A DNA stretch of 64,000 bases from positions 19,990,001 through 20,054,000 of the forward strand of contig NC_092674.1 of NCBI RefSeq assembly GCF_964355755.1, in the 5' to 3' direction. The position numbers and the translations under genes were made by a program. Positions within the stretch are counted from its first letter, which is position 1. Each line of letters begins with the position of its first letter. Below are positions 1 to 64,000 of this stretch, one piece after another. The notes below the pieces were generated by a model that was not told the origin of the DNA, did no database searches, and saw nothing but the letters and a program-made list of their open reading frames with translations. The DNA comes from Antedon mediterranea (taxonomy: Eukaryota; Echinodermata; Crinoidea; Comatulida; Antedonidae).

Positions 1-1313
1 CTACTTATCCGGACAATTATATATACTATTTTTTTTATTTATTTATTTAACGATTTTATTTTGGATCATTATTATTGTATGTTGTTAGGTAATTGTAATT
101 TTAAATAGTGATATCAAAAGATAATATAAAGATTACAAGCGTTCATTAGTAACAATGTAGTCGTTAAGTGCTTCTCATTTAATATGCGTCACTTGCTGAA
201 TCTCACACATAATTGTTTTTTTTGCATTGTACAATTGCTTGATCAGTTGCTGTTAGGAAACGAAAAAGTAGAAGTAGCTATAGTGAAATAGAATCTGTGT
301 GAGTTAATGTAGCCTACTGTTCATATAACTTTCTGTGTTAGCATCTGTCAAAATTAAATTTTGCAGATTTTATAGTACACAAGCATGCATTCTTAAACAC
401 TAAAAAAACATCAAAAAAGCACAATACAGTAGTAGTAAAATGATAGTAATAAAAAGCAATATTGTGCTTGTTAAATAGTGAAAGAGTGTATTGGTGAAAA
501 ATAATGCATCCAAAAATTCAAAATGTGCAACAACAAAAAACACAAAAACAACCAATTTAATTTAATCACAATATAAAACTTTATCTTAAAATAATATAAT
601 GTACTACACCTAATACTAAAATGTATTGCATAGATAAAACGCACGATGTACAGTATTAAAAGTGTATTCAAACACAACACTCATTTTTTTTCATTTCCAC
701 ATTCTTTCATTCTAATCTATTCACTTCATTAAATTGTTCAATCATGCAATCACAGTCCCACAATATCATTTTGGATATTAATGTAGTACAGTATGGCCAG
801 GGTTCACAACTCAAGAAAGAGTTAAATGATTTTCATGATCAGTTTTACACAACAGGTTAGAATGTCATAGTAATGTGGAATAATGTTATAATTGGTGTCC
901 AAATATAAAGCAAATTTTCTTAATTTGATCTTATTTTATATTTTAATTCATGACTTTTTAATGAAAAGACTGCCCAGGCCTGAAAAATATTATAGTAATA
1001 AAATCCATGATTTTCCAGGTTTCCAATGACATGTAGAACCCTGTAGACATCATACTTCACAAAAATATCAAACAAATAAAATACTAAACTTTCTTTAACA
1101 GTAAACATCAAATTTAAAAAATAACCTAGCAACTAATTCTTCACTCTATTTACATAATACTGTACATAGCTCAATTCATATTTACATGCTCCATTACCAT
1201 AATGTCTGACATCATTTTATACAAAGTATATCCCTCTATACACATTTCCTATCATCGTATACATCATCATGAACTCATACAATTCATATAGCACACTCAA
1301 ATCACACAACAAT
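1..1313. other. Intergenic stretch, no firm gene
   Basis: AT-rich DNA downstream of the minus-strand BIVM gene, with only short chance ORFs. The one thing worth noting is at 247-302 on the plus strand: an AG at 245-246 is followed by a short open stretch that would read as a basic tail (RKRKSRSSYSEIESV) and then a stop. It could be the last exon of a plus-strand gene lying to the left, but the polypyrimidine tract is weak and nothing else supports it. Confidence 0.4.
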
Positions 1314-4300
1314 TTAATTACATTGTACATGTATATTATTCACACTATTTACTTTGCATGGTACTGCATGTGACACACCAACCTCTGTCTTCTGTAGGTC
1401 TTCAGAATCATAAAGATTTTCAACATCTTCAATAGCAAGTTTCTTCCCAGTTCTTCTATCCCCACCCCCTCCCTTATTCCCAACACTCTTTTCACTTCTT
1501 TCCAACTCAGTCCCTTTCTTTTGGTCTCTATCTGATTCTTTACCAGTCTTTATTTGAAACAAACTCTTTTCAAATGCCATAATGCAATGTAGGTTACCGC
1601 CAGTTTTCTTTGTATTTCGCATTTGTTTGCCAAGATGCACTTTTCTAATGTTGATAAATTCTGGAGACTGGCAATTAACATCTGCAGAAATGTCTTCCCA
1701 TCTGCACAATAAAAAAAGCAAAAAAATGCCATAAAACACAACTTAAAACAGTAATTCAAATGTAAATCTAATGTGTGAAAATGTGAAGAACTTCTGATCT
1801 ACAAGGCTACACGTAATGAAAAACAGGCTATAAAGTTCATCACAAATACTTAAGTTAGCCCATATGTATCTACTGCCTGGCATAAATTCATTTCCATAAA
1901 AATACATAACATTGTGTGCTTTATCATACAGATATTGACTGCATAGGTGTATTATAACATTTGAGATCCCTTGAGGGAATTACATTTTTTTTCGAGGGAT
2001 TATATATTTTTTTGAAGCGTGTTGATAAAAGTAGTCAAAATCTATTTATTACATAGCCTTTGCGAAGATTGAATGCATAAAACACATGCATGTCATTTAG
2101 GTGCCGCCTTTACGTCGTTTCATAGTCTATAATTCACACTGCAGATACGGATACAATGATGACATCAATGGTCGGTTATCATTTCAACTATTCTAGTATT
2201 TACATTAGGCTATGTAATTAATATAACATATCAAAAATATGAATGCAGCACTTGTATATCTTTTGTTATGTTATTTTAAAAGGTAATTTCAACAATACCA
2301 ATTTACATAAATGGCTACTGTAATATTATATTTTAATTGTTATCGAATTATATATATATTTTTTTTACAATAATTTCAGTTTTTTATATTTGTTTGAGCA
2401 AATAATTGTCTTTCAAGAGATCAATACAAATAGTTCTATCGATAATACTAATTACCTAAAACAATGAATTCCTGGATGTTTACGACTTGGGTCACCAACT
2501 AAAATCCAAGTATCAACTTCCTCATCCGTCAAACACGCTCTGAATAAAAAGTTTACAGAAACATAAATATTTTATCCTCGGCCACAAAAAAATAAAAAAT
2601 TACATTATGTGAAAAAATAAAACATTACCTAAATGCATCCTCTGCCTTTTTGGGTACATCTTCAAATCCTATTGGACAAAAGTAATGATTTTGGCAATGG
2701 TAGATATATGTAGTATTTTTATCTTTTAAGCCATCTTTCAACATGTTCACAGCTTCTGGTGAAGTTCTTCCCATGGTGTGTCCTTTACCATGAGGTTTGT
2801 ATAAGTAATGAGAGCGCCCTCGTACACCAAAATTATCATTTAGTTGTCTGAACCATCTAAAAAAGTAAATAGAATAAGTTATGATAATTTTAAAAATATG
2901 CATCTGATAGTACATACAGATAACAATCAAGATACAAATATATATAAGGTCAAAAGTAATCTTCTTTAAAAAAATAAATATGTAAATTTGACCAAAGAAC
3001 CTATAACACAAGGTCCAAAGCATGTAACATTTTCGAAAAGGCATTGTTGGATATAATAGCGCCATTAGTGTGAACAATAGAGTAGTGTGTTCTCAACATG
3101 TTAGATAGGTAAAATCTTTGACTCTAAAACACAGGAATGATAATTCAAATTTACAATTTTCTTTGTGCTAAGGATACAAATACAGTATGTAGTTTGTGAA
3201 TTTTATACCATGTTTTTTCCCATCTTTTCTTAAAGTTTTTATAAAAATATTTTATCTATTATTATGCTCTTTATTAGGTCTATATTGATTGAATTAAGTG
3301 TTTTAAATGAAAAGAATTATAAAAAATTGCTTTGATTAACTCATTTATTGTGTAGTTGATCATAGAAAATCGTATATTCTTAGTTTTGAGAAGACTTAAT
3401 TATTATAATTTGTATTATATAAAATGTATATTCATGTAAATAGACCTGAGCCCTCTTAGTAATTAATAGTTTTACCTTTCTAGTTTGGAGAAGACTGTAA
3501 AAATGGAAGTGGGGAAATGGTGGCGCCCAGTGTGACCTTCGGACCCTATACTTCCGATACAGTGTTTTGAACGCAAATTGACAGAGAGGAGATTATTGTG
3601 TTATTCTTTGATTTGACACATGGAGTTCATTGTTGATTACTGTACCTCATAAGTGTGGCATTACCAGTAAAAGGTCCAAAACGAATATCATTGAATGGTG
3701 GTTTAAATCCGAAAACAGTCAGTGCTTCCTCCTGCGTTATTGGCCGAAGACTAAAAAACAATAATAATAATAATAAGAGTTTGGTTTTTTGTTTGTGAAA
3801 TATTCATCTAGGCGTTGCACACAAGCTCAAAATGTTTAAACTAAAATGATGACTTTAGAGGATTATATTGCAAAACTATTTGTCAAACATGCCAATGTCA
3901 AGAATACAGCATTGTAAAGCTTTCAACCAATCAAAGTGTAAATGATCCTTGACATACAGTATTATATGTACTTACTACATAACATGTATTAACATAATAT
4001 TGAAATTACCTTCCATTGCCAAGTGTACTAAACAAATAATTCCAACAAGATACAAGCGAAGACATTCCGCATGACTTGCTATATTGAGGCCGACTCATAC
4101 ATCTCCTAAATTATAAAAATATAAAACTTCAGAGATGAAAAATGTTGTGCTTTCACTACAATCCTACCATTGCAATAATTGTAGTGTATCTGTGCATTTA
4201 CAAACCAATATGTATTAAGACAAACTTGTAAACCTGCTCAATGATCTTTTTATTCTAACCTTCATGTCGTCAAGAATTTATCCATATTCTCTCCATTAAA

Positions 4301-5985
4301 AAAGTCTTAGTCATCAGTCATCAAACTTTTTTTACTCAATTTTTTTTTTACGCAATTCTTCTCATTTATTCAACTAATGTATCTATTATTTCATTGTTTT
4401 CACTAAGTAAAAATTAAAAAGAATTGTAAAAGCAGAGAGATTGTAAAACTTGCCATCGTTTTTGATCAAGAACTTTACGTTGCGCCAATTCATCTTCTGT
4501 TGCTATCACCAACGGCGGGATATAAGGCTCGGCTAATTTATCTCTCACTTTTTTCCACTGCTCTTCTCTTTTGCGGCCTACAATATAATATTTTATAGTT
4601 TTTTCATGCATACCAATTAATTAAATAAAAGCTATCAAACCTAATTATATGCACCAGTAGATAATAATACTTGACCTAGTGCCAGGGTTTTAACACACAA
4701 CTGTTTCTACTCCACATCCTAAGCCTCAAATGAGATAATATGTATAGTTTAAAGCTGATGTTCTCAACACAAAATTATTCCCATACCTAAAATGAGATCA
4801 ATTAATAGTTTAACTTTTTTTAAATGTAAGCATTAGTGGTAATGCAATTGATAATGTGCTTAAATCATAATCAAAAAATATACAAATTGATATTTTGATC
4901 ATATAGATGTAAATGGAACATTCCATTTCAAAATCTGCATTAAACACCATCTATGATTGGACATCTCACTAATAGCAATAAAATAAAAATCTTGATGGTA
5001 TAAAAACCTTAAGAAAATTCAGGTTTTCGGTGAGTTTCCAGTGACAGAATTGGCTTTATATTTAGCACTGGTTGTACATTTGAGAACAAAAACATAATAA
5101 TGTTCATAAAATATTATTTTAATAACTTACTAATTGCAAGACATTGCAAAACCATGTTTCTTTTTCTTCTCATTTTGTAAGTAAGAAATACATCAAATGG
5201 TACAGAGGCAGATGGATCCAGGAATTTTTAAAGGGGCTTGAAAAAAAATATTAAATAGTATTTCTTTTATTTTATTTTAGCTGTCAAACATGCACCTGTA
5301 GTAGATTTACCTTTGGGAATTTTCGCCTGGTCATTCTTTCTTGTATGGTTGAAAGTAGCAACATCGATTTCCCACGCCACACTTTCATCCTTCTGTAGAA
5401 TTCCTTCATCTAAGTTTCCAATATTTGTATCATCTTCTTCATCCACATCTTCAATAAGATTTTGTGATGTTTGCGAATTCAAAGACTTGGAAGGCTGATT
5501 CTTTACTAACCTCTCAAATGTATTGTCAATATGTTGGTGGCTGCTTTTATTTTCTTTTGCTGATGATGTGTCATCGGAATCAATTGAACTATCATTAGAA
5601 CTGCTTGAGTAAACTCCTCCAAGCCTAGCTTGATTATCTGTTAAATAATTATCACTAATCTAAAAATATGATTGCTACACATGTGGCTAAATGATACAGT
5701 TTTTATAATTTCTAAATACAATGGTGTTAAGTATAAACTTATGACAAGCTTACATATAAAAATTGAAAAATACTGTACCGGTATAAATTTTGAAATGTAA
5801 CTCATTTTGGAAAAAACACAAACTTTGAATAATATTTTAATATAGTTTAAAAACCTTTCTTTACCTTTATCAAGTTTTAAATGGGAATTTTCAAAGTTAA
5901 ATTGTTCATCATAAAGTTTGTTGTCCTCAAACTCATCATCTTCATCACTTGTTTGGTCAGTTTGTCGACTTGAAAAGTTTCCCAT
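1314..5985 (-). CDS. BIVM: BIVM, basic immunoglobulin-like variable motif-containing protein, complete, 8 coding exons
   Basis: Exons on the minus strand: 5985-5865, 5637-5311, 4577-4454, 4105-4010, 3750-3646, 2856-2629, 2539-2456, 1701-1314. Together they give 490 residues; human BIVM is about 500. Phases agree at every junction. The start is supported by an in-frame TAA just upstream. Recognition rests on conserved blocks: AWEID near residue 120, [23 protein letters not shown] (Cys203), [41 protein letters not shown] (His315), and [12 protein letters not shown] near the C-terminus. The function is not established. The CGxSSL and HYFxxxGF pair resembles the Cys and His motifs of papain-like C39-type folds (my inference). 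The N-terminus MGNFSS fits an N-myristoylation consensus. The N-terminal third and the tail after about residue 410 are acidic or low-complexity. Intron 3 (4453-4106) begins GCAAGT, a GC-AG intron. Intron 2 carries a hAT-like end scrap near 5207. Confidence 0.9.
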
Positions 5986-6550
5986 GCTTTATGTCATATT
6001 TCAGAAATAACTACATGTCATTGTAAATAAAATAAATATTAATAAATAAAATAATGCAAACAAATTAAGTCAATTAGCAAAAAAAAAAAGGCCTGGCCCT
6101 ACTGCTAGCTACTATACCTAGAGTAGGCCCAGTACTTCCTGAACGGAGGGTCATATGAGAAAGATTGGTCTACATAACTGTATGATTGAAACACATTAGA
6201 AAAATTGTTTTCATCGCTTAAAATCCTTTTGAAAAAACACCACAGTATATAAGTATAGGAAAAACGGTGGTGACAAATGCTAATAAATAAAGACTGTTTG
6301 TCATCTCTTCCTTCCTTCCATAGCACGAAAATCGTCTATCTATCTACTGTCGCTATATTTCATAATTTCTGTATTGAGAAAAGTCCCTCTTTGAACATCT
6401 TGGTTATATGGCTCAAACTTTAGGTTGTGGGTTTTTCAGTGTTTCAAGATGGGTTTTAAAAATGATTGATAGAGGATGCATTATGATGGCAAATTATTCC
6501 AATCATTTACTGCAGATATTGAAAATAAATAGGCCTACTATAAATATAAA

Positions 6551-6985
6551 GGGAGGTGTAGAAAGCGAAGACCTCGAATTGGATGACCCCAACGACCTCG
6601 AATTGGACGACCTAGAATTGGACGATCCATAACTGAAAAAGGGGCCGTTTTGACCTGGTTTGCCATGTTTATGATATTTCGTGTGCTAATCGAGTCGAAT
6701 GCAGTTTTAATGATGCACTCTTGGCGTTCCATATCTGTTCGTTTGTTCGTGTCGACACATTCAGTATCAAATGGCGATATTTCTGTATTTTTTCAATCAA
6801 TTGCTTGCTTGCGATAAGGTATGGTTTCAAGATCTTTGGCTATGTTCGGCTTCGGGATGTTATACCACACTTAGGCCTAGGCTAGGCTAGGCAAAAGGGG
6901 TCGTCGGTTTCGTGTTATGGGTCGTCCAATTCGAGGTCGCCCGGGTCGTCCAATTCAAGGTCGTCGCTTTCTACACACCCCTTTA
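6551..6985. repeat. Inverted repeat built from a 17-bp minisatellite
   Basis: The left arm (6551-6630) and right arm (6918-6985) are reverse complements and share a GTGTAGAAAGCGA lead-in. Each arm is made of copies of GACCTCGAATTGGACGAC: three on the left, two on the right. The loop between them is about 290 bp. No transposase or clear target duplication is visible, so this may be a foldback-type element or an inverted duplication. Confidence 0.7.
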
Positions 6986-8746
6986 ATTACTAATCTGTAG
7001 CCAGGCCTACTAGTAGTACTAGTAGTTACTAGTACTAACTACGGGAATCCCTAACTACTACTCTCTATGGCCTAGTAGAGGCCTACCACTACTACTAGGC
7101 CTAGTACTAGGAGAGTAGACTTAAATTAGTAGGTCTCCTAGTGTACGAATAAATATAATAATATTATATAATATAACGCTGACGCCAGAGGCCGTTATAT
7201 TGGCGAACAGCGCTCCATACTATTATTAGCTAATTTACATACAGTACGATGTCAACCAGTTCAGCGACCGAAATGCATAATACCACGACCGATATGAAAC
7301 ATAACCGAATTAAATCGCCTAATCCCCCTAGACTAGGCATAGGCTAGTCTAGAGGTAGGCCTACAAGCTAGGCGCGCCTGGGCCTTAGTCATCCATAATG
7401 TAGAGAGTAGTTTTATTCCTATGATATGGCCTAGGCCTATATATTGAGGCTAAGCCCAATTATACACAAACACATACCTCAGTGAATTAAATATGTATAG
7501 GCCTAGGCCTAGCTAGTGAGTTGCGTTATTCATGAAATATGAACTCATAAGCTTTTAGTTGCTAATGTCATGTATGCATGTATATCAAAGAACTTATAAC
7601 ACAAGTTCTTTGATGTATATTTAGTAAACTGAATATTACGCCCTCTTCGTTCTTCCTTCCTTCATTTTATTTCAAAAGACACTGTTTATTTTCCTCCATA
7701 TAATAAACAGAAATGGTAAGGTATATTAAAAATGAAAAAGATGATTGTTGGATATACAAAAGAAAAGTGAATTAAAGAAAATTGGCTATGGAAGAAGGCA
7801 TAATCCCGAGAAGATGAGGAAATCTTGTGCTGGGTATGCCTATGCAAATAAAATGGATAAAAAGAGTGGAAATTAAGAGAAACAAACAAGACAAAAAAAA
7901 TAATAAAATAAATAAATAAATAAATCTAAAAAAATAGATCAATCAAATTGTAGAATCAGAAAATAAAACTCAAAAACCACAGTAGATCAATGTTCAGCAG
8001 CATAAATCAAATTCCTTCCTTCCTCTTACTTTTTGTCTCGATCACTCCCGGTATCTGATCAATCAAAATAAATCTAGTGTGTCAATATAATTTTGAATTA
8101 CACCTTCACAATCTACTGACTAATATTTAAAAACGGTAATTACCTCATGGAAGTAATTGCTCTATGAATATCCTATAAACAACAAATCATTATTATTGTT
8201 GTGTACAGTAGGCCTACTAGTAGTCTAATCAATTGTAGGCCTAGAATGTTGTTTTCAGATAAATGCAATTCAAGGAAACAAATTAAAAGATTAATTTAGA
8301 GTTGTCATATTATGTTATGTTATTTATTAGCCTACTTTTAATATCAATACTTATAAATTAGTATTAAAAAAATTAAACGAATTTTACCCCGCCGTTTTTC
8401 CGCCGGTAAAACACAGGCGACTAACATTCAATAGGATAACATATGGCCTACTTAGCCCAAGGCTTAGTAGGTCTTAGCTCCTACTAGGCCTAGTAGGCTA
8501 GCCCTAAACGATCAGGAGATATATCATTTCAGGTAAAAAAAATATTTTTAATACCGCTAATTAAATATTATTTCTTTGAATATTTTTGTGGAAAATCTGT
8601 GTATCTTTTATAAGCTTACATAGGTAAAATATATATCTAACTAACAAAGTTTTTTCTTTTGATTGATTTGTTTATAACTGTCTAATACACGTAGCTAAAA
8701 TCAATAAATAATAAAGTGTTTATTTTTTAATTTTGTTTTTCATTGG

Positions 8747-9605
8747 TACTTGTCAGGGGAACTACATCAACAATCGACACCAAGCTGATGTTATCAACAT
8801 TTTAGGTAAGAAGAGTCACAATTGTTAGCTACAACTCTATCCACCAAACTGTCATATATTTGTTTATAAGTGTGTAATAATTATTGTTTGTTTTGTTTTT
8901 TTAATAAATACTTTCTGATGGCGACACGACATAATCAAATCAATATCAACATTTTAAGAATGAACATTTAATCACGTCATACTACTCTAGTCTAGCCAAG
9001 GCAATCGCAACTTTTAGAGCTTTGATCGAGCTTATTACAAGTTATACCAAAATAATAATTTTATCATGTTTAAAACATTTATAATTCTTTCATTTTATAT
9101 ATATTCGAGTTTGAATTAACCTAGTTGAATTAGCCTATAAGCGATTTATATACAAATACAATTGTTTAAATAACTTTAAAATTCTATTTTTTACTTTTTT
9201 TTCGGAAAGTACTACAACTCATCACCAAGAAGTTAATATCAAGATTATGTCTCTAACATTTTAGGTAAAACCACCGACAGTTGATGTTTGAAAATTCCAT
9301 TTTAGCTTTTAAAGTTAAATTAAACATTTTACAAATATACAAATGCTTGTTTTGTTTACACGTTGACATTCTTTTTTCTTTTCATGAATACCCAAACAAG
9401 CTCACCACCAACAATTGAATATGGTGTTTTAATATTTCAGGTACAACAAGCAATCACATTTTAGTTCGAGTCTAGCTTGTAAAATTTAACCATACAAATA
9501 ATTATGTGTTTTGTTTATACTTTATAATAATTTTTTCTTTTTATGTACTGGAACCTATATCCAAGAAGTTAATACCAAGTGACCACAGTTGTTATTTTAA
9601 CGTTG
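8747..9605 (+). repeat. Degenerate long tandem repeat, about 160-290 bp spacing
   Basis: Five diverged units begin near 8747, 8920, 9207, 9385 and 9540. Each has an AACTCATCACCAAGAAGTTAA-like stretch (variable) followed by a TCAACATTTTAGGTA-like end, then a pyrimidine- and TTTGTTTA-rich spacer. The units look like duplicated exon-sized blocks but have no shared open frame, so I read them as an old satellite-like duplication. Confidence 0.5.
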
Positions 9606-9675
9606 AGTCTTACCTTGCTTACAGATGGCATTTATTTTATCTTTCTTGTCTTTTCATGAATACGTTTTGATGGAA

Positions 9676-9730
9676 CTATCTCACAACTATCTCACAACTA
9701 TCTCACAACTATCTCACAACTATCTCACAA
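9676..9730 (+). repeat. 11-bp tandem repeat, 5 copies
   Basis: Five perfect copies of CTATCTCACAA in a row. The local 64-codon ORF is a product of this repeat and is not a gene. Confidence 0.9.
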
Positions 9731-10361
9731 CTCATCAAGTTACTGTAGGCCTATGTTGTTCTTATTTTGTACATCACAAACTTTTTAATTCTTTTTTTTT
9801 TAATGACAATAAGGCCTAGCCGAAGCAAAATCTATTCTGGATGCAGAACATATACAATCAAGCAATAATCAATTAGTTATCTAGGCCTATAATATTTGAA
9901 TGTGTTCATTTAGGTGGTCTACAGTATATAACAGAATAAAAGATGATAATTCAGAATCGTGGTATTTTAGCTAGTATGCCTGAAATGATTGAATCTCCTG
10001 GACATTTTGATCTTTCAACTCTCATCCCTTTTAAACAGCTTAAAATTAGATCGTGCGGGGTGAACTATCTCTCGACAGGCGGCCTGGGTAACGAATGGTA
10101 TAAATGCTATTCATGAAGGCAATAACACTATTACTACTAAGATCTGCCGTTTATAGTAATAATAATGTTTGTTCGGCAGTTATTGCACTGCAACCTGGCG
10201 AAATAATAGCCATGTTGTTTAAAAATGCTCTTACTCTATTATTAATTATATTGCTGCTATTACAAATAAATCAATTTTCTAAATAAATATTACAATTCTT
10301 TAAAACAATAAAATGAAACGCACGCTTATAATTTGTAAATCATTTGCATTAAAATATATAT

Positions 10362-10715
10362 TTAACACCTACTATCGTGTGTTTTATTATCCATTTGCAG
10401 AACTTGTAAGTTGTCTGTAGTGTTAGTAGAGCGATTTCCAGTATCATGAACACTAGAATCTTCCACGGAACGGAACGGAAACAACATGATTTTACATTCG
10501 TGCAATACCCGAACAATTCCGAAATTCCTTCTCGGAAATCCGGCAACCTTCGCCAATAGATAACCAGATTTAGCGCGGAGTTTAGCAGTCATTGCGACGT
10601 AATGTAAAAAAACAAACTTGGCACTATATACAACGATCCTCTTCCTCAAAGTCATAGTACATTGCGAACATAATACGGAGATATTCATTTGCCCACTGCA
10701 ACCACCAAATAGCAT
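10362..10715 (-). CDS. Unrecognised single-exon ORF, 117 codons
   Basis: An open frame with an ATG start; its middle part has a less AT-driven composition than the flanks, and the residues around 47-75 are basic and hydrophobic (MTAKLRAKSGYLLAKV, then FPRRNFGIVRVLHEC). I do not recognise the protein. It could be a first exon, a short taxon-restricted gene or chance. No second exon was found on the minus strand before the LINE fragments. Confidence 0.2.
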   Translation of the reverse strand: MLFGGCSGQMNISVLCSQCTMTLRKRIVVYSAKFVFLHYVAMTAKLRAKSGYLLAKVAGFPRRNFGIVRVLHECKIMLFPFRSVEDSSVHDTGNRSTNTTDNLQVLQMDNKTHDSRC

Positions 10716-11080
10716 AAACCACCATTACGACCTTAAATGTATACAGTAGTTATTTTTTCTCGGTTCAATTTAGCGGCCATTCGTTTATCATGTGAATGTA
10801 TTTTTATAAATATTGAATTTGAAACGTAAAGTATTAAAATCCCAATCATTATTACAACAACAGGGGGTATAATAAAAATAATTTATTTTTATACCTCCCA
10901 GATTACAGTATATACAATGAAATGGGATCAACATTTTAATTTAGTGGCAGAAAAAACATTTAGTATGAACTTAAGGGTGTTGCCTGGGCAACTAGGGCAC
11001 ACCCCTGGGTGCGCCACTGCTTACTGTAGAACCGAGATAGGTGCATTTCCTTACAACGGGTTTACCATAAATTAAACTGT

Positions 11081-11800
11081 TAGATGGTTTTTCATCTGCG
11101 CCCTGAGCTGGCCAGGATGACTGTTTTGCCGATGTTGATCAACATTCCAAAATCCGAGCAGGTCTTTATAAAGGAGTTGCAAGAGGCCTGTAATTCAGAT
11201 TCGGAAATGGCAACAATGGCAGCATCATCCGCATATTTGTGAAAACCAATCAATAATGAGAGTAAAATATCGTGACAGCCCAAATGTTTTAAGATAGAGA
11301 AGAGTCCAGACCTACCAACGTTGTCAAAGGCAAAGACAGGTCAACAAAGACAACATACTGTACAGAGGGCGTTGCTGTTCCACACATTTGTTGCAGAGCA
11401 AATACCATGTCAACTGTGAAACGGGATGGACGGAAACCACATTGGCTTTCTGGTAGAACTCTACCTGCAATAATTTGTGAAGCCTAGGCAGAAGTACACG
11501 TGCAAAGATCTTACCAGCTATGTTAAGCAAGGAGATGCTCCTATAACTATTGCAATCGTGACGGCTGCCCTTGTTTTTGTAGAGTTTAATGATGTTGGAG
11601 TCCTTTAGGTCTTGCGGAATACCACCTTGAAGAATGCCAACATGTTTTAAATACTTCAAGCTCAGTTGTCAGGACATCTCCACCTATTTCAAACATCTCG
11701 GGTGGAATACCGTCACGTCCAGATTTGTTGTTCTTCAATCCATGAATAGCTAGATCTACCTCCTCTTTGGTAAAATTTCTGTTAAGGTCATGCATGGTTG
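11081..11800 (-). mobile_element. Non-LTR retrotransposon (LINE) reverse transcriptase fragment, broken
   Basis: Read on the minus strand from 11800 down, three pieces of one RT appear in different frames: FTKEEVDLAIHGLKNNKSG and DGIPPEMFE (11795-11650), then DLKDSNIIKLYKNKG and YRSISLLNIAGKIFARVL (11610-11500), then YADDAAIVAISE (about 11240-11200), which holds the catalytic YADD box. Frameshifts and stops break the frame, so it is a dead copy. The style is that of the RTE/jockey-like proteins often labelled craniofacial development protein 2-like. It lies head to head with the endonuclease fragment at 12089-13010. Confidence 0.85.
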
Positions 11801-12088
11801 TTAGCTTCTGAATTTTCTGAAATGCACTAGGGTTTACGTCTGTGTCTGTAGCGTAAATAGAGCAGCTAATGTTTCAGCATTTTAAATGAACCAATCTGGC
11901 TGTTAACTATCCTAACTGTTACGTCACGTTTATACGTTCCGTTGGAACAGGTTGTCCAGGGGTGTGTGTGTTTTTCCTAGGCAAGCATTCACTAACTTTC
12001 CAATGGCTGGGCTCTCAACGTCAAAATGATTATTATGACAAATATTAATATTTCTCAGCGAATGGTAACTCGGGGGTCATCTCAATAA

Positions 12089-13010
12089 TTGACTGTCGTT
12101 ACTCGGCAATGGTCGCGTGCAAGGAAGGAGCGGCCGTGTCAACATCCTGCTACTTCCTCCTTTAGTTTAGTTTTAGGATGCTGGAATGTTCGGTCTTTGA
12201 GCATCCTGTCTCATAGAAATGCTAGTTTACATGGAAAGTCTGCTGTTGTTGACCATGAACTCTCTCGTCTTGGAAGTAATGTTTCGAAACATGTGTTATG
12301 GAAACGGCTATATTCGGGAGGCAAACTACACCTACTGGTGTGGTTATTCTGATACTATGAGACCTAAGCATGGAGTTGGTTTTGCTGTTCATAACAAGCT
12401 ACTTTCTTGCATTCAGCAAACCATTGCAATATCACCCCGTCTCATGACTATTGTATGCGTACGTGTCTGAAAAATGGTTACATCACCATAGTATCTGCTT
12501 ATTTTCCAACATTAATGCTGAATAAAAAAATGTTTTCTCAAACTCTTAGTGAAACCATTCTCAAAACTCCATCTGGTACCAACTTAGCACGCATTGGCGA
12601 TTTCAACGCTAGAATTGGCTCAGATTAATGTAATTGGTGTAATGTAATTAGACATCATTGGGTTGGTAGAGAATGAATTAGGCCTATGTGCTGACCTCAG
12701 TCTCTGCGTTGCCAACACCTATACTTTGAAGGTCCTTTTTGTACCAAAACAACCTGGATGCATCCTCGTTCTCGCCGCTGGCATCAACTCTACCATTATT
12801 ATTGTGAGACGACGTCGTCAGCTATGTGAGGTAATAATCCATTGCCGTAGCTTAAAGTCTGATGACTGCAACTCTGACCATGCCTTTGGGAGATGCAAAC
12901 TTAAGATTTCACCAAAGGCCTATCACATTGCCAAACCTACAATTGATGTTACTTCTACAAAAATACAACTAAACATTGCCAAGTATCAAACCTTCTTAAT
13001 GATCACTTTG
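12089..13010 (+). mobile_element. LINE endonuclease (APE-type) fragment, broken
   Basis: The plus strand encodes pieces of an exonuclease-endonuclease-phosphatase domain in shifting frames: LGCWNVRSL near 12170, YWCGYSDTMRPKHGVGFAV near 12335, ITIVSAYFPT near 12485, the catalytic-type motif GDFNARIGSD near 12600, and CNSDHAFGRCKLKISPKAYH near 12870-12930. The order from N- to C-terminal is normal, but the orientation is opposite to the adjacent RT fragment, as expected if the 5' part of one LINE copy was inverted on insertion. Confidence 0.85.
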
Positions 13011-13161
13011 TAACACTTTGTAGCTTGATCCCGGCTTCGTTTAGCACTTACAGTGCTCTTAGTGCTTTTGGACAGTCGCAGTAACAAATTTGTCTGATAA
13101 CCGCCAGCCGTTGTCTAAATGAGATCATCCGCCTGCTGATTTACTGTACAAGCCAGAGAAT

Positions 13162-13184
13162 AGCGAGCTTTCGTTTTAGTACGG
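13162..13184 (+). repeat. Left terminal inverted repeat of the Harbinger element
   Basis: 23 bp, perfect match to the right end. The subterminal CAGTACGG at about 13193-13200 is also shared with the other arm and may be part of the transposase or Myb-protein binding site (inference). Confidence 0.92.
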
Positions 13185-13340
13185 AAGTAGTTCAGTACGG
13201 TAATTTGAACCGAAATGTGATCTACGCATGCGCAGAAATTTAAGACTCGCCGTAGCGCTAAATTTCAGAACGGTAGTGAGAAGAAATAGCGTCCTGTCTG
13301 AAACGAACATTCAGCTGTGTATTTTAATACGAAGGACACG

Positions 13341-15115
13341 ATGGAAGCAGTATCGTCAAAGGTAAAGCAGTTTAATCAGTCGTTATTTTAGCTTTATGTA
13401 ATCAAACATAGACTAGGCTATAGCATATTAAATGAATGTTCATTAATGTAGTGCTCTAGATCAGTGATGCCAAATATAAAATAAAAAAATTGGCTTAGAG
13501 ATTCGGCCTAGGGCCTAGCTAGCCTAGGCTAGTAGTAGTATAATAGAGGGCAAACCAGTGGCCTAATCGAACTAACTAGCCTAGGGCCTAGCTGCGATAC
13601 CCTAGCTGCTGGCATTTAGGCTATCCCTACACGGTCCTACAAATAAACACAACTTGCACAAATAGGAGGTCTAGATACGTAGGACCCCCTACTCAAAAGA
13701 TGACAGAAAATGACAAGTTCAATAATATTGATAAAAACTAGCTAATCAAATTATCTTCAATTCAATCCTGCTTTGCTTAAAACAAAGGAGTTGTTTACTT
13801 TATTAGATTTATAACAACTCCCTGCCAATGTAGCTTAAAGTATTTATCTTATTGTCATACAATATAAGATATATGTAGATAAGCTTGTGTACATTTTATT
13901 ATTTTTATCTTGATTTTTTATTTATTTTTTTTTCAAAACAGGCAGAAGAAATTAAGACAAAAAAGAGTACAAACCGGTTAGTTAGATAATTCAATAGTGC
14001 TCACTTTTTTACATTTATTTTAATATATTATTATAATTGTAAACTTTTTTTTTGTATGCACAAAACATATAATATTATATAATAGTATGCTTTTTTCAGT
14101 CTGAAATAAATGTGTTATCAATGTCAATCAATATTAGCATGATTAATTGTATAAAGTGGATAGTTCATTCAAGCTATATTATTTATTTTCATTTATTACT
14201 TCATTAGATTAAAAACTCCTACACTGAATTGATGAGAAAAATATTACATTAAAAAACACTATCATAAATTATGTGATTTTATTATTTATTTCAGCATGAT
14301 CTGGGACAACCAAAAGGATCAAATCCTAATAGGAGAAGTAATCTTGGCTAGACCTTTTCAGTCCAAGAAGGGCACAACTGAGCGGGGAAAGGCATGGCAG
14401 GCTGTTGCTGATGCAATGAAGGCCCGTGAATACAAAGTTGACAGGCGGGCAGTGCGAGATCGCATATCTAATTTGATGGATAAGGTGAAAGGAAAAAATA
14501 ACAAAGAAAAGGCAGCCAGTGGAATTGCAGTGGAGGAGACAGATGAGGAAAAGCAAATAAGGGAAAGTATTGAAGAATTCATCCAAGAAGAGGAGGATAT
14601 AGAAATGTTACCAAAGGAAAGAGGAGATGAAGAGAAGAAAAAGGCTGATGGTGCAGAAATGAGAAAACGTGCATGTGAAACATTTGGAGAAACGCGGAAA
14701 AGGTAATACCAAATTTATGTAAAATGTAGAGGTAGATTAAAGTGTTTTTTATCCCCCTCTTCCTTAGTTTAGTTCTTATTTTTGTAAATTTATTTTTAGG
14801 CTTGATGTTGAAAGTAACACACCAAAAAGAAGGAATAGTGGGAATGACACAATCGGTATCATTCAAAAAAAAATGGAGATAGATCAGCAACTTCGAAGGG
14901 AGGAGATGGAGAGAAAAAAAGAGGAAGAAGAACGAAGGAGGGCAGAAGAAAGAGGAAGGGAAAGACGATTTGAGGCCTTCCAACAGCAACAACTGCAACA
15001 ACAACAACAAATGCAGCAGCAAATACTTCAACAACAGCAACTCTTGCAACATCAAAACCAGCAAACGCAAACACTGATGATGGCATTTCTTAAGTCCATG
15101 GAAAAGAAAAACTAG
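13341..15115 (+). CDS. Harbinger Myb/SANT-like DNA-binding protein, 4 exons, intact
   Basis: Exons 13341-13361, 13942-13976, 14295-14702 and 14800-15115; phases agree and the product is 259 residues. Residues about 20-90 form a Myb/SANT-like domain: IWDNQKDQILIGEVILARPF, KKGTTERGKAWQAVADAM, then the VDRRAVRDRISNLMDK stretch. Next come an acidic region (EETDEEKQIRESIEEFIQEE) and a Glu/Arg-rich predicted coiled coil (residues about 185-220). A Gln-rich stretch and a conserved-looking tail (TLMMAFLKSMEKKN) close it. In Harbinger elements this protein is known to bring the transposase to the element ends and the nucleus. The start is the first ATG after the left end and gives a small first exon. 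Confidence 0.88.
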
Positions 15116-15791
15116 ATCCTTGATATATTTTTTTATTGTGCTAATCTGTGCAATATACTTTCTACTATAGTTGTTTTTATATATATTTATGTGTTTATTA
15201 ATGCATGCCTTTATTTATATATACTTATACCATTGTTTCTTTCAATCTATTAATTATTATCTTGAATGTTTTGAATACCATTGATGCCAAAGAATATGTA
15301 GTTTAAATCAAAGAAGTTTTGTTTCTATATGAATGAGCATTAACAAAATATAATTAATACATGCTTTTCAATATCAATAAATAGAAACATTTATTTACCT
15401 TACGACGTTTTAACATAATACCGGTAATTCAGCTATCACTTTAGTCACAATTACAATAATTTACATTTTAAAAATACACTAAATATTTGTTCTATTGCAG
15501 GTGTATCTTTAGTGTTGGTATGTTATATACAGTTAAGTGTTTAAGAGTTTTCCAGGATTTTTATTTAAACTGGAACCATTTTATTTCTTTTAATCTATTA
15601 AAGGTTCTCTTGTATTACAGTTAGATGTTTATGAATGTATATATGTATATGGTTACAATAAAAATATTTATATGAATAACTTCTTAAATTTAAATGGAAA
15701 CAGTTATTTACTTTATAATTTATACAATTTTTAATAAATTCAATATCACTTCTATCACAATTATTTACAATAATTTAGAAAAAAAATACAT

Positions 15792-17200
15792 TCATTGAAA
15801 ATATTCTTCCAGCGATGGCGGTTCAAGTTCAAAATAGGCAGATGTATTGTTCTTATACACACATGTATGTGCATTTGTAAGTATTCCAGAAACAATGTAC
15901 ATTTTGCCACATGCACTCAATTGCACTTTCTGAGACTTCTTATAGTCTGTAAATTTAAATATATTTACAATGTCACCAAATAGCCATTCAACGCTAATTC
16001 TGACTTTGGACATTGCCGCGTTGAAGGCCACTTGTTCTGGTGTTATCCGTACCGTCGGGAAAGGTGCTTGCAATTGTGGGCGCAATGGGTACGCAGGATC
16101 ACCATACACGCACAATACATTTCCCTGTGGATCATGTGATCTGGCCTCAAGCTCTGTCAACAGACCCGATTCACGAAGGAGAAATGCATCATGTCTCCTC
16201 CCTTCCACAGGTCCATATAGGTGAGCTATGAGGCCATTGGGAGCTGTCACTGACTGGAATTTCATGGCATGGATTCTTTTGTGACCATTATACATAACTT
16301 GTTGATGCTGATTTGGTCGGCATATTGGCCTTACGGTTCCATCAACGAACCCCCAACAGTTCCTCAAAGCAGCACCCTTTGTGTGTGTTGCCTCAGCAAA
16401 TTCCTGTAAATGTTGTGGGGATAACCATGGCTGGTCTAAGGATGAGATCCGATGTCTATGGATGTCGAAGATGTAGTTGGTCATCCACTTAAACGCCAAG
16501 TAAAGCTGTGGTACTGAACGTCCATAGTCCTTGATAAGATCTCCATATCTACAAGGATATGCATACCTTTGGAGTGTGATGCACAAAGCCTCAAGTCCAT
16601 CAATTTTCGACTTATTCTCCAGAATTACAGTTGGTGGCACCCCCAAAGCATGTTTCAGCCGGTAGATATCATTTTTCTGGAATCTAAGGGAAATAATAAT
16701 ACACAGTATATTTTAAATCTCATAATGGATAACATACATGATACTGGACATGTTATGGGCATCATATATTAATTTAATATTTAATCAACATTTATTACTA
16801 AATAGTAGCTTCTGTAGATAGTATAGTAGCCTACTAGGGCTATACATAAAAGAAAGCAATACCTTCAAGGTATATGGAAGTATAATTGTTAGTAACCAAT
16901 GTTAAATGTATTTAAGCTTTATAATGCCTTAACGTTATCTAGCCCTACCTAGTAGTAGATTATAAATTGATAAATAAAGTGCTACCCTGATTTAGCCTGA
17001 TGGTCGGCTTACCTGAAATAGCTGTTGCATTCATCATCGTTGAATTTATCCAAGTTGAATTGATATTCATCACTTTTATACTGAAAATCAGGATTACTTG
17101 GGGAATTCATACTATACAACATAATGAATTCTTCCTCGTCCAGAACATCTGATATATAGGCAGCAACAAGAGCATCTCGTACCCTATGTAGGTTCGCCAT
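15792..17200 (-). CDS. Harbinger DDE transposase (HARBI1-like nuclease), 2 exons, intact
   Basis: Exons 17200-17013 and 16683-15792, joined through a GT-AG intron with matching phase 2, give 359 residues. The catalytic core is visible: GFVDGT (Asp177), VYGDPAY (Asp258) and RISVEWLFG (Glu295), the DDE triad of the DDE_Tnp_4 / HARBI1 family. The region before it (KHALGVPPTVILENK, LCITLQRYAYPCRYGDL) is the helical part that precedes the nuclease domain in this family. I chose MANLHRV at 17200 as the start because the further upstream ATG at 17281 adds an uncharacteristic Cys-rich stretch and the family often starts near such a helix. The gene converges on the Myb/SANT gene with about 680 bp between stops. 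Confidence 0.92.
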
Positions 17201-17362
17201 GTTGTAAGATGCTGAAAGTCGAGTCAACTGATGATGGTACCTGATACATCGCGCACATGTTCCCGTCGCGCCCGTGAACAAAACGAAACAGAAACAGACA
17301 TGACGGGAACCTAGTAAATGAGTACGGTCACGGTTGGTTAAACCGGCCGTACTGCACGTTTA

Positions 17363-17385
17363 CCGTACTAAAACGAAAGCTCGCT
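17363..17385 (-). repeat. Right terminal inverted repeat of the Harbinger element
   Basis: Reverse complement of the left 23 bp, with the paired CAGTACGG word about 8 bp further in. The AAT that follows is the target duplication. Confidence 0.92.
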
Positions 17386-17697
17386 AATAACAAAGTAGCT
17401 TCCTGCCTAATTTACAGCTATCAACCCCTGCTGCCGAGCTGACATGTACTATTAACCCATATGATGGGCCTATTTACCCTTAGATGTTAGCTTTCGACAC
17501 AACATGATTAATATGTACACAAATCAATAAAGTTGATATGGGGTTAAAAAGGCACTCACCTAAAGTTTCCCATTATAACTAAACTAAACCTACTGTATAG
17601 ATCTGTAAATAAACCAGCTTAAGATTATGTCCATTCAAATTATAATTGAATAGGACAGGTCTTCTTCAAGTGTAATAGATAAATATTTGTATTTATT

Positions 17698-17915
17698 GGC
17701 ATTAACTTTTCGCCCAACTTCTCTGACTATTCCACAAGACTATCCAGGTCCTCCTGAAGTAAAAACGGAGTGTTTATCACTTAAACAATTTCAGATCGTC
17801 AGCAAACAAAAGAGACTCGGAATAGTTAATTTTTAAAGGAAGATCCATATGAATAAATGAAATAAAAAAGAGGGCCCATGATCGAACCCTGCGGAACGCT
17901 CGAATAACACAGGTA
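17698..17915 (-). mobile_element. LINE reverse transcriptase scrap
   Basis: On the minus strand the reading fragments SVPQGSIMGPLF, DLPLKINYSESLLFADDLKL and LQEDLDSLVE follow the order of an RT palm (the PQGS box, then the FADD catalytic box, then the LQ-DLD helix). Frameshifts and a stop interrupt it. It is distinct from the copy at 11-13 kb and lies just beyond the Harbinger element. Confidence 0.8.
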
Positions 17916-18659
17916 GCCAATCAGATATATCTCCCCCAATCACAACATTTCCAAAGAGTTTTTCTTTCCAAAGAATTATACTGTACTTACCTAACAAAAT
18001 ACTGTAGAAAAGGCCAGTAAATCTCTATCTATATCCTTTTGGTTATTTAGTTTACACAGCAACCAAACAATTTTAAAATAAGAACATCAGTCGGTAGGCT
18101 ATGCCATTTATGAAGTAATGAACGAGTAATGTATAACACAGTGCTTCGAGGAATCCAACTGTATACTGTAGCATTATTTACAACTAATTTATTTCAAGAT
18201 ATATTTGTGCTTACTTTGATTGTTTTCTTGCCTTTCGCAACAGCAATGTGTTTCCTCCCCAATACAATGCAAATCATAATGTATATGGATGCATATTTTT
18301 TCACTAAATTTCACAAATTTATCGTGTTGTAATTGGCAGTAATGAATGTACATACCTGTACTGCATTACTGATAATTATGCATGGTTGTGTGGTTATGAT
18401 AATGAATGGCAACAGATAAATATCAATGACAAACAACTTCTATATTAATAATTTTATTAGTTACAAAACAAAGGTAAAATTCAAGCTAAACTATACATTT
18501 TATCATACTGCAAAAATGAAAAGTCAAAGGGTGAAAAACATAAAATAAAAATATTTATGCCTATAGATTATAATATAATAAATATAAAATCATTGATTGA
18601 TTGATTTTTTAACATGCATTCAAAATTGAATTAAAAAGAGATTCCACTACGAACGATGG
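17916..18659. other. Stretch without a recognised gene
   Basis: AT-rich sequence. The 67-codon ORF at 18129-18332 is hydrophobic but matches nothing I recognise, and no splice-linked partner was found. Confidence 0.4.
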
Positions 18660-18781
18660 TGGCCCGGTAGCGATTTTTTTTCGTACATAAGTTGGGGACC
18701 TCTCAAGAAACATGAATATTCATTAGTCAGATCCATAAGGTGTGACTACAATTCGCTAATGCAAACGATTTATGTCGAGTC

Positions 18782-18850
18782 GGCTGTGTAGTCGAGTGGA
18801 TAAGACTTTACATGTCGATGTATGGGGTTTGACTCCAATGAGCTACTTCT
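18782..18850 (+). repeat. tRNA-like segment with Pol III A and B boxes (SINE-like)
   Basis: TAGTCGAGTGG at 18789-18799 fits the box A consensus and GGTTTGACTCC at 18826-18836 fits box B with a CpG-type change. The spacing is short and I could not fold a convincing acceptor and T stem, so this is more likely a tRNA-derived SINE head than a working tRNA gene. Confidence 0.4.
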
Positions 18851-18932
18851 TTTACTTTATAGTGAAAGAGATTATTTAGAGGGTTAGGTTTAGTTATATT
18901 TAGGAAGTAGTTCGGCTATCTTTCACATGGGG

Positions 18933-20704
18933 TCAGGGGTGGCGCCAGGATCTTCCCGACGCGGGGGCTACATTCCCCGACGAGGGGGCTATGCGAGCGA
19001 AGCGAGCATCACTAGGCTGGGGGCCAGGGGGCCGCCAAGGGCCCCCGGTGGGGGTCCAGGGGGCGAAGCCCCCGGAAGCAACGCGTTCTAGCGTCATTTG
19101 AGGTCATTTTAATCAGATTTAGGGTAGCCATTTTTTCCATTTTTTATAATGCATAAATAAAATACTGCGTGCAAAAAAACGATGCGCGATGACTGTTTCA
19201 ATCCATATTTTTCAATTTAAAAAATAAAAGTTCAAAGAAAATTTAGAAAAATAGAGTTGGAGGTCCCGGAAATTGGACTTAATATACTTCAAAACATGAA
19301 ACAAAATAGTCCCTATCATGGTTGTGACTGAGCTAAGAAATTTTTGAAAAATAGAGATGTTAGGTCGCGGAAAATGCACTTCTTGTACTTCGAAATATGA
19401 CCAGCTTTATTGTTGGGGCTGAGCTAAGAAACTGTTTATCTGGTGAGAAATTCATGACATACAGGACATTGAAAATGTAATAACTTAGCTATAATAAGAA
19501 AATGGCATGTTTTTTTGTTTAGTAATGGATGAAAAATTTATTTTAGGTGCCCCACGGTACAGAAGGTTACTTGTAAATTAAAAAATTGGTGAACATACGA
19601 ACAATTAACATAATTCGTTTTTGCTGTAGTGTAGCGTACGTCGACGCAGTACACGACGTAACCGTCAGTAAACTTCGCCTGGAAAATAACTATACAGTAC
19701 ACATTTTGGTCCCTGGATGGAACATGATATTACGCGTCTCGACCCAACGTTGAACGATTCGTACAAAGGGATACCGCCAGACAAGTGCGAACCTAGCTAT
19801 TGTTTAGTAGTAAGTTAGGTCGCTGGCAATAATGAATGCATATAAAGTGCATAATATCACTCTGACGTACTCTCACGGTCAATGAAACGTCGCGGTTTTC
19901 TAGGCGCTGAAGCTAGCTACGAAGTGAACGCGAACGCTTTTTACTGTATATTATATTCCCCGACAAAAAGTACCCGTGTTCCCTTCGGTAACCGTCGGTA
20001 AACTTCGCCTGGAAAATAACTACATTACACATTTTGGTCCCTGGATGGAACATGATATTACGCGTCTCGACCCAACGTTGAACGATTCGTACAAAGGGAT
20101 ACCGCCAGACAAGTGCGAACCTAGCTATTGTTTAGTAGTAAGTTAGGTCGCTGGCAATAATGAATGCATATAAAGTGCATAATATCACTCTGACGTACTC
20201 TCACGGTCAATGAAACGTCGCGGTTTTCTAGGCGCTGAAGCTAGCTACGAAGTGAACGCGAACGCTTTTTACTGTATATTATATTCCCCGACAAAAAGTA
20301 CCCGTGTTCCCTTCGGTAACCGTCGGTAAACTTCGCCTGGAAAATAACTACATTACACATTTTGGTCCCTGTATGGAACTTGATATCACGCGTCTCGACC
20401 CAACGTTGAACGATTCGTACAAAGGGATACCGCCAGACAAGTGCGTACCTAGCTAATGTTTAGTAGTAAGTTAGATCGCTGGCAATAAATGAATGCATAA
20501 AAGTGCATAATAGCCCTCTGACGTACTCTCACGGTCAATGGAACGTCGTGGTTTTCTAGGCGCTGAAGCATGAAGTGAACGCGAACGTTTTTTACTGTAT
20601 ATTATATTCCCCGACAAAAAGTACCCGTGTTCCCCGACGGGGGGGTTAGGCTCCCCGACGAGGGGGCTAGAGCCCCCGTAGCCCCCCCGCTGGCGCCACC
20701 ACTG
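18933..20704. mobile_element. Non-autonomous hAT-type element, 1772 bp
   Basis: The ends are CAGGGGTGGCGCCAG on the left and, inverted, CAGTGGTGGCGCCAG on the right, the CAGNGG style of hAT elements. An 8-bp direct duplication CATGGGGT flanks it (18925-18932 and 20705-20712), the usual hAT length. GC-rich CCCCGACGAGGGGGCT words lie just inside both ends. No transposase is present. The middle holds three long tandem repeats. Confidence 0.88.
19668..20650 (+). repeat. Three tandem copies of a 329-bp unit inside the hAT element
   Basis: Units start at 19668, 19998 and 20326, each at GTAAACTTCGCCTGGAAAA. The first two are almost identical; the third has several changes and small indels. Each unit ends in an ATTCCCCGACAAAAAGTACCC stretch (variable) that resembles the element's terminal GC-rich words. 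Confidence 0.93.
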
Positions 20705-21099
20705 CATGGGGTCCCCAACTTATGTACGAAAAGAAATATGCGGCCCGGTATAAACTGTATGACTATCGTCAATCATAATATAGACGGGAATATCGTTCTA
20801 ACCGCTCTTTATTATTATACTAAAAAGCGAACTGCTATTATCAATACAAAATAGAAAATAAATTAGTCATCCATAAAGTAATACAATTCACTATACATTA
20901 CAATTATAATGGCAATTCATAACTTAAAATCATCATACACATTTATTCAGTTATTATTATGACAACAACAACTGGGGCCCGCACTAGAAGCAATTAGTCA
21001 GGTGGCTTAGCAACAATTTTCAGGATTAACGTTACCGGCCGGACAAAAGTACCAAAATTGGCATGGAGTTTCCTTTCGACCTATCTATTGATTTTATCC

Positions 21100-21640
21100 G
21101 TGGAACCCACTTGATCGGGTCCGATTTTCCAAGATGGCGGCCAAAATCCAAGATGGCCGCCAGAAAAAAGGAAATGCCATATATCTGGCTGTAAGACTCA
21201 TAAATCAACAAATGGGGTGTCAATGTCAGGGTTTCTGGGTGTCACCGAAACAGAAGCTGGTCATGTCATGTTGCTCAGACCACCAATTTCCAAGATGGCG
21301 GCCAAATTTCAAAATGGCCACCAAAAAAATCAAATGTCATATATCAGACTGTAAAAATCAGAAATGAACAAATGAGGTGTCAATTCAGGGGTTTTTGAGG
21401 TCACTGTAATAGATGCTGGTCAAGCCATTTTGCTCAGGTCACCCAATTACAAGATGGCGGCCAAATTTCAAAATGGCTGCCAAAAAAGGAAATATTGTAT
21501 ATAAGGTTGTAAAAATCATAAATTAACAAATAAGGTGTCAATTCAGAGGTATCTGAGGTTACTAAAACAGATACTGGTCAAGCCATTTTGCTCAAGTCAC
21601 TCATTTCCAAGATGGCGGTCAAATTTAAAAATAGCCGCCA
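21100..21640 (+). repeat. Left array: four 160-bp units with AAGATGGCGGC
   Basis: The CAAGATGGCGGCC word recurs near 21131, 21291, 21451 and 21609, each followed by a second inverted-type word (AAAATGGCCGCCA or close) and a GTGTCAATTCAGGGGTTTCT-like segment. The spacing is 158-160 bp. AAGATGGCGGC matches the well-known YY1 binding consensus; whether that matters here is unknown. Confidence 0.88.
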
Positions 21641-21716
21641 ATTCTACAATGAAGGAAGGATCACTCAGGTGAAATGGTAAAGAATATTTAATTGTATTGA
21701 TTTTGTACATCGGCAG

Positions 21717-24273
21717 ACAATAGAGTACCTCAACCCAGGACAAATCCCAGTGATTACGTTTGACCAGCCTCTGTTCACGCTCGCCAAGTATGTACAATGG
21801 AAATGGCCAGATCTCTATGGTGAGAAAGTCTACGTAGTTATGATGGGCGGACTGCACATTGAGAAGGTGCTATGGAACAGTGTTGGTGATTTATTAGATG
21901 GGTCAGGTTGGACAACGGCTCTCACTGAATCTGACGTTGCTTCATCTGGAACAGCCGATTCATTCCTGAAAGTATCACACATTACCAGAACTCGACATGC
22001 CCATCAAGTCACTGTTCTTGTTCTTCAGCAGCTACTGAATGAAGCATTCAACCAGAGATCTAATATTGATGAGAGTTTGAACAACTGGCTGGAACAAATG
22101 TGTAAGAAATCTCCCACGTTCAAGTTCTGGAACATGATCGCACACTATGAGATTCTGATTCTCATATTTGTTAGAGCCCATCGGGAAAGAGACTTCCTAT
22201 TGTATGTTTCTGTATTAGAGGCACTCGTGCCATTGTTCTTTGCGTTAGATCATGTGAACTATTCTCGGTGGCTGCCTGTACACATTAGAGACATGAAGGC
22301 ATTGCCACAAGAGATCAAAATAATATGAGTTTGAAACTCGGAATCACTGGACAATCGCAAAGTCGTTACAGATACTCTGCGATTCCAATAGACCAAGCGC
22401 ATGAGCAAGAGAATAAAGTGGTGAAAGCATCCGGTGGTGTAGTAGGACTTACAGAGAATCCAGTTGCCTTCAGACGCTGGATGACTGCTGGACCCGAGCT
22501 TGCCAGACTTCTGAGACAGTATGAGAATGAATATATTATTCATGACGATGATCCGGAAAACCCAGCTAACTTTGAACACCATTAACAGGGACTTGCAGCA
22601 CAGAAAACCTTCCAGCGACAGGTTGATAGTCTATTTAACACAATACGCAAGATGGGAAATCCCTTCCTGTATGACTTCCCTGAGTTGGTAACTCTTGATA
22701 GTCGTAACTGCGCGAATGAGGCAGTAGTGGATACAATCCGTACACTAGAAGATACAGGCACAAAGAAGTATCAAGAGTATGTGAAGACCGTGCTCGTGGA
22801 TCGTAGTCGTTCCATACATGATACGATCTCAAAGAATTCACTACCCTTGCTCTCAACAAAGCTCAAAGTCAAATCAAAGGATTGCAAGAAAGTAAAGGTG
22901 CTTGAGAACAATGTGGCACTCTTCGGCCAGTTATACATTTTCTTACAAAATAGAGATGGTGACATCAGTGAATTCTTTGCACACGAAGTACAGTCGTATC
23001 CTCCATCCCTGTCTGAGTTTGGAAAGCTTAATTTGTCTGGTACCAAATGTCATCTGTTACAATGTATCGAATCAAACCACACAGAGGCACCTGTATTTTA
23101 TGACTGCAAAGTTCTGGATGGTGCGGTGACAGTACATGCATTACCTGTAATAAATGTCTCAACATTCCAAGAATATGCTGACAACGTGTTTATACCCCAT
23201 CTTAAACGTCAGCTACGTGACACAAAGCGAGTGGATGTTGTGAGGGACGAATACCGACCAGATAGCCTTAAGGAGGGAACCAGGGAGAAACGAGGCAAAG
23301 GTGTGCATAGAAAAGTATCAGGTGATACCAAGCTGCCGGGCAACTGGAATGACTTCCTCCGTGATCCAATCAACAAGAAAGAACTTTTTGAATTCCTTTC
23401 ATCAAAAGTTGCGGATTGCAGCATCCCTCCTGAGTGTTCGGTATATATCACAGCTGGAGAGCATGTTACATATGTTGGAATGCAGTTCAAAATGTCCAGC
23501 TGTAATCAAGAGGAAGCAGACACTAGGATTGTGTTTCACGTGAAGCACGCGTTGGAAAATGGAGCAAAATCCATCCAGGTGCGAACTGTGGATACAGATG
23601 TTGTCGTTGTTCTTATCAGTGTGTTTCATGACCTCTCTCATATAAATGCTGATCTTGATCTCTGGATAGCATTTGGAACTGGAAAGAACTCATTACAGTA
23701 TCAACGCCATTTGTGTACATCTCGGTGAACGCAAATCACGTTCCCTGCCAATTTTCCACTCCCTGTCAGGATGTTATACTACCTCAGCGTTTAGAGTTAC
23801 GGATGGCTTTCTTTATCTTGCCGCACATCCGTTTGAGCATCTTCACTTACATTCTGAATCATTTCAAAGAATCGAGAGACTAGTTGTCGTAGTTTATGAC
23901 AAAACAAGTAACGCCATGAATGTTAACAGTGCTTGGATGGAACTGTTCAGCCAGAAACAGCAAGCTGTTGACAAGATACCACTACTCAAATGCATTACTC
24001 CAGCACACTAGGAGGGCCGTATACCAAGCTGGCATCTGGACAACATGCATGTTATCTAAACAAACAAATCCGTGTCCAACCGACTATGCATGGGTGAAAG
24101 TTGGGAACTCATGGGAACCTGTCTGGTCTACCATTCCAGAGGCATTTAAAGCTTGCAGAGAATTTGTGAAATGTGGCTGCAAAAGGGCCTGTACAGTCTG
24201 CAAATGCAGCAAGCAAGGCAAATCTGCCTTGCACATCTCTTTGCCGGTGCACATGTTCATCCAAATAGGGTAA
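21717..24273 (+). pseudogene. Broken gene of an uncharacterised transposon-borne family (GGLHIE / EADTR / GCDTT-type, Cys-rich tail)
   Basis: One long protein can be followed across three frames: 21717-22328, then 22325-23728 with an in-frame TAA at 22583-22585, then 23673-24011, then to 24273. Family-like landmarks in order are VITFDQPLFTLAK, MGGLHIEKVLWN, GSGWTTALTESDV, SFLKVSHITRTRHAHQV, FALDHVNYSRWLPVH, AIDQAHEQ-type (here PIDQAHEQENK), VGLTENPVAFRRWM, RRGKGV-type, QEEADTRIVFHVKHA, VRTVDTDVVVVLI, SLPIFHSLSGCYTTSAF (GCDTT-like, with Asp changed to Tyr), YDKTSNAMNVN and a Cys-rich CGCKRACTVCKCSK end. I recall this arrangement from many unnamed invertebrate and fish proteins but know no assigned function. 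Frameshifts make this copy non-functional. Confidence 0.82.
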
Positions 24274-24394
24274 ATCAACTGTACTATAACTGTAAACTGT
24301 TATGTAGCTATTATAGAGCCAAGTAAACCTTTTTCATATATTATTTTTAATTTCTGATTTTTAACCCACATATGCCTACACAAAATTTTTGGAG

Positions 24395-24790
24395 TTTTTT
24401 TTGGCAGCCATTTTGAAATTTGGCCGCCATTTTGGAAATTGGTGACCGTAGCAAAATGGCTTGACCAGCATCTGTTTCGGTTGACCCCAGAAACCCCTGA
24501 ATTAATACCTCATTTGTTCATTTCCGATTTTTACAGTGACACACACATTTCCCTTTTTTGGCGGCCATTTTGAAATTTGGCCGCCATCTTGGAAATAGGT
24601 GGTCTGAGCAATATGGCATAACCAGCATCTGTTTCATTGACCCCAGAAACCCTTACATTGACACCCCATTTGTTGATTTACGAGTTTTACAGCCAGATAT
24701 ATGGCATTTCCTTTTTTCTGGGGGCCATTTTGGATTTTGGCAGCCATCTTGAAAAATCGGACCCGATCAAGTGGGTTCCACGGATAAAAT
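24395..24790 (-). repeat. Right array: three 160-bp units in inverted orientation
   Basis: GGCCGCCAT(C/T)TTGG-type words near 24424, 24581 and 24741 are the inverted counterparts of the left-arm units, again with about 160-bp spacing. The last one has decayed (GGCAGCCATCTTG). The arrays therefore form subterminal inverted repeats of unequal copy number. Confidence 0.87.
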
Positions 24791-25076
24791 CAATAGATAG
24801 GTCGAAAGGAAACTCCATGCCAATTTTGGTACTTTTGTCCGGCCGGTAACGTTAAAATTGCTAAGCTACCTGACTAAATAGCTTGTCTCATGAGGGCCCC
24901 TACAATACAAGTACAGTATGCAAATATACATAAAAGAAAAAACACATTATAAAACAATAAACAAAATATAAGTCAAAAACGAAAGAGAAAAAATATAGAG
25001 CATAACAAAAGTAAGTTGTAAACTAGCGCATATTTATATAAAATATTGAACCATTAGTCAATATAAATTGTTACAT

Positions 25077-28000
25077 TCAGTGCACTTTGACGTTGAGTCT
25101 ACTTCTACTTGAACCCTCCTTGATCATTCGATTAATTACATCAATTGGAATATTGCAATTACGCACGTCAATGCATTGAAGGTTAGGAAACACAGACAAC
25201 AAAGAAACCAGTAAATCGCCATCAATGTTACTCAGATTATTATCATTGAAATAGAGGTCAGTTACAAATAACAGAACTCCTCTATATAAACACCCTTTGA
25301 TCATTTGATTCATCATTTCACCCGATAGATGGCAATTGCTCATGAAAAGCTTAGGCCTAGGCCTATTGAATAAACAACCCATTAAAGCACCATCAATGTT
25401 ACTGAGGTTATTATCACTTATATTGAGTGAATTTGACACTGTATTTGAACACTCTCTGAGCATGTGATTCATTATTTCACCTGATAAATTACAAGCACTT
25501 ATATCAAGGTCAATCAGCGGACACATACATAATAAAGAACAGAGTAAAGTAACGTCAATGTCGCTGAGATTATTACCACTCATATGTAGCGTTTCTAAAG
25601 ATAAATGGGTTCGTCTTGAACATTCTTTGATCATTTGATTCATTATGTCACCTGATAGATTGCAATTATTCATGTAAAGGTTACCTATTCTTGGAAAAAT
25701 AATGAATAAAGAACCCAGTAAAGTACCATCAATGTCGTTGAGATAATTGCCACAGATTCTAAGCCATGACAATTTCTGATGTCTAAGATTTGAACACTCT
25801 CTGATCATGTGATTCATGACATCGCCAGTTAGATTACAATTATCCATTACAAGCATGGAAAGCATAGGGGTCATAGCCAATAAAGAACCCAGTAAAGTCC
25901 CATCAATGTTGTCGAGATTATTACCATCGATTGTTAGCCAATTTAGTGTTAATTGAACTCCCCTACTTGAACACTCTCTGACCATTTGATTCATTACGTC
26001 ACCCGATAGATTACATTTACCCATTTCAAGGTCCTTCAATTTAGGAGACATAATCAATAAAGAACCCAGTAAAGTTCCATCAATACTGCTGAGATTATTA
26101 TTTTGGATATCAAGTGTTTCTAATGCTAATTGAACTCCTCTAATTGAACACTCTTTGATCATATGATTTATTACCTCTCCTGATAGATTATGAATTGTAA
26201 GGGCGAGACATTTATCATCAATGCCTAAAATGTGGGCAATAATTCTTCCTTGGCAATCTTTTGCAACACTACTACAAAAGGTATCTAAAAAAGGGAAACT
26301 ATCGTCACCATAGATTTCTTCTAGTTCTTCATATACCATGCAATGAAGTTGCCTAATTAGACGTATGAAATGCCCATCACATTGTACATCTGGATTAATG
26401 TGATGAATAAAAAGCTGTATTGAGGTAGATATGAAATCTAAATGCTCACTTATTTCTAGATTTTTGCTAATCATGTGATTATTTAGTTTATCTACCACAG
26501 AAATCTCATGTTGTCTTTTAACAAAGTTTAAGCAACTAAGCAGAGATCGATACGTTGACAAATGATTTGTAAGCCAATGCATTAAAAATGAATCCGCTTT
26601 ATCACCAAGGAAACCAACTGCAAACTCTCTTGCTCTCTGTAAATACTCACATTCTCTTATCACCTCCCATTCATTACCATCTAATGGTGCAAGTAATTGT
26701 CTTACATCATCTTTGCATTCATCATTCATATCTTTACTTTCACATAATTTACACAAGTAAAACCCTACCAACGATTCTACAATTAACTTGTGAGGAGGCA
26801 TGAAAATGTTTTCAAAGTTAGATTTTGATATTGGCACTTCTTCATAAACAAATCCAAGTTTTAGGGCCATGTCAACTACATCTTTGTTCATTTGTTCATT
26901 TAAATCCTTTTTGCTAATTGAAAGCTGGTTTATCTTTAAGCTATAATACATACACTTTCCTAACAAAATCATAGCATTTACATATTCAATTGGAGTGTCT
27001 TCAAAACAAGAAATCTTTGGGAATTTTTCCTGTTTGTTAAACTGATTTAAAATACTACGAAATATTTCTTTGAAAAGGTCAGAATTATCTTCAGGAAGAG
27101 CTTGTTTTTCTTCCCATAGCATACACATTGAAAGAAGTAACATTGGATTTTTGCACATGGAATATGCTTCTGGATATCTTAATCCAGCATGTGAAGTGCC
27201 AATATCTAATTCTTTCTTAAGAGATTCACCCAATTCCGGTATTCCAAAATACAAAAAATGTTTGTCAATATACTTTCCTATGCTTTTGCTGTTAAATCCC
27301 TTAACTCTTACATGTATGTTACACACATTTACAAACTCATCTATGTTTTCTGATCGTGAAGTAAGTATTACAGTACTTTTCTCCAAGTTGTTCTTTCTGA
27401 AAAGACTAACTAAGCATTTATTATTAAATCTTAATTCATCTAATCCGTCAACTAATAACACAATTTTATCAGCATGCTTGTTTATGAATGTTTTAATCAA
27501 TTTTGAATCTTCTGGAAGATCTGTGACTAAATTAAAATCTTTCATATCCATTTGCTTTTCAATTAGACTGAAGATGTCATCATCTTCTTCACAATCTCTG
27601 ACACTTAAAAGAAATACAATTTTACCTTCAAATACTTCAATTGATTTGCTAGTCGCCCAGTTGTATGATAAACACCTTAATATAGTAGTTTTACCAATAC
27701 CTCCCTCACCGTCTACAAGAGCCCTACACCCAGGTGTGGAATTAATAGCATCCACCATTCCTTCTAATGTTGTTGGTGTGCTTTCTTTCTTTTCATTTTC
27801 TTTGAGTAGTTCCATATCGGTAAACATCTGTGAAATGTCAACTTTGTGTTTAGCATTCATTATTGCTGGAGTAAATACACTAGCCTGGCTGCACAAGTTC
27901 TTTTGTCTTTTAAGCAGATATTCTTCTATTATTTCTAAAACAAAATACAAATAAATATGATTAGTCAGAAAGCATGATTTTTAAAGCTGTTCTTTTAAAT

Positions 28001-29535
28001 GAAAACACCATATGTAGAAAACTATTAAATGGGTATCTATTATTAAATTAACATACATCTTTCATATCCAGTTGCTTTATTGAGACTAAAGATGTCATTA
28101 TTTTATTTGAAATCTGACACTTAAAAAGATGGGGATAAAAGGGCTTGTTTGCTCAAATTTTCTCCACAGCTTTTACTGGACATTGACTGGATAAACTGCA
28201 TTATTTGGAAGCCTCTCCTATATATAACAAAAAGAGTGCTACCATCGAATCTTATGTTCACCCAATGTTTTACTGGAATCATCTCTTTAAGAATGTGGGA
28301 TGATAGGCCTCCCTGCACCACTTTTTGTCAATCATTCTCAAGATAAAAATTAGTCTGCATACTACAGTAGGTCTAATAATCACACCTAATGTTGTTTACA
28401 GATACATTCAAGGAAGTACTTAACCTACAGTATGTTGTTATTTTATTGCTTTTGTATTAAAATGTAATATTTTAATGATGTATACATAACTGTCAAGTAA
28501 CTCACCCGTTTCAGATTTACCCTCTTTTTTCAGTACTTGGTCTTCATTACCACTAGTTAGATTTTGAGAGGGACTGAGCTGGCTTTGATCCTTTTTTTTC
28601 AGAAATGAAAAAAGTCCTAGGAATTTTTTTTTGGGAGGATCTACACTCACTCTGTTTGGATCCCTCTTCTCAAATATCCTGGATTCAACATGGGCTTCCT
28701 CCATTACTAATGTGTAGTAAACAAAAATTATCCGAATTTAACATTGATGTAACAAAATCATTATCATTAATATTTTCTGTTCCAATGAAAGGCTTTTGAT
28801 TTGAACATGTATTTTTAAAATGAGTTATCTATTGTAAACAAAGTCAGTGAGGTACAACCAAAAACGTTATCTAATTGATTCAATTGAATTAATAAGCCTT
28901 TAACCATAAATCTCCTGTAATTTTAAACATACCTTTAGTCAAGGATTTCACTGCTGACTCAAGTTCAAGCCTTCTTAGATTGTTGATAAATTCTTCCATT
29001 TTTTCTTCACAAATTTTTTGTCTGTGTTCCAAATCCAGAATCATACTCCAACAATCCTCATAATTCTTAGAAGGCGTATTGAACAGCGCATCAATTTTTC
29101 CAATGTCTTCGTGTGTCAATGCATTTCCAAAGTCTACAATTTGTAGTCGATAGAGAGTGAACTTGGTAATTTCAACTTCTTTAGCTTTGATGAACGATTG
29201 TGGGAGTAAATTGATGACACCAAACTGCTGTGTTACATTTATTGTTTGGTAGAGTAACTCAAGATTATCGGAACTTAATTTTCCAGAATTTCTCAATTCA
29301 TTTAGTAAGTCTAATGTTCCACGGGCTTTGTCAATGTTTGCAACTGAAATCAAATCTCGGTACAAAACTTTCAGCTGCCTGAAGAGGTTACGTTCATCAT
29401 ACCAAGTTGAAACTGACACTAAGTCCAGATTGAAGTGATTGATACCTGGAAAATTGAGGAAATAGAAAAATAAAGAGAAATATTTGCTTACTCAATAAAA
29501 AAAAACATTTAAAATATTACTTTACCTGTTGCCAT
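25077..29535 (-). CDS. NLR-type receptor: DED-like, NACHT and LRR, complete, 4 exons
   Basis: Exons 29535-29526, 29445-28933, 28706-28506 and 27934-25077, all phase 1 junctions, give 1193 residues. Residues about 24-85 resemble a death effector domain (RQLKVLYRDLI, LLNELRNSGKLSSDNLELL); the RxDL motif is not evident, so this is DED-like only. A Lys-rich linker follows (exon 3). The NACHT ATPase shows Walker A GEGGIGKTT at 317-325, Walker B IVLLVDGLDEL at 399-409 and a sensor-type VILTSRSE about 26 residues later. From about residue 845 to the end there are six copies of a 57-residue double leucine-rich unit (NLSGDVMNQMI, then NNLSNIDGTLLGSLL) plus a last half unit. By family knowledge this is a cytosolic innate-immune sensor that oligomerises on ATP binding. 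The ligand is unknown. NACHT and LRR sit on one exon, unlike vertebrate NLR genes. Confidence 0.9.
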
Positions 29536-29969
29536 GTTTACAATTCACCTCTCTTTCTTCATTTCTAAAAAAAAAGAAGAAATGCAGTTATAAAGTTAAA
29601 TCTAAATTCAAACAAGCATTTTAATAGTCAGTCATACATCGCTACAAAATTCTTAAAATTATTTAAATGTGGTGTTGTAGTGTTGACTAATATACCTAAA
29701 ATAAGTAAAATAATGAAAAGTGGTTCAGATTGCCTTCAAAAGAGTATTCCATAACCACATATCTACAGTATCTGTTGTTTAAATTTGGTAAAGATCTGTT
29801 TTTTAGTTATTCGCAATATAGCAGATAACTCCTTGTTATTGTATGAAATCATCATCTTAAACGGTAATCGTTGTTAGACATTGCGCGTCCCACTTGTGTT
29901 CACTTAGTACGTTTTTTAGCAAGCATGTGTATAGGTCCGCATGTGAAAAGTTATGTTTTTTTTTTGTCT

Positions 29970-30105
29970 TGCTATTGGTCTTTTGGTCTTTCTCCGAGCG
30001 CGATCTTAGCTGGTGTGGTTTCATTTAAACGGAGCAGGTGACCATACCATGTCAGCATTCTTTTCTTTACGTTCTTACTCCACTCAATTTCTCCTGTGTG
30101 GCATT
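29970..30105 (-). mobile_element. LINE ORF2 C-terminal scrap (minus)
   Basis: On the minus strand about 42 codons read EIEWSKNVKKRMLTWYGHLL, then RLNETTPAKIALGE, the WxGHxxR motif typical of the far C-terminal part of RTE/jockey-like LINE proteins. Nothing else of that element is attached. Confidence 0.7.
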
Positions 30106-30149
30106 CTGGTCTTAACCAATTTGAATCAAATATGCTAGAGTGAATCCAA

Positions 30150-30427
30150 AAGCGAGCTTGTAAAATTATTCTAGGGCATCACACTACTATAATCTAGCTC
30201 TTGATCAGTGTAACTCAATACAGTTAAATGTACGTCGTAATGAAATTTGTAGCAAATTTTTTGCCTCGTTAATTTCTAGCCAAGATGAGTGTATTCCACT
30301 CAGTAGGTTCGAGTCTCATGGCAGAGACCTACGAAGCGCAAACAAACTTACTGTCCCTGTTTGCCGGACTGTCAGATATGGTAACTGCTCCATTCCATAC
30401 ATGATTAGGCAGTGGAACCGCAACTGA
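30150..30427 (+). mobile_element. LINE ORF2 C-terminal scrap (plus)
   Basis: The plus strand reads ALDQCNSIQLNVRRNEICSK, then FASLISSQDE, RDLRSANKLTVPVCRTVRYG and SIPYMIRQWN before a stop, the usual ending of a non-LTR RT polyprotein. It lies in opposite orientation to the neighbouring scrap at 29970-30105. Confidence 0.75.
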
Positions 30428-30798
30428 TAAATGGTAAATTTAAAGTTATGTTTTAATTAAGTCAACATTTCATGATTTGTTTTAATATGAGCGGCATATG
30501 TGTTGTGTTCTACACTCCCATCGAAGGGCAAAATCAAAACGAACAAGTACATTAAAACACGACTGTTTGCTGAACTACGCTGTTATGCAAATGTTGACGT
30601 CATCCGCAAAGATTGTTTTCGTCTTAAGACAAAATTTGTTCTCTTATCTAGAGATTTGTGCATTATGCATATGCCAAGTGAAATTTACCAGAGACAATAT
30701 TTCTGCTAAGACGGTTTGATAATTTCGTACTTTGGTCGATGAATATTTATTAAAAATAATTAAATTGTTTTTATTTTTTTATTTTACAGGTCTAGGGG

Positions 30799-30879
30799 CC
30801 TGTTTCTGCTGCATAAAAATAACCGGTTAAAACCGGTGTGTATAAATAAACTCCACATTTTCATGGGGGCAGAAACAGG
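30799..30879. repeat. Short imperfect palindrome
   Basis: CCTGTTTCTGC at 30799-30809 and GCAGAAACAGG at 30869-30879 are exact reverse complements about 60 bp apart, with an AACCGGTTAAAACCGGT core between them. It may be a tiny MITE remnant. Confidence 0.6.
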
Positions 30880-32065
30880 ACAAATTTGTTGTAAATATGA
30901 TGACGTGCATGTGTGTATTTGTCGTACGTCCATGTACCTATTATTCCGTGCCTCTTCACTGTCTTGTTTAATGTAAAATTAAATAAACATCCGGTATGAG
31001 CATATTTATTAGGTATGATAATTATATTGTTTTATAACCAAAAGGTTAAAAAAGAATTTCTTCAGTAAAATGATCATTCATGTGCTGTTGATTGAAAGGC
31101 GACTCACTATTTCTGAAACCAATCGGAGCTGTGCCTTCTGGCTGCTACAGTACGTGTTTCTGCTGACCGAGGGTTCCGCTTTTTAAATAACATTCACACG
31201 ATACTGTAGGATGGTTTTTTTCCATGGTTAAAACGTAGCGTCTTAATTTTTCTAAAGTACCTGCATGTAAAATGATCATATCGGCGATGAGTATTTTTTA
31301 TTTCTTCATTTTGAAAAAAACAAAATCATAATATTGAATATTAAACTAGAAAGCCACTCCGAGAGTGCATACTGTTTATATATTTGTGTATTTGTGATTT
31401 AGGCTAATTTTACTACAAGCATGTGTATGCGAGTTTGGTGTAATGGTTATGTAACAAGCCTTTAAATTAACAATAGCTTCAGTTGACTAACATTAGAACA
31501 GCAATGCGAAAGTCAAACGAGTAAATTTGAAAAGAACTAGGTTTTTTAAACTACTCGCATCAATGAAGTTTTTTGAACAAGTAGTTCTCGAGAAAATGCA
31601 ATTTCAGTTTACTTGTTACTTTAAGACTGCACGCCGGCTTTAAAAAAATTCTGTCCTATCTGTACAAAAAAGGTGAAAAACATCGTCGCATTGTAAAAAT
31701 TCAAAAAATTTTCAGCGCGTACCTATTTTTTCAAAAACTGCAATATGACGTAATTTGTGAACCATTTGATTGGTCAGTTTTACTTTTAACGATCGGAACT
31801 TGGTTCAACTTTAACGATTGAAAATTTTAACGATTTTAAACGTTAATTGTTACCCCTCTTTTCCTGTCAAATCGTTGAATCTTTCAACTCAACGCAACTT
31901 AACGATCGACAGGAAAACAGGCTTAAGACGATCGGGACCGCAAAATGTGGGCCCTATCGTCCGTGGTCCCGATTGTCTTTTCCCTATACTATAGGCGCGG
32001 CCTATACTTAATTAATTAATAATAACTATAGCCTAGCTAATTTAGAGTAGGCGGCATTACTTATT

Positions 32066-32740
32066 CGCCGTGGTTAGGATTCCGGCACCGGAACTCAACT
32101 GCCCACCGTTAGGGAATCCGACACGCTATTGCGCATGCCCAGAGCTCTGGGAAGTGAATTATAGCTTGCACTATTAAATAATAGTGCCACACCACGGAGA
32201 GTCGGAGTGTTATAGGGATTTACTGTAGCCTAGATAGTTGTTGCGCGAGCGAGAGAGCGATGGATGAAACTTGGCCTATGCCATACATGAATTAATAATT
32301 AAAATATGACTACGCCACGCGTTAAAATAATTATGATATTAATAAGTATCAGTATCTATCTAAGAATCGTAATGCTGTTTTTAGCGTTGCGACCCTGACT
32401 TCCCGAACAGTTTTTTCACATCCACGCGGTGGCTGCCGTCAACAAATCAACTTGTGATTGCATGTTGTATATGTACAGTATAATGCGTTATGAAAAATCA
32501 TAAAACTAGTCATGTATTTATTATGGTCACGTAGTCTAACTGGTAGCCCTAGCCTAGATTAGTGGATCCCATATTAGAAGGCATCTAGGCTAGTTCGCCG
32601 TGTGGCGCAGCTATGAAATAATCCATCGCTGTTGATAAGTATAAAGTCGCCGATTACCTCGCTCTGGGCATGCGCAATAGCGTGTCGGAATCCCTAACGC
32701 TGGGCAGTTGAGTTCCGGTGCCGGAATCCTAACCACGGCG
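32066..32740. mobile_element. Mutator-like MITE, 675 bp, 80-bp inverted repeats, 9-bp target duplication
   Basis: The arms 32066-32145 and 32661-32740 match at 78 of 80 bases (mismatches at arm positions 41 and 51), starting CGCCGTGGTTAGGATTCC. Both sides are flanked by TTACTTATT (32057-32065 and 32741-32749). Long arms with a 9-bp duplication fit the MuDR/MULE group. The interior has no coding frame. Confidence 0.92.
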
Positions 32741-32749
32741 TTACTTATT

Positions 32750-35445
32750 TAGTCTAGCTAGGCCAGGCTAGCCTAGGCCTAGATAGGCCTAGTTAGTAGA
32801 CTCGAGAGCCTATCTATACTTACATGATATGTCTAAAAACTGGATTAAAAACAAAACCCAGGAAATACCTTTTTAACAGCAAAAACTGTGGATCATAATG
32901 AAAGTTTTCTAGGTTGAGCCCAACTGGATGTTTTTTTTTGGGTGTGGGCAGCAAAGAATATATTCTTTGGTGTGGGCCTGTCCTAATATGGGCGGCCATT
33001 AGGGTCGAAATAAAATTGGGTTGTCTAAACCAACATACCAGAGTGTCTTAATCTTGATAAAGTACTTTAAAATATTGTCAAAATGTAAAGATAACTATGA
33101 AATCACTGGAGTTGAAAACTACATCATAATTAAATGACATGGATCAAAGAGTACAAAACTACAGAACAACGGATATGAAAAAAAGGTATCAAAATATGTA
33201 GAAGAATCTTGGAGGAATTATTCCTCTTGGGAAGGAGGAGCATAATTAGTCCGCTCTAGCTACATTTGATCTTGAAAAGGGTATGTGGTCCGAAACGCCG
33301 ATTTTCTTGGTGCCATCACATTTTGTATTTTAAACGCCTTAATTTAGTAATGCCACTTTTTTTAAATAATATCTTGTAGGCCTAATGGGATCCACGTGTA
33401 ACACAAAAGACTAGCGATGGTGCGTCAACTTAAACGTCGTCTCCTATTGTATCTATCTTTTTGGACATGGCTCACTAATATATGACGTACTTTTTAAAGT
33501 AGGTCTACACACAATCTAGTAAGCAACTTCATGAATTTAGCCTATCTGTAATTAGGTGTTTCACAGAGGCATCACATGGTCCTCTCTTTTTTTATGTACA
33601 TTCAGGTGATGGCCGCAGAAATGCAATTAAACACTGCTACTCGATCGAATAGTGACTGCACTAATGCTACATTTTAAGTATCAGTACTTCGTGAATATTT
33701 ATATTAAATAAATCTGTGGAATTAGGAATTGTGTTTTTTGTTGATGTCCGAACTCACGAATCCAGGAATTTATTCTATATTATATTAGCACGTATTACAA
33801 CATCTATCACCTGTGAAAGCCTCACACTTATTGTAAGCCACTGATAATGTTAACTGGATTCATATTTACTGCGAGAAATGACATTCTCGTCAAATTCATT
33901 TGATCTTAACTTGAAACTGTTCAATAGACCGGATGGAGTATTCGTTTTTTAATGTATTATTATTAGATCAGTCGAATGTTACCATACTCATTCAAATCAC
34001 GTGTGATGATTGGATTGACGACACTGACCAAATTGACTCAAACAAATCTACATAGGAATACATTTTCGTTGATCCAATAATCAAATACGATAATACGAAA
34101 TATACTAAGTAAGGGCCGTCTACTAGTACGACTTTTCGCAAAACGTATTTGCTTTTCCAATTTATTTCGTATTCGTATTATTGGATAAATAAAAATAAAA
34201 TTTAACCTACTATTATCGAAAAATGACGGGACAAATAATCGTTTTTCAATAAATATATTCGTCAGTTTATCTCACATCATAACTGCACGTGCACATTTCG
34301 AGATGAATGAGTAAAAAAGGATGTAATGTAAATGTCCATTTGGCGTTCCATAGTTTTTCGGCGTCCCTGGATTAATCCAGGGACTGCACTGAACGCGTGA
34401 TACCAACCAAAAGGCTGCATCAGTTGAGTAGTAATATAAGTAGGTAAGTTGCCTTGTTGTTTATATCAAAACAAAAACCTATAAGACGAAGCAAGAGGTT
34501 CAAATGAGACCGAAAACGTTGAGGTCTAGATTAGTTAAGTAAAGTAGGCCTAGGCCTAGTATTATTAGTAGGCCTAATTTCAATAATGTACTAAATCTTA
34601 AAAGCTTAATTGTTTTCCTATAATTAATATCCTCCAGGCTATACAGTAGGGGCGCGCAATGTAGAGAGTCGACACAAACTCAGCCCCACCATGACCATGG
34701 TTAGGGCTGAGTTGAGACGATTTAGATGGTCGGAATTGGCACTTTCACGTTATTATAAATGTATTAACAATTGATATTTTAAAAATATGAAAACTGAGGT
34801 CTGCCTAGTATATAAAGGGTGACATTTTCCCCATAGCATAGGCCTATTTTGAGTAAACAGGCACGTCACAGGGTGCTTTGCGCAAGTCAGCGTTTGCCCA
34901 TGGTGGAAAAAGGTGCTTATCCAGGGCCGTCGACAGGACCTAGAGAAGTGAACTTTGTTAACCCATTGACCCTAAGTTTATTTTGCTCCCCTGGGACCCA
35001 AAAAGCATATGTCATATAATTAACCCTAACTTTTTTTCTAAACACAGACATTAAAAAAATTAAAAAACAAAAATAATGCAAAGGACATTTTATTTCCAAA
35101 TATGTTATCAAATTTGTGTTACAACTTATTTTGGCGGAGTATGGATTATGCAAATTTTAGAAATATTTTAGGAAAATTATTAAAAATTTGTAATTTATCT
35201 TTGACTACCAAATGCACAAAAATTAATAAATATTTCATAATAAAACTCATCTCTTCATCAGAACCTATTTCTTCTCTTCAAAATAAGACCAAACTTGACC
35301 ATTATGAATGACCGGTTTCGAAATTATGAAGAAATTAGTAGACTGACTCATCCGACGATGACCATATGGGGCCTAGGCCTATCGGGAGCCGCCCCGAGAG
35401 CGTCGTCGCCGCTGTTTGTTCACCGGGAATGTTAAAAAAAACATC
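32750..35445. other. Intergenic, no recognised gene
   Basis: Mixed AT-rich DNA. Small items: a CCGAAACGCCGATTTTC segment at about 33288-33305 that resembles the GAAAC part of Penelope-type hammerhead ribozymes (weak); a perfect 22-bp palindrome at 34363-34384 (GTCCCTGG, ATTAAT, CCAGGGAC); inverted ATCCAATAAT words near 34072 and 34180; and a CGGGAATGTT hairpin (35424-35448) that is the target site of the LTR element. Confidence 0.45.
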
Positions 35446-35450
35446 CCGAA

Positions 35451-35586
35451 TGTCACATATGTTCTGTTAATATGCTAATTATATTTGTTTGTTATTTGCA
35501 AATTATGCAAACTACGTTACGCTCGGTGAAGTAATAAAACAGTAGTTGAATTAAAAGAACCGTGTTGACGAGTCACACTTGTAATA
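35451..35586 (+). repeat. 5' LTR
   Basis: 136 bp, begins TGTCACATATG and ends CTTGTAATA, so the boundaries are TG..TA and not TG..CA. It contains an AATAAA near 35534. It is unusually short for this class. Confidence 0.95.
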
Positions 35587-35603
35587 TGGTGTCAGAATAG
35601 TGG
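35587..35603 (+). other. Primer binding site
   Basis: TGGTGTCAGAATAGTGG starts at the first base after the LTR; TGG pairs with the CCA tail of a tRNA. The TGGTGTCAG type is commonly ascribed to tRNA-Leu in Gypsy elements; I have not verified the tRNA. Confidence 0.75.
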
Positions 35604-35616
35604 AAATTCACTCAAA

Positions 35617-38600
35617 ATGGAATCGTTGAAATTTAAGCCGCCTCCACCCTTCGATTTTGATGGTCCTAGTGTGTCTGCTGCTTGGAAAAGGTGGAAACAG
35701 AGATTTACATTCTTTCTGAAAGCGACTGGCAGTGCACGTAAAAGTGGTGAAATAAAGGTAGCAATTTTAATTACTACACTGGAAGGGCGTGGCTTAGATA
35801 TTTACAACAACTTTACGTTCACTGATCTTGTAGGCGAACCGGGTCAGGAAGATTATGTCCCAGCAGAGGACAATAATGATTTTGATACAGTAATGTCAAA
35901 GTATGATGAATACTGTAATAAACGGGACCCGATAATGGCGTTACGAGCGCAATATTGGCAATATGAACGACCCGAAGGTCAGGGTTTGGATGAGTTTGTG
36001 AATGACTTAAGAACAATGGCGGTGAATTGTAAATTTGTGGATCAAGACGGTACGATTCGTGATAAGCTTTTCTTCAGTGTAACAAATCCAGTGATGAAAA
36101 TGAAAGTTATGGGCGATGATGGCAACGCTACACTTGATACTGTGATACACCGAATGAGAACTTTTGAGAGTTCTAGACGCGAGCTTGAAATGGCCGGTGT
36201 TGCAAGTGATTATAAGCCGAAGGTTCATGCATTGAGAAGAACCAAATCACATAAACAGACGCCAAGGGTTAGTGGTCAACATAATCATCAGTTTACGGAT
36301 GCAGCCAAAATTAAATGTAGCAGGTGCGGTTCTTCACATCTACCTCGTCAGTGTCCAGCTTATGGTAAAACATGCTACGGGTGTAAGGGTTTGAATCATT
36401 TTCAGTCTGTGTGCACCAAACGTTTTTCCCGAGGACGCGGTCGTGGACGTGGAAGAGCTGTACATACAATGGATGAACAGTATATTATTGCCGAAGGTGT
36501 AAGTGATCCTAATGACTTATACATTGACACTTTAACTGTTAAAGATAAAAATGAGTACTTTTATATTGACACTCTAAGAGATAACGATGACAAGAACGCT
36601 TGGTTCTATGATGTGTTTGTGGGAGGTAATGTGTTAAAGATGAAGCTTGACACAGGAGCAGGTGTTAACTGCATACCACTGGAAACATTTAGAAAGTTAC
36701 CAGGACATAAGAACATTAAAGTATATCATTCTAAAACTAACCTATATAGTTATAGTGATGAAATTGTAAAACATATTGGTAAAGTTACTCTAAATGTAAA
36801 AGTTGATAACATCCAAAATGATTATGACTTCTTTATTACTAATGTTGATGGTCCACCTATACTTGGATTGAAAGCCTGTAGGGAGCTTGGTCTGATCAAA
36901 CGTGGTAACAATATGATGTGTAGTGATAATGTGATAAATAATAAATATGTACATGCACTAACTAAAGATTCTTTGATTCGAGAGAATCGTGATGTATTTA
37001 CAGGTTTAGGTAAATATCAAGATCCTTATGACATCAAGTTGAAAAGTGGTGTTTCTCCAGTAGTCCATCCACCCCGCAGGGTGCCACTTAGTCTGCATAC
37101 CAAGCTGAAAGAAAAACTGGACGATATGGAGAAGAGGGGCGTGATTAAACGGACCGACAAACCAACAGATTGGGTCAACAGCCTAGTGATAGTGGAGAAA
37201 CGAGACGGATCCTTGAGGTTGTGTTTGGATCCACGTGATTTGAACAAAGCCATTAGACGTGAACATCATATGATACCGACCGGTAAGGACGTAGTGAGTC
37301 AGCTGTCAGGTAAAACACTTTTCACTGTCTTTGACCAGAAAGATGCGTACTGGCAAGTTCCTCTTACTGACGCTAGCGCAGATATATGTACATTCAATAC
37401 TCCCTTTGGACGATACAGTTTTCTAAGAATGCCATTTGGTATCTGCAGTGCTAGTGAGGTGCTACAGAAAGGAAACCAGCAAATATTTGGTCATATACCT
37501 AACGTACACATAATATCTGATGATATGATTATAGCTACAGGTAGTGAAGCAGAGCATAATGCAACAGTACAGAGGGTGATGGATACGGCCAGAGCGAACA
37601 ATGCCAAATTCAATGGAAGCAAGCTTAAGTATAAACAGTCTGAATTGGTGTTCATGGGAAACGTGGTGAGTGCCGATGGACAGAAACCAGACGAAGAAAA
37701 GGTTAGAGTTATCAAAGAAATGCCTGACCCACAATGTAAATCTGACTTGCAACGTATAATGGGGATGCTTAATTATCTTTCACAATTCATACCTAATATG
37801 TCCAATGTGAGTGCACCTCTCCGGGAATTGCTCAAGAAAGATGTTGCATGGTTTTGGGGTCCAGAACAAGCAGAATCCCTGAGGCAGTTAAAGGCGTTGA
37901 TTAGTAGCAAACCAGTCTTAAGTTTCTTTGATCCACAGAAGCCAACCATTATCCAATGTGATGCATCATCCACAGGGCTCGGAAGCTGTTTGCTTCAAGA
38001 GGGTCATCCGGTTGCGTTTGCCTCTAGGTCGTTAACATCAGCTGAAGTTAATTACTCACAAATTGAGAAGGAGATGTTGGCGATCTGCTTTTCTATACAC
38101 AAATACCACCAATATGTATATGGCCGAGCTGTTGAAGTTCACACTGACCATAAACCACTCGAAACAATCACACGTAAACCACTCCATAAAGCTAGTCCTA
38201 GAATACAACAAATGCTGCTCAAATTGATAAAGTATGAGCTTGATGTTAAGTATGTTCCTGGAAAGTACATGTACATAGCTGATGCTCTCAGCAGAGCATA
38301 TCCTGATAAGGTTGATCGTGATGCCCAACCCCTTGAACAGTTGAAATATAGGGTGCATAGTCTAGACGAAATATTGCCCATGAGTAAAGCAAAAATTGAA
38401 GAAGCAATACGAGCTACACATGCAGATGTGGTACTCCAAACTCTAATTCTAACATGCAAAAGCGGGTGGCCTAAACATAGATGGGGTGCACCGGAGCAAG
38501 TTAGGCAGTATTGGCATCTTCGTGATGAGATACATGAAATTGATGGTCTTGTGTTTTTAGGTGAGAAGTTGATTGTTCCTAGCCAAATGAGAGCAGATAT

Positions 38601-39612
38601 GCTGAATAAAATTCATGAAAGTCACCTTGGGATGGAGAAGTGTAAGGCGAGGGCCAGGTCTATTTTGTATTGGCCAGGTATGACCAACGATATAGAATCA
38701 GTAGTGTCAAGGTGCCCTGTTTGTGTAAAGTTAATGCGTAGAAATCAACGGGAGCCGATGATTCCACATAAGGTTCCTATGAGACCATGGGCTAAGCTGG
38801 GCGCGGATATATTTACATTCGCTGGCAGAGATCATCTTATTGTAGTTGACTATTTTTCCAAATACCCGGAAGTAGTGACACTCACTAGCAAAACGGCTGG
38901 AGAAATCATCAAAAAATTGAAATCTATATTCTCAAGACATGGCATCCCTGAAATATTAATGACGGATAACATGCCGTTCGCCAGCTACGAGTTCAAACAG
39001 TTTGCTAACCAGTGGGGGTTCGATTTAGTGACGTCCAGTCCGACATATGCCAGAAGTAATGGGCAAGTTGAACGTTTCGTCCAAACCATTAAGCAACTCA
39101 TGAGGAAGTCCGTTGATGAGGGAAGCGATTTTCATCTTGCTCTACTAGACTATCGTGATTCACCAATTGCAGGGTTGAATTGTTCTCCTGCTCAGTTGTT
39201 GATGAGCAGAAAGTTAAGGTCAACACTTCCAGTCACACATACATTGCTGCAACCACAAGTTATTGTCGGAGCTAGAGATTTCCTTCAGTCACGTCAACAG
39301 TCTATGACAAAATATTATGATCGTGGTACACGTGTATTGACGAAACTAAGAAAAGGGGACAACGTGAGAATATTGAAAGGACGGCAATGGGAACCTGCTG
39401 TTGTGGCTAAGGAACATGAGCTACCCCGTTCATATGTAGTGATGACCGAAGATGGAACGTCGTACAGACGGAATCGACAACATTTATTAAACACTCAACA
39501 ACCGGATACTTTGCAGAAGGGCGTACCAACTTTGCAGAAGGTACCGGAAGCACCACCCTTACGTAGAAGTGATCGTGTTAGTCGTCCACCGGATCGATTG
39601 GATTATAAATAA
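35617..39612 (+). CDS. Gag-Pol polyprotein of the LTR element, 1331 residues
   Basis: A single frame without stops. Residues 1-220 are a Gag-like region. Two CCHC zinc knuckles lie at 234-246 and 253-266 (CX2CX4HX4C each). A basic GRGR run follows. The retroviral-type protease has DTGA at 345-348 and ILGL about 75 residues later. RT runs from about 470, with LRLCLDPRDLN, the FDQKDAYWQV motif and the catalytic box ISDDM near 631. RNase H has IIQCDASSTGLG, EKEMLAI and TDHKPLE. Integrase has the HHCC finger (HESHLG, CPVC) and a DDE core (GADIF, TDNMPF, NGQVERF). A chromo-like or other tail is not obvious. There is no frameshift between Gag and Pol, so they are made as one product. The ATG at 35617 lies 14 bases past the primer site. 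Confidence 0.96.
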   Translation: MESLKFKPPPPFDFDGPSVSAAWKRWKQRFTFFLKATGSARKSGEIKVAILITTLEGRGLDIYNNFTFTDLVGEPGQEDYVPAEDNNDFDTVMSKYDEYCNKRDPIMALRAQYWQYERPEGQGLDEFVNDLRTMAVNCKFVDQDGTIRDKLFFSVTNPVMKMKVMGDDGNATLDTVIHRMRTFESSRRELEMAGVASDYKPKVHALRRTKSHKQTPRVSGQHNHQFTDAAKIKCSRCGSSHLPRQCPAYGKTCYGCKGLNHFQSVCTKRFSRGRGRGRGRAVHTMDEQYIIAEGVSDPNDLYIDTLTVKDKNEYFYIDTLRDNDDKNAWFYDVFVGGNVLKMKLDTGAGVNCIPLETFRKLPGHKNIKVYHSKTNLYSYSDEIVKHIGKVTLNVKVDNIQNDYDFFITNVDGPPILGLKACRELGLIKRGNNMMCSDNVINNKYVHALTKDSLIRENRDVFTGLGKYQDPYDIKLKSGVSPVVHPPRRVPLSLHTKLKEKLDDMEKRGVIKRTDKPTDWVNSLVIVEKRDGSLRLCLDPRDLNKAIRREHHMIPTGKDVVSQLSGKTLFTVFDQKDAYWQVPLTDASADICTFNTPFGRYSFLRMPFGICSASEVLQKGNQQIFGHIPNVHIISDDMIIATGSEAEHNATVQRVMDTARANNAKFNGSKLKYKQSELVFMGNVVSADGQKPDEEKVRVIKEMPDPQCKSDLQRIMGMLNYLSQFIPNMSNVSAPLRELLKKDVAWFWGPEQAESLRQLKALISSKPVLSFFDPQKPTIIQCDASSTGLGSCLLQEGHPVAFASRSLTSAEVNYSQIEKEMLAICFSIHKYHQYVYGRAVEVHTDHKPLETITRKPLHKASPRIQQMLLKLIKYELDVKYVPGKYMYIADALSRAYPDKVDRDAQPLEQLKYRVHSLDEILPMSKAKIEEAIRATHADVVLQTLILTCKSGWPKHRWGAPEQVRQYWHLRDEIHEIDGLVFLGEKLIVPSQMRADMLNKIHESHLGMEKCKARARSILYWPGMTNDIESVVSRCPVCVKLMRRNQREPMIPHKVPMRPWAKLGADIFTFAGRDHLIVVDYFSKYPEVVTLTSKTAGEIIKKLKSIFSRHGIPEILMTDNMPFASYEFKQFANQWGFDLVTSSPTYARSNGQVERFVQTIKQLMRKSVDEGSDFHLALLDYRDSPIAGLNCSPAQLLMSRKLRSTLPVTHTLLQPQVIVGARDFLQSRQQSMTKYYDRGTRVLTKLRKGDNVRILKGRQWEPAVVAKEHELPRSYVVMTEDGTSYRRNRQHLLNTQQPDTLQKGVPTLQKVPEAPPLRRSDRVSRPPDRLDYK

Positions 39613-39682
39613 ATATATCAATAATTAACTTCATTTTATGTTTATTTTGCAGATATCATGTTTATTTTCAAACCATCCTATA

Positions 39683-39783
39683 ATGTATGAAACATATGAA
39701 TGTGATCTAAGAAACAATTTGAAACATATGAATGTGATCTAAAAAACAATTTGAAACATATGAATGTGATCTAAGAAACAATT
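39683..39783 (+). repeat. Three 32-bp tandem repeats in the 3' untranslated part of the LTR element
   Basis: GAAACATATGAATGTGATCT-type units start at about 39688, 39720 and 39752, with one base difference in the middle copy. They lie between the ORF stop and the right LTR. Confidence 0.9.
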
Positions 39784-39901
39784 TATGTTTAAGGAAAAGT
39801 AATATTATTTATTTATGAGAATGTGATATATCGTGTCTAATTTACTTTTGATATTAATTTTAAAAAAAAATAAAAATTAAACTTTAGAAATTTATTTTGT
39901 T

Positions 39902-39914
39902 AGAAAAGGAAAGA
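39902..39914 (+). other. Polypurine tract
   Basis: AGAAAAGGAAAGA directly abuts the first T of the right LTR, the position needed for plus-strand DNA priming. Confidence 0.85.
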
Positions 39915-40050
39915 TGTCACATATGTTCTGTTAATATGCTAATTATATTTGTTTGTTATTTGCAAATTATGCAAACTACGTTACGCTCGGTGAAGTAATA
40001 AAACAGTAGTTGAATTAAAAGAACCGTGTTGACGAGTCACACTTGTAATA
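39915..40050 (+). repeat. 3' LTR
   Basis: Base-for-base identical to the 5' LTR over 136 bp. It is followed by the CCGAA target duplication at 40051-40055. Confidence 0.95.
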
Positions 40051-40055
40051 CCGAA

Positions 40056-40988
40056 AGCGACTTGGAATTCGGGATTCTCACGCGCACCGGCATCCCTCGG
40101 GAGCTTAGTCCGCTGTTTTAGACGTGTAGCTTGCAGAAAATTTGACGAAAATGCGTCGAAAACTTATGAAATTAAAACAAGTTTGGTATCAAAATGTTTG
40201 TCAAAAGTTATGCTTCAATAAACTGACCTTTGCGCAGAGTTTGAACAAATATTTCATGCCCATAATGCATCTGACATGTCAGGGTTCATATTACAATCAA
40301 AGGTAAACAATATGGCGCGGCCCTCGTGAGGACATCTTCACGACTTTTCTCCGGTAGAAAAATCACATTTTTACATGGAAATATGACGATTTAGACACTG
40401 TAACTGATACATAATCTTTATTTATTATACATTTATTGTATACAAGCTATAAAATAGTGATTATTGGAAATAAAGATGGATTTTAGACGATTTTACGTTG
40501 TATGTTTAGGCCTAGATTCATTCAACGCGCCTGTCGCGTTTCGAACAGCGTGCTTCGAAAAACGGTTATATTTTCGAATTTTATTTTCAAACTAACTTCA
40601 ACAATTGTTTTTATATATTTAGAAGCATATTTTTTTTTAAAAAGTTGTGAGTATTTTGTATAATTTGTTGTTACGATTCATGCACAGCAAACTGCGCATG
40701 TAAATTCGATTTACTTTTTTTTTGTTGATAATTTGTTTACAATGACCTTGACTTTTAACCTTTTGAGCGCTTTAAGCGCTTATCGTGGTGAATCGGTTAA
40801 ATGACGACCCAATATGGTACTCTCGTACATAAAATTCATGATAAATAGCACCTCTAATTTGCAGGAAAGACACTCTCATATGTAGCATATGCTACCACCA
40901 ATGAGACGGAGTTTTTTCTTAATATTAGTAAAAATATAAATATTTTTGCACATATGGCGTTTCATACGTGTATTACTTGAGTTTGGAT
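40056..40988. other. Intergenic, no recognised gene
   Basis: The stretch between the LTR element and the Mutator-like element. It includes a TATGTAGCATATGCTACCA self-complementary stretch near 40880 but no coding pattern. Confidence 0.45.
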
Positions 40989-41148
40989 ACTCCGTCTGCG
41001 ATATTTTTTTACGCTCAACGAAACTGCCAGCTAGCCAAAATACTGTTTTCTGATTGGATGTTGATGTCACGTGAGATTTTCAAATCACCCACGCATGCAG
41101 TTCGCCTCAGTAGGTAATTCCTCCTCGCACTCTCAGAGCGGTTGCGAC

Positions 41149-41903
41149 TCGCACTGCTCTAGGCTAGCAATTTACGTGTTGTAGGAATCGTACATTTCAA
41201 TGGCTCACTGCCTGAGAGCGCGCTAACTGAGACAACTACTAAGCTCCTTGCACAACAGACAGAGGCTTACAATTTCCCGCATTTTTATCGTGTCGCCATC
41301 GTTGAAATGTTTTTTCGTAACATTTATTGCTCTTTTCTATGTACAGTGTTTGAGATAAAATAATTACAGTATAGATAAGAGCGGCTAAGCCCAAAAAGTG
41401 GAAACTTGTGAACCGGGTTTCTTGGAAGTATTTACTTTCTCTTGCCATGGAGTAATCTAATTAATTAATTAATTAAATTTCCATGGAGAAATTCGCCTCT
41501 CTCAATGTTTATTTACGTTTCGCGTACGTTTCATGCAATAATTTAAATTTCACGTGGGAAAACATGGTTTATGCGATGCGATAAGCAAGTCGCGCCGCGG
41601 TAATCTTTTTAGGGCCTTCATGACGGCAACATTGGGTTGGCACGGTCGAAATACACTTTTCTCATCGTCATCCTTTTATATACTGACAAAAAAGAATCTA
41701 TTCCTTTGTCTATTCAAGATTTATTAGATTTTTGTAAAGTTACAGGTCTACATTACTATTTTATTCTTGGCCTACACATCCATGGTCTACATATGGCGAT
41801 GTTGTCATATATGAAGGCCCTAAAAAATTACCGCGGCGGCTTATCGCATTGAAATGTACGATTCCTACCGCGTAAATTGCTAGCCTAGAGCAGTGCGAGT
41901 CGC
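41149..41903. mobile_element. Palindromic element nested in the Mutator-like arm
   Basis: Arms at about 41141-41202 and 41848-41906 are reverse complements (TCGCACTGCTCTAGGCTAGC, then TAGGAATCGTACATTTCAAT). It interrupts the left arm of the host element exactly where the right arm reads through (GCGGTTGCGACCAAAGAT). Overlap at the breakpoints is only about 2 bp. Confidence 0.75.
41578..41849. mobile_element. Third-level palindrome inside the nested element
   Basis: Arms at 41578-41633 and 41797-41849 share GCGATAAGC, GCCGCGGTAAT and AGGGCCTTCAT in inverted order, about 165 bp apart. It abuts the right arm of the enclosing palindrome. Confidence 0.7.
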
Positions 41904-44427
41904 AACCAAAGATACTATAGCGCCACAAAGTGGCGCAAGATAGGGAACTCCTATCTCTTATACACTGCGCATGAGTGAAATTCCATGGGCAGCCATTCCG
42001 GCAAGCAAGTTACGCGATCACATACCCCGGAAGTGTATAATAAACCATTGAACCACATCCACGTGTGACGTGTTATTGTTTGTTCGGGAAGTTTTCTCGT
42101 GTTGTATTGGGTAAATTGTAGTGGTAAGTTTTTAGAATATATATTTTTTTGTTAGTAAACATTAACAAAATTATTAAATTGTTGTTTAAATTTAGTTCAG
42201 GCAGGCGTTTCTGCGCAATCCGATCTAGGGCCTAGTACTAGTAGTAGTAGGCTTGGCATATTTAATGCCGAATACTAGGCCTAGTTTAGTTAGTATGATT
42301 AATAAAAAAAAGTCTGGGAGGATGAATGATATTGATTGGCGTCTTGATGATAGATGGATCAAACAAGGCTTGGATGGATGGAAGATTAAGAAAAAAACTG
42401 AAGCTGTTCGGGAATTAGGAATTTTTAATAAAAATGTACAAGACAATATAGCGTTTTATTAATAATAACATTAACAGAAATAATTAAATGTAATGAAATC
42501 AAAAATCGTGAGGATGTTGTTATTGTTGTTAATTTGTCGTTGTCTTGCTTTACATGTTTGTTTGTCTTGTTTTGTTTCTGTTTGTTTAAACTCCAATATG
42601 ATTACAATTTCTTAACTGGCTACCCGTCACAAGTTTTTTTGGAGGGAAACCTCCAAATGTTATTACTTTCTGGGTGTTGCCTCTTAATTATTTATATTTA
42701 AATTGTTATTTTGTTTACTTTGAAATGATAAGAAATAAATGTTATTATGAATGAATGAATTGTTTGTTTTTTTTATTTAATAAATTTAAATTATAAATTT
42801 GATCCTCATATTTATTTTGTTCTTCATCTTTATTTGAAAAATATTTAGTTAATTAATGTAAACATTTTTGAATACTTACAATTATTAATAAATAGTATAT
42901 TGACTTTTGTTTTGAATTTAAAAATGTATAGTATTTTAAAATACTATAATAAGTAATCAAATGATTATGTAACAGTTCGAAAAGTGACCTAATAATTTAA
43001 TGATATATTTTTCCCTATTTCAGAAAGATATAAGTCTGTCATCATACTGTAAAATTGAGAAGATAGATGATTGAGTGCAAAGTGGTATTTTACACAAGAA
43101 TTAAATACAAAGGCCAGAACTGATGGACAATTATATTTCAATAGTAATAATAGTTTATATTTTTGATTCTTGAAAAGGAGCAGTATCCTATGGGATTACA
43201 AATAAAATCACTATTTTCACACACCTCATACTTTTAAGTGAAAGGAAATAACCAGAATTCAGTTATTATCAGTACTGTTGTTTAGGCCTATTGGCTTCTT
43301 TTGTAATACAAGAAATCAAAATAATAGAATTTTCCTTGTATTTAAGAAGGCTAAAACCATACATTCGTAATTTATTTATTGAGTGTATTTAATTATTCCA
43401 TCATTATTTATTAATATTGTATAAAGTGAGATTTTTCAGTATTTTTATTGCATTTTAATCCTGTCTGTAATATTGAAAGTTGAGCTAATAAAAGTGGGTT
43501 GAAAAGAACAAATTATGATTATGAATTTTTAAAATTAATATTTAATACTTTTACTTTTTTGAAATTAAAAAAATGTAACAATTGTTTTTGTATCTAGTAA
43601 TGTTTGTACAGTATACTACAGTTGTGGCAGATCGTAGTAAAATTCCCCTTGCAATGAAATAACTTTGTAGGCCTGAAGCACACAAAATAGAAAGAGAGGG
43701 TCCGAACAGGGAAAAGAACATCCCCCTGCCCATTAATTTTTTTTTTTTTTAAATTAAAAAGACAGTTTTGGACAATATATTTGGCAATTATTACAATTCA
43801 TCTCCAAAAAAATGCTTCTCTCGCACATAAACTAAGCCATCATCCCAGCCTAGGCCAAACGCGGCCGACCTTGGGCGTGAAGTGCGTAGCATCGCGCTGC
43901 GCCCCGCGACACTATTTATAACTATGCCTCAACCGACTGCCTACAAAATTCGTCCTCCATACAGTCAGTGTTTATTCTGTAGCCGTTTGAGGTTGGACAG
44001 TGATATACGCATATGTAAGTGTAATATCAAATGGAGTAAATTTATATAATCGAATTTTATATAGATGTTCTTTCATTTTGACGCGAAAGATAAAATAAAG
44101 TCGTACTGTTTATCGCGTAGATGTAAATCCTATTTGTTTTCATTGATTTGGTGGCGTGCCGCATTGCCTACTGGGTAATCCGCTTGCCGGAATGGCTGCC
44201 CATGGAATTATCATTTTTCGAGCGTCAGTTCCATATCTTGCGCCACTACGTGGCGCTATACGATCTTTGGTCGCAACCGCTCTGAGAGTGCGAGGAGGAA
44301 TTACCTACTGAGGCGAACTGCATGCGTGAGTGATTTGAACATCTCGCGTGACATCAACATCCAATCAGAAAACAGTATTCTGGCTAGCTGGCAGTTTCGT
44401 TGAGCGTAAAAATATCGCACTCCGTCT

Positions 44428-47043
44428 GGGGAAACACGCAAAAGTCACGTGGTTTGACACCAAGAATTCTTGGTGCATAGATTATCCGGTTGACTAGTTT
44501 CAGCTGCTTGCGATTGGCTACTCACTCGTACACCGTTTTAATATTCATATTTCAGAATTTCAAAGACTCAACAACTAAGATGGTACGCATGCGCTATGTT
44601 ACGTTTAGACAATGTGTACTTGGGTACATCATGGAGGTCCATGGGTACATTGATGAAAGTTTCTGAAGGCTAGAAAGTACGCGAAGATAATTTGATTTAA
44701 TTCCCACCCAGACCCTGTCCTGTTCTGTGTAGTGGTGTAGCCCTGTCTGTTGTGTGTGAATCCTGTTGTGTGCCGGTGGTGGTATGTAGGCCTACCTTAT
44801 TGGCGTTTTATTTGGCAGGTCATACGTGCGAGCTGAGTAGGACCTACGAAGGAGGCCTAGGCTAAGGACTAAACAATCAAATAAACAAAAGAACTTGGCA
44901 ACGCGATTTCATATTTCAACAGTCTCGATCGTACATTCAGCACTGTACATACTCGATCTTTTTCATTTTGAAACAAAATGATTATTTAATAGTTAATTCG
45001 AAATCCATATTTACATACCGCCTGCCCCATATAGCCAAATACGGTATTATAACCTACGTCATTCTTATCGGATGTTTGCGGTCTGCAAATCGATTTCTAT
45101 ACGTGTTTCACAAGTCTATTTTCAGACAAAAATCGCGGTCGAAATAAAAAAAAAATAAATAAAAAAAAAATACAATACAGACTTGGGGCAAGTCTACCAA
45201 TGAGCAAAACGATCATACTTTTTCCCTCCAATAATCACACGTGACTAATTACAGGACGATATAACATTTTGTTGCCGATTTCATTCACTCAGTATTTGGT
45301 TTTGATTGTGTTGCGTACAAGTTCAATGTGAACGTACATCTAGGGGAAGCCCCGAAAAAAGCGCAAAATTTAATACTTATTAACTTGTTGAAGAAATTAA
45401 ATATATATAGGTATTTATACAGTTGGGTAGGTGGCCTAAAAATAATCGGTTGCTATAATGTATGCTACGACAGTACACAGTTACCACAGTTAGTGTACTA
45501 TATTATTATTAACATCAATAACATCACAATTATCCTCTATGTTGATGTACGTAACCATGGCGTTCCATTTTTGACGTATATACACTTTCATTTATGCTTG
45601 CTGACTGCCAGCGTTCTAAACAATAGGTAGGCCTACGGGCGGTGTCCTTTGTACGAATCATTTGTGCCCCGAGTATGGGTACAATACATGCGTCAATACC
45701 ATGTTACATCCAGGAACAAATGCGTTTATTTTTCAGGTGAAAATAGGTAATTAATTTCGCAACTCTTAGAAATTTACAGACATCAACGGAAATGGTAACC
45801 TCTAATAATAACAAGTAGGAAAATTAGCACAGTGCTGAAACAATGTGTTTTAATCAAAAGTGAAAGTACTTTACTCTTTTTTTACGCTTTCAAATTTGTA
45901 TTCCTTATGGTAGGAACATTTTTTTTTTCAAGATTTATAGGAAGGGGGGGGGGGGGGTGCATGCGGAGGGTGAGGGTGTGCCCCCCCTCTGGATCCGCCA
46001 CTGCTATATGAAGTATAACAATTACACAGCTATATATATTTTATTGCTTCATGGCTATATTAATTTCACAGCTATTTTTGTATCATGCTATCAAAGTATA
46101 GAAATTGCAAGCTATTTGTTTGCTATTGCGATAATAGATAAGAATAAATAATTGTACAGTAATACCACATCTGTGCATAGAGTGCATAGTTAAGTGCATG
46201 AGATAGACATTTGACTAACACCTCTTTTACACCGCCGAGCTTATAACAAACCCGTGTCGTGTCCGGATAAATTTCCTTTTCACACTTGATTCATAACACG
46301 GGAATGACACGGGTTGCGTGTATTTACACTGCAAAATACCAACCCGTGTAAATGTTGTAGAATAATCGAAATATCGCCCTCACGCATGAAGAGACACCAT
46401 AGTATTAAACGGTCTGCTCATTATACCTCCTACAATTTTGTTTTCTGGCAATAAACACAAAAATTGAGTCTACTCATGAAGAATAATAGCTTGAAATAAA
46501 AATAAATAACAAATAACCATACGTTTTATTTATTAAATAAGCGCATAACAAAATCAATCTTATCTTAATTGTATAATTAAATACTATAGTGAGCGAGGAT
46601 AGTAAAAATACGCTGAGCGTTTTACACCGCAAACACGGGTTCATCCCGGGTGCGTCCCAGGTTGACTTGACGCTGAATACATTCCACATCACTATCCCCG
46701 GGTGGTTCAGCGACCCTGGTAACTTTTTACGTTGTTTACACCTGCCTACATTTCCACATTTTTGCGTCCCGGGTACGACTCAGGTTATATAATTCCGGAT
46801 CAGCATTTTTACTGGTGGTGTAAAAGGGTATATGTTGAAGTGCATCACAGTTTTAATACCACCTCTGTGCAGAGAGGGCATACTCAAGTGCAATGAGATA
46901 GACATGTGACTTTCTCTAGTGTATCGCAGAGAATTTTAATACCATACCACCAGATATAGGATTTATATTTATTCCTTGCTTTATTTTATGCTTTTTACAC
47001 GCACACATACTGTATTTAGATATTTTATTTGATTAGTTGTAGT
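44428..47043. other. Intergenic, upstream of the MetE-like gene
   Basis: It contains an A-rich run (45145-45175), a G run and hAT-type end near 45935-46001 (GGATCCGCCACTG), and the TIR element at 46221-46829. The 100-codon ORF at 45328-45630 is low-complexity hydrophobic sequence and not convincing. A 5' untranslated exon of the next gene may lie here but cannot be placed. Confidence 0.4.
46221..46829. mobile_element. Small TIR element flanked by 57-bp direct repeats
   Basis: The ends read CTCTTTTACACCGCC on the left and, inverted, CCCTTTTACACCACC on the right. Inside are repeated ACACGGGT, CCGGGT and TTTACACCGC words. Outside it, segments 46160-46216 and 46854-46912 are diverged direct copies of each other (AATACCAC, CTGTGCA, GAGATAGACAT). 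Confidence 0.6.
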
Positions 47044-50000
47044 ATGTCAGCCAACCCAATGGAGCATCTTACAATTACTGTTATTGGAAGTTATCCCAAA
47101 CCAGCGTATCTAAATCTTCCTGATTGGTTCAAAAACAGCAGTGTTCGCACCGTTACCAAAACATACAGTGACTCAATAGCTGAAAAGGGTAAGAAAGTCC
47201 TACTGGCTTAGCATTTATCAATATTTTTGCTATAAGTCACAAAAGTCAAGAGGTTTGTTTTATAACTGGACTGAATTCAATCAATTCTTAAAAAGTTAAA
47301 ACCAAGGCTTTATTTACCAATCCAATTCTATATACCTTTGACCAAAAATTGGATTTAAAAAACTATGGTATTTACCTGAAAATTGTAATTTAAAGCAAAA
47401 AAAAAAGCAAAACATTGACTGCAAGTTAATGACTTTAACCGTTCATTTTGTCTTGTTATAAAAGAAAGCATTTTTTTTTCAACGGAAATGATTAACATTT
47501 TTAAAACTACAAAATGGCCTATTCAAAGTCTTTTTTAAAAATAATCTTCATTTATTTAGTTTGATTTGATCTGTTATTAGTGTAATTTAGTATTGTAATT
47601 TTGTAAATTGATGTCTCAATTCTGCCATTGTACTATGATTGCTTTTTAATATTGTTGTGCAATAAATAATCCAAATGTTTAAAGTATGTGTACAATCATC
47701 ATTTTTACACAGACCATAATATACTCATTGAAAGAGCAGAATCTGAAGTTTTAAAAGAACAGCAACAGTTAGGGATCGATATAATCACAGATGGAGAAAT
47801 TCGCAGAGAAAATTACATATATTATTTACTGTGAGTGCATACATTGGTGTTATTGACTATTTTACTAAATTTTTTTTTGGTACGTCAAAAGGTTGGATTT
47901 CTGTGATGTATGCAACAGTGGAATTGGTAAACAAGATATCCAAAAAATCAGGAAATAATGCATCTGTTTTTCAGTACACCGTCAATGTCAATAATTACTT
48001 AATACTAATAGGGCTTAGGCTTTATTAATTTATTTATTTATTCTGGCAAGACATGGCAGTGCAAAACTAAATTGCATCTATTTACATCCATTAAAATAAA
48101 AAAAAAATGCAAATATATACAATTTAACACAAAAAGCAATTACACAAAATACATTAAACACAAAATTCATTCAATTTAAATGTTCAATAAAAATAGATAA
48201 ACATAACAATTACTATGAAAATGCACACTTATATACACAAAATTTAATTTCTTAATAAATATTAATGTATCTGGTATAAATTTCACATTTATTCAAAGAT
48301 GCCTGCATAGAAGATCTTCATTAACACATTAAAATAAAAATAAAAAGAACAATACAACTTCAAGATAATAACAATGTCAAAACAACCACAATTGATATGA
48401 AATTATAATTTTTCAAACTAATTATAATTCATGAATAAGTGCATTTTGTAGGATTGTAGATAATAAATAAATCATTTTGTTTGACAAATTCAGTAAAGAA
48501 ATTACTCACATTCTTTAGCTTTCGCAATCTTGGATGATGGCTTGATCACAAGTGATCCGGTCCACTGCTACTTCCTGGAAATCTGTTGTTATTGTGTCTA
48601 GGTGACGTCATACTAATTTTTTCGTAGCAATGTGATGTGTATACGTGATCGAGAAGGTAAAACAACCATACCCTTTGATGGTGTCTCCGATTCTTAGTCC
48701 TTCGCTTTGGTTGTTTATTTTTGTATTTGTTGTATCCACATTTCCTAAGCGCATTCCTGATCTTAACTTCTTCTTCTTTCTTATCCGCCTCCTCTGTAAA
48801 TGTTCTCCATCCTATCCATGAGCGTTCTGACCCCTAGCTTTTAGTGTAGTGGGTGTTGAGATTGGAAGTTCAGGTACTGGTCAGTATGTGTCTTTTTCCT
48901 GTACACCAGTAATTTCAGTGACCCATCTTCTTTCCTGATGATTAATGTGTCCAGGAAGGGGATTTTTCCCTGATCTTCTTCCTCAAACGTGAACTTGATG
49001 TTGCCCGTTGGAGTTGAGGTGGTCAGTAAGTTTTTGTGTACTGTCTTTTTGAATTATCTCTAGCACATCATCGACGTAGCGACGCCACAGCTTCGGCTTA
49101 CAATCGAGAGGTGATGTAGCGATGGCTTCCCTCTCTACCATTCCATAAACAGATTGGCCAGGATTGCACTAACAGGGCTGCCCATGGCAGCACCAAATAT
49201 CTGACGATAAATTTGTCCTCTGAAGCTGAAATATGTTGTTGTTCAGATAAATTCTAAAAGAGCAATAACATCGTCCGGGTTTAAATTAGTTCTCTGGTTT
49301 GACCACGCAGCTCAAGAAAACCAGATCATCGATTGGGAAGGGGAAAAAATTCTTGACAGAGACTCTAACCCTTTCAAGCGTAGAATTTAAGAGAGGCAAT
49401 CCAAATCAGAAAGAGAGGGGCTAACGCAATCAACCGCGACAAAGGGGCTGTATTTCTCGATCACGTATACACATCATTGCTACGAAAAAGTATGACGTCA
49501 CCTAGAAACAATAACAGATTTCCAGGAAGTAGCAGTGGACCGGATCACTTGTGATCAAGCCATCAGCCAAGATGGCGAAAGCTAAAGTCAAACAAAATGA
49601 TTGAGTAATTATAATTCATTATAAAAAAAATTTTGATTTTTAAATTCTTTCTGTTCAATTGTAAAAAAGTGATTTGTTGTGAATATTTCAATTGACAAGT
49701 TAAAATTGAATTACTATTTAACTAAATCTGTCAGCTCTAAATAAAGGTATGTCCCCATAGCCACTCACTGAGGAAGGAATACAACTATCTTCCATAGGTG
49801 TGTGGTCTTTTCAATAATTATATTATTATATATTATATTATTTTTTAATTTTGTCAGTAGAGTTTCTTTGTACCAATTTTCCTATTTACTTTTATATTTG
49901 AGGAGAATGAAATTTGATTTGTTAATTTCACAGCTGTTTTCTATCTATCCAACATTTTACAATCATATGTAAATGATGCATAATGTTTTGAACATGAATA

Positions 50001-53000
50001 TAAAACCTATGTATTCCAATCTATTTTTCTTCTTTTTTACAGACGACATGTTAAAGGTCTGGACTTTTTAGAGCTTACAACTTGCCCAATGAGAGCCAAT
50101 GCCTATCCACAAGATTTACCAACTATCGTTGGGCCATTAGGTAACAATCATCGACCAACAAACTGATAATATTAACTAAATTATTGACTTTATTCAAAAT
50201 AATGCATACTACAGAAAAACAGAATAAAGCCAAAACATTGTAAAATTGTTTCTAAAACAATTAATGGATCAGAATATGTTTTTTCATTAATGAACAATTC
50301 ATATCACTCTGTGAATCGAGGAACTATAAACTCAAAAATAATTATTCAGTTATTTAATATTATGAATACTTCACCTAAAATAGCAAATATAAATATGTAA
50401 GATGGCCATAAACCTTTAGATAAATGTCTCCATTAAACAAGTTTGATTTAAATTTTAATAACCTTTTAGACATAGATGAAAAAGATGCATCTAAACTTGC
50501 AAGTGAATGGAGAAGATGTCAGGTATGCAAACAAAAACTACAAACAATGGCTAATTTACACAAGCAAACTAAAGTTTTCAAACCAAAGTTTGCCAACTTT
50601 AGTTTTCAAACCAAAGTTTGCAAACTTTAGTTTTCAAACCAAAGTTTTCAAGCCAAAGTTTACAAATTAACATTTTAAAACTAAGGTTTACAAACTAACA
50701 TTTTCAAACTAAGGTTTACAAACTAACATTTTCAAACTAAAGTTTTCAAACTAAAGTTTTCAAACCAAAGTTTTCTAACCAAAGTTTTCAAATTAAAGAT
50801 TCCAGACTAAAATTTTTAAACTAACATTTTCAAATTTTTGAATACTATACAGAGATCCAGATGAACTAACGTTTTCAAACTAAAGTTTTCAAACTAACAT
50901 TTTCAAACTAACATTTTCAAACAACTAAAGGTTTCAAACCAACGTTTTCAAACTAACGTTTTCAACCCAAAGTTTTCAAACTAAAGTTTTCTTGTGTAGA
51001 TTAAAATTTATCTAAGACCCTGACTCTACATATCTGGTTTCACAAATGTTATAATTTAAGATACTGGGTTTATGTCTAATAGATATGTTTGTTTGCTATT
51101 TTTAATTGTCCACAGGATTTATCTGAAGTTGTAGTAAAGTACACAATTCCAGGTCCCATGACTATAATTGGCAGCACTGCAAGTAAGTGTTACTAATTCT
51201 TTACTTACAAGAATAAATATAAGTGTATCTTATTTTAGAATGTAGTTAATTTTAATATTGTCACTTAAATTCATATAAAATATTTTCTGGGGATTTATTA
51301 AGTATCTTTGTTTATACAGATAAGTTTTATTCTGATGTCAAGAAGCAAAGTGAAGATATTGTGAAAGTCATCAATAAAGTTGTGAAGGCGCTTATTAAAG
51401 CAGGTACCTTCTAAAAACTATAGATAAGTTATTATTATTATAGATAACCATTTTTATTGTATTTTAAACAATTTATCTGATGCAGTGTATAAACAAAGAT
51501 TTATAATTTATCTAGAAGCCGCTTGTAAATATATGCTTATTTTACCTGGAACTTAATTTTGATTTTAACTCTAAAATTGAGCCAACTGGTACTCAATAAC
51601 ATTGCATAAAAACTATAATGAAAATGATTCATTACTCTTAAATCAACATGTATCATTCATGTATGCCACATGAATGATGTTGCCTTTATTGTCATTGATA
51701 ATATTCAAATGCTTATAACAATTTTGATCATATCCATCTAAGGATTGTTGTAGAAAAAAAATGCACTTAACTTAGAGTTTATAATTATTTGACACTACAT
51801 ATTTTAACATGATACTCCTTGTTTTTCTGAGGCCTAGTCTGAGGTCATGCTTAACTTTTATCTCTTGATGGTCAATCTTTAAGGTTGCAAGTGCATTCAA
51901 ATTGATGAACCACTTTTTGCCCGCAAGCCTTCTCAAGCCTTAGAATATGGAATTAGTCATGCTGCATTGTGTTTCGAAGATGTAGGCTCCGATGTTACAA
52001 AAATCATTCACATTTGTTGTGGATATCCGCAATATTTAGTAAGTTGCACTAATTATTATTAGTAATATACACCTTATGCGTTGTGTATTTGAGGAGCTTT
52101 AACTTTTTTTCAGAAGAAATAAAGCATTTATAGTGATTAGGATATGGTAAATAAACTAAAGCAAAGCAGTGGAGTATAGACTGTATTTAATAATAACAAT
52201 ACTGGCTCTATCTATCCTTTTAATAAACTTAATTTTAACTATTTTGACAATAATTCAGTAGCCACATAACTTAATGCAGGTACACGAGAGGCAAGCAAGT
52301 AACTCCTGAGAATGTGAAAGGGAAAGGAATGTCGGTCTAATTTCAATCGCATGTTGTCTCCCATCCCTGCTTCATGCATTTTAATGATATTCTTGTTCGG
52401 GAATCTCATATTCATTGATGTGTGATAGGAATATCAGTGTGTCCAAAAGGTTGAAACCTAACCGACCATTCTGTTGGCTATGATCAAATTAAATGATATA
52501 AATAGGGCTTTTGAAATGCTTGCATTTCAGGATGAGGAAAACTATTTAAAAGCTGATAGATCATCTTATGTAACCCTTGCTAAACCACTTGACGAGGCTG
52601 GTTTTCACGCAGGTAGGTATACGTTTGTTTTTAAATCTACATTTCTCTTACAAATTACTAGTGTGTAGACAGTATAGGCCCTATTGTCTTTAGACAAAAT
52701 TGTGGATGTGTTTTCTTGTTTAACTACAAGTAAAATACATGGATTTTAATTTTTTTTTTTCGCATTATCTCTTATAACAGTTTCGATAGAAGATGCTCAC
52801 TGCTACAATGATCTGTCTTTTCTTAAGATGTTCACTAAAACGAATGTGATATTGGGTAGTATTGCTGTCGCTGAAAGTAGAGTTGAAAGTGTTGAAGAAA
52901 TACAAAGCAGAATACAAGAGGCAATGAAATATATACCAATTCAACGACTACAAATTGCACCAGATTGTGGCCTAGGATTTTTGCCGCATGATATTTTGGT

Positions 53001-53049
53001 GAAGAAGGTAGCGAATATGGTTGCTGCTGCAAAGTCGTTTAGCAAATAG
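47044..53049 (+). CDS. MetE-like (cobalamin-independent methionine synthase family) zinc enzyme, 9 exons, complete
   Basis: Exons 47044-47188, 47713-47830, 50043-50140, 50470-50522, 51116-51182, 51320-51403, 51884-52038, 52531-52612 and 52781-53049; every phase agrees and the product is 356 residues. It corresponds to the catalytic C-terminal domain of MetE / COG0620, without the N-terminal domain of the roughly 760-residue bacterial and plant enzyme. Landmarks: [60 protein letters not shown], and the zinc-ligand positions His231-x-Cys233 (IIHICC), Glu271 (SIEDAHC) and Cys330 (APDCGLGF). By family knowledge it would transfer a methyl group to a thiol such as homocysteine; the methyl donor is not predictable. 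The start may instead be ATG 47059. Intron 2 holds a Penelope-like element. Confidence 0.9.
48515..48656 (+). repeat. Left arm of the inverted repeat flanking the Penelope-like remnant
   Basis: The arm runs TTTAGCTTTCGC, GATGGCTTGATCACAAGTGA, GTCCACTGCTACTTCCTGGA and onward to GTATACGTGATCGAG. Its reverse complement lies at 49454-49590 with small indels. A further ATCATTTTGTTTGAC match continues the inversion outward (48472 and 49605), with a 28-bp insertion on the left. Confidence 0.88.
49454..49590 (-). repeat. Right arm of the inverted repeat flanking the Penelope-like remnant
   Basis: Reverse complement of the left arm, about 90% or better by eye, with single-base indels (AATGATG against AATGTGATG). 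Penelope elements are known to carry their pLTRs sometimes in inverted order, which could explain the arrangement. Confidence 0.88.
50565..50995 (+). repeat. Degenerate 14-bp minisatellite in intron 4 of the MetE-like gene
   Basis: More than twenty variable copies of TTTTCAAACTAAAG, with forms such as CAAACCAAAGTTTG near the start that are locally palindromic. The two short ORFs that cover its beginning are by-products. Confidence 0.9.
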
Positions 53050-56000
53050 TATTATATGGTTTTATTATTGCATATTGGTTAGTGTTTCGTTTTATTTTTC
53101 GTATAAAGATACATGAGCTACTGATGATAATGAAAATTGTTGGCAAGCATATATGCCATAATTTCCTTGAATAATAAGATATTTTAATACTGTATAGAGA
53201 AATTGTTTAATTACAAAACAAATATTTATTATAATATAATAATGAAAATGTAAGGTTGATAAATTAAATGTTATGCTTCAATTAAATAACAGGTGATTTG
53301 GGTTTCCAGTTGTCTAAATTACTTTATTTAAAACAAATTTTGTTTGCGTATATTAACATTAGTTTTGAAAAGAGCTGTTGCGTTTGAGAAACTCAACAGC
53401 TATTTTCAGAACTAAATATATGCGGTGCACCGCAAACTTTATATCAACATTTGATTTCACCATGCACAACTTCATACAATAAATTCCATTTTCTTTAATA
53501 GAACTAGCTGCCATTCCAATATGGACTGGATCCATCTGAAATTAGTTTATTTCTGCGACTTTGGGTAACCTACTGAATACATTCATCCACTTTAAATAAA
53601 CCAGTAAAATAAATAATTTTTTGCTAAAATTTGTTGTTAACAGCCAAATGGATGAAGGGATATTAAAAGGTGGCCCAGGTGACCCGATCATCATGCAGTT
53701 TAGTAGGGATTTGAAGGAAATGTTACATATGCAAAGCAATGAATTAGAGAGAATAAGCTAGGAAACTGAAACAATAACAAAGTCAGTGTTAACTATCACA
53801 ACTTGCTAATAGGCTCCAATGCTATTGAGAGCCTTGTCTACTCCCAGTTCACAAGGAATCTTCACTTGATGACGTTTCCCTTGATTTGCTGAAAATGATC
53901 TTTCCCTTCATTTGCTGAAAATGATCTTTTATATTATTTCACGTTATTAATGACCCTAAAATATTTTGATTATATAACCATTATACAAAAACCTCTAAAC
54001 AAATTGATTGTTTTGATATTAAATTCGAAAGCATTTTGAACGTTATACATTTATAAAACAAAGGACTCAACTCCATACTCTACAACATAGGAATAGTTGG
54101 ACATAAAAATGGCTTCTAATCCATTCAAAGTTGTAACTCTTTCTCGCATGTCATGATACTGCACTCAAACGTTGAAAATTAGTTTGTATTTTTTTGCAAA
54201 CGTCCTTTGATTGTTGAGCTTGTCCTTTGATTGTTGAGCTTGTCCTTTGATTGTTGAGCTTGTCCTTTGATTGTTCGACTTTTGTCATTTGATTTGCCAA
54301 ATATGTTTTAGTTCTTTGTTTTCTATATTTGTTCGTTGATTTTTATTTTCCTTTGTAGTATTTTTAGTTTTGTCATTGATTTTTGAAAACGTTTGTTGTT
54401 TTTTTAGTTTTTTCGTTGATTTTGAAAACATTCATTGTTTTTTTACATAGTCCTTTGTTTTAATTTTTTATTATTATGGCCCTAATGGCCGCTCATAAAC
54501 CTGTCCATGGTCAGGACTATATTTCAGTGTCCTTCAGATCCGATAATTTAAAGCAACTCATTTCTAGCTACAAATAGATTGTTACATTAACTTTGTGTTG
54601 AAGGTGTTACTACTAAAGGGCGTAATGAAAATATTGATTGGGACAAAAGAGTCAACACATTTCTGCTGCTGATTAGGTAAGTCATTAATAGAGTCATCCA
54701 TACGATATTCACCAGTGTGACCATAATCACCATGGATCAATGAGCATTAAGACGGAAATAAAGAAATCCAACTACAATTTATACATTCTATCAAGATATA
54801 CACTTTATAATGAATAACAATTGTTCTATTCTCTACTGATAATGATACGGTTATATGGAAGTAAAAATAAGCCTTATATGGTTGATAACAAGATCAAAGC
54901 AGCAACTCTGAAAGCATTAAATATATTATTAAAACTACAGTAAATTCAGTTGTTTCTTATAACCAGCAACCAATTTTGTTTTATATCTGTTGTATTAAAC
55001 ACAATGTAGATAGCCTGTAGTTTTTTTGCAAGGCAATAGTGGAGAATTTTATTTGTTAACCTACCTTATTGACTTTTATGTTATCTATCTGCCTAGAATA
55101 AATACCCAACAATGATCAATGTTCAACTAAATCTCAGTGGAGCGGAGCTGCATCATGCAAAAAAACTGAGTAATATACAGGACTTGGGAATTCCAGACCC
55201 AGGATTGGAAGGCAAAAAATAATTATCACAAATACCATACATTTTAATATGCACTATACAGATTTAAACAGCTAAACTCAACACAAATACATACTGTTTG
55301 CTCTAATGATGGTTATTGCTTGTCGTTGGTCATGAGATTGAGAACAGGCTTATTATTATCATCCATGAAAGATATGTTAACATTTTTATTTTGTAAACAA
55401 ATCCGTTAATATACACTATATACAGAATTTAACAGTCCATACATGATTGCAAAATAATGTCAAAACTTATTTATCTAAAAAAAAGTAACAACTTGAAATA
55501 ACTTTAAATATGTGTATAAAAGTGAACAATAAACTATAAAATTAGGTGGGAATAAATTTAGAAATTCGTAAATATTGAAAAAATAATTGTGGATAATAAC
55601 AAAATTTAATATAAAAACAAACAACAGTTTGTTTTGTGACAAATTCCTTACAAAGTATTCATACACGGACAATAAACACTACTTGGATAATATTACTTTC
55701 ACAAATCCATCTGAAATAGACGAGAATAAAATACAATAAAAAAGAAAATTATATTTACACTTAATTTTGAAATATTAAATCTGTGAAAGAATAAAATAAG
55801 TGTCCATGCAGAAATAGGAACACATTATATGTACAACATCAGTCTGAATATTATAAATTACTTATCTACTGTATGAATAAGGTAGAACCATATACATACA
55901 ATGGGGCAATTCTAACACACACACACACACTCTGACACAATGATGTCTCGACGGACACAATTTAGACTTTTTAAAATAACATTTGGATGAATTCATGCAT

Positions 56001-57255
56001 CCTCACAACAGTATGACTTGATATTATTAAATAGTACACTATTTACATATTCTTGTAAGCACCAAAAATTAGTAATATATTTTCAAGGAATTGGCCAAAG
56101 AAATTTTAAATAGCTACAACTGACCTAATATTTTGAGAAATGGGCATTAATTTCATTCCTTTTATTTTAAATTGAATGGGCTTCTATTCAAAATCAATTT
56201 GGTATGCTAACATACACACAAAAAACAGGCTGATTTTAAACTACTGTACTGTACTTACTACTCATTTTGAATAATCATGTATTTTTAAAAATATTTTAAA
56301 ATTATTTTTATAATAATTTTATATAATATATAAAATCACTTTGCAATTTCTTTCTGGCTGTTTTACTTTATCGTTTTGATTTAGGGTTTCGCTTTTTATT
56401 TTGTATATCCATCAAAATCCAGCCACTGATACCCACAGCATTGTCATTTTTTCAGTAATTTGTCTTTTGAATAATATAAATTATATTATATAATATAAAT
56501 TATATTATATAATTTATATATTTAGTTACACTGTAAATGTAATGTAAAGTAAATTTACATATTTAAATAAAATATTCATTTATTCATTATTTATTTAAAT
56601 GAAATATCTAAATTTAATTACAGACGGGTTTTCCCTAATAATTTGGTACTTGTTTCAGTCTAGTACAAAATAACAATTTCAATGAAACTATGTCTCAATA
56701 AATACCCCCAACACCCTGAAATCAGAAGATTAAAGGTTCTAATCCTGTCAGATTTCATGCACATTTGTAAAAGCTACCTATTCTACAATTTTTAAGCCGT
56801 GGACGCCCTTTTTAAAAATGTTGGATCTGCCACTGTAATTACAGTACGTTCATAATAGTCAACTGTTACCAGGTTGTTCAAATACAACTTGCAGTGTAAA
56901 TGGCAACATTTTAGAAATCCTTAGCACTCATAACACATTGTGTATTTAATATACAAACAAACAATATGTCTTAGATAAATACATAAAATGATAAGCTGTG
57001 GTATAAAATGATTAAAGGCATGATAAAAATAAAAAGTAGTATATTTATGAAGTTATGTGTGTTTTAATCTTTAATCTTATGAAAATAAACCAAGATTTAT
57101 ATTAAATAGAATAATTTTCACATTTTCTATAAGGGATAGTGACACATTTTCGTTAAATTGAAAAGAAAAAAAACAACAAATTCATTTGTATTAGATCGTC
57201 AAATAAATACACATGATAAAAAACACACAACACATTATTATCCAAAAATAAAACA
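53050..57255. other. Intergenic region between convergent MetE-like and RSF1 genes
   Basis: The 3' flanks of two convergent genes. It contains a 20-bp tandem repeat (54202-54279), an AC run (55915-55931), AT palindromes (about 56460-56525), a hAT-like end near 56812-56836 and AT-rich filler. A 37-codon open stretch at 53641-53760 (KGGPGDPIIMQ within it) has slightly gene-like composition but no partner exons. No gene is called. Confidence 0.5.
54202..54279 (+). repeat. 20-bp tandem repeat, 4 copies
   Basis: Four copies of GTCCTTTGATTGTTGAGCTT in a row, the last one ending in TTCGACTT. Looser TTTGTT/TTGATTTT echoes continue to about 54470. Confidence 0.92.
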
Positions 57256-60200
57256 TCAGGCATCGTCTGCTGTTACAAAATCCACAAGATCAGTGACCTC
57301 CATTAAAAGGTCATCCTCGTCGGCTTCTCGATTACTGCTGTTACCACCATTGACTGCACGTGAAGATTTATTGCCACTAATAGAGGGTTTTTTCTTGGAA
57401 TCAGGTGTTTGTTCTTTGTCTTTCTTTGATTCCTCATCTTTGTTGTTATTCATTTGTTTTTCGTTTTCTTTGTTAGAATCACTTTCTTTTTCTTTATTGT
57501 CTTTATCCTCACCTTTATTGTTTTCAGTCTTTTTGTTTTCATCTTCTTTTGTTTCCTTTTCCTCAATATCTTTATCTTTATTTACTTTGTCTTCATCTGT
57601 TTTATCTTTGTCTTCTTCTTTATCTTCCTTTTCTTCTTTCTTTGCTGCTTCTTTTTCTTCCTCAGATTCATCCTCTTCTTCACACTCTTCCTCTTCACTG
57701 GTTGAATCTGGCAATGTTTTATAGCTTTCCTGTTTACTATGTGACTTTTCAATCTTATCCAGCTCCTCTCCAAGACTGAAATCACTGTCGTCATCCGCGT
57801 AAGTTTTCTTTTTTGATCTAGTCTTTTTTTGGCTTCTATCTTCATCGCTAAAATCACTATCTTCATCTTCGTAAATCCTCCTCTTTGACTTGGTCTTTTT
57901 CTTGCTTTGTTTGTCCTCTTCGTCTTCATCTTCACTGCGCAAAACAAATTTTCTTCTTGACGGATGTGATTCCGATACAGAATTCTGAGATTCATCACTT
58001 TCAGAGTCTTCACGATATGATACACGTTTACGGGCTGTTTTGCGTGGTCGAGTGGGCAAAGAGCTGTCTTCACTATTGTAACTGGATTCCTCGGTTTCTG
58101 TTTAGAAAAGGTAATCGAAATTTAAATTACAGAAATGAAATGTAGACCAACCAATAGGTCTCTGAAGACTTTGCTGGTAACAAGAATTACTCAATACCAT
58201 AATAATTGATTACATGTGGGTGGCTCTATTATTAACTGTGTCACACAAATTTCTTACATATGAAATGATAGATAATTTGTAAGTTAAAAAAACCCCCTAA
58301 AATTGTAAGATATCAATTTTATATCTTTTCCAATAAAACACACCACCTCAACAGACATACCTGGCAATGAAACCAGATCTTCATCACTTAGGTCCGAGTC
58401 CGAATAGTCTTGGTACCGTGTTCGTCGCTTTGACTTAGTGCGACAACTCCTCCTTGTTGGCATTTTCTTTAACCTTTTTGATGACCTTCGTCCAATGCCA
58501 CTGTAGACACTCTCATCACTATCGTATGGTAAATCATTGTTTTCTGAACTTGACTTTTCACTAATGGTAAAAAAATTATTTACAAAACCTTTAAACAAAG
58601 AAAAAGATTTGGTACCAAGAATTGCTTTTTCCGTCTACAACCAAAATAGCCAGAAAAAAAATTCCCATATACTCAAATCATTTTTTCTGTACACAGAGCT
58701 ATACCATGGCTCTGCCAAGCCATAGACGTACCTTTATGACTAGTATTGTAAACAAGTGGTGACTATACAAAAAATAGGAACATAGGTACAAACATTTTTT
58801 TTATTCATAAAACTGTATTTAAATATTGCACAGCATTTTGTCTTATGTCATCCGTCTCTCTCTGTGTGCATACTTTTCCAGTAGTAGACCTAGCTAGACC
58901 TACAGTAATTATGCCTAGATTAGCTATTTAGTTAGTTGCTGCTGTAAGCAAAGTAGGCAAACATTGGCAGCCTTTTTATCTATGATCTACGTGTTGGGGT
59001 CAATTTAAGGTCAACCTTGATTTGGTTCTACAGTAGTTGTCCGAGAATCCATTGTATTCAATAAATAATAAGTGACATACTATACCTTTCATCTATTTTG
59101 AAATCTTCACTTCCATCACTTCCATCACTGCTTTCTGCATCCAGATCCATCAACCTTTTTCTCTTTCTTTGTTGTCGCTCCATTGGTGACATATCACTTT
59201 CTTTTACTTCTCTTGGTGGTCCATCAAAGTCACCAGGTTCTCGATTTGCTCTCTCTATTGTTTCGATGTCCTTTCCCCGACTGTACCCATAGTTTTTATG
59301 ATATTCTTCCACAGCTAATATACAAAAAATTCAGTTCAATAATCACACACAAGAGAGGAGTGAATACGTTAAAAATGTGTAAAATATAGTAAAATGAACA
59401 CATCACTCAAATATACAGTGGTAAACATTTAAAATACTCGCATGTGGATTATACATAGGTAGAATTTAAGTTATTTTTATTCTAAGTAATTATTTTGAGT
59501 TAAAGAGAGGACCACAATAAGTTTATTTGTATCTAAGTATTTTTTTATATTTTTATTATTTCAATGAAAGGAAAAATGCAAATAAAATAAATGTATAGAC
59601 TTAGTGAACACCCCTTCCAAATAATGCTTCAACCCACTTAATGATCTGAGGTCATGTGCATTGATGATGAGAGCAGCAGAATCTTTTGACAGCAAACTGT
59701 TGCAGGCATGCTACTATTCAAATTATATATCTAGCAATTATTATTCTTTTTGTACAGAGCAAGCTGTCTGTGTGTGTTTCCACAGTCAGTTCCTATTACG
59801 ATTGTTATTGGAAATATACATTTTTTATAGTCATGACCAAAGATACCAAGGCCTAGATACACACGGATTACTGCATTCAGGCAACACAATAAGATACCAA
59901 GGCCTAGATACACACGGATTACTGCATTCATGCAACACAATAAGATACCAAGGCCTAGATACACACGGATTACTGCATTCATGCAACACAATAAGAACTC
60001 TAAAATCATTTAATTGCTAAAACAGTAGTATTGTGAAAATAGATTATGCAATTGGTAAAAAAAAATCAAGAATCTAGCAATATTTGAAAATAAAAATATG
60101 GGTACGCAGTGGCGTAACAGCTATGAGCACTCACTAGCTAAACCCAGGGGCAGAGCATGAGCAGTCCTATGCAACTACCCACTGTTGGAAGGCCCCTTAG

Positions 60201-63200
60201 GAGGGCTAAACCAAGGGCATTTGCCCTGTGCGTTACACCACTGGGTGTATACAGAGTTCTGCATTTTTAAATGTACTTTTACCTTTGTCATGTTCCTCAA
60301 CTTCATCCCTTATAGCCGAGTTGATCGTATCATCAAACTCGTCAAATCTGTAGTTAATTTGTTTGCGACTTCTTCTAGATCGTCTTTCAATAACTTCATA
60401 CTTTTCTTCCTCAAAATCCTCAACATAATCCTCATATCGTCTTTTCTTTTTCTTTCGTTTTGGTTTTTCAATTACAAGCGTCTCCTATAAAAATGATAAT
60501 TATAAATTCAATAATGATCTGAAAACTTTTCAAAGTAAAACCAAAGTGAAACCAAGAATATTATGGACGAATTTCATTTTTAATTTATCTCTTTTAAATA
60601 GTTTAGCATTACACACAAAACACATAGTAGTCAATATTAATAGGCAAGCATCTTAACCAGCAATTCCAATTTTGTTTGCGGTCTATTATAGCTACAAATC
60701 CCAAGTGTAGAATTTCATATAACACCACTTCAGGCAAGTGGTAAATAGGTCTAAAATATTTAGGAAAAATAGTACTTACTGCAGGAAGAATGTTAGCTTC
60801 ACTGATGCCTACGTATGTCAGCAGACTCTTTCTATTAAAACAAATTTTAAAAAATGCTTAATAATTTTTATAGTATAACTACAAATCAAAGAAATAATAT
60901 ATAAACCTGTCATGTGACCTTTCTGCAGAATATGTTACATGGATTATATTGTAAATTACACAGCATAGAAGTCGTACCAGTCAGTAATATTAGTCGGATT
61001 TGTGGTACAGCAGCTATGAGGATTGAAATAGTCAGTCAGTTAATTCATATAATACCACCGAATACAATACATTACTGATGCCAGGTTTATTCAACTGGTC
61101 TGATGTGAGGAGATCTACTTCCTCTGACTCCTCACTTTTTCTATCCAAGAAGAATAGTTTGAGGAGCACATAAATGCCCGGTCGATTACTGTCATATGTC
61201 ATCTTTAGTGAATTCAATGCAATCATTTTCCTTGTAAAAGAAATCTTACTTTCGCTTCTTTCTGGCTTTCACTTTAAGTTCATGATCCAGTGATTCAAGG
61301 GTGTTTTCCAACTTGGCAATAAGTTTGACCTGTAAAAAACAATTCTGAAATGTGAAATTACCCTGAACATACAACATTAGTTTATTGTTTCATTACTACT
61401 ACTGTTGGCTTACAAAGACTTTTACAGTTTTTAAACAATCTTTTATGCGTTCATCCACCTCTATCCATCAATTTAATTTTATACATACAATTACTTTCAT
61501 AGTTAGTGGAAATGAAACTGGTAAATTTACTGGTAATAATGACATGAAAACATAATGTAACATTAGTCAAAGTACAGTAATTACAAATTTACGAATGAAA
61601 GAACAAAATAATAATAAGTTTTTATAATTAGTAGTATTTTTTTTTCTTTTTGTGCCATGGTCCACTTTTATTTAATTTTATTCAATAATATTGTGTATAT
61701 GATGCATAATAAAATTATTGTACATAATTAATACATAATTATAATAATTTACTTATTATTGACATTAATCATAATAATTTTTTATTTTAATTAATCAATA
61801 ATAATCAATAATTAGTAGTCCTGATATTATTTTTCATGAATTCTGATCGGAGGAAAAAGGAGAAAAACAAGTACAGTAATCTGACCAATCACAAGATTAT
61901 ACGCACTGGAGTGTCACCGTTATTAAAATGCCATGTGCATACATGCATTGCTTTCTTGTTAATTTAAAACAACATCTAATAATTGATCAAATAACTTACA
62001 TGTTCACAGCTTGGACAAAACCAATCACCATCGGGAATAATCATCAATGGTGGACGTAGGCAAGCTGTATGATAGCCAGCATCACAGCTGTCGCATAACA
62101 AGATCTGAAAAGCAATTACTGTACTGATTATTGCTGCTTTGTGTTCACTTAACGTTCATTCATTTTTTTTAAAGTAGTAAAATTCAGATTCAATATGATC
62201 ATATTTCTTAGGCATGGGTACCGTAATGGCCAATTTAAAGAGACGAGTGGTAACGGTAGGTGGAATCTGCGTAGCTTGTCCCACATAGAATCTGTATCTA
62301 TCCTGAGTGGAAACCGTTAACTATGTGTAAATGGTCATAAGGAACACTAACATAGATTCTATATTTGTGTTACTGTCACTGTTCATCTGTGTAAATTAGC
62401 CTAATCCATAGCGAATTTATCGGCAAAGCCTAGATATTCCATCTTTTTAGTACCGCGTACACAATTTCATGCAAAAGGGCTTACACTGATGCACCCATTT
62501 TTCGATCAACCATGAAGGGAAAACCAATAACAGAACTTTTCAGCGAAATACCAGATCTTCCCAAATTTTTATTAATGCATTCGGCCAAAAAAGAAAAGAC
62601 AATTAATTCAGCAATGAGACAACATCAGGCCTATAGCTAGGATATGATGTTAGTACGTTACCTCTCTTTACCACCTAGGCCTACAAAAGCCTAGCAGAAC
62701 GTACATTTAAGACGAGGAATGGCCTGGTTTAAAATCAGAATCGCCTATCACAAGTAAAGTGTCTTTAAACAGTGTTACTATAAATTTTAAGAATTATATT
62801 AATTTGTACCCATTCAGGATGGTTGTACTGATGACATTTTCCACACGGACTATCATTCTCTTCACTCTTTTCTTCTTTTTCCTCTTCTGTCTGTTCTTTT
62901 TCTTCTTCCACCTCATCCTCATCTTTCATCTCTTCCATTTTCTCTACAGCTTTTCTGGAGGATCTTCTCCTTGGTGTGTAGCGGATTGGAACTCGTCTCT
63001 TCTTCTTCTTTTTAGTTTTCTTTTCTTCAGCCTTTGTATCTTCATCTATGTAAATTGAATAAAACAATAATAACTACACACTGGCAAAGATACCTGTCCC
63101 ATAGTGGGTTTCAAATGTAGTTTAAAACCTTCCCAGCACAATTCTGGTCCATGTGTATGTATGTGTACAGTAGAAAAAATGTGAATACCGAACAAAAGTG

Positions 63201-64000
63201 ATTACAGAAAAGTTTTACATTTGCAACAGACAATATACAAGAATTTATCACAGAAATTTTTTACATATATAACAATGTTAAGCCTATTTTCCACTAGGCA
63301 AATTTGTTCGTGTAAATTCAATGTTTTCACATAGTAAAAATCATACTATCCTTTCCCACACAAGAGTAAATTACTGTAGCTGCGACTTTAATTTCCAATG
63401 TGTCTATCTTTTTCGATTCACATGAGTCATAATTCAATTCTGATCTGGTTGCGCAATTTTTCGATTTGCAAAAAGTAGAAACCATTTAAACTACAAACTC
63501 AAACGAGCATTTGTCTGAGAAAGGTGTTTAAAAGATTGAATACGCATGCTGACGCTTTAGAATGAAACATCTACAGTAGTAGTAATTGGATGGTAATGGA
63601 AGTTGTATCATTTTTTAAAGCAATGTACTGAAATTGAGTGGGATAGAAATACTGCAGTCTATTCAATAAAATCAAGGAAAACTTTCACTTTCAAACAATC
63701 TCTCCACTACGTAGTAATAATTAAATTTGTATCAAAGTTCAAAATAAACACAAACCTTTTTCTTCATCACTGGCTTTCTCCTTTTCTTTATTCTCATATT
63801 CGTCTTTCTCCTTTTCTTTATTCTCATATTCGTCTTTCTCCTTTTCTTTATTCTCATATTTGTCTTTTTCCTTTTCTTTATTCCCCTTTTCTTCTTTCTC
63901 CTTTTCTTCATTCTCATATTCTTCTTTCTCCTTTTCTTTATTCTCATTTTCTGCTTGTTTCTCTTCACTGTTATGACTATTCTCTTCTTTTTTTCTATTT
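57256..64000 (-). CDS. RSF1: RSF1 (remodeling and spacing factor 1), PHD finger to C-terminus; 5' part beyond the window
   Basis: Exons on the minus strand: >64000-63756, 63045-62810, 62104-62000, 61329-61250, 60831-60780, 60484-60283, 59314-59086, 58560-58361 and 58097-57256; phases agree throughout, giving about 730 residues. A PHD finger is split over two exons with all eight ligands present: CGKC, CDSC, the His and Cys of GYHTAC, and CPSC, with the RSF1-like [17 protein letters not shown]. After it come [14 protein letters not shown], then [14 protein letters not shown], then long Ser/Asp/Glu/Lys-rich low-complexity sequence, ending in [14 protein letters not shown], which matches the vertebrate C-terminal VTDLVDYV. 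RSF1 is the histone-binding partner of the ISWI ATPase SNF2H in the nucleosome-spacing RSF complex and acts in the nucleus. The window enters inside a repetitive Lys/Glu region upstream of the PHD finger. Confidence 0.93.
59841..59993 (+). repeat. 51-bp tandem repeat, 3 copies, in an RSF1 intron
   Basis: Copies start at 59841, 59892 and 59943 (AGATACCAAGGCCTAGATAC). The second and third are identical over their length and the first has one change (CAGGCAA against CATGCAA). The 119-codon ORF across it is an artefact of the repeat length being a multiple of three. Confidence 0.95.
60107..60243. mobile_element. Tiny hAT-like MITE, 137 bp, in an RSF1 intron
   Basis: The ends are CAGTGGCGTAAC on the left and, inverted, CAGTGGTGTAACGCAC on the right, matching the CAGTGG start of hAT elements. 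I could not establish an 8-bp duplication, so the flanks may have changed. It lies about 40 bp downstream, in the gene's direction, of the donor at 60283. Confidence 0.65.
63765..63960 (-). repeat. 30-bp coding tandem repeat in RSF1
   Basis: About six units encode the 10-residue motif [10 protein letters not shown] with variants (EEY, DKY, EEKG). The unit length is a multiple of three, so copy number can change without a frameshift. A long ORF in another frame here is a shadow of this repeat. Confidence 0.9.

Follow-up and report, generated by a model that had tools for sequence, protein, structure and literature searches.

A stretch of 64,000 nucleotides of the crinoid Antedon mediterranea (hereafter called the window; the genome comprises 354 Mb in 18 contigs) contains a 3.9-kb segment in which inverted arms with tandem repeats enclose a degenerate gene. 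The question raised by this locus is whether it represents a type of mobile element not described so far, as proposed in a first-pass annotation made from the sequence alone, which left it unclassified. We consider it highly probable that the segment is a decayed, non-autonomous cut-and-paste DNA transposon of the Academ superfamily, in its nuclease-bearing (AcademX-type) lineage. The family found in the window is new, and the superfamily already has a name.

Borders, target sites and copies of the element

Collecting other genomic copies and aligning the full ones, the checks proposed in the first-pass annotation, yielded no fewer than 17 additional copies, full or partial, in the same genome as well as exact ends and a 3-bp target-site duplication (TSD). 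The left 727 bp alone gave 46 genomic matches, many of them arranged as inverted pairs 2.9 to 3.9 kb apart. As the full-length copies compared share 93-99% identity, the spread of this family is not ancient. In the aligned ends of the fetched regions, the copies start with TAGTCAGGT and end with ACCTGACTA, and the window element therefore extends from 20995 to 24876 with AAT on either side, rather than from 20974 to about 24900 as initially annotated.

20995..24876 (+): whole transposon copy, 3,882 bp, TAGTCAGG...CCTGACTA, with ends common to at least 11 other full-length genomic copies
20992..20994: TSD AAT, left copy; an uninterrupted host-repeat copy has AAT once
24877..24879: TSD AAT, right copy, from the end alignment and the uninterrupted host-repeat copy

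The arms had been thought to start with GGGGCCC. The GGGGCCC (20974) and GGGCCCC (24894) marks lie outside the element, ~14 to 24 bp from its ends, and neither was found at the ends of other element copies. A query made of both window flanks joined, with one AAT kept, retrieved a dispersed repeat, many copies of which are continuous across the junction. The empty site is gap-free in two aligned copies of this host repeat, one with a single AAT (L080) and the other with a near match (L081), and the alignment assigns the GGGGCCC marks to the repeat. GGGGCCC was thus rejected as a terminus, since it belongs to the host repeat and no other copy has it at its ends.

The flanks (20875-20994 and 24880-24999) place the transposon within this dispersed repeat, an unassigned one with more than 30 copies that bears GGGGCCC...GGGCCCC. 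Part of the same repeat also occurs as a ~60-bp tandem array at C5:31018645-31019418.

Exact 3-bp TSDs were present at 15 of 17 insertions belonging to three related families, with a 4-bp match at one of the 17, while shuffled flank pairs gave a mean of 1.3 matches of 3 bp in 17 and a maximum of 7 (20,000 shuffles). In the window family, 10 of the 12 independent insertions match (AAT, TAC, AAA, TAA, AAA(A), TAA, ATT, ATA, AAT and AGT) and two do not. The other two families, called here L062 and L064 after loci with intact genes (see below), have 3-bp TSDs in three of three insertions (CTA at L062, TCT at L063 and TGG at a third copy) and two of two insertions (CCA and ACA at L064 and L065), respectively. 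Among the insertions examined, we found no flank match longer than 4 bp, such as the 8-bp matches of hAT/P type, and no TTAA duplication of piggyBac/Kolobok type.

Some copies deserve mention on their own. Two C9 copies located 419 kb apart (L012 and L013) share the same flanks and therefore stem from a segmental duplication, not from separate insertions. A lone left arm, broken within the array (L025, 650-1063), is bordered on both sides by an exact 31-bp direct repeat of the neighbouring DNA; this is a one-ended or aberrant insertion in which the repeat replaces the usual 3-bp TSD. A 6.2-kb copy on C2 (L010) was discarded as an intact long copy, because it owes its extra length to an insertion that encodes a reverse transcriptase, a fragment of non-LTR type in the middle of the gene (about 2283-4124). 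Finally, the terminal 110 bp of the L062-type transposon recur at 40 or more places in the genome. Many of these share one value of identity, 94%, suggestive of a short non-autonomous derivative that has been amplified.

Inverted arms and subterminal arrays

The long inverted arms reported in the first-pass annotation are real: their outer 214 nt are 97% complementary, and inward of these lie tandem units of ~158-160 bp, in opposite orientations on the left and on the right. The innermost 'units' consist of a conserved word block alone. The count of four left and three right units thus becomes three full and one partial on the left and two full and one partial on the right, with the opposite tandem arrays themselves standing as described. 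The length of the array differs between copies, and so 'four versus three' is no fixed property of the element. Each ~160-bp unit harbours two words 19 bp apart, where one had been noted, in a register fixed relative to the ends in the copies examined. Allowing at most one mismatch, the word AAGATGGCGGC occurs eight times in the 64 kb, compared with 0.36 expected, and all eight occurrences are within the element.

20995..21641 (+): left arm, with the outer TIR region, three full ~160-bp subterminal units and a partial fourth (arm comparison and unit alignment)
21131..21157 (+): paired words of left unit 1, starting at 21131 and 21150, 19 bp apart (word positions)
21292..21318 (+): paired words of left unit 2, starting at 21292 and 21311 (word positions)
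21451..21477 (+): paired words of left unit 3, starting at 21451 and 21470 (word positions)
21609..21635 (+): word block of the partial left unit 4, second word eroded (word positions)
24396..24876 (-): right arm, with two full units, a partial third and the outer TIR region (arm comparison and unit alignment)
24407..24433 (-): paired words of the partial right unit 3 (word positions and count)
24564..24590 (-): paired words of right unit 2 (word positions and count)
24724..24750 (-): paired words of right unit 1 (word positions and count)

Within the unit, conservation is highest in the paired word block, and this holds for truncated units and for the L026 family, which is 74% identical. This conservation argues for a role in binding. 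The GATGGCGGC arrays are subterminal repeats and most likely serve as transposase-binding sites, and their earlier interpretation as binding platforms is plausible. The same conservation might instead reflect platforms for a host factor of YY1/Pho type, involved in expression or targeting, and the paired word matches the YY1 consensus named in the first-pass annotation. However, the L062 family, with the same architecture and TSD, has a different subterminal tandem repeat and no AAGATGGC arrays, and the sequence of the array tracks the TIR family, as expected of transposase-binding sites. The lack of the array in the L062 family argues against a YY1-type host factor being generally required and favours a family-specific transposase. 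We therefore regard host-factor platforms as unlikely, and it appears quite unlikely that a YY1/Pho-type factor reads the paired GATGGCGGC words for expression or for the pairing of the ends.

The decayed gene and its intact relatives

As described in the first-pass annotation, a decayed gene is found between the arms, and its MGGLHIE, EADTR, DTDVVVV and GC(Y)TT motifs and Cys-rich tail are distributed over several frames.

21681..22328 (+): open frame with homology to the transposase half (...PVITFDQPLF...MMGGLHIE...DHVNYSRWLPVHIRDM), without the segment of the first catalytic Asp (DNID)
22289..22585 (+): next gene fragment, in another frame and terminated by a stop
22586..23728 (+): 380-aa open frame covering the linker and the greater part of the FEN1/XPG-like domain, cut off by a frameshift near 23700
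23670..24011 (+): remaining nuclease domain, in another frame, GCDTT changed to GCYTT
23920..24273 (+): remnant of the Cys-rich (CXC-like) tail, in a third frame

The FEN1/XPG-like motifs of the 380-aa frame comprise the first Asp (23117-23119), EEADTR (~23510-23527) and DTD (~23591-23599), and the change of GCDTT to GCYTT implies that the last catalytic Asp of the nuclease was replaced with Tyr. In tblastn analyses, all window-family copies tested begin at or after residue 83 of a relative's protein. Together with a spacing of just about 60 bp between the left array and the gene, this means that the upstream part, which bears DNxD in relatives, is missing. Given the absence of the first catalytic Asp segment, the stops, the frameshifts and the loss of the nuclease Asp, the window copy is non-autonomous and decayed. 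Since the family spread although the first part of the gene is missing from all copies examined, we infer that it is a deletion derivative mobilised in trans. Sequence searches with the window protein against Pfam and PDB gave no significant match.

The genome holds related open frames of up to 1,547 aa. Intact relatives have frames of 1,064-1,247 aa in elements of 6.75 and 7.74 kb. L062 (6,750 bp) and L063 are a 99.2% identical pair with a 1,064-aa frame, their own TIRs, TAGTGG(A/C)GTCTGTTAGGG, and inverted tandem subterminal repeats unlike those of the window family in sequence. L064 and L065, 99.99% identical over 7,744 bp, encode a 1,247-aa protein and have short TIRs, TAGGCCATCGGGTGAA. 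The TIRs of the three families start with TAGTCAGG, TAGTGG and TAGGCC, that is, all with TAG. Because the intact relatives sit inside their own TIRs, the gene is the element's own transposase gene; of the two roles raised at first, transposase or accessory cargo, the former is retained and the latter is not. We found no relatives in viral contigs and phages, and nothing significant in PHROGs and PADLOC.

The 1,247-aa protein of L064 harbours a DUF6589 domain at residues 290-582 (28.3 bits for a Pfam cut-off of 27), in the same reading frame as the nuclease-like region, and a CXC-like tail (Tesmin/CXC Cys-rich family) at 1190-1223 that scores below the Pfam cut-off. DUF6589 is weakly matched in the closest relatives (14.8 to 19 bits). 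In their N-terminal halves, the aligned relatives have in common DNxD and, further on, an Asp (DQxxY), both invariant, as well as GxxH, NY and some other residues; this set is as expected for a putative DDD/E transposase with a His motif. An RNase H-like DDD/E domain is a candidate assignment here, the features observed being DUF6589 above its cut-off in L064 and the two invariant Asp sites plus GxxH in the relatives; the DNxD segment is absent from the window copy. Pfam scans of the intact relatives revealed no helicase, and neither DDE_Tnp_4 nor any other named transposase domain.

In the middle region, D49, K57, R64, E147, D149, D170, D172 and D229 are invariant in all 12 aligned sequences, and D6 is found in 11 of them. 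The active site of human FEN1 consists of D34, D86, K93, R100, E158, E160, D179, D181 and D233. The residue steps are 43-8-7-83-2-21-2-57 in the transposon family, compared with 52-7-7-58-2-19-2-52 in human FEN1 and 53-7-7-58-2-19-2-49 in the Methanocaldococcus enzyme (1a76). The EADTR...DTDVVVV...GCDTT order, previously singled out as a possible mark of a nuclease, hence follows the active-site pattern of FEN1/EXO1/XPG: the full set of conserved residues is present in the same order and with close spacing, although the domain is here fused to a transposase and overall sequence identity is very low. Profile searches for a nuclease fold had also been proposed at the outset. Against PDB, a 9-sequence profile had Exonuclease 1 near the top (E 0.35), and after three more diverse members had joined the alignment, the 12-sequence profile had Exonuclease 1 in first place (E = 0.0048), with the alignment falling on that enzyme's catalytic motifs, VFD...K...R and GCD. 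In contrast, HHalign with the shallow 9-sequence alignment against four archaeal FEN1 proteins aligned the GCDTT region alone, not significantly. As single-sequence AlphaFold prediction of the fragmentary window protein reached a pLDDT of 34.5 and HHalign was not significant, the nuclease fold is predicted from the residues and one modest profile hit. At the residue level, these data make a clear case for a predicted FEN1/XPG-type nuclease fused to a transposase. The nuclease of AcademX elements is known as XPG-type.

Superfamily assignment and proposed transposition

AcademX elements have TSDs of 3 or 4 bp and encode a nuclease, whereas AcademH elements have TSDs of 9 or 10 bp and a helicase, TSD length in Academ being related to the encoded helicase or nuclease (PMC10045372; Kapitonov and Jurka 2010 and Kojima 2020, as cited therein). 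In bivalves, Academ are among the longest DDE transposons, with a mean of 5,565 bp (PMC10294476). A nuclease, 3-bp TSDs and the lack of a detected helicase match the AcademX description, as do TIRs, autonomous relatives of 6-8 kb and a single ORF combining the DUF6589 half, the nuclease and the Cys-rich tail, and the label 'unclassified' can be dropped. Known superfamily hallmarks in copies elsewhere had been named as an argument against novelty, and such hallmarks in kind are what we found, with 3-bp TSDs in three families whose TIRs start with TAG. The window copy differs from AcademX elements in that it is 3.9 kb long, decayed, devoid of the first catalytic segment and equipped with long subterminal arrays of its own sequence. 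AcademH is reported in the same superfamily, but its helicase and 9-10 bp TSDs are both missing here. Foldback-type elements also have long arms built of tandem units; here, in contrast, the arrays are subterminal, and the element is defined by its 3-bp TSD, its short conserved ends and a family of transposase genes.

Academ membership is strongly inferred from described features rather than from a sequence match to reference Academ proteins. Since Pfam assigns no transposase to these proteins, one could envision an unnamed superfamily of DUF6589-nuclease transposons, distinct from Academ and merely having the same 3-bp TSD. This seems rather improbable, as the combination of a nuclease domain, a 3-bp TSD, a long autonomous element and an animal host is that reported for AcademX. 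PIF/Harbinger and CACTA elements also generate 3-bp TSDs, some of those seen here being TAA-like, but these assignments are extremely unlikely and, barring a hidden second gene, are refuted by domain content: DDE_Tnp_4 is missing from the intact relatives while the same search detects it in a genuine Harbinger-type gene of the window, the TSDs go beyond TWA (TAC, AGT, TCT, TGG, CCA), and the TIR starts differ from the CACT(A/G) of EnSpm/CACTA.

For an AcademX-type transposon, the following scheme appears most likely. Through its DNA-binding part, a full-length transposase from another element would bind the paired GATGGC words of the subterminal arrays, and the transposase would bring the two ends together. 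The putative DDD/E domain would then cut the element out and join it at a 3-bp staggered target, and the FEN-like nuclease domain may trim or open DNA ends, or process flaps, during excision or joining. Having been mobilised in this manner, the window family would subsequently have decayed.

The locus is thus removed from the candidates for an undescribed element, with exact ends, a TSD, an empty site and a superfamily supplied. The gain is a modest one, namely the residue-level argument that the unnamed EADTR/DTDVVVV/GCDTT family is a putative FEN1/XPG-type nuclease fused to a transposase. The very similar insertions and the intact related families provide material on the role of a repair-type nuclease in transposition.

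Other genes of the window include a 306-aa open frame at 15792-16712 (-) coding for a PIF/Harbinger-type transposase (DDE_Tnp_4, Pfam E 7e-25). Near the right flank of the transposon, a 967-aa open frame at 25077-27980 (-) codes for an NLR-type receptor with a NACHT domain and leucine-rich repeats. An uninterrupted 1,347-aa frame at 35569-39612 (+) codes for a Gypsy/Ty3-type polyprotein (RT, RNase H and integrase zinc-binding domains).
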